NCBI GenBank assembly: GCA_023142835.1
Contig: JAGLIS010000010.1
Span: forward strand, 1-34,002
Direction of reading: 5' to 3'
DNA length: 34,002 nt
Origin: Candidatus Pacearchaeota archaeon
GTDB lineage: Archaea > Nanobdellota > Nanobdellia > Pacearchaeales > GW2011-AR1
Under the pieces are notes generated by a model. The model was not told where the DNA came from and made no database searches. It saw nothing but the letters and a program-made list of their open reading frames with translations. Shown here in pieces: positions 1-34,002 of the stretch. Numbering within the stretch: the stretch's first letter is position 1; the number at the start of each line of letters is the position of its first letter. The translations under genes and the position numbers were made by a program.

Positions 1-36
1 ACACGGAGAGAACATTGTATAAACTTAATTGGTTTC

Positions 37-819
37 TTAATCTTTCCAAGCAGTATCAAATAAATATACCAACGAACTTATGAAAAATGGAGAATTAATC
101 CATACACCATAATCAAAATCTTCGTGAACGTTTGTTGGTTTAATCGTAAAGATAAGCTCAGATCTATCAGAGATAATGAAACGAGAGTTGATTGGTTTAG
201 ACTTAATTGTAACACCTAATTTCTTCGATAACTTATTTGCTTCGTCCTTGTCATCCGAAATCATAACCTTAACATCGACCTTTCGTTTCTTTAATTTCGT
301 AAAAATATCTTTAAACATTTTTTGTTTTGACAAAAGCTCATAAGCTGAAGATGTTAGGTATACCATCTTTTCAGAACTTTCCATAAGTGTCTTCATTTGT
401 AAATAAAGGTTGCTTCGTCCCTTAATTGAGGTAGAAAGTTCATGGTTCTTAGTCGGCTCAAAACCTGTTTTATGAAGCTCTTTTAATTCTTTATATTCTG
501 TAGTATCTTTTAAACCAGATAATGTTTTTACCTTTTCTTCAGAGAGCTTAATAGTGTTATTTTTCAATTTCTCGATAACGATTTCAGGTTTCACCGCGAT
601 ATATTTTACAGGTTTACCTAATTTTTGGATTACAAATCCTTGCTTTTCAAGAGATTCAAAAACATCATAAGTTCGGCTTCTAGGAACTCCAGAGAGTTCT
701 GAAACCTCTCCTGCCGAGGAGATACCCTTTGAAAGCAAAGCTAACCATACTTTTGTTTCATAAATATTCAAATCAAAATAATCTTTGATTTTTGCTATTA
801 ATTCGTTTTTTACTAACAT
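37..819 (-). CDS. TrmB-like winged-helix transcriptional regulator
   Basis: N-terminal wHTH (YETKVWLALLSKGISSAGEVSELSGVPRSRTYDVFESLEKQGFV) typical of TrmB; C-terminal PLD-like sensor region. Confidence 0.85.
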   Translation of the reverse strand: MLVKNELIAKIKDYFDLNIYETKVWLALLSKGISSAGEVSELSGVPRSRTYDVFESLEKQGFVIQKLGKPVKYIAVKPEIVIEKLKNNTIKLSEEKVKTLSGLKDTTEYKELKELHKTGFEPTKNHELSTSIKGRSNLYLQMKTLMESSEKMVYLTSSAYELLSKQKMFKDIFTKLKKRKVDVKVMISDDKDEANKLSKKLGVTIKSKPINSRFIISDRSELIFTIKPTNVHEDFDYGVWINSPFFISSLVYLFDTAWKD

Positions 820-1067
820 GTTGTTACTAGGAAATAGGGCCTATATAAAGGTTTTGATTGTGTTGTGTTTGTTCAGGGGTGACAGAATAGAAAGTAATTA
901 AAAAATTAATTTGACTTATTTCATTTATAATTAATAATTAAATTATCCGTCATGCCATCTCGCTACGCTCCCGGCACAAGAACCTACTTCGCAGGCATTG
1001 TGCGCATAAAGATTAAACTTTTTTGAAAATATCTAAACTCAACCGAGGTCCTCGCCAGAAGCGATAA

Positions 1068-2045
1068 TTAAATTAATAAATTAAAACGTATTATCAACCA
1101 AGTAATTAACATTGCTAAGAAAATTCCAGAGACAATAAAAGGCATTGCTGGATAGAATTTCTTTTTATTTGAAAAAATTAATAATAAACTTAAACCTAAT
1201 AATGCTCCGAAGATTATTCCTATTGCTGACCAAAGACCCCAAGTTTTCATTACAATTCCAGCTGTAATTAAAGGGAAAATAATATCTCCTCCACCAAGAA
1301 TTGCAACATTTATTTTTATTGATTTTTTGTTTGCTTCTTTTTTAGAGGTTATCTTTTCTTTTATTTGTTGCCTAATTTTTTTAATTTTTTGTCTTTGTTT
1401 TTTTGAAGCATATGGAACATAAAATCCTCCGAAAATTTTTAATTCATTCATTTGGAATTTTGCCATTTTTTGCATTATCTTAGATTTCCAGACTGCCCAC
1501 ATATCATAAACTGAGATTAGAATTAAAAGAATAATTATTGAAGTTAAATTTAGAAGAGGAACAAATACTGCTGCTATTCCAGGATAGATTAATAATTCTG
1601 AAAAATTATGTATTAAGAAATTTCGTCCATATATTTTCCAAATTGCTAATGGTACTGCAAAAACTAGTGCTATTAAAGAAGCGTATTTTATCACTGGTAA
1701 AAAAGATGTAAAAGAAATTCCTAGTGCAAGAATTGTTACGAGAAAAAACCAAGTTTTCAAAACAAATTTTGCTTTGAATCTAGTAAGCATAAATAAAATT
1801 GCAATTGCAATTGCAAAAGATATTAAAATTGAGGTTAGATTTGTTTTGTAATCTTTTTCTTCATCTATTTCAGGAATTTCCATACCATAAGGTAAATTTT
1901 TTGTTGCATTAATTTTTGTAATTTCTCCATCAACGAATTTTTGTGTTGCATATTGATTAATAACATAAAGTCCAATAAATTGTGTTAATAAAAACATAGT
2001 AAGAATTATAATAGTTATTTTTGCGTTGTGTTTCAATTTAATCAC
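1068..2045 (-). CDS. Presenilin/signal-peptide-peptidase-like intramembrane aspartyl protease
   Basis: Multi-TM protein with YD motif (LISVYDMWAVWKS) and GxGD-type motif (VAILGGGDIIFPLI). Confidence 0.85.
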   Translation of the reverse strand: MIKLKHNAKITIIILTMFLLTQFIGLYVINQYATQKFVDGEITKINATKNLPYGMEIPEIDEEKDYKTNLTSILISFAIAIAILFMLTRFKAKFVLKTWFFLVTILALGISFTSFLPVIKYASLIALVFAVPLAIWKIYGRNFLIHNFSELLIYPGIAAVFVPLLNLTSIIILLILISVYDMWAVWKSKIMQKMAKFQMNELKIFGGFYVPYASKKQRQKIKKIRQQIKEKITSKKEANKKSIKINVAILGGGDIIFPLITAGIVMKTWGLWSAIGIIFGALLGLSLLLIFSNKKKFYPAMPFIVSGIFLAMLITWLIIRFNLLI

Positions 2046-2127
2046 CTATTTTATAGAAAACTTTGAGATTTTTAAATGTGTGTTACAGAAGAATAATTCT
2101 TATAAATTCAGAAGAAATTATTTACTT

Positions 2128-2667
2128 ATGGAAGAAATATATTTTGTTTCTGGAAACAAAAATAAATATGAAGAAATTCAAAAAATTATAAATATCAATT
2201 TAGGTCACTTTGAGATTAATCTTGAAGAAATTCAATCTAAAGATATTTATGAAATTGTAAGAGAAAAGGCAAAATTTGCATATAATATTTTAAAAAAACC
2301 AGTGATTGTTGAAGATGTTGGTTTTTATTTGGAATGTTTAAATCAATTTCCAGGACCTTTGATAAAATTTTTGATTGGTTCTATTGGACCAGAAGGCATT
2401 TCTAATTTAGTTAAAAATTATAAAGAAAAAGCTTGTGTTGTTCGTTGTGTTTTATGTTTTTTTGATGGTAAAAAATTTAATTTTTTTACAGGAGATGTTA
2501 ATGGAAAAATTGTTAAACCGATTGGAAGAAAAGGTTTTGGATTTGATCCAATATTTAAACCAAAAGGAAACAAAAAAACATTTGCACAGATGACAAAGGC
2601 ACAGAAAAATAAAATATCACATAGATCTATTGCTTGGAATAAGTTTGGGGAATTTTTGGGGAAATAA
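2128..2667 (+). CDS. XTP/dITP (non-canonical purine NTP) pyrophosphatase, RdgB/HAM1 family
   Basis: Start reset to ATG 2128: MEEIYFVSGNKNKYEEI; EDVGFYLECLNQFPGP; GRKGFGFDPIF; SHRSIAWNKF. Confidence 0.92.
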   Translation: MEEIYFVSGNKNKYEEIQKIININLGHFEINLEEIQSKDIYEIVREKAKFAYNILKKPVIVEDVGFYLECLNQFPGPLIKFLIGSIGPEGISNLVKNYKEKACVVRCVLCFFDGKKFNFFTGDVNGKIVKPIGRKGFGFDPIFKPKGNKKTFAQMTKAQKNKISHRSIAWNKFGEFLGK

Positions 2668-4557
2668 TTATCGCAACCTTAAAGTCTCTAATCCTCTGGG
2701 AACATTTGTTTCAACTCTATTTGCTTTGTATAACGAAGAAGCTAAATCTAGACATTTTGAAATTTCCCCGTGATTTACAATTATTCTTTTTGGTTTTGGA
2801 TTCATATTTCTTATATAATTCATTAATTCATTTCTTCCAGAATGAGGTGAAAGTCCGTTTATAAGTTCTACTTTCATATTAACATTTATTGTTTTCATTG
2901 AACCGTTATCTTCTATTTTTACCATTTTTGCTCCTTCTTGTAATTGTCTACCTACTGAACCTGGACCTTGATAACATGAAAGAATTAATAAATTATTTTC
3001 ATTTTCAGCAAAATTTTTCAAATATTCTACCGATGCACCACCTACAAGCATACCTGAGGTTGCAATTACAATGCAAGGTCCCCCTTCAATAACTTCTTTT
3101 CTTTCGTGTTGTGAACCAACTCTTTTGAAAACATCTGAAATAAACGGATTATTATCTTGAAAAATTTGATTTCTCACACTTGCAGATAAGAAATCTGGAT
3201 AAGCTGTATGAATCGCATTAATATCCCAAATCATCCCATCAATATAAATCGGGACTTTCGAAATTCTTCCAGTTTTCATTGCATCTTCAAGGATAAGCAT
3301 CTTTTCCTGAGCATGACCTGTTCCCAATTCCGGAAGCAAAACCTTGCCCCCACTAGATATAACCTCATTTACAAAATTAATTAATTCGTCTTCAGATTCT
3401 TTTCGTGGAGGATAATTGCAATCCTTCCCCCCATAAGTCGATTCTAATTGAAGAGTTTCGATTCTAGGAAAATACGACGTCGCCGCTTCAAGTGAACGAG
3501 ACTTCCCGAATTTAATATCTCCAGAGTAAACATAGTTATGTAATCCATTCCCAATGTTGAAATGAATCATCGCTGAGCCAAGAGTATGACCTGCATTATA
3601 CAATGTAATTCTTACATCGGGCGTGATGTCAGTCACTTCACAATAGTTCAATGAGATAGAATGTTTAACCATATTCCGAATGTCAGTAGACTTGAATAAC
3701 GGAGCCACAGCCTGTTTATATGCAACGCCGATAAAATCTAAAGCCATCAATGCAGAGATGTCCCTCGTAGGTGCCGTCATGTAGACAGGTCCTTTATATC
3801 CCATCCTATACAAATAAGGAACCAGCCCCGAATGGTCAAGATGCGCATGCGATACAATAACGGCATCAATTATTGATAAATCAAATTCAGGAACTTCAAG
3901 ATAAGGATATTTATTTTTGTCACTTGAAGATACATCCACTCCACAATCGATTAAGATTTTTGATATGGGTGTTTGCAAAAGAAAACAACTTCTTCCTACT
4001 TGTCGCCCACCACCGAGCGCAGTAATCCTTACCCATTCTTCAATTTTTTCAGGGTTCCATCCTTGATAGATTTTCTCTCCGATATTATTTAGGAATTTCT
4101 TTCGGTATGAATTGTCTTGATAAAGGACCTCACGTATCTTGTCAGTAATCTTGGATTGGATTGCAGCGGAACGTTGAACTTGGGGTGTCCACATAGTCGC
4201 ATGTTTTATTTCTTTCAGAAGAAAACCTCCTTTCCCAATTGCTAAACCAGGTCTTTTTGTCTCAAGAATTAATGTGCTTCTCTGAGGGTCAAAAATTATT
4301 TGTGTGAGTTCGGACTCTTTCGGAATAATTTCCCTAACTTTCTTCTCTGTTTCATCTTGGGACAAAAGGAGCGATTTATCTGCTCGAAGTTCTATCCTTT
4401 TCTTAATTGTATTTACGACATCTTTTATCGCCGCGTCACCGTTTTTGAAAAACGCACTGTCTGTAGTATAAACTATAATATTCGCTCCTTCAAATATTGT
4501 TGAACTGACTACACCCCGCGGTAGCTCAGATTCTATTGTTTTTAAGATATCTGCCAT
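2668..4557 (-). CDS. KH-domain beta-CASP metallo-beta-lactamase ribonuclease (aCPSF1)
   Basis: KH motif (RPGLAIGKGG), HAHLDHSG metallo-beta-lactamase motif, beta-CASP region, C-terminal IIVNHGE. Confidence 0.95.
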   Translation of the reverse strand: MADILKTIESELPRGVVSSTIFEGANIIVYTTDSAFFKNGDAAIKDVVNTIKKRIELRADKSLLLSQDETEKKVREIIPKESELTQIIFDPQRSTLILETKRPGLAIGKGGFLLKEIKHATMWTPQVQRSAAIQSKITDKIREVLYQDNSYRKKFLNNIGEKIYQGWNPEKIEEWVRITALGGGRQVGRSCFLLQTPISKILIDCGVDVSSSDKNKYPYLEVPEFDLSIIDAVIVSHAHLDHSGLVPYLYRMGYKGPVYMTAPTRDISALMALDFIGVAYKQAVAPLFKSTDIRNMVKHSISLNYCEVTDITPDVRITLYNAGHTLGSAMIHFNIGNGLHNYVYSGDIKFGKSRSLEAATSYFPRIETLQLESTYGGKDCNYPPRKESEDELINFVNEVISSGGKVLLPELGTGHAQEKMLILEDAMKTGRISKVPIYIDGMIWDINAIHTAYPDFLSASVRNQIFQDNNPFISDVFKRVGSQHERKEVIEGGPCIVIATSGMLVGGASVEYLKNFAENENNLLILSCYQGPGSVGRQLQEGAKMVKIEDNGSMKTINVNMKVELINGLSPHSGRNELMNYIRNMNPKPKRIIVNHGEISKCLDLASSLYKANRVETNVPRGLETLRLR

Positions 4558-4651
4558 GGTTTCTTTCTTTTTAGAAAAAAGAAATTTCCCGCAAGTAGAA
4601 AAACTTAGTTTCCAAAACTGCGTTTAGATCTTTTTTCATTTTATATGATAA

Positions 4652-5317
4652 TTATTTACGTTCTCGATAAACACTCTCTACTCTTTGTTTTGAAACGTGT
4701 TTAATCCCCTCTTTTGTAATTGTGAACACATCAATCCCACACCCCGACGCAGTATCTCGCTCAGAGGACGCCCTTATAGCTTCTGTTGCTAATTCCACCC
4801 CTTCTTCCATAGTTAAATCTTTTCGATAGGATTTTTCCAAAAGCCCCAATATATACGGCATCCCTGAAGAAAAATTCGCATCAAAATCTTCAACTTTCAT
4901 AACACTTCCCGCAGGTTCAATAGAATAAAGTTCCGTAGAACCATCTTCATTTACTCCTCCGACCATCAATCCTGCGATAAATTGAATCATTGTTGGTTGT
5001 CTGATGTTTCTATAATTAATTGCCGCGATTAAATTTGCAGCTTCCTTAACTGTAGGTCTTTTTCTCTCCTTTAATTCCTTCATTCTTAACTGTGCCTTTA
5101 CTATTCTTTGTAACATATCAATATCTGAAGCTACACCAGTTCCGGATGTAATTAGGTATTCATTAATTGAGATAATCTTATCAGTATTTTTATTCATAAC
5201 AATACTACCTCCAACTGTAGCCTTCCTATCCCCTGCCATAACAACACCATCTTTACAGATAATTCCAACTAAACTAGTACCGCTTGACAAGATATTTTTC
5301 TTTAAATTTTCATCCAT
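4652..5317 (-). CDS. psmB: Proteasome beta subunit
   Basis: Short propeptide then SG|TSLVGIICKDGVVMAGDRKAT; C-terminal GIDVFTITKEG. Confidence 0.95.
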   Translation of the reverse strand: MDENLKKNILSSGTSLVGIICKDGVVMAGDRKATVGGSIVMNKNTDKIISINEYLITSGTGVASDIDMLQRIVKAQLRMKELKERKRPTVKEAANLIAAINYRNIRQPTMIQFIAGLMVGGVNEDGSTELYSIEPAGSVMKVEDFDANFSSGMPYILGLLEKSYRKDLTMEEGVELATEAIRASSERDTASGCGIDVFTITKEGIKHVSKQRVESVYRERK

Positions 5318-5378
5318 TTTAGAATCTAATAAATTTAGAACTTATGATAGTTGTTAGAATAGACTGTTTAAAAAGTTT

Positions 5379-5387
5379 TTGGTGGGG
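5379..5387. repeat. Left copy of putative target-site duplication TTGGTGGGG
   Basis: Identical 9-mer at 9766-9774, each directly abutting a terminal inverted repeat. Confidence 0.75.
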
Positions 5388-5411
5388 GAGAGTGTTAACT
5401 ATTCGTGGCTT
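5388..5411 (+). repeat. Left terminal inverted repeat
   Basis: GAGAGTGTTAACTATTCGTGGCTT. Confidence 0.78.
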
Positions 5412-6661
5412 ATCATGATTTTCTGCTCTTCTGTTAATTGCGTGGCTTTTTCCTCCATTTTAGTTATTTGAATATTATTTATACTATTCATTAACATAGT
5501 ATTCCATCTGTTTCCTTGAACTCCAACACCACATTTATCAGCAGGAGTTGTTTTATTCTTAACATCTTTTCTAATGAAATTATGAAAAACCTTAAATCCG
5601 TCTTGATATGTTTGGGTTTCTGTAACTCCTTGTCTTACTTTGTGAAATTCTTTTTGTTGTGAGTGATGGCTCTCTATTGCGTTATTATTAACCTCTTTTC
5701 TTCTGCCTATTATTGAAGTAAATTTAACTTTTCTTTCATTTCCCCAATTTCTAAAAGTTTTTCTACATCCATCTTGATAACCTTTGTAACCATCTACTAT
5801 AATTTGAAAAGGGATTTTTCCGTTTTGTTTCCATGCTTCCGTAAAAACCTTTTGGGCGTCTTTTGATTTTCTACTTCTACCAGAATTAATCGAAGCAAGA
5901 AGAAACTTAGTTTTATTATCCATAACATTCCAAACATAATCAAAATTAGTGTTTGGTGCTTTCTTATCTTTTCCTCGTTTTGTTAAAATTAAAGTTTCGT
6001 CTGCATTCCAAACCCCTTTAATATTTGGCTGAATTGTTTTTGAGTATTTTTCCATAACTTTACTAAACTTTAATACCCAGTTTCTAATAGTAACATGAGA
6101 AATTTTTAAATTATAAAATTGTTTGAATTGGTCGGAAATATCTCGGTAACTCAAACCCTTATAATAACAATCCATAGCAAGACAAACCATTTTCTCGTTT
6201 CCTTTAATGTTTTTAATTGGCTCTAAAACAAATCTTTTCTTACATTCTTTACAGCAATAAATTTGTTTTTCTTTTAGTTGTGTTTTTCTTACTCCTCTCT
6301 TAATTATATTTTCAGAAGAACAATGAGGGCATAAATCTTTTTTTGGTTCTTGAATAATAAACTCTAATTCTTCTTCAACTTCGGGCTTAACTTCGTATTT
6401 GGATTTAATTTTTTGAAATAAAATAATTGCTTTAATGTGTTTACAATAAAGTCCTTTTCCTCTACACCTTTTTATGAAGTCGGGGCAAGAGCAAGAATAA
6501 CTATCTAAATGTGTAATTTCATATTTTTTATTGCTATCAAATTGAGATGGGACTATGTAGGTATTCTCGTCTAAAACTTCGGGGTTGCCTCGTTTTAATA
6601 TTTGTCTTGCTTTTTCTTCTCTTGATTGAGAAAATTGTTTTATTGTTTGTTTTGTTTCCAT
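5399..6661 (-). CDS. DDE transposase with N-terminal SWIM zinc finger and zinc ribbon
   Basis: SWIM motif YSCSCPDF...YCKHI; ribbon CPHCSSENIIKRG...CCKEC; DDE candidates in NADETL, IVDGYKGY, NNNAIESHHSQQKEFHK. Confidence 0.88.
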   Translation of the reverse strand: METKQTIKQFSQSREEKARQILKRGNPEVLDENTYIVPSQFDSNKKYEITHLDSYSCSCPDFIKRCRGKGLYCKHIKAIILFQKIKSKYEVKPEVEEELEFIIQEPKKDLCPHCSSENIIKRGVRKTQLKEKQIYCCKECKKRFVLEPIKNIKGNEKMVCLAMDCYYKGLSYRDISDQFKQFYNLKISHVTIRNWVLKFSKVMEKYSKTIQPNIKGVWNADETLILTKRGKDKKAPNTNFDYVWNVMDNKTKFLLASINSGRSRKSKDAQKVFTEAWKQNGKIPFQIIVDGYKGYQDGCRKTFRNWGNERKVKFTSIIGRRKEVNNNAIESHHSQQKEFHKVRQGVTETQTYQDGFKVFHNFIRKDVKNKTTPADKCGVGVQGNRWNTMLMNSINNIQITKMEEKATQLTEEQKIMISHE

Positions 6662-6663
6662 CT

Positions 6664-6684
6664 TATATACCTATTAGGTATATA
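6664..6684. promoter_or_regulatory. Candidate operator palindrome in divergent promoter region
   Basis: TATATACCTA-T-TAGGTATATA, perfect 10-bp arms just upstream of the transposase start; a further TAGGTATA at 6721-6728. Confidence 0.5.
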
Positions 6685-6805
6685 CCCTTTATAAAGATTA
6701 TTGTGATGTAGTATACTCTTTAGGTATACATAACTATTATAATGTGTTTAGTCTTATATGTTATAATAAACATATATTTATAAGCACATAAGAGTATTAA
6801 TAAGC

Positions 6806-7030
6806 ATGGAAGACCGTGTTATTAGTATGAAAAAAGAGGGCTTTGGTGTGAACGTTCTTATTTTGGGTCATCGTTGTCATCGTTGTAAACACGCTTGGGT
6901 TCCACGAGATATAAGTGAAATTCCAGAAATATGTCCTAAATGTAAAAGCCCCTACTGGAAGAAGCCTAAGACAAGATTTACTAAGAAAGAATTAAAGAAG
7001 ATGAATAAGAAAAAGGAGAGTAAAAAATAA
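6806..7030 (+). CDS. Small zinc-ribbon protein
   Basis: HRCHRCKHAWVPR...ICPKCKSPYW, lysine-rich tail; abuts the methyltransferase start. Confidence 0.75.
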   Translation: MEDRVISMKKEGFGVNVLILGHRCHRCKHAWVPRDISEIPEICPKCKSPYWKKPKTRFTKKELKKMNKKKESKK

Positions 7031-8115
7031 TGGCAAATGCTAATTTAACAAAGGCAAAAAATGCCAAGAATGATGAATTCTATACACAGTATCATGATAT
7101 TGAAAGAGAAATGAATGCTTATCTAGAATATAATTCAAATGTATTCAAAGACAAAGTAATACTCTGTCCTTGTGATGACCCTGAATGGAGTAATTTTACA
7201 AAATATTTTGCACAAAATTTTGAGAAACTTAAATTAAAAAAATTAATTTCTACAAGTTATGCTTTTACAAGTAAAGGAATTAAGGGTGAGTATAAAGTAA
7301 CCATATTTGAAAGAAAAAATCCAAAATTTGATAAAAAGAAAGTTGAGATTAAAGGGAAAAATTTTATTCTTGCAAAAGATAAAAACGGAGATAATAAAAT
7401 AGATATAGCTGATTTAGATTATAAATATCTGGAAGGAGATGGAGACTTTAGAAGTAACGAAGTAACTAAATTAAGGGATGAGGCAGATGTGATAATTACG
7501 AATCCGCCATTTAGTTTGTTTAGGGAATTTTTGGTTTGGATAACAGAGGCAAATAAAAAATTTCTGCTAATTGGAAATAAAAATTGTGTTACTTATAAGG
7601 AAGTGTTTCCTCTAATAAAAGATAATAAATTGTGGTCGGGAAAAACAGAATGGAGTGGTGGGCTATGGTTTGAAACAAAAAATCCTGATGATGTAGATAA
7701 AATTATTAATGGCATCAATATGAAGAACGTGCCTTCGGTTTGGTTTACCAATCTTGACCACGGTCGCCGTCATCAAGAATTACCTTTAATGACTATGAAC
7801 GATAATCTGAAATACTCTAAGCATAAAGAAATAAGGGGTAAAAAATCCTATGACAAATATAAGAACTACGATGCTATAGAAGTTTCTTTTACAGATGCTA
7901 TTCCTAGAGACTATAAAGGTGCGATGGGTGTTCCTGTTAGCTTTTTAGACAAATATAATCCAGAACAGTTTGAGATTATCGGAATGGCGGAAGATAACGG
8001 CAAAGGTTTTTCAGGAGGAATTTGGGATGGTAAAAATCCTCATTGTATTATAGATGGGAAAAGTAAATTTAAGCGAATTTTTATCAAACACAAAGAAATA
8101 AAAAACAAAAATTAG
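7030..8115 (+). CDS. EcoRI-family adenine-specific DNA methyltransferase
   Basis: NPPF motif in [18 protein letters not shown], then [27 protein letters not shown], recalled as EcoRI-methylase-like. Confidence 0.88.
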
Positions 8116-8125
8116 TATAAATAAT

Positions 8126-9286
8126 ATGAAAACAACACTAAAGGAATACAAAATAAAAGATATATGCGAAGGATTTGTCTATAATGAATTAGAAGCAAAG
8201 GGACTTTTCGGTTTAAGTGGGACTTTAACTATTCAACCAGAATATCAAAGACACTATATTTATGCTGATGGTAAAAAAGATGTTGCGGTAATTGAGTCTC
8301 TTTTAAGGGGCTATCCAATAGGGCTTATTTATTTTAACAAAATTGGGGAAGACAAACTTGAAGTTTTAGATGGACAACAAAGAATTACAAGTATTGGAAG
8401 ATACGTACAAGAAAAGTTTGCAATTAAAGATGAAAATGGTATGCCACAGAATTTCACTAGTCTTTCACAAGATAAACAAAAACAAATAATGGATACAACA
8501 TTATTGATTTATGAATGCGAAGGGAAAGAGGATGAGATAAAAGAATGGTTTAAAACAATTAATATTGTGGGGGTTCCATTAAACGAACAAGAACTTCTAA
8601 ATGCAATTTATTCAGGAGAATTTGTGACTCTTGCAAAAGAAGAGTTTAGTAATTCGCAAAATTCCAACACTCAAAAATGGAGTGCATACATTAAGGGTAA
8701 TGCTAATAGGCAAGAATTTTTAGCGGAAGCATTAGAGTGGGTAAGTAAAAAAGAGGTAGGAGATTATATGAGCAAACATCGGAAGGATAAAAATATTGAC
8801 CAATTAAAAAATTATTTTAGTAGTGTGATTGACTGGGTTTCTCAAACATTTATAGATGTTGAAAAAGAAATGAAGGGATTAGAATGGGGAAGACTCTATG
8901 AGGAATATCACAAAAAAGGATATGACCCAAAAAAAGTATCAGAAGTTGTACAAAAACTATATGCAGATTCTTGTGTTGAAAATAAGAAAGGAATTTTTGA
9001 ATATGTTTTAGGTGGGGAGAAAAATACTAAACTTCTTACTATTAGAATTTTTAGTGAAGCAGTTAAAAACTCTGTATATGCCTCTCAAGTTGCTGAAGCA
9101 GAAAAGACAGGTGTTTCAAACTGTTCTCATTGTGCCATTGGTCACGATACAAATAAAAATAAGATTTGGAGATTAGATGAAATGGATGCTGACCATGTAG
9201 GTGCTTGGAGTAAAGGTGGAAAAACAGATATCTCAAATTGTGAAATGCTTTGTAAAACACATAATAGAGCTAAGGGAAATAAATAA
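8126..9286 (+). CDS. DUF262 (ParB/GmrSD-like) protein with C-terminal HNH nuclease domain
   Basis: [34 protein letters not shown] and [23 protein letters not shown]...[34 protein letters not shown]. Confidence 0.88.
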
Positions 9287-9327
9287 ATTATTACCTACTT
9301 TCTAAATAGAAACTATTTATTAATAAG

Positions 9328-9669
9328 CTAATCTCTCCACTCAAGACCCCATTCTTTAAAAGATTTCTTCATACACTCCCTATTTTCTTCAAATCGTTTC
9401 TTTCGTTTAACGTGTTTCTTTGCAGAGATAATTAATAAGATAGTTAAGAGATTTAGTAAAATTAATATTGAAATTAAGCTAATAAATAAGGAGGCAAGAA
9501 TAGTCAAAGATAATGAAATAGCAAAATAAACTTTTGAGTAAAATCTGTCTTTATCCCCTCCCCATTTATCATGTAAATAATTTGTATTATCAATGATAGC
9601 GTTTCTTTTTATAAATCCAGCCAAGTCATCTGAATTTATTTTTTGTGGGTATATCTCTCCTTTACTCAT
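9328..9669 (-). CDS. Small membrane protein of unknown function
   Basis: Hydrophobic central segment FAISLSLTILASLFISLISILILLNLLTILLII with charged ends. Confidence 0.6.
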   Translation of the reverse strand: MSKGEIYPQKINSDDLAGFIKRNAIIDNTNYLHDKWGGDKDRFYSKVYFAISLSLTILASLFISLISILILLNLLTILLIISAKKHVKRKKRFEENRECMKKSFKEWGLEWRD

Positions 9670-9741
9670 AAGTTATACGGATAATCACAGGTTTATATTA
9701 ATTTATATTATAAAAAGCCACACCACTTAACACCACTATCC

Positions 9742-9765
9742 AAGCCCCGAAAACTTAACACTCCC
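9742..9765 (-). repeat. Right terminal inverted repeat
   Basis: Plus strand AAGCCCCGAAAACTTAACACTCCC, 20/24 match to left end when inverted. Confidence 0.78.
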
Positions 9766-9774
9766 TTGGTGGGG
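9766..9774. repeat. Right copy of putative target-site duplication TTGGTGGGG
   Basis: Identical to 5379-5387. Confidence 0.75.
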
Positions 9775-9860
9775 AAATTTTATTGTAGTATCTGTTGGCC
9801 AACTCGAGTTGATAGGTGAGAATGTAGAGGATAGTTCATCAAACGAGCGAATGCTACATA

Positions 9861-9886
9861 TTAAAGGTAAAAATTAAAGGTAAAAA
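9861..9886. repeat. Perfect 13-bp tandem duplication (2 copies)
   Basis: TTAAAGGTAAAAA x2 just after the stop of ORF 9890..10834. Confidence 0.8.
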
Positions 9887-9889
9887 TTT

Positions 9890-10834
9890 TTATGTATCCC
9901 AAATAGGATCATAGGGCTTTTTAGTTACATGAACTTGTGAAATATCTCCAGGCCAGTTGTTTAGAGCTAATGGGGTTTCAAAAGGTTTTCCTTCATTAAT
10001 AGGTAATCCACTTAGTCTCGTCTTCGGTGCAACAAAGTAGGTACAATCGCGATATTCGTTTGAATCAGCAAGTACATTTTCAATAGATGAATAAGTTGTT
10101 TTTGGTTTATCTTCTTTACCTTCTTCAAAAAAGGTATGTGTGGGGAAATTTATATGATCCCAATGTTTATAAAATTTTGCAGGTTCTAAAAATTCAACCA
10201 TTCCTCCATCTTTTGAACCTCCAGAAAGAACCCAATTAACTGAATCTTTTAGAGTTTGTCTTCCGAAACTCACATATGTGCTATGAGGTCCAACAATCAT
10301 CAGAGACATAAATTCTGGCCAAGCCACACTATAAGTAGTCTTAAGTCCCGAAACCTGAGACCACACAAATTCATTAAAAAGTTTTGATTTATTTTCTTTT
10401 AGTCTATTTGTCAATTTTTGATATTCTGGAAGAATACTATTAACCTTTTTGATATATGTTTGTATATCATCTCGAGGGTTTTTTCTTAATACTTTAGATA
10501 TTAACGCAAATTTTTCAAGTGGAGATTTTTCATTAGCTATATCTTTTATTTCTGTTATTAAATATGGTGTATATGGAAATGTAATGTCCTCAAATTTTGG
10601 AACATCTGTTTTTGAATAATCTAATTGAAGGTTTGATGGTTTTACTTTTTCATGAGCAAGTCTTAATTCATCTAAAGCTGCAAACTGTCCTTCGTCGAAT
10701 AATTTATTTAGAAAATCTTGATACTTAGGAAGTATTTCCACTATTCGTTTTTCACGACTTCCAACAGATTCAATCATAGGCTTTAAAGCTCCAGCGATTT
10801 TACAATATTGATTAGTTTGATGTGAATTTACCAT
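9890..10834 (-). CDS. Hypothetical protein, no family recognised
   Basis: 314-aa ORF with typical codon usage, no overlapping competitor. Confidence 0.7.
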   Translation of the reverse strand: MVNSHQTNQYCKIAGALKPMIESVGSREKRIVEILPKYQDFLNKLFDEGQFAALDELRLAHEKVKPSNLQLDYSKTDVPKFEDITFPYTPYLITEIKDIANEKSPLEKFALISKVLRKNPRDDIQTYIKKVNSILPEYQKLTNRLKENKSKLFNEFVWSQVSGLKTTYSVAWPEFMSLMIVGPHSTYVSFGRQTLKDSVNWVLSGGSKDGGMVEFLEPAKFYKHWDHINFPTHTFFEEGKEDKPKTTYSSIENVLADSNEYRDCTYFVAPKTRLSGLPINEGKPFETPLALNNWPGDISQVHVTKKPYDPIWDT

Positions 10835-11076
10835 GCGACAATAAAAAATTATATAATTTATAAATCTTTAGGTTGATAACTACTATTTAATGGTAAGATT
10901 CAAATTCGAAAATTTAAAATTTTCTCTTTTTCTTCTTAGGTCTTTCTTTCGATTTTGGCTAACAAAGATTAAATAACCTAGTACCATCAAATAGGTAAGA
11001 AATTGTAATTAATGCGGTTTAGGTCAGAGATTTACGCTTATGTAAATTTTATAAAGGAAGTTTTCATGCGAATATT

Positions 11077-11478
11077 ATGGATTATGAGTCTTTATTAGAT
11101 AATGCGTATGAAAAAATCGAGCCGGTTGAAGAATCTGGGAGGTTTGAGGTTTTGAAGGTGAAGGGACATCATGAGGGTACAAAAACTATTATTACTAATT
11201 TTGGACAGGTAGTTAGTCATGTTCGTAGAAATCCTGAACATTTGATGAAATTTTTAAATAAGGAACTTGCGAGTTCTAGTGAGATAAGCGGGGATAGGTT
11301 AATTCTGTCAAGGAAACTCTCTTCAACAGATATTAATGATAGGATTGAAAAGTATGTTAAACGGTTTGTACTCTGTCCAAAATGTAAAAAACCTGATACG
11401 GAATTGGAGAGTTCAGGGGGGAAAGTTTTTTTAAAGTGTCTTGCTTGTGGGGAGAGATATGAAGTTCATAAGATTTGA
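11077..11478 (+). CDS. Translation initiation factor aIF2 beta subunit
   Basis: TIITNFGQVVSHVRRNPEHLMKFLNKELA; zinc ribbon LCPKCKKPDTEL...KCLACG. Confidence 0.92.
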   Translation: MDYESLLDNAYEKIEPVEESGRFEVLKVKGHHEGTKTIITNFGQVVSHVRRNPEHLMKFLNKELASSSEISGDRLILSRKLSSTDINDRIEKYVKRFVLCPKCKKPDTELESSGGKVFLKCLACGERYEVHKI

Positions 11479-11514
11479 TTGTAAATACCAAAACTAAATT
11501 GATGGAGGAAAAAT

Positions 11515-11703
11515 ATGGAAGGATATTGTGTTAAGTGTAAAGAAAAGAAAGAAATGAAAGACGTTAAGATGACGCAGACCGCTCGTGGAGGTTACATGGG
11601 CAAGGGTAATTGCAGTAGCTGTGGTTGCGGAATGTGCCGAATTATGTCTAAAGACAACGCTGAAAAAGCGGTCGCAGATGGTTCAGCTGAAAAAGCATAC
11701 TAA
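11515..11703 (+). CDS. Small DUF5679-like zinc-binding protein
   Basis: MEGYCVKCKEKKEMKDVKMTQTARGGYMGKGNCSSCGCGMCRI. Confidence 0.8.
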   Translation: MEGYCVKCKEKKEMKDVKMTQTARGGYMGKGNCSSCGCGMCRIMSKDNAEKAVADGSAEKAY

Positions 11704-11712
11704 ATCAATTAT

Positions 11713-11733
11713 TCCCCTTAAGGGGATTTTTAA
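11713..11733 (+). terminator. Hairpin followed by T-rich tract
   Basis: TCCCCTTAAGGGGA followed by TTTTTAATTTTTAA, 10 nt after the stop at 11703. Confidence 0.5.
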
Positions 11734-12039
11734 TTTTTAATTTTGTATTACAGCAGTTATCCAAATCTGAGTTGGACAACTACCTTTTTCAATCTAAAAC
11801 GTTTCAAAAACTACATCTATTTTAAAAAATCGGCAAATTGAAAACTCTTCGGAATTTTTAATTTCGTCAAAACCGCTTGCAATTATTCTTCGTCCTCACC
11901 TTCGACTCGGATTCCTTAACATCTATTCAACCTCCGCCTCACCCTTCAGGGAAATTGCTTCGGCAACTTCTTTGAACTTATTGTTAATTCCAATAAAAAA
12001 TCGGCTTAATATAGAAAGGACAGGATTTCCAACACATAT

Positions 12040-12552
12040 CTAAGGTATAAAAAATCTCTTTTCAGGTTGCTTAGATTGTTTGTATATTCTTTCTGCTTTT
12101 AAAAAAGTATTATTTTTGTATCCCCGCTCCAACCAAGGCATTAAACCTCTTGCATTCAGAGCATATAAAGATCCCAATTGTGCTATTACTTCTTTATCAT
12201 CGACTTCTTTTAGATTTATTTTTACGCCTTGTTCTTCAAATAATCTGTCAGTAAGAGCATCTAATTGTCCAAGATAATCCAATACATGTGTTTCTTCATG
12301 ACTCCTGTTCTGAATATCTGATTTTTTTGTTGATCTTTCAAGATAAAAAATATGCAAATTAAATCCTTCTTCATAATATTTTCCAATTGCATATATATAT
12401 TCATCTGCATTATAATTTGAATTATCTAAACCATATAATTTATCTACTTTCATAATTGTATCAAGGATAGAATCAACATACCCATCATCATGATACTTGT
12501 ATGATCCTGATGGCACAGTAAATCCTAATACTTGAAAACGTGCTTTATTCAT
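12040..12552 (-). CDS. Hypothetical protein with HExxH-type motif (candidate metalloprotease)
   Basis: RSHEETHVLDYLGQLDALTDRL contains HEETH in a predicted helix; possible third ligand in DDKEVIAQLGSLYALNARG. Confidence 0.6.
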   Translation of the reverse strand: MNKARFQVLGFTVPSGSYKYHDDGYVDSILDTIMKVDKLYGLDNSNYNADEYIYAIGKYYEEGFNLHIFYLERSTKKSDIQNRSHEETHVLDYLGQLDALTDRLFEEQGVKINLKEVDDKEVIAQLGSLYALNARGLMPWLERGYKNNTFLKAERIYKQSKQPEKRFFIP

Positions 12553-12717
12553 AGTTATAAGATTATAATTATTATTTATAAATATTTATATTTATCAGTC
12601 ATTTAATAGTAGTAAAGCAATCCTACCCTTAACTAAAACCTAATTTCTCTTAATCCTAAAATTATAAAGTGAACCTATACACGATTATTTTATAAACTGT
12701 ATAATTTTTCTGTTACC

Positions 12718-13026
12718 ATGAGTAAAGATATTCTAGTGAAAGTTCATAAGTCTTATAGGTGGGTTGTAGCGGTTTGTGACGAGGAGCTTTTAGGACGAAA
12801 ACTAATCGAGGGGAAAAGAGCTTTAGATATATCTGGAAATTTTTTCAAAGGTGAAGCAATGAATTATCAAGATGCGAAGGAAGAAATTTCTCGATGCAAT
12901 GACGAGGACGCAACATTTAATTTCGTAGGAAACAGATCAGTTGAGGTAGCAAAAGAATTAGGAATCGTGAATGACGAGAGTATCATAGAAATCGAAGGGA
13001 TCCCTTTCGCATTAGCACTTCTCTAG
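12718..13026 (+). CDS. DUF424 family protein
   Basis: VKVHKSYRWVVAVCDEELLGRKLIEGKRALDISGNFFKGE. Confidence 0.9.
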   Translation: MSKDILVKVHKSYRWVVAVCDEELLGRKLIEGKRALDISGNFFKGEAMNYQDAKEEISRCNDEDATFNFVGNRSVEVAKELGIVNDESIIEIEGIPFALALL

Positions 13027-13027
13027 T

Positions 13028-13420
13028 GTGAAGTTTTATAAACGAATTTTAGCTGAGTTATATATGGCGTTTAGCAAATTTAAAGATAAATCAAAAAAAA
13101 ATAAAGCAAAAGTTTTAGTACCTGGGCAGGAAAGCTCAAGTTGGGTAAGGTTGCCCCGTGACAGAGAAGTAATAGGAATTATTACACAAAGATGTGGAGG
13201 TTCGCGAATGATAGTCTCGTGCATGGATGGAAAGACACGAAATTGCAAAGTACCTGGTAGAAACAGGCGAGGACTTTGGATAAGGGAAGGCGACGCAATA
13301 ATTATTGAACCTTGGGAATTTGACGAAGATAAAGGAGATGTTTTATTTAAATACACTCCAAATCAAGTCGTAAAGTTAAAATCGATGGGCAAGTTAGACA
13401 GCGGGAAAAGCGAATTTTAA
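13028..13420 (+). CDS. Translation initiation factor aIF1A
   Basis: RLPRDREVIGIITQRCGGSRMIVSCMDGKTRNCKVPGRNRRGLWIREGD. Confidence 0.93.
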   Translation: MKFYKRILAELYMAFSKFKDKSKKNKAKVLVPGQESSSWVRLPRDREVIGIITQRCGGSRMIVSCMDGKTRNCKVPGRNRRGLWIREGDAIIIEPWEFDEDKGDVLFKYTPNQVVKLKSMGKLDSGKSEF

Positions 13421-13454
13421 TTAATCTTATAAACATCTATTCTTTTTATATATC

Positions 13455-13979
13455 ATGAGAAACATAAAAGTTGAGAAAATGAATAAGATTAAGAAAGCCG
13501 TGCCAAGGATTGAAGAAAAAATTAAAATTAAAATTTCTTTCCAAAAAAATCAGATTACAATTAAAGGTTCGGAGCTTAACGAATACTTAGTTGAAAAGAT
13601 TGTACAGGCTATAGCTTTCGGGTTTGATGTTGAAGACGCCTTGTTGTTGAAAAATGAGGATTTTGTTCTAGAGTTTATTGATATCAAAAGCCATACTCAT
13701 CGAAAGAACCTAAAAGAAGTTCGGGCAAGAGTTATCGGAACCGGGGGAAAGGCAAGAAAGACAATCGAGAATCTTACAGGGGCAGTTATTGTCATCCAAG
13801 TTAATAGAATGGGAGTTATTGTTGACAGCGAACACCTTGACTCAGCCACCCAAGCAATCATATCTTTAATCCAAGGGGCAAAGCACGGAAATGTTTTTGC
13901 ATACCTAGAAAAGCAAAATGTCTCCCGACGAAAGTTTAGGGGAGAAGATTTGGGATTAAAGAAAGGAATCGAAGAATAG
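13455..13979 (+). CDS. Pno1/Dim2-like KH domain protein (rRNA processing)
   Basis: RVIGTGGKARKTIENLTGAVIVI; A(I/F)GFDVEDALLLKNEDF. Confidence 0.9.
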   Translation: MRNIKVEKMNKIKKAVPRIEEKIKIKISFQKNQITIKGSELNEYLVEKIVQAIAFGFDVEDALLLKNEDFVLEFIDIKSHTHRKNLKEVRARVIGTGGKARKTIENLTGAVIVIQVNRMGVIVDSEHLDSATQAIISLIQGAKHGNVFAYLEKQNVSRRKFRGEDLGLKKGIEE

Positions 13980-14063
13980 ACCCCAAATATTTTATAGGAC
14001 AAGTTTTAAAAATGGTTTAAATTTCTAGTTATTATTGCTTCTACCCGAAGCTTAAATTAAAAA

Positions 14064-14070
14064 TTTATAA
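14064..14070 (+). promoter_or_regulatory. Putative TATA box of tRNA-Asn
   Basis: TTTATAA about 25-31 nt upstream of the tRNA 5' end. Confidence 0.55.
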
Positions 14071-14094
14071 GGGTAGAAAGTTTGCAAATCCAAA

Positions 14095-14167
14095 GCTTCG
14101 GTAGCTCAGCAGGTAGAGCGCACGGCTGTTAACCGTGTTGTCGGAGGTTCGAGTCCTCCCCGAAGCG
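14095..14167 (+). tRNA. tRNA-Asn (GTT)
   Basis: 7-bp acceptor GCTTCGG/CCGAAGC, D-arm TAGCTCAGCAGGTAGAGC, anticodon stem-loop CACGG-CTGTTAA-CCGTG, T-loop GTTCGAGTC, discriminator G, no encoded CCA. Confidence 0.97.
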
Positions 14168-14430
14168 TTTTTATTTGAATCTGAGACAAGTCGGAGGCGA
14201 AGGATTCGCTTCGAGCAATACTAAATTCTAAATATCCTTTTGTAAAATGTTAATTGTGAATAGAGTCCTCCTCGACGATTTTGTTTTTGAATTTAATTTT
14301 TCTGATTGATTCTTCAAAATATCGCTTATTTTTATTAAAATCATGTTGTTATTATCAAATTAAACGATAAGTTTATAAAAAGACTACTTAATTTATTGGT
14401 ATAAAATTTAAAAATTAGAAAAATTTAAAA

Positions 14431-15666
14431 ATGGAAAATATACTACACATCGCTCCACCAGTAATACCTGTTTCGGAAGATATATTATATGCAGGTACGG
14501 AAAGAATTGTTTTAGCATTAAATAAAATTTTTCACGAGCAAGGATATAATTCTTTTGTTGCCGCTTCAGGAGATTCAAATTTGGGTGATTATGGAACATT
14601 AATAAAAACTATTCCTCGAAGCCTTTGGAACGCGAAAGGTATAGAACGTGAAACTATACAATCTGAGAGATTCTATAGCGATCATTATAGGAAAAGTTTG
14701 GATTTTGCAATAGAAAATGAAATTCAAATTATTCAAGATCATCCAGGATTATATCTTATAGCATCTAAAGAATATAATAAACGAGAGGTAAATATACCTG
14801 TAGTCACCACAATTCATGGGGATGTTTCTGTTGAAAGAGAAGGAGAAATGTATGAGAAATTTAAAGGATTACAGGATGGGAAAAACCCTGTTTCTTTTGT
14901 ATGTATAAGTAATTCTCAAAAAGAGAGGTATGAAAATTTAGCAGGTATAAAAATTGATAAAATGATTTATAATGGAGTTCCAACAGACGAACTTCAATTT
15001 AATGATAGGAAACAAAATTATCTCTTATGGCTCGGGAGAGTTTCTTCTATAAAAGGAACAGATTTGGCAGTTAAGGTAGCACAAGAGACTGGAATTCCAC
15101 TAATTATTGCTGGAGAGGTTCATACCCCTGATAAAAAATTTTATGAGTCTAAGATTGAACCTTATTTAACTAATTCAATAACAAGTGGAAGTCTTAGGGA
15201 TCAAAAGATTAAAAGGCAAGATTTAATAGAGCGATTAAGAGAAGGAGATCAAATTGTTGGAGACGGAGAAATATTTTTTATTGGTCCAGTTAATAATCAT
15301 CAGAAATCGGTTTTATATGGTAATGCAACAACACTATTGCAACCAAATCGATGGGATGAGCCATTTGGGCTTGTTATGGCAGAGGCACTGGCTACTGGAA
15401 CTCCAGTTATAGGGACTTACACAGGTTCAATTCCAGAAGTAGTTAAGGAAAATATAACAGGGTACATAATCAGGCCTGATTGGAAAGATAATAATAAGTT
15501 AAATGGGTTTAATGAGGAATCAATGGTAAGAGATTTGGTTTCTGCAGTTGATAAAATTAAAAAGATTAATCCTTATGATTGTAGAAAAGATGCTGAAGAG
15601 AGATTTGGTCAAGAGGTTATGGGAAAAAATTACTTGGAATTTTATAAAGAGATATTAAGCAGATAA
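14431..15666 (+). CDS. Glycosyltransferase family 4
   Basis: LLWLGRVSSIKGTDLAVKVAQETGIPLIIAGE; PNRWDEPFGLVMAEALATGTPVIGTYTGSIPEVV. Confidence 0.92.
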   Translation: MENILHIAPPVIPVSEDILYAGTERIVLALNKIFHEQGYNSFVAASGDSNLGDYGTLIKTIPRSLWNAKGIERETIQSERFYSDHYRKSLDFAIENEIQIIQDHPGLYLIASKEYNKREVNIPVVTTIHGDVSVEREGEMYEKFKGLQDGKNPVSFVCISNSQKERYENLAGIKIDKMIYNGVPTDELQFNDRKQNYLLWLGRVSSIKGTDLAVKVAQETGIPLIIAGEVHTPDKKFYESKIEPYLTNSITSGSLRDQKIKRQDLIERLREGDQIVGDGEIFFIGPVNNHQKSVLYGNATTLLQPNRWDEPFGLVMAEALATGTPVIGTYTGSIPEVVKENITGYIIRPDWKDNNKLNGFNEESMVRDLVSAVDKIKKINPYDCRKDAEERFGQEVMGKNYLEFYKEILSR

Positions 15667-15695
15667 TTTATAAACTTCCCCAACCTCGTTATCCC

Positions 15696-16262
15696 ATGCA
15701 ATTACAAGATGCTATAAAAAAGAGGAAAAGTGTAAGGAGATATTTTGATAAAAAACCTGATTGGAGAAAAATTATTCGGGCTATTGATATGGCAAGATTT
15801 GCTCCAAGTGCTGGGAATAATTTTGTGTTAAGATTTATTTTGGTTTCAGATGAAAAGAAAATTGCGAAATTGGCTGAGGCCGCGCAACAGGATTTTGTTG
15901 GGACTGCAAAGTATGTCGTAGTGGCTGTTAGTGATGATTCTAAATTAGTCAGAAGTTACGGGGATAAAGGTGTTCGTTATGCTCCGCAACAAGCAGGTGC
16001 GTCTATCCAAAATTTTTTACTCGCATTAACGGAGCAGGACTTAGTCACCACTTGGGTAGGTCATTTTTATGATGAACAAGTTAAGGAAGTATTAGATATT
16101 CCTGAAAACTTATCTGTTGAGGGGATTTTCCCTATTGGAAAGGAGACTAAGGTTAAAACTTCTGAAAAACGAAAAATAGATTTAGAAAATATTCTTTATT
16201 TTGATAAGTGGAAAAATAGAAAGATGACGCCTCAGACTATTGTTAGTGTGGAAGGGGTTTAA
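15696..16262 (+). CDS. Nitroreductase family protein
   Basis: MQLQDAIKKRKSVRRYFDKKP; FAPSAGNNFVLRFI; WVGHFYDEQVKEVLDIPENLSVEGIFPIG. Confidence 0.9.
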   Translation: MQLQDAIKKRKSVRRYFDKKPDWRKIIRAIDMARFAPSAGNNFVLRFILVSDEKKIAKLAEAAQQDFVGTAKYVVVAVSDDSKLVRSYGDKGVRYAPQQAGASIQNFLLALTEQDLVTTWVGHFYDEQVKEVLDIPENLSVEGIFPIGKETKVKTSEKRKIDLENILYFDKWKNRKMTPQTIVSVEGV

Positions 16263-16275
16263 TCTAAAAATTCTT

Positions 16276-16297
16276 ATCCCCCTAAAAAACGGGGGAA
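16276..16297. terminator. Hairpin between convergent genes
   Basis: ATCCCCCTAAAAAACGGGGGAA, stem TCCCCC/GGGGGA, between nitroreductase and ftsZ 3' ends. Confidence 0.5.
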
Positions 16298-16327
16298 AAT
16301 AAAAAAATAAAATAAAAATTATGTTGT

Positions 16328-17407
16328 TTAACTTAAATCATCTAAGCCAAGTTCGTTTACACTTATTGTGCTTTCATTATCGAAAGAACTAGAATTCTTT
16401 CCCAAGATATAAGGGGATTTTACTCCAGTCATAATTGTTATAACTCTTACTCTTCCTTGGAATTCTTTGTTAACTCTCGCTCCGATAATGACTTGTGCTT
16501 CTGGAGATAAATTTTCAGTTACAAGACGACCGATACTATCGAATTCTTCAAGCTTTAAATCTGGACCACACGTGATGTGAACTAATGCGCCTGTTGCTCC
16601 TCGATAATCTACATCTAATAACGGGTGTGTTAAAGCTTGTTGAACTGCAGCGTCTACTCGCGCGTTGGAATTATCCTCGCCGATACCGATAACCGCTACA
16701 TCTCCGTTCTTCATAATTGAAGAAACATCTGCATAGTCTAAGTTAATCAGTGAAGGTAGTGTGATTGTTTCGACAATACCTTTAATCATTGTAGATACAA
16801 GTTCATTCGCAACTGCAAAAGCCTGCTCCATTGGTAACTGACCTGCGATATCAACTAATCGATTATTGTCTAATACGATTACAGTATCTACAGCTTCTCT
16901 TAGTTCTTGAAGACCGAATTCCGCCTTATCAATTCTTGCTTTCTCAGCCTCGAAAGGCATTGTAACTACTGCGATAACTACCGCTCCTGCTTCCTTAGCT
17001 AGTTGAGCAACTACTGGAATAGCTCCTGTACCAGAACCTCCTCCCATTCCCGCTAGAACGAAAACCATATCCGAATTCGAAACAGCTTTCTTCAAGTCAG
17101 TAAGGGATTCTTTTGCAGCCTCTCTTCCTCGCTTAGGATAACCACCACATCCGAGACCTCTTGTCAGTTCTTTACCGATAAGAATTTTCTCGTCACATTT
17201 TGTAATTGATAAGTGAAGTGCGTCAGTGTTGACACCGTAAATCGTAGCACCATTAATACCTTTATTGAAAAGCCAAGTAGCCATGTTACATCCGCAACCG
17301 CCACATGCTAAAACTTTGATGTTAGCTTTTCCAGCTCTCAAATCATCAAAATTAATGGAATTTGCTTCTGCAGATTGTATAGCTTCTTTAGCAAAATCTA
17401 ATGTCAT
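16328..17407 (-). CDS. ftsZ: Cell division protein FtsZ
   Basis: ACGGCGCNMATWLFNKG; GGGSGTGAIPVVAQLAKEAGAVVIAVVTMPFEAE; NLDYADV. Confidence 0.96.
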   Translation of the reverse strand: MTLDFAKEAIQSAEANSINFDDLRAGKANIKVLACGGCGCNMATWLFNKGINGATIYGVNTDALHLSITKCDEKILIGKELTRGLGCGGYPKRGREAAKESLTDLKKAVSNSDMVFVLAGMGGGSGTGAIPVVAQLAKEAGAVVIAVVTMPFEAEKARIDKAEFGLQELREAVDTVIVLDNNRLVDIAGQLPMEQAFAVANELVSTMIKGIVETITLPSLINLDYADVSSIMKNGDVAVIGIGEDNSNARVDAAVQQALTHPLLDVDYRGATGALVHITCGPDLKLEEFDSIGRLVTENLSPEAQVIIGARVNKEFQGRVRVITIMTGVKSPYILGKNSSSFDNESTISVNELGLDDLS

Positions 17408-17558
17408 TTTCTTTTTTATTTAACCTCCTTTCAAATCTTTTAGTATGATAAGATTGGTATGATAGTTTCCTGAACTTTCTTTCAATGTATAGTTCATGTA
17501 ATTTGAAGATGTTTTTTATTTAAAAATATATATGTAGTTGGAAAGTTGTAATTAAATA

Positions 17559-18710
17559 TTAAGCGGCTCGTTTCCAGTTTTCTGTTAGGTTATGTCTATT
17601 AGATAATCCATCCAATATATATTTTAAATTAGTTGTTCTTGATTCAATTGCCTTATCTCCAACTCCTGAAAAAATTTCTAATGTTCCATTAGGTTTAACC
17701 CTGAAAGCTGTTGCAAAATTTATATTTTTTATTATTGTTTCATCCCTTGAGTTTTCAATAAAAGGATAATCAGGATTGGGTTCTAGTAGCGGATCTCTTA
17801 TTATTGAAATTATTTCATAGGTATTTGGATCAAATTCTACAACGGTGCTATTATAAAAATATTCTATTAAATTTCCTCTCCTTCTTTTTATTTTTTCAAC
17901 GCCATGGACGAGTCCAATTATTCTTCCGTCAATGTTAATAGGAGTTCCTCCAAGTCCAACTTTTTCTGATGCCCAATATTCTCCAGGGTATAAAATGGTT
18001 TGTTCTTCTAATTTTCCAAACGTGTCTACCCAGAAATCTTTAGTTTGTAAATCTTCAATTGAATTAAACGGTGTTGCCTGTACACTATCTCCAACCCTAT
18101 GAATAAGTATTGATTTTCCTTTAGGAGTATACACTATTGTTGCATCCTTATCCATTATATAGTCCTTTAAGTTAGAATTCTTTTTTCTTTTTTCTTGGAG
18201 TTCTTTATAAAATATTGAACCATAATAAGAATCTTTTCCTCCAGAAAATTTGATGCCTTCTTCTAGTCTAATTTGTGGACCGATTATTCCGCGTTTGTGT
18301 ATTTTTTTGAAATCGTCTGTTGTTGCTAATGCTATTCTTGCTCCGAGGTCTTCATTGAATGCCGTATAAATTATGTTAAAAGTTCCATTTTTTGATATTC
18401 GCGGATCTTCAACTCCATCGATTTCATATTCATGTTCTGGAGATAATATTACCCTGCCACTAGGGTATTCTTTTATTACAGATCTTTCTCCATAGTTATT
18501 TTTCCACTTTTCTCTTGCTCTATATAAAAATATATCATCATCTTTATCACCCCATAATGCAGGATTGCATACGGCAAGCTCTCCTTTTTTTTCATCTGGA
18601 GAAAGAAATATTGATTTTTTATCTCTTACAATTTCAACTAAGTTAGAATTACATGAATTTTGACGGGGGGGAGGTTCGTCGCTTAAGGTAGATTCCCCAT
18701 TTTCTTCCAT
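17559..18710 (-). CDS. GH130-like glycosidase/phosphorylase (five-bladed beta-propeller)
   Basis: CNPALWGD, YRAREKW, DGVEDPRISKNGTFNIIYTAFNEDLGARIALATTDDF, GLGGTPINIDGRIIGLVHG; GH130-style motifs from memory. Confidence 0.6.
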   Translation of the reverse strand: MEENGESTLSDEPPPRQNSCNSNLVEIVRDKKSIFLSPDEKKGELAVCNPALWGDKDDDIFLYRAREKWKNNYGERSVIKEYPSGRVILSPEHEYEIDGVEDPRISKNGTFNIIYTAFNEDLGARIALATTDDFKKIHKRGIIGPQIRLEEGIKFSGGKDSYYGSIFYKELQEKRKKNSNLKDYIMDKDATIVYTPKGKSILIHRVGDSVQATPFNSIEDLQTKDFWVDTFGKLEEQTILYPGEYWASEKVGLGGTPINIDGRIIGLVHGVEKIKRRRGNLIEYFYNSTVVEFDPNTYEIISIIRDPLLEPNPDYPFIENSRDETIIKNINFATAFRVKPNGTLEIFSGVGDKAIESRTTNLKYILDGLSNRHNLTENWKRAA

Positions 18711-18806
18711 AGCTTAAAAAATTCATGAAGGTTTATAAGTATAATGGTTCTCGATAAAATTTGTTTAGAGTTTATAAACAAACCTCTAGATTCATACAAA
18801 ATTAAA

Positions 18807-19817
18807 TTATTCTTTCAAAAAATTTCGAATATTCTCTTTGAATTTTTCTAAATCTTTTGTAAGGATTTGTCCTCCTGCGGCAGGAATATGACCGCCTGCG
18901 GATGCGTCATCTAATCCCTTAATTCCTGCCCTCAATAGTTCTGCCATGTCTTTCGTTTTAGATTGATTTCTTGCACTTATCGAGAGATTTTCTTCATCAA
19001 TAGGTGTTGCAAAAATTATTGTATCTTCAGGATTATTCCTACTGATTATTGCAGAAAGAGGTTTTTTGATAAAATATTTTGTTTCGAAGTAGAAAAAGTA
19101 CACATCTCCCAATTTTTTCTTTTCAAAATCAAATCTTTTTATTATCTTAGAAAGTTCATCTTCAATTTGTTCTGAATATTTTTTCAGTTTTTTGAAATCT
19201 TCTAAGGAGTTTATCTCTTTCATTATCTTGAATGCTTCTTGAAGATCTTCCTGAAAATAAACTAATGTATTGCCAAGAACATGTGAGACTTCCTCTTTGA
19301 ATTTTTCTAGGGAGATTCCCTCTTTATTTAGAAATTCGTTTATGAACTTGTCATTTTCAGGATATAAATCTCCTGCATCAGTTATTGTTCCAGCGACACT
19401 TAGCCAAGGTTTTATATTTGTGAGTTCTCCCGCGGTTCTTGACGACGGGATATATCCCTCTTCAGAAGTTCTTAACTCTAAAATTTCCTCGGGAATTTTT
19501 TCTCTTTCAGGATGATGATCTGTATAAAATATTTCTTTATCTGTGGGAAGTGAAAGCTCTTCGATTCCTCCAGGAGCTATATCTGTAATAATTATTTTAT
19601 TAAATTTTTCTAAACTTATTTTCTTATCCCATCTACAAAAATTAAAAATGAAGTTCTCAACTTCTGCACCTTTATTTTTACACCAATCATAAAATATAAT
19701 CCCTGATGCGAATCCATCTCCGTCGTTGTGGTGGATAACTGCTACGCAATCTTTATCATTGATATTATCTAAAAACTCTTTCGCTTGACTAAATGTTATC
19801 TTTGGCATTTTATTCAA
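18807..19817 (-). CDS. DHH family phosphoesterase (RecJ-like)
   Basis: VIHHNDGDGFASG, IITDIAPGG, FYTDHHP, C-terminal DASAGGHIPAAGGQI. Confidence 0.9.
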   Translation of the reverse strand: MNKMPKITFSQAKEFLDNINDKDCVAVIHHNDGDGFASGIIFYDWCKNKGAEVENFIFNFCRWDKKISLEKFNKIIITDIAPGGIEELSLPTDKEIFYTDHHPEREKIPEEILELRTSEEGYIPSSRTAGELTNIKPWLSVAGTITDAGDLYPENDKFINEFLNKEGISLEKFKEEVSHVLGNTLVYFQEDLQEAFKIMKEINSLEDFKKLKKYSEQIEDELSKIIKRFDFEKKKLGDVYFFYFETKYFIKKPLSAIISRNNPEDTIIFATPIDEENLSISARNQSKTKDMAELLRAGIKGLDDASAGGHIPAAGGQILTKDLEKFKENIRNFLKE

Positions 19818-21141
19818 AACTTTTTGCCAATTTAAAAATTAATTCTTCTTGGAAATGTGGCGCTAAAATCTGTAGTCCAACATCTTTGTTATCTATCTTT
19901 CCCACAGGAATAGAGATTGCTGGAAGTCCTGCAATAGATGCTGGCGTCGTAAAAACATCATAATCATACATATCCTTAACTGAAATTTTCTCTCCAATCT
20001 TATGAGCTGTTCGTGGGACTGTCGGGAGGATTATTGCATCGACCTCTTGAAATATCTCATCAAATTGTTGTTTAATAAAGTTCCTTGCTTTCAAAGCTTC
20101 CCTATAATATTTCCCTTCATGTTCGGCCTTAGTAATCTCTGAACCACCAATTATCCTTCGAACGACTTCAGGACCCGCAACCTCTTCAATTTTTTTCCCA
20201 AATCTTCTTCCATCAAATTTTCTCGTAGCTGAAAAAAATTCAGTATAAACAATTATATAATAAGTTTGAATCACAATATCTAAGGGGAGATTTATTTTTT
20301 TAATTTTCCAATTATTTTTTTTAGCTATTTCATTAGTTTTCAATTCGATTAACTCTGTGATTTCTTCCGAACAAAAATCTCTAACATTAACCAACCCAAT
20401 AATTCCTTTTTTAGATGATTTTTCTTTTGGAGCATCTTTTGTTGTCTGGTCAAAATTATCTTGTCCTTTAATTATGCTAAAAATTAGTTTTGCATCTTCG
20501 GAGGAATTTGTTAGAGGTCCAATGCAGTCAAAAGACATTGTCATATCTATCAGCCCGTAACGTGATACCACACCATAAGTTGGCTTTAATCCAGTTACCC
20601 CGCAATGCGATGCGGGATTTCTAATTGAGCCACCCGTATCAGAACCTAATGCAAAATCACAAAGTTCTGCAGCAACTGCCGACGCTGAACCTGATGAAGA
20701 ACCTCCAGGAATCAAGTCTTCATTTCGAGGATTTTTTGTTGGACCAAAAGCAGAAGTTTCTCCCGAAGCCCCGCAAGCAAACTCGTCCATATTTACCATT
20801 CCCAAAAGTATTGCGTCCTCTTCGAGAAGCTTATTAATTACTGTAGCATTATATGGCGAGACATATCCCTCAAGAACCTTAGAACCACAATTCGTTTCCA
20901 ACCCTTTCACAGAGATATTAGATTTTACTGCAAAGCAAAGCCCTGCTAATTTCCCTGCAGTTCCGTCTTTTATTCGTTTATCGACGGCTTTCGCTTGTTC
21001 AATAGCATTTTCATTTAATCTTAAAAAAATGTTTAGGTCTTTTGTCTTCGGTGTTGAAATTTTTTTTGAAAATGTCATAACATTCTTCACAGCAGTTAAT
21101 TCGCCTGATTTGAATTTTTTGAGTTTAGATTTGAGTGTCAT
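19810..21141 (-). CDS. gatA: Asp-tRNA(Asn)/Glu-tRNA(Gln) amidotransferase subunit A
   Basis: AVKSNISVKGLETNCGSKVLEGY; GGSSSGSASAVAAELCDFALGSDTGGSIRNPAS amidase signature. Confidence 0.95.
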   Translation of the reverse strand: MTLKSKLKKFKSGELTAVKNVMTFSKKISTPKTKDLNIFLRLNENAIEQAKAVDKRIKDGTAGKLAGLCFAVKSNISVKGLETNCGSKVLEGYVSPYNATVINKLLEEDAILLGMVNMDEFACGASGETSAFGPTKNPRNEDLIPGGSSSGSASAVAAELCDFALGSDTGGSIRNPASHCGVTGLKPTYGVVSRYGLIDMTMSFDCIGPLTNSSEDAKLIFSIIKGQDNFDQTTKDAPKEKSSKKGIIGLVNVRDFCSEEITELIELKTNEIAKKNNWKIKKINLPLDIVIQTYYIIVYTEFFSATRKFDGRRFGKKIEEVAGPEVVRRIIGGSEITKAEHEGKYYREALKARNFIKQQFDEIFQEVDAIILPTVPRTAHKIGEKISVKDMYDYDVFTTPASIAGLPAISIPVGKIDNKDVGLQILAPHFQEELIFKLAKSFE

Positions 21142-21845
21142 ATTTTAAGAATTTTTTCTATATTTTTAGTTGTTATTAATTCCTTTTCTTTTGGGGAAAT
21201 ATTTAATGAATCTATCATTGCTAGTGATACTCGAGGATCTCCAAAAGGATAATCGCTTCCAAGAATTATTTTTTCTGCTCCAACCATTTCATATATTTTC
21301 TTTAAGATAATCGAGTATTGTATTCCTGATGTTTCAAAATATACATTATCTGGAAATTCGTAATCGTGCAATTTAAAGAATGTTTTTGTTACAGAACCTG
21401 AATGAACAGCTATTACTGGAACCTCGACCTGTTTTGCGAGACTTATAATTTTTTTTAATGTGGAGTATTCCTTAGCCTCATTTGTATGTATAAAAACTGG
21501 AAAATTTATTTTATTTACGAACTCTATCACTTTTTTATCGTCAATAGGTATTTGTCCAATATCAGGATGAAATTTTATTGCCTTATATCTAGAATCTATT
21601 TTATCTGGAATATCAAAAACATTAAACCAGTAAATAGGAATTAATGCAGAATCTTTTTCCGATTCCTCTAATACAGAATTATTATTGGGAGTGGTGTTGT
21701 GTGAAAAATTTTCTGGGAGTCCAATTGGAGTTGCACAATATTTTGTTATTCCAGTTTCTTTTAAAATTAATTTATATTCTTCTTGATTACCCCAATTTTT
21801 TCCCTTAAAAGGTAACGATCCTAAATGCATGTGTGCGTCAATCAT
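21138..21845 (-). CDS. Amidohydrolase (TIM-barrel metal-dependent hydrolase)
   Basis: Start reset to MIDAHMHLG (ATG at 21845); FKFHPDIGQ-type KFHPD, VFIHTNEA, VIAVHSGS, IILGSDYPFGDP. Confidence 0.88.
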   Translation of the reverse strand: MIDAHMHLGSLPFKGKNWGNQEEYKLILKETGITKYCATPIGLPENFSHNTTPNNNSVLEESEKDSALIPIYWFNVFDIPDKIDSRYKAIKFHPDIGQIPIDDKKVIEFVNKINFPVFIHTNEAKEYSTLKKIISLAKQVEVPVIAVHSGSVTKTFFKLHDYEFPDNVYFETSGIQYSIILKKIYEMVGAEKIILGSDYPFGDPRVSLAMIDSLNISPKEKELITTKNIEKILKI

Positions 21846-22104
21846 TTTTCCACCCACCCTTCTCAGCCACAATTAAATCTTCCTCGACAAATGGAGCGTT
21901 TAGAAACATTAAATCCTTAAAGTCAGAATCTGTGTTCCAACCATCACCTTCTTCCCGAAATCCATCACCATTTTCAAAATGCCCTTCGCTAGCTTTAATC
22001 TTAGATAATTTCGATGCAAATTCATCTAAAAGTTTTTTTGCATCTCTCTTGATATCTTCCATTTCTTTATCAGTTATTTCACGCCACTCAAAACTTTCTT
22101 CCAT
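21838..22104 (-). CDS. gatC: Asp-tRNA(Asn)/Glu-tRNA(Gln) amidotransferase subunit C
   Basis: 88 aa; DEFASKLSKI near N-terminus and FKDLMFLNAPFVEEDLIVAEKGGW typical of the GatC C-terminus. Confidence 0.8.
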   Translation of the reverse strand: MEESFEWREITDKEMEDIKRDAKKLLDEFASKLSKIKASEGHFENGDGFREEGDGWNTDSDFKDLMFLNAPFVEEDLIVAEKGGWKND

Positions 22105-22155
22105 TTAAATTATCGGATGCAGAAGTTTATAAATCTGGGGTTATTTGATATTTTT

Positions 22156-22491
22156 ATGGAAGAATGCATATTTTGTAAGATTATTCGTGGAGAGATACCT
22201 TGTCAGAAAGTTTTAGAAGATGATAATTTTGTTGTAATCAGGGATGCAAATCCTAAGGTTGTTGATCATTTACTTGTAATTCCTAGGGAACACTATGGGA
22301 ATTTTTTAGAGATACCTTCTGAGTTATATAGGAAACTGTTGGAGATTACAAAAAGAGCTATAGAAAAATTAGATGTAAATGAATTTAATTTAGTTGTGAA
22401 TAATGGTAAATCTGCGGGGCAGTTAATTTCACATGCTCATTTACATATTTTGCCGAGGAAAGAAGGCGACGGGTTTAGGTTGAATGTTTAA
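22156..22491 (+). CDS. HIT family protein
   Basis: Start reset to MEECIFCKIIRGEIPCQKV; histidine triad region SHAHLHILPR. Confidence 0.95.
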   Translation: MEECIFCKIIRGEIPCQKVLEDDNFVVIRDANPKVVDHLLVIPREHYGNFLEIPSELYRKLLEITKRAIEKLDVNEFNLVVNNGKSAGQLISHAHLHILPRKEGDGFRLNV

Positions 22492-22495
22492 CATC

Positions 22496-22538
22496 GCGAT
22501 TAAGAGGAAATTTCAGCAAGAAATTTCCTCTTAATCGC
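22496..22538. repeat. Perfect 19-bp hairpin with 5-nt loop
   Basis: GCGATTAAGAGGAAATTTC-AGCAA-GAAATTTCCTCTTAATCGC, 4 nt after the HIT stop. Confidence 0.9.
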
Positions 22539-22668
22539 TGTTATACGTTTTTTCTGCAAGAAAAAATCGTCGAAGGCGACAGTATGACGCAGACACCAAA
22601 CCCTAATTTGAAAACTTAAAAGCCCATTTCCGCAACATTAATAACGAGTATATAGTTTCTATAAGACA

Positions 22669-23316
22669 ATGAAAACTAATGTAGGGTGGGACATCGGTTC
22701 ATTGGTATATGATTTATTTACTGGTAAGGTTGATGAACAACTTTATTTGGAAGTCCTTTTAGCTCTTGGTACACTAGATGGGATTAAACTTGATGAATTT
22801 GGTTGTGGAACAGGAAATTTAACTGGTAGATTGCCAGAAACAACTAAAATTAGAGCTGTTGATTATTCTCCTATTGCAATAGCTAAAGCAAAACAAAAAA
22901 CAAGTAAAAATGTGGGTTTTTTTATTATGGATTTTTATCAAGAACAACCAAATGGTTACAAACCAGATAAGATTGTGGCTTGCAGAAGTCTTTATCATTC
23001 AGACCTGTCATTAAGTTTAGGGATATTATCTAGACATTTAGGAGATGGAGGGGAAGCTATTATTGCACATCCAACTGAAAATTGGAGAAAATATGTTACA
23101 CCAATAGTTAATGGAAAAAGAGAATTTAATTTTGTTCAATTTGTAAAATCAAATTGGAGATTTGCAAACCGCATGGGTGTGCCTTATGCATTATTCAGTG
23201 CTGATGAATTTGAAAGAGTAGGGAAACAACATTTTGATGAAGTTATAATAAATTCTGCAGGTTATGATACTCATTATCTTGTTCAGTTAAGGAAAAGGGC
23301 TTTTTCTAAAAAATAA
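22669..23316 (+). CDS. Class I SAM-dependent methyltransferase
   Basis: LDEFGCGTGNLTGRLPETTKIRAVDYSPIAIAKAKQK. Confidence 0.9.
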   Translation: MKTNVGWDIGSLVYDLFTGKVDEQLYLEVLLALGTLDGIKLDEFGCGTGNLTGRLPETTKIRAVDYSPIAIAKAKQKTSKNVGFFIMDFYQEQPNGYKPDKIVACRSLYHSDLSLSLGILSRHLGDGGEAIIAHPTENWRKYVTPIVNGKREFNFVQFVKSNWRFANRMGVPYALFSADEFERVGKQHFDEVIINSAGYDTHYLVQLRKRAFSKK

Positions 23317-23350
23317 TTTGTTTGGTGTTGAGTAATATTGCGTATAACAT

Positions 23351-23382
23351 GAGGTTATCAATAGTTTATTATTGATAATCTC
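23351..23382. terminator. 13-bp hairpin between convergent genes
   Basis: GAGGTTATCAATA-GTTTAT-TATTGATAATCTC, one G-T wobble; between methyltransferase and aspS 3' ends. Confidence 0.5.
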
Positions 23383-23419
23383 CTAATAAGTATAGAAAAC
23401 AATAATTTCATCCATCTAA

Positions 23420-24802
23420 CTACTTCCCTTTCTTCCCAATATCCAACTTAATATGAACATCTTTTAACTGCCTGTCCGAAAGCGGGCTAGGTGCATCAAC
23501 CATCAAATCCTTCGCCTCCTTATTCTTCGGAAACGCAATCGTCTCCCTAATAGATTCTACTCCAAGAATCACTTGAATTAATCTATCCAATCCCCACGCT
23601 ATTCCACCATGTGGCGGTGCTCCAAATTTTAGTGCGTCTAATAAGAAACCAAATTTCTCTTTCTGTTCTTTCTTCCCGATTCCAAGAACCTCGAAAACTT
23701 TCGCTTGAATATCTTCTTCATGAATTCTTATCGAGCCTCCACATATCTCAACCCCATTTAGAACTGTATCATACGCAATTGATTTCGCGGTTTTAGGGTC
23801 TTTGTTAAACGACTCCATTTCTGGATGTGTAAACGGGTGATGTATTGCAACAGTTTTATTTTCTTCTTTTGAATATTCAAATAATGGAAAATCTACAACC
23901 CAACAAAAAGCGAATTCCTTGGAGTCATTTTTATCTTTTCTTAAATCAGGTCTATCTGTTTTATATTTTTTCATAGCCTCATCATGAGTAATTTTTTGAA
24001 AGGGTGTTTTAACTTCGACGTTTAAAATTTCTTTCCAAATCTTTTTTATAATCTTCTCGGTTAGAGCCATAACATCTTCTTGACTAACAAAAGACATCTC
24101 GATATCAAGTTGTGTAAATTCGGGTTGTCTGTCCGACCGAAGATCCTCGTCCCTCATGCATCTTGCAATCTGAAAATATTTCTCAAATCCTGCCACCATC
24201 AAAAGTTGCTTAAATAACTGGGGTGATTGTGGAAGCGCGAAAAATTTCCCAGGCTGTGTTCTCGACGGAACGATATAATCCCTAGCTCCTTCTGGCGTAG
24301 ACTTCGCAAGCATCGGAGTCTCAAACTCATTAAACCCTTCCTCATATAATGCATCTCGAATTATCCTAACAACTTTACTCCTCAAAATTAAATTCTTCTG
24401 CATCTCTGGTCTTCTCAAATCTAAATACCTATATTTCAGACGGATATCCTCGCCAACTTCATCATTATCTATGTCAAACGGGAGTGCTGAACATTTATTG
24501 TATATTTCAAGTTCCTGAATTTTTACCTCGACATTTCCAGCAGGTGAATTTTTATTCTCCGTTCCCGTCGGCCTTGAACTAACATTACCTTTAATTTTAA
24601 TACATGATTCCTTCGTCAAAGATTTTGCTATTTCGAAATTTTTCTCATCCTTCGCAGTAACAATTGTTTGGACCGAACCAGTCACATCCCTTATTTCTAA
24701 AAAAATTAACTTACCGTGCTCTCTAATTGTATCAACCCATCCAGCTATTTCAACTTCATTTCCCTCGAGAGAAGAGAGCTCCTTAATCATTGTTCTTGCC
24801 AT
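23420..24802 (-). CDS. aspS: Bacterial-type aspartyl-tRNA synthetase lacking the GAD insertion
   Basis: IRLKYRYLDLRRPEMQ, GARDYIVPSR, ALPQSPQLFKQLLM, CMRDEDLRSDRQPEFTQLDIEMSF, KFGFLLDALKFGAPPHGGIAWGLDR; 460 aa with YKTDRPDLR followed almost directly by WVVDFPLFE. Confidence 0.93.
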   Translation of the reverse strand: MARTMIKELSSLEGNEVEIAGWVDTIREHGKLIFLEIRDVTGSVQTIVTAKDEKNFEIAKSLTKESCIKIKGNVSSRPTGTENKNSPAGNVEVKIQELEIYNKCSALPFDIDNDEVGEDIRLKYRYLDLRRPEMQKNLILRSKVVRIIRDALYEEGFNEFETPMLAKSTPEGARDYIVPSRTQPGKFFALPQSPQLFKQLLMVAGFEKYFQIARCMRDEDLRSDRQPEFTQLDIEMSFVSQEDVMALTEKIIKKIWKEILNVEVKTPFQKITHDEAMKKYKTDRPDLRKDKNDSKEFAFCWVVDFPLFEYSKEENKTVAIHHPFTHPEMESFNKDPKTAKSIAYDTVLNGVEICGGSIRIHEEDIQAKVFEVLGIGKKEQKEKFGFLLDALKFGAPPHGGIAWGLDRLIQVILGVESIRETIAFPKNKEAKDLMVDAPSPLSDRQLKDVHIKLDIGKKGK

Positions 24803-24871
24803 AATCAGATATATTATCAGGCTTTTTAAAATTGTGGTTAAGTTTTTATAGTATCTTTATTTTGTTGAATT

Positions 24872-25033
24872 ATGAATGAAGAAAACAAACGACTTTTGGT
24901 TGCTGGAATAGCTGGAGCATTAGGGGGTGCTTTGGGTGCAGTTTGTGGTTCAAGTAGCTTATTCGTCGTCATGTGTGTTTCCCTTGGTGGTGCGGTTTTG
25001 ATTGCTTGGGGAATTAATGGGATGTTTAATTAA
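24872..25033 (+). CDS. Small glycine-rich membrane protein (53 aa), absent from the supplied ORF track
   Basis: MNEENKRLLVAGIAGALGGALGAVCGSSSLFVVMCVSLGGAVLIAWGINGMFN*. Confidence 0.6.
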   Translation: MNEENKRLLVAGIAGALGGALGAVCGSSSLFVVMCVSLGGAVLIAWGINGMFN

Positions 25034-25126
25034 AGTTCTGTAAACATCCTAAAATGATATCTTTTGAGAAATAAATTTCGCAGTACTGCATGTTAAACTC
25101 AATAAAAAATCAGCTAAAAATTGAAG

Positions 25127-25139
25127 GGGGCAAAAATTT
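25127..25139 (+). repeat. Left arm of inverted repeat flanking ORF 25138..25716
   Basis: GGGGCAAAAATTT, reverse complement at 25734-25746. Confidence 0.8.
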
Positions 25140-25716
25140 ATTTGGTTATTTTCACAATACCTAGAAGTGCATCTTTTTTGTTTTTTGGATTCTTAAATTT
25201 ATATAAAAAATTTATCAATTTTCTTCTAACAGGTGGTGCTTTTGGATTTACCTTTCTTGCTTTTTTCAACTTTGTTGAATCATAAATTAGTAATAAATCA
25301 ATTCGAACTGGATAACCTCTATCCAAAGGTGTGTGCTCGTAAAAATGCCAAACTGTATCACCAAATTCTGTGGGGTATTTGTTATCTTTTGGAATGACTA
25401 ACGTTCCATTCTTAATTGTGATTGTTCCTGCTTGAATATCATAATCATACCCACTGAATTCATCATGACACACACCTTTTCTTTTCAGATCATATTTGTC
25501 TGTCCCAGTTCTCAAAACAATATTTGCTAATTTATTCAATGATAATCCCTTATGATCATCTGATCCAATAGCACGAAAAATATATTTACCATCCGAAAAA
25601 CTTTTTTCCAATACTGCATCTACCTTTTTTCCCAATTTTAAATAATTAGGTTTCTTCTTCACATTATATTCAGGAAGATACACTTCTATTACTTTAACTA
25701 CCATATTATACTTCAC
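25138..25716 (-). CDS. Hypothetical protein, no family recognised
   Basis: 192-aa ORF; basic C-terminus (RRKLINFLYKFKNPKNKKDALLGIVKITK). Confidence 0.65.
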   Translation of the reverse strand: MKYNMVVKVIEVYLPEYNVKKKPNYLKLGKKVDAVLEKSFSDGKYIFRAIGSDDHKGLSLNKLANIVLRTGTDKYDLKRKGVCHDEFSGYDYDIQAGTITIKNGTLVIPKDNKYPTEFGDTVWHFYEHTPLDRGYPVRIDLLLIYDSTKLKKARKVNPKAPPVRRKLINFLYKFKNPKNKKDALLGIVKITK

Positions 25717-25733
25717 AATTATATACCTTTATT

Positions 25734-25746
25734 AAATTTTTGCCCC
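25734..25746 (-). repeat. Right arm of inverted repeat flanking ORF 25138..25716
   Basis: AAATTTTTGCCCC on plus strand. Confidence 0.8.
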
Positions 25747-25765
25747 TTGATTCTTTTTATTAATG

Positions 25766-25932
25766 GTGCTTCGCACTTGATACGCTGACTTTTTACTTTG
25801 GATTTTTCCCTTCGGGAACGTTGCACTAAAATCCAATCCCTTGCGGGAGAATTTAACAGCGATTAAGAGATTCCGAAGTCTTGCAGACTTCTCCATCCAA
25901 ATTTTCACCTACGGCGAAAACTTCTCTTAATC
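25766..25932. other. Cluster of nested hairpins (structured intergenic / gatE 3' region)
   Basis: GTGC-TTC-GCAC; TTGGATTTT...AAAATCCAA enclosing TTCCC-TTC-GGGAA; TCCC-TTGC-GGGA; GATTAAGAGA...TCTCTTAATC enclosing GAAGTCT-TGC-AGACTTC and an imperfect TTTTC...GAAAA hairpin. Confidence 0.7.
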
Positions 25933-25948
25933 CTGATGTCATCCATAA

Positions 25949-27373
25949 TTAAATAACTTCCTTCAAAACATCCGCAACCTCTTTCCCAGAAACTTTTCCC
26001 CTAAATTTTCCCATAACCAATCCCATGTACGCCCCCTGCGACAACCCTGGATTCTCTTTAACAAATTTCTCAACTTCTTCTTTCAAATTAATATCTGATT
26101 TTTCTATTGCCTTATCAAGAGTTTCCCCCTGAACAATTTTTTGCATAACCGTCCTAACATCATTCTTCGAAATCTTTTTCCCAACCTCTTCTAAAATCGC
26201 CTCTAACAAATGAACATTTAAAATTTCACTAACTTCAGCCAAAGATTTCTTTTCTTTTTTTGCAATCTCCATCTGGAAAAGCGTTAAAGATTTTGCTATC
26301 AATTCAGGACTCTCGATAACATGATTAAGTGTTTTAAAATCCTCGACCTTATTCTGTTTCAAAATCAACTTTACTAACTCTTCATTTAACCCAAACTCAT
26401 CTAAATAAGACCTATGCTCGGATGCAAGTTTTGGAAGATTATTTTTAGCTTCGTTAATTAACTCTCGTGAAATTTTCAAAAGTGGGACATCAGTTTCAGG
26501 ATACATTCTTGCAGCTCCTGGCATTGGTCGTTGAAATACTGAAGTCCCATCGGGAAGTGCTCCACGAACTTCGTTTTTACATTCATTATTTTTAAGGCAT
26601 TCTTTCTGTCGAGAAATTTCTATATCAATCGTCTTAATCATCATCTTAGGATCTTGGAATCCTTTAATTTCAACTCGCTTACTTCCCTTAATCGAAACAT
26701 TGACATCTTGACGAATCGTTCCAATTCCTCTCTTTACATTACATGCCCTCAATATCTCCCCAATTTTCATGGCGACTTCCTTACATTGCTTAGGAGAATA
26801 AATTTCTGGTTTTGTAGTAATTTCAACAAGCGGGATACCCAACCTATCTAACTTAAATGTCTTCGTTTTCTCATCCTCCGAAACTTTCCTCGCTGAATCT
26901 TCTTCTAAGGCAATAGTTTCAATCCCAACCTTTCCCTCAGGAGTTTCGACATAACCATCATGAGCAATCAACACAGTTCTTTGAAATCCAGAAGTGTTCG
27001 TTCCATCGACGACAGTTTTTCTCATTACTTGAGTTACTGGAAATGTATTACAATGAAACAATTCTGCAATTTGTAAAACTATCTTTAACGCATCAACATT
27101 AATTTCTCCCGGAGGAGATTCATCAAGTTCGACTAGACAGTTAGTATCATAAACATGGTAAATAAAAGTTTTATTTTTCATTTTTTCATGGGCAGCAGCG
27201 ACGTCAATTTCTCCAGTCTCACCTACCACAGGATTCAATATTCTCTCAACAGTATAGTCTGGCTCGTCATTTCTTAACAAAGAAGGACAATCACAAAATA
27301 GTTTATTCGTATTAAGTTGCTGATGAATTTCCAATCCAATCTTAAGTCCATCCTTTTTATAATCATGTTCCAT
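25949..27373 (-). CDS. gatE: Glu-tRNA(Gln) amidotransferase subunit E lacking the GAD insertion
   Basis: GLKIGLEIHQQLNTNKLFCDCPS; VMRKTVVDGTNTSGFQRT; RGIGTIRQDVNVSIKG; ALPDGTSVFQRPMPGAARMYPETDVP; 474 aa. Confidence 0.92.
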   Translation of the reverse strand: MEHDYKKDGLKIGLEIHQQLNTNKLFCDCPSLLRNDEPDYTVERILNPVVGETGEIDVAAAHEKMKNKTFIYHVYDTNCLVELDESPPGEINVDALKIVLQIAELFHCNTFPVTQVMRKTVVDGTNTSGFQRTVLIAHDGYVETPEGKVGIETIALEEDSARKVSEDEKTKTFKLDRLGIPLVEITTKPEIYSPKQCKEVAMKIGEILRACNVKRGIGTIRQDVNVSIKGSKRVEIKGFQDPKMMIKTIDIEISRQKECLKNNECKNEVRGALPDGTSVFQRPMPGAARMYPETDVPLLKISRELINEAKNNLPKLASEHRSYLDEFGLNEELVKLILKQNKVEDFKTLNHVIESPELIAKSLTLFQMEIAKKEKKSLAEVSEILNVHLLEAILEEVGKKISKNDVRTVMQKIVQGETLDKAIEKSDINLKEEVEKFVKENPGLSQGAYMGLVMGKFRGKVSGKEVADVLKEVI

Positions 27374-27434
27374 ATTTTTACTTAAGACAATAGCTTTAAA
27401 TAATCTTTCTTCCTGATTTTTGTAAGGAGGTTAT

Positions 27435-27881
27435 ATGGTAAAAAAGAAGTCTATTAAGGATACGGGGTTAGTTCGAGATATTCCAGAGGGAATAAAGATT
27501 TTAGCAGTATTCTGTTTTATTGGAGCTCTTTTCTCTTTTATCGCAGGAGGGTTTTTATTCAGCTTCTCTGATAGTGTTTCTCAGAACGCAGATATTTTTA
27601 TTCAGCAAGGAATCGATATTCCAAGCTCAATGGAATTAATCTTTCTAGGTATTGCTTTGTTAGGTCTTGCAATTTTGCAGTACATCGTTGCTAGGGATAT
27701 CCTTAAATTAAAGAGTTGGGCACGAAATGTAGTCGTTGTTTTCTCAGTTTTTGGAATTATTACAGCTATAGCGAATTTAACAGAAAAATTCTTTGCTAGC
27801 GGAATATTCTCATTGCTCGTTAATCTGTTAATTATTTGGTATTTAACAATCAGAAAAGATACGAGAAAAGTATTCAAATAA
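27435..27881 (+). CDS. Small multi-TM membrane protein
   Basis: Hydrophobic helices ILAVFCFIGALFSFIAGGFLF, LIFLGIALLGLAILQYIVA, VVVVFSVFGIITAIANL, IFSLLVNLLIIWYLTI. Confidence 0.75.
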   Translation: MVKKKSIKDTGLVRDIPEGIKILAVFCFIGALFSFIAGGFLFSFSDSVSQNADIFIQQGIDIPSSMELIFLGIALLGLAILQYIVARDILKLKSWARNVVVVFSVFGIITAIANLTEKFFASGIFSLLVNLLIIWYLTIRKDTRKVFK

Positions 27882-27894
27882 TTTTTATTTTTAT

Positions 27895-29136
27895 CTAGCT
27901 GTTGGAGGCTTTCTCCGACATTTTTTCTTTTGAATTCCAGTTTTTATGTCCGAGAACCCAACCAAGTTTTATTAATGCAGTTTCAGATAGCATGTCTTCA
28001 AGAAAAATAATTCCCGTTTTTTTTAATTCTCTTCCAGAAGAATATACATTAGGATTTAATCTACCATAAATAGTTTGAGCTGTAGCACATACGGTTATTC
28101 CTTTTTGTATCGCTTTTTTTATTTTTGGAATCCAGTTTGTCGAGGAGAATTTTCCAGGAACTTGACCTAGTCCAGTAGTTTCGATGATCAATCCATTATA
28201 GCCTTGTTGTTCATAATATTCAATTATCGACGGGTCTTGCCCAGGATGAATCTTTATTAGTGTAACTTTGTCCTGAAATTTAGTATCGAGTTTTGGCTTG
28301 TTATTCGAACGCGCATTAAATGTTTTTAAAATTTTTAATTCTTGTGAAGTGATTTCTGCGATTGGAGTATCATTAACTATCTTGAAAGCATCTCTTCGTG
28401 AGGTATGCAACTTCCTAACTTTAGTTGCAGGCATTGCTACACAGATTTTATCGTCGGAATTTTTATGTCCAACTAAAGCTATTTCAGCTATATCTGATAT
28501 TGCATATCTTGCTGAGCAGATTAGATTAAGTGCGGCATCTGTTGAAGCCCGATCTATGGAACGCTGAGAGTAAGTTAGAGCGATTGGTTTATTCAAATTT
28601 TGAATAAAAAATGATAGGGCGGCTGCGGTATAATGTAATGTATCAGTCCCGTGAGTTATAATTATTCCGTCGACAGATTTATCATTAAGATAAGGTTCGC
28701 ATGTTTCGGCTAGTTTTTTCCAATCTGAAGGAGACATATCCTCGGAGAACTTCATAAAAGGGGTATCGATTTTTGTAACATTACATACATTCTTTATTTC
28801 AGGAGCGATGTTTAAAATATCTTCAGCGTCGGTAGGAATTACTCCTCCGGATTTATAGTCGAGTCTTGATGAAATTGTCCCCCCAGTAATTATAACCACA
28901 ACATTTCTTAACTTAGGATTTTTTTCCAGGACAACTTCTTTTTTATCTTTTGGTTTAGCTTTCTCTAAAACTTTAGCATTAAGGATTTCTCCCTCCCGAA
29001 TCCCGATATTATAACCTGATTCTAGTTTCAGCAGAATAACTTCCGAATCGTGCGACTCAAGAGCGTAGCCTTTCCACAACTTGCTTTTCGTTTGCAATGC
29101 TACTTTATCTCCTGGAGAAAATGTTTTTGTTTTCAT
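27895..29136 (-). CDS. gatD: Glu-tRNA(Gln) amidotransferase subunit D (asparaginase-like)
   Basis: N-terminal small barrel (FSPGDKVALQTKSKLWKGYAL) plus IITGGTISSRLDYKSGGVIPT and GIIITHGTDTLHYTAAALSFF. Confidence 0.95.
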   Translation of the reverse strand: MKTKTFSPGDKVALQTKSKLWKGYALESHDSEVILLKLESGYNIGIREGEILNAKVLEKAKPKDKKEVVLEKNPKLRNVVVIITGGTISSRLDYKSGGVIPTDAEDILNIAPEIKNVCNVTKIDTPFMKFSEDMSPSDWKKLAETCEPYLNDKSVDGIIITHGTDTLHYTAAALSFFIQNLNKPIALTYSQRSIDRASTDAALNLICSARYAISDIAEIALVGHKNSDDKICVAMPATKVRKLHTSRRDAFKIVNDTPIAEITSQELKILKTFNARSNNKPKLDTKFQDKVTLIKIHPGQDPSIIEYYEQQGYNGLIIETTGLGQVPGKFSSTNWIPKIKKAIQKGITVCATAQTIYGRLNPNVYSSGRELKKTGIIFLEDMLSETALIKLGWVLGHKNWNSKEKMSEKASNS

Positions 29137-29341
29137 GTTGTATTATTTTGTCCTTCCAATCTTTTAGTGTTAATCTGCGCATATCCTTGTCATGGAGCAG
29201 TTCCCCAGAAATTAATTTTAACAACAAATAAGGAGCTCCACATTGTTCGCATCTCGTTGAGCCTCCAAAGTTGCAACTGCCTTTTTCTTCCCAGAGGTTT
29301 AAACAGAATTTCAGTTCTTCAAGTAGGGTCTCTTTATTCAT
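29105..29341 (-). CDS. Small CxxC-containing protein
   Basis: 78 aa with CNFGGSTRCEQCGAPYLLLKLISGE; 3' end overlaps the gatD 5' end. Confidence 0.6.
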   Translation of the reverse strand: MNKETLLEELKFCLNLWEEKGSCNFGGSTRCEQCGAPYLLLKLISGELLHDKDMRRLTLKDWKDKIIQHENKNIFSRR

Positions 29342-29354
29342 AATTTAATCAACA

Positions 29355-29378
29355 TTGAAAGATATAAAAATGTTTGGA
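29355..29378 (+). repeat. 24-bp direct repeat, copy 1
   Basis: TTGAAAGATATAAAAATGTTTGGA, identical at 30080-30103. Confidence 0.9.
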
Positions 29379-29466
29379 ATCAAATTCCTATTAATCTCTC
29401 ATAGCCTGAAACAATTTGGATTTCAACTACAAAATATTTTTAAAGAAATAGATACTATTCTATAAC

Positions 29467-30057
29467 ATGATAAAAGCTATTGTTTTTGATTTTGATGGAG
29501 TCCTCTTGGACACATATGAGAATCATTATCAGACTTATGCAAAAAAATATCAAGATCTTGATAGGGAGACTCATAAACGATTATTTGAAGGAAATATTCA
29601 TGAAATGAGATCTAAACTTGTAGTTAAAGATGAAGCCCTTGATTATCCCAGCATATTAAGAAAGCATCTCCTTGGGCAAGGGATTGAGGACAATATCCCA
29701 TTAACATTAAATAAACTCCAAAAGAAGTTTCCCTTATTTATTATTACATCACATAGAGAATCGATTTTAAAAAAATTTTTTGAAAAACAAAACTTGTCTG
29801 ATTTATTTGATGATATACTTGGATTTGAAACACACAAAAAGAAGGAAGTCAAATTTCAATATCTCTTTGAAAAATATAACCTCAACAAAGATAATATTTT
29901 GTTTGTTACAGATACGTTAGGAGATATATTGGCAGCAAATAAACTTGGAATAAAAACAATAGCTGTAGATTTCGGGTTTCATGAAAGATGGAGACTTGAA
30001 AAAGGAAAGCCTTTAAAAATTATTTCTCAGTTCGAAGAAATTTTATCCTTAGTATAA
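29467..30057 (+). CDS. HAD superfamily hydrolase
   Basis: AIVFDFDGVLLDTYENH; LFIITSHRES; ILFVTDTLGDILAANKLGIKTIAV. Confidence 0.92.
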   Translation: MIKAIVFDFDGVLLDTYENHYQTYAKKYQDLDRETHKRLFEGNIHEMRSKLVVKDEALDYPSILRKHLLGQGIEDNIPLTLNKLQKKFPLFIITSHRESILKKFFEKQNLSDLFDDILGFETHKKKEVKFQYLFEKYNLNKDNILFVTDTLGDILAANKLGIKTIAVDFGFHERWRLEKGKPLKIISQFEEILSLV

Positions 30058-30079
30058 TATAATTTAGTTCTAACCCTTT

Positions 30080-30103
30080 TTGAAAGATATAAAAATGTTT
30101 GGA
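30080..30103 (+). repeat. 24-bp direct repeat, copy 2
   Basis: TTGAAAGATATAAAAATGTTTGGA, identical to 29355-29378. Confidence 0.9.
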
Positions 30104-30155
30104 GTTGGCAAACATTTAAATACTAATGGTTACCATAAATATACTATTAGTAACC

Positions 30156-30332
30156 ATGGTAAATAAAAAAAGAAAAGATACAGCAATTAAGGTAAGTAGA
30201 TGGTTAGACGATGCCGTCAAGGGTTATATTTCTAATAGGAAAATTAGTGTGGAGTTTCCGTCGAAGCGAAATTTTGTCGACAAAGCTGTAATGCAATTCC
30301 TGGAGGAAAAAGGGGTAAAATTAAATGAATAA
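30156..30332 (+). CDS. Small RHH-like DNA-binding protein (tentative)
   Basis: MVNKKRKDTAIKVSRWLDDAVKGYISNRKISVEFPSKRNFVDKAVMQFLEEKGVKLNE; start reset to ATG 30156. Confidence 0.55.
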   Translation: MVNKKRKDTAIKVSRWLDDAVKGYISNRKISVEFPSKRNFVDKAVMQFLEEKGVKLNE

Positions 30333-30456
30333 TAAATTTAAGGAAAAGTTAGAACTAGCTAGAGAAATGTTCAACACTCTAGAAAGCAAAGGAATTGGAC
30401 AAGCCTCAGAAATTGCGAAACGAACCTTTTATATCCAAGATAGATTATCAAATTGA
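30325..30456 (+). CDS. 43-aa hypothetical protein overlapping the RHH-like gene; absent from the ORF track
   Basis: MNNKFKEKLELAREMFNTLESKGIGQASEIAKRTFYIQDRLSN*; ATGAATAA overlap with the upstream stop. Confidence 0.55.
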   Translation: MNNKFKEKLELAREMFNTLESKGIGQASEIAKRTFYIQDRLSN

Positions 30457-30498
30457 ATGCTTAGCAAAGCATAAAAAGGTTAGAGGTTTTAATCAGTT

Positions 30499-31890
30499 AT
30501 GGAAAAGGCGTTCCCAATTAAGATTGGTCTGGAGATTCATGGGTATTTAGATACTTGTGAGAAATTATTCTGTATGTGCAAAACTGATTTCTTAGATGCT
30601 AAACCAAATTCTTTAGTGTGTCCAATTTGTACAGGACAACCAGGCTCAAAACCAATGGCACCGAATTCAGATGCTATAAAAAAAATGATTCAGATTGCAT
30701 TGGTCTTCGGTTCAAAAATTAATTATTCAAATATTATTTGGCAAAGGAAACATTATAATTGGGCGGATTTACCAAAAGGTTATCAGACGACGATTTCTGG
30801 AATGCACGCGACGACAAATGCAACGAGTGGAAAATTTAAAGGAATTAATTTGACAGAATTGCATCTTGAGGAAGACCCCGCTCAATGGAACCCTGATTCA
30901 GGAAAAATAAATTATAATCGTAGCGGATTGCCGTTGATTGAGATAGTTACAGAACCAGAATTCAGCGACGCCGAACAAGTCATCGAATGGCTAAAGAGTT
31001 TGCTTTTATCATTAAGTTATATTAAAGCGGTTCGGAAGAATGCGGGAATTAAAGTTGATGTGAATGTTTCGACTTATGGCGAGAGAGTCGAGATGAAGAA
31101 TTTGAATTCGTTGGAGAAGATTCGGAAGGCGATAGGGTACGAAATTCTTAGACAAGTTGAAAATCATGATAAGGGAATTGTTCAGACGAGAGATACCTTG
31201 GCGTTCGACGAAAAATCAGGAAAGACAATTAAGATGCGATCAAAGGAAGGAGCTGCAGATTATAGATTCATACCTGATCCAGATTTATCTATGATAAAAA
31301 TAGATAAGAAAATTGTTAATAAAATCAAATCGGGTTTACCTGAAATGCCCGAAGTAAAACTGTCGAGGCTGTTAAAGAAGTATAAGGTTGGTGAAAAGGA
31401 CGCGAAGATTTTGACGAAGAATTTGGAACTGGTAGAATTTTTTGAAGAACTTGTGAATCATTGTATAGATACTGTTAAGAATATGAGCTGGGTAACTATC
31501 GAGTTGTTGAGGGTTTTGAATTACAATAAGAAAACTCTCGAGGACGATGATGTAGAAATTTTACCATCGCATTTGGCTGAACTGATTAAGATGGTTGAGT
31601 CGGGGAAGATTACAGTTTTGAAAGGGAAGCAGATTATGAATGATTTTGTTCCGAAGTCGTTTTCGTTGGCTGAGCATAAGGGGGAGATTTCTAATATTGA
31701 TGATTCGGCGATTGAGAATTTATGTAAACAAGTTATCTCGGAAAATGTTCATGTTGTTGATGAATATAAATCTGGGAAGGTAGCTAGTTTGAATTTTTTA
31801 ATTGGGCAAGTTATGAGGTTGTCGGAGAGGAGAGCCGACTACAAGGAAACAACAAAGATTTTGAAAAAGATATTGGGAGGCTCGGAGTAA
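30499..31890 (+). CDS. gatB: Asp-tRNA(Asn)/Glu-tRNA(Gln) amidotransferase subunit B
   Basis: IKIGLEIHGYLDTCEKLFCMCKT; VCPICTGQPGSKP; KHYNWADLPKGYQTTI; RKNAGIKVDVNVS; YRFIPDPDL. Confidence 0.95.
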   Translation: MEKAFPIKIGLEIHGYLDTCEKLFCMCKTDFLDAKPNSLVCPICTGQPGSKPMAPNSDAIKKMIQIALVFGSKINYSNIIWQRKHYNWADLPKGYQTTISGMHATTNATSGKFKGINLTELHLEEDPAQWNPDSGKINYNRSGLPLIEIVTEPEFSDAEQVIEWLKSLLLSLSYIKAVRKNAGIKVDVNVSTYGERVEMKNLNSLEKIRKAIGYEILRQVENHDKGIVQTRDTLAFDEKSGKTIKMRSKEGAADYRFIPDPDLSMIKIDKKIVNKIKSGLPEMPEVKLSRLLKKYKVGEKDAKILTKNLELVEFFEELVNHCIDTVKNMSWVTIELLRVLNYNKKTLEDDDVEILPSHLAELIKMVESGKITVLKGKQIMNDFVPKSFSLAEHKGEISNIDDSAIENLCKQVISENVHVVDEYKSGKVASLNFLIGQVMRLSERRADYKETTKILKKILGGSE

Positions 31891-31958
31891 TGGAGTGGTG
31901 GGTGGATTTTAAGATTGCTGGGGAGACTTTGAAGAAAATTATTGGGGATTGGGAGTAA
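31890..31958 (+). CDS. 22-aa micro-ORF coupled to gatB by TAATG overlaps at both ends
   Basis: MEWWVDFKIAGETLKKIIGDWE*. Confidence 0.35.
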   Translation: MEWWVDFKIAGETLKKIIGDWE

Positions 31959-32470
31959 TGGGATTTTGGGAGGAGACAGTAAAAGAATTAAAAAAAACAT
32001 GGACACTTTTTCTTTTCTTTGGTATTTTCTTTTTGATTGCTAGTGCGTTTATTAATGCAGGAGTAGATATTTGGATGAATAATAATGCTCAAGGAGATCC
32101 TTGCAGGGTAGATTTCCCAGTAGACGAATTTACATTTACTGGACTAAATGAGCATTTTCGTATAAAATATCTTTTGATTAATTTGAGAGATAAGGATTTG
32201 CAAATTGAGGGTATTGACGCTTATTGTTATTGGAATACTGAAGATGAACTTAAAGAGATTGAGGAAATAAAGAAATCTGTTACAAGCCCTCCTTCAATAG
32301 AACAGATTTCTGTACCTCGAGAGTTGTATAAAATTAATGCTTCTAGTTCGGAGTCCCGAGATTCCAATTGCAAATCTCCTGAAGAGGAAGGATTGTACAA
32401 GATTAGAATAATTGCTAGGACAACCGAAGGAAGCTGTGAGGGAATTATTCTGATGGAGGTAGAGGAATAA
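31958..32470 (+). CDS. Single-TM protein of unknown function
   Basis: MGFWEETVKELKKTWTLFLFFGIFFLIASAFINAGVDIW; start reset to ATG 31958 (track uses TTG 31949). Confidence 0.65.
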   Translation: MGFWEETVKELKKTWTLFLFFGIFFLIASAFINAGVDIWMNNNAQGDPCRVDFPVDEFTFTGLNEHFRIKYLLINLRDKDLQIEGIDAYCYWNTEDELKEIEEIKKSVTSPPSIEQISVPRELYKINASSSESRDSNCKSPEEEGLYKIRIIARTTEGSCEGIILMEVEE

Positions 32471-32535
32471 TGAAAGATTTAGTAAGGAGGTAGTCAACGA
32501 AGAGAGATGATAATTTTGGAACACAGATTGCGATT

Positions 32536-32631
32536 ATGATTTTTTTGTGTCTTGGTTTTTTAGGTTTTTTTAAATATGGTTTTAAATCTGGCAATCCCAT
32601 GTTGGATGTTTTCCATTGGACTAAAGAATAA
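32536..32631 (+). CDS. Possible 31-aa hydrophobic peptide
   Basis: MIFLCLGFLGFFKYGFKSGNPMLDVFHWTKE*. Confidence 0.3.
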   Translation: MIFLCLGFLGFFKYGFKSGNPMLDVFHWTKE

Positions 32632-32697
32632 TAATGAATGTTTTGCCGAGAATCAGAGTGCAATAATTCTTATAAAGCTGTATTGGGTTGTGTCAAG

Positions 32698-33618
32698 ATG
32701 GAAATTAAATCAGAAAAAGATTTGCAAGAATTGATTAATAATAAGATTGAGGAAAGTACAACTTTGGAATATAAGTCTATGGATTCTTTAACTAACAATG
32801 CAGAGATAGCCAAAGATATTTCTGCTATGGCTAATTCGGAGGGAGGTCTAATAATTTATGGGATTAAGGAAGATGCTGAGAAATATCCAGAAGAAATAGA
32901 ATGGTCTTCTGATAAGGGGTTGAAAGACAAGATAGACCAAGTTCTATCCTCTAAAATTACTAGGAAAATTGAAGGGTGTAATATTAAGGAAGTCCAATCT
33001 GATAGAGATAATAAGAAATTTGTTATAGTTGTTAATGTCCCAAGGAGTGATATTGCACCTCATCAGTCAAATAAATCTGTAGAAGTTAAGAAATATTATC
33101 GTAGGAGCAATTCTAGAATAAGAGAGATGGAACATGGTGAAGTAGAAGATTTATTTTTTGCGAGAAAGAGACCAAAGTTAGAGATTGAATTAAGAAGAAC
33201 ACCTACTAAAATTCCTGCTTATGAAATTATAATTCATAATAAAGGAAAAGTTTTAGCAGAGAAAATCTCCATAAAGTTTTTGATTCCCTCAGTGCTTAAA
33301 ATAATTGACGATGCTTGGTCGAAAATAAAAGATGGATACACTCATAAGGGGTATGGCTATTCAGAATATCAATATACTGGAAATGAATATGTTTATCCAG
33401 AATTGCCGACATGTATTGGAAAGATTTTTCATTCAAAAGAAGAATGTGTGGTATCATTAGATATAGGATTTTTGATTGTGTGTGAGGATATGGAGATTAA
33501 AAGAGGGAAAATAATAATGGGGGATAGAAAGCCGACGGAAATAATATATTTAGAAAAAGGGGTTCCATTGCCCGATTGGGAATTTAAGGATGGATTTTAT
33601 AGCATATATCATCAATAG
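32698..33618 (+). CDS. Schlafen AlbA_2-type putative DNA-binding protein
   Basis: Start reset to ATG 32698; ESTTLEYKSMDSLTNNAEIAKDISAMANSEGGLIIYGIKED; YYRRSNSRIREM. Confidence 0.85.
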   Translation: MEIKSEKDLQELINNKIEESTTLEYKSMDSLTNNAEIAKDISAMANSEGGLIIYGIKEDAEKYPEEIEWSSDKGLKDKIDQVLSSKITRKIEGCNIKEVQSDRDNKKFVIVVNVPRSDIAPHQSNKSVEVKKYYRRSNSRIREMEHGEVEDLFFARKRPKLEIELRRTPTKIPAYEIIIHNKGKVLAEKISIKFLIPSVLKIIDDAWSKIKDGYTHKGYGYSEYQYTGNEYVYPELPTCIGKIFHSKEECVVSLDIGFLIVCEDMEIKRGKIIMGDRKPTEIIYLEKGVPLPDWEFKDGFYSIYHQ

Positions 33619-33818
33619 TTATTAATTAAGTTGCTCAAGTCACATAAGATACTTTTAGGGTTACAGTGAACAATGGCGGACGGTACGACTACTTCTTCAA
33701 ACCCTTCCAAATTATCGGTAACGAGAAAATTATTATTAAGATGACGTAAGCATACCATTGGATGCTCATTGCGTCGTTTAGAAATCTTGGCCATATTGTT
33801 AGAAGAAGGATAGTACAT
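33612..33818 (-). CDS. Hypothetical short ORF, possibly a gene remnant
   Basis: 68 aa ending LNNNFLVTDNLEGFEEVVVPSAIVHCNPKSILCDLSNLINNY; upstream in-frame stop nearby. Confidence 0.35.
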   Translation of the reverse strand: MYYPSSNNMAKISKRRNEHPMVCLRHLNNNFLVTDNLEGFEEVVVPSAIVHCNPKSILCDLSNLINNY

Positions 33819-33876
33819 AACATTGTAGTTATTATCTTAGAATCTAATTCATACCATTTCGGCGTCCAAACAAAAA

Positions 33877-34002
33877 CTAATACCCAAACTTCCTCTCGTA
33901 TTCCTTATGATCTATCCAATCCAAAATAATCGTTATAATTACTGCCGTTCCTCCCCGTATAGAATAAATGAGTCTCCATGCTCCAGGTAAATTATATTTC
34001 CA
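33877..34002 (-). CDS. C-terminal part of a RelE/ParE-like toxin family protein, truncated by the window edge
   Basis: WKYNLPGAWRLIYSIRGGTAVIITIILDWIDHKEYERKFGY*. Confidence 0.6.
   Translation of the reverse strand, partial: WKYNLPGAWRLIYSIRGGTAVIITIILDWIDHKEYERKFGY

Follow-up and report, generated by a model that had tools for sequence, protein, structure and literature searches.

The closest described relatives of the protein discussed here are the GatE subunits of Methanothermobacter thermautotrophicus (2d6f) and Pyrococcus abyssi (1zq1), which are 619 and 633 residues long respectively and contain a GAD insertion. GAD is a module common to archaeal GatE and bacterial AspRS; archaeal-type AspRS is the type without it. 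The presence of GAD has accordingly been used as a mark separating bacterial-type from archaeal AspRS (PMC4206432). The tail domain of GatE contacts the small D-loop of the tRNA, and the helical domain contacts the T stem (PMC4810234). GatDE also interacts with the A1:U72 pair of the tRNA (PMC9499178). The archaeal form of the Asn-transamidosome has no GAD, and its slower release of product has been connected with this absence (PMC9499178). We found no settled account of the role of GAD in GatE in the literature searched.

The GatE of the window

The window is the whole stretch of DNA analysed, 34,002 nucleotides from a Candidatus Pacearchaeota archaeon. The features of interest are as follows.

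14095–14167, plus strand: tRNA-Asn (GTT)
19810–21141, minus strand: probable gatA, 443 aa; TIGR00132 469 bits, just below the cut-off of 481
23420–24802, minus strand: aspS, bacterial-type AspRS, 460 aa; GAD absent, with the break near 23930
25949–27373, minus strand: gatE, 474 aa, without GAD; catalytic cradle at approximately residues 1–300, then a helical domain and a YqeY-like tail
26573–26590, minus strand: GAD junction, residues 262–267 of GatE; site of the insertion of about 126 residues in canonical GatE
27895–29136, minus strand: gatD, 413 aa; GatD_N and both asparaginase domains; NF003217 441 bits (cut-off 310)
30499–31890, plus strand: gatB, 463 aa; separate GatCAB pathway

The product of 25949–27373 is identified as GatE by two curated models, NF003107 (494 bits, cut-off 456) and TIGR00134 (443 bits, cut-off 320). 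It resembles the GatB of GatCAB in its GAD-less layout of cradle and YqeY domain and in its length, but it scores far below the cut-off of every GatB model (160 bits with TIGR00133, cut-off 315), and GatB forms a separate clade from GatE on a very long branch. The M. thermautotrophicus and P. abyssi proteins share with it the cradle, the helical domain and YqeY-like tail, the sequence motifs, the GatD partner and a partner tRNA-Gln with A1:U72. What it does not have is the AspRS-like GAD insertion typical of GatE, and it is therefore described here as a GAD-less variant rather than as a canonical GatE.

The position of the missing segment is clear from alignment. Residues 4–273 match residues 2–272 of M. 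thermautotrophicus GatE (2d6f_C) and residues 265–473 match 395–614, leaving approximately 122 residues of 2d6f_C without a counterpart at about residue 265 of the window protein. The same gap is found on alignment with P. abyssi GatE (1zq1_C). In an alignment of 108 rows, the main GAD block contains 0 residues in all 51 short GatE sequences, and 123–127 in the long rows shown. A search with PF02938 (GAD), which found matches in all of 14 control genomes, gave none in the window GatE, nor in the rest of the genome assembly, which is 81.6% complete. The sequence-only reading, that this is a GatE of 474 residues that runs continuously across the position of GAD and has no GAD elsewhere, is thus correct.

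In the structure model of the window GatE (pLDDT 89.3, pTM 0.78), whose top structural matches are the P. abyssi and M. thermautotrophicus GatE, the junction is a short, roughly six-residue loop between a helix (242–261) and a strand (268–272). The core motifs G-EIHQQL, EED, RQD-N and RPxPG--RMYPETD are invariant or nearly so among 48 GAD-less GatE. Pfam identifies only GatB_N, together with a sub-threshold YqeY domain (20 bits, cut-off 27); the YqeY match is narrowly sub-threshold (26.6 against 27 bits) also in the GAD-bearing GatE of genome G252, a relative discussed below.

An intact GatD adjoins GatE, and the genome encodes an archaeal-type GluRS (gltX_arch, 513 bits) and two tRNA-Gln genes (TTG and CTG), both with A1:U72 and A73. 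The genome therefore has every component of the tRNA-dependent glutamine route, and the window GatE is probably catalytically active. It is worth adding that the genome contains GatA and GatB, yet the best GatC candidate reaches only 14.3 bits (cut-off 23), and no AsnRS scores above cut-off in the 81.6%-complete assembly. Between AspRS and GatE lies an open reading frame of 192 residues with a GTG start (25138–25716) that has no Pfam or NCBIfam matches. Elsewhere in the window, positions 5399–9286 hold a DDE transposase-like gene and, next to it, genes for a GmrSD_N/HNH protein and an adenine methyltransferase of EcoRI type (388.8 bits), possibly forming a restriction-modification island. The product of 32638–33618 contains a Schlafen/AlbA_2 domain (61.9 bits).

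The short form is not peculiar to this genome. GatE was found in 225 of 237 genomes of the phylum, 117 being short, 106 full and 2 unclear, with the class assigned from match extent and E-value; these classes agree with an independent count of GAD except in 21 genomes, many of which belong to families with divergent GADs or are contig fragments. A short GatE is encoded by all 23 genomes sampled from the window's family and by all 10 of the closest database relatives. Among 36 near relatives, 34 have a GatE and 33 of these are short, G252 having the single long one. We regard the short protein as a variant form of a known enzyme. It is widespread in this DPANN phylum, and no description of it was found in the literature searched. 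It is probably a working subunit of GatDE, with GAD as an accessory that was lost, independently of AspRS, in one or a few ancient events affecting whole clades.

History of the GatE change

The main GatE trees were built with the GAD columns taken out, and the gatB of the window was used as outgroup. The window's order forms one group of short GatE (support 100/98), with G252 as its sole GAD-bearing member. Within the short group, G252 and G033 are the rows that bear GAD, and their GADs are sisters (support 97) with an identity of 56%, against 48% for the rest; this excess is not exceptional, ranking 11th among 1225 pairs (z = 2.3). Their position requires either that GAD was retained there and lost many times around them, or that GAD was transferred.

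Some of the genes appear to be composite. The short rows of family f49 (genomes G084 and G221; L113 and L111) fall inside the all-short rows for residues 5–262 (support 95), and with a GAD-bearing f49 row for residues 300–472 (support 99). The segment trees of G176 (L037) are discordant in the opposite way. The discordance of the N- and C-terminal halves in these two cases suggests that the N-terminal, catalytic half carried the GAD state along with it, and thus gatE, a translation gene, seems from these sequences to have undergone intragenic recombination in G084, G221 and G176.

A first tree required six changes of state, a count due in part to a long row (L135) and to the chimeric genes. 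A more careful tree including the M. thermautotrophicus and P. abyssi proteins required five to six, and none of 200 bootstrap trees gave one origin. When all the short N-terminal halves were held together with G033 and G252, the likelihood rose above that of a quick free tree, and a single origin is therefore possible. The deep branching of GatE is poorly resolved, which makes the number and direction of the changes uncertain. The reading we favour, with good confidence as a whole, is that GAD was lost from GatE anciently, once or a few times, in a clade that holds the whole of the window's order.

The direction of this change is something we infer, and the main alternative is that the form without GAD came first and stands near an ancestor resembling GatB, with GAD inserted later in other archaea. 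This is unlikely. GatB does lack GAD, but the M. thermautotrophicus and P. abyssi GatE carry it, and so do the rows that branch closest to the root in the larger tree (f64, f65, f70 and f28). A tree in which the GAD-bearing rows are held together, against GatB and the short rows, is not rejected, and the very long GatB branch makes for a weak root; the gain in likelihood over the same free tree is nevertheless larger when the short rows are held together (27.9) than when the full rows are (14.6). A slightly less probable version has the phylum keeping a primitive GAD-less GatE, with GAD spliced later into both GatE and bacterial-type AspRS and moving between gene copies by recombination. The sister GADs of G252 and G033 are consistent with such movement, and the window GatE would then record a stage before the insertion.

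tRNA-Gln and the contacts of GatE

The sequence-only reading raised the idea that the contacts with tRNA had changed, and that tRNA-Gln might carry compensating changes. The tRNA-Gln genes do not support it. In a sample of 51 tRNA-Gln genes (29 from genomes with short GatE, among them the ambiguous G032, and 22 from genomes with full GatE), collected with the window's own gene as query and thus biased to similar genes, all have A1:U72, G2:C71, A73 and a D-loop of equal length, so that the identity elements are the same with or without GAD. Some positions in the body of GatE do differ between short and full proteins, for example residue 239, which is F or V instead of A. However, F239 is found also in the GAD-bearing proteins of G252 and G033, and residue 239 therefore tracks ancestry rather than GAD state; it was rejected as a compensating substitution. 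A change of contacts is accordingly improbable.

Given the unchanged elements of tRNA-Gln, and the contacts described for the tail, the helical domain and the A1:U72 pair, this GatDE most likely works by the usual chemistry, GAD being an accessory. GatD would release ammonia, and GatE would hold Glu-tRNA(Gln) with its cradle at the A1:U72 end, its helical domain, and its YqeY-like tail at the D-loop, and would amidate it as canonical GatDE does. The short loop of the model would simply close the position occupied by GAD in the canonical protein. On this proposal GAD would be a module with an accessory part in tRNA-Gln identity and in catalysis, and would have been lost once or a few times, its state sometimes carried along with the N-terminal catalytic half by intragenic recombination. 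By analogy with product release in the Asn-transamidosome, a comparable kinetic role of GAD in GatDE is possible.

GAD in GatE and in AspRS

The nearby AspRS also lacks GAD, as the sequence-only reading had noted. It is of bacterial type, scoring 618 bits with aspS_bact (TIGR00459) and only 226 with the archaeal model TIGR00458 (cut-off 368), and so passes the bacterial model but without the GAD. The two enzymes were suggested to have lost the same module in parallel, either by streamlining or through a change in tRNA contacts.

A survey of 237 genomes of the one phylum shows that the GAD states of GatE and AspRS are uncoupled. Of the genomes with a short GatE, 19 have a short bacterial-type AspRS, 47 a full one, and 50 none at the survey threshold; a full GatE occurs with a short bacterial-type AspRS in 11 genomes. 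Discordance thus runs in both directions, and the 47 genomes are the combination (GAD-less GatE, GAD-bearing AspRS) that had been named beforehand as arguing against linkage. A particularly close case is G252, in the window's own family. Its GatE, of Pacearchaeota type, bears GAD (42.5 bits, cut-off 23.4), and approximately 1.2 kb away lies a complete, GAD-less AspRS of 471 residues, about 60% identical to the window AspRS over the part compared.

That both enzymes dropped GAD together, through one shared interaction or a common streamlining pressure, is therefore very improbable, even though both are GAD-less within 3 kb here and there is a weak raw association across the 237 genomes (p = 0.007 for any GAD-less AspRS, p = 0.06 for bacterial-type only). 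The two discordant classes and G252 stand against it, and independent pairs on the GatE tree show no association (1.3 same, 1.2 opposite and 2.5 with no difference, from five or six pairs with correspondingly low power). So does the patchwork of AspRS in the window's family, made up of the archaeal type and three bacterial-type lineages. Archaeal-type AspRS is present in 17 of 23 family genomes, in several of them directly beside GatE (for example G116, G193 and G220). The bacterial-type AspRS of the family fall in three separate places in the AspRS tree: that of the window with L001, L002, L009 and G161; that of G154 with rows of f18, f48, f52, f58, f15 and f10; and those of G100 and G213 with f5. 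As most family members have the archaeal type, the window AspRS reflects gene replacement and not parallel loss, a reading rejected in view of the discordant genomes, the AspRS types and tree, and the pairs. Nor is genome reduction alone a sufficient cause, since G014, with a genome of 2.1 Mb, has a short GatE, and G009, with 0.7 Mb, has GAD in both GatE and AspRS.

Two further observations concern AspRS itself. About 30 genomes of the phylum, in scattered clades, have a GAD-less bacterial-type AspRS (including that at 23420–24802 and L170–L197). In L057, L053 and L077 the bacterial-type AspRS is 756–774 residues long; in L057 its C-terminal part is an aminoacyl-tRNA editing domain (PF04073 tRNA_edit, 102.7 bits), and the tails of L053 and L077 look similar. 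AspRS of the L057 kind is a synthetase fused to a YbaK/ProX-like deacylase.

A frameshift, misassembly or pseudogene can be set aside almost completely: the metagenome-assembled genome is only 81.6% complete, but the gene has an ATG start and a single stop with 474 codons open between them, full-length relatives are up to 88% identical, and the identical junction recurs in dozens of genomes.

Our preferred reading, an ancient loss of an accessory GAD from a working GatE, suggests that GAD is dispensable in this protein. Naturally GAD-less enzymes in more than 100 genomes, together with close GAD-bearing relatives (G252, f49 and f13), make the role of the module testable. Domain content is also an unsafe marker in this group: GatE is not defined by the presence of GAD, and an AspRS that lacks GAD need not be of archaeal type.
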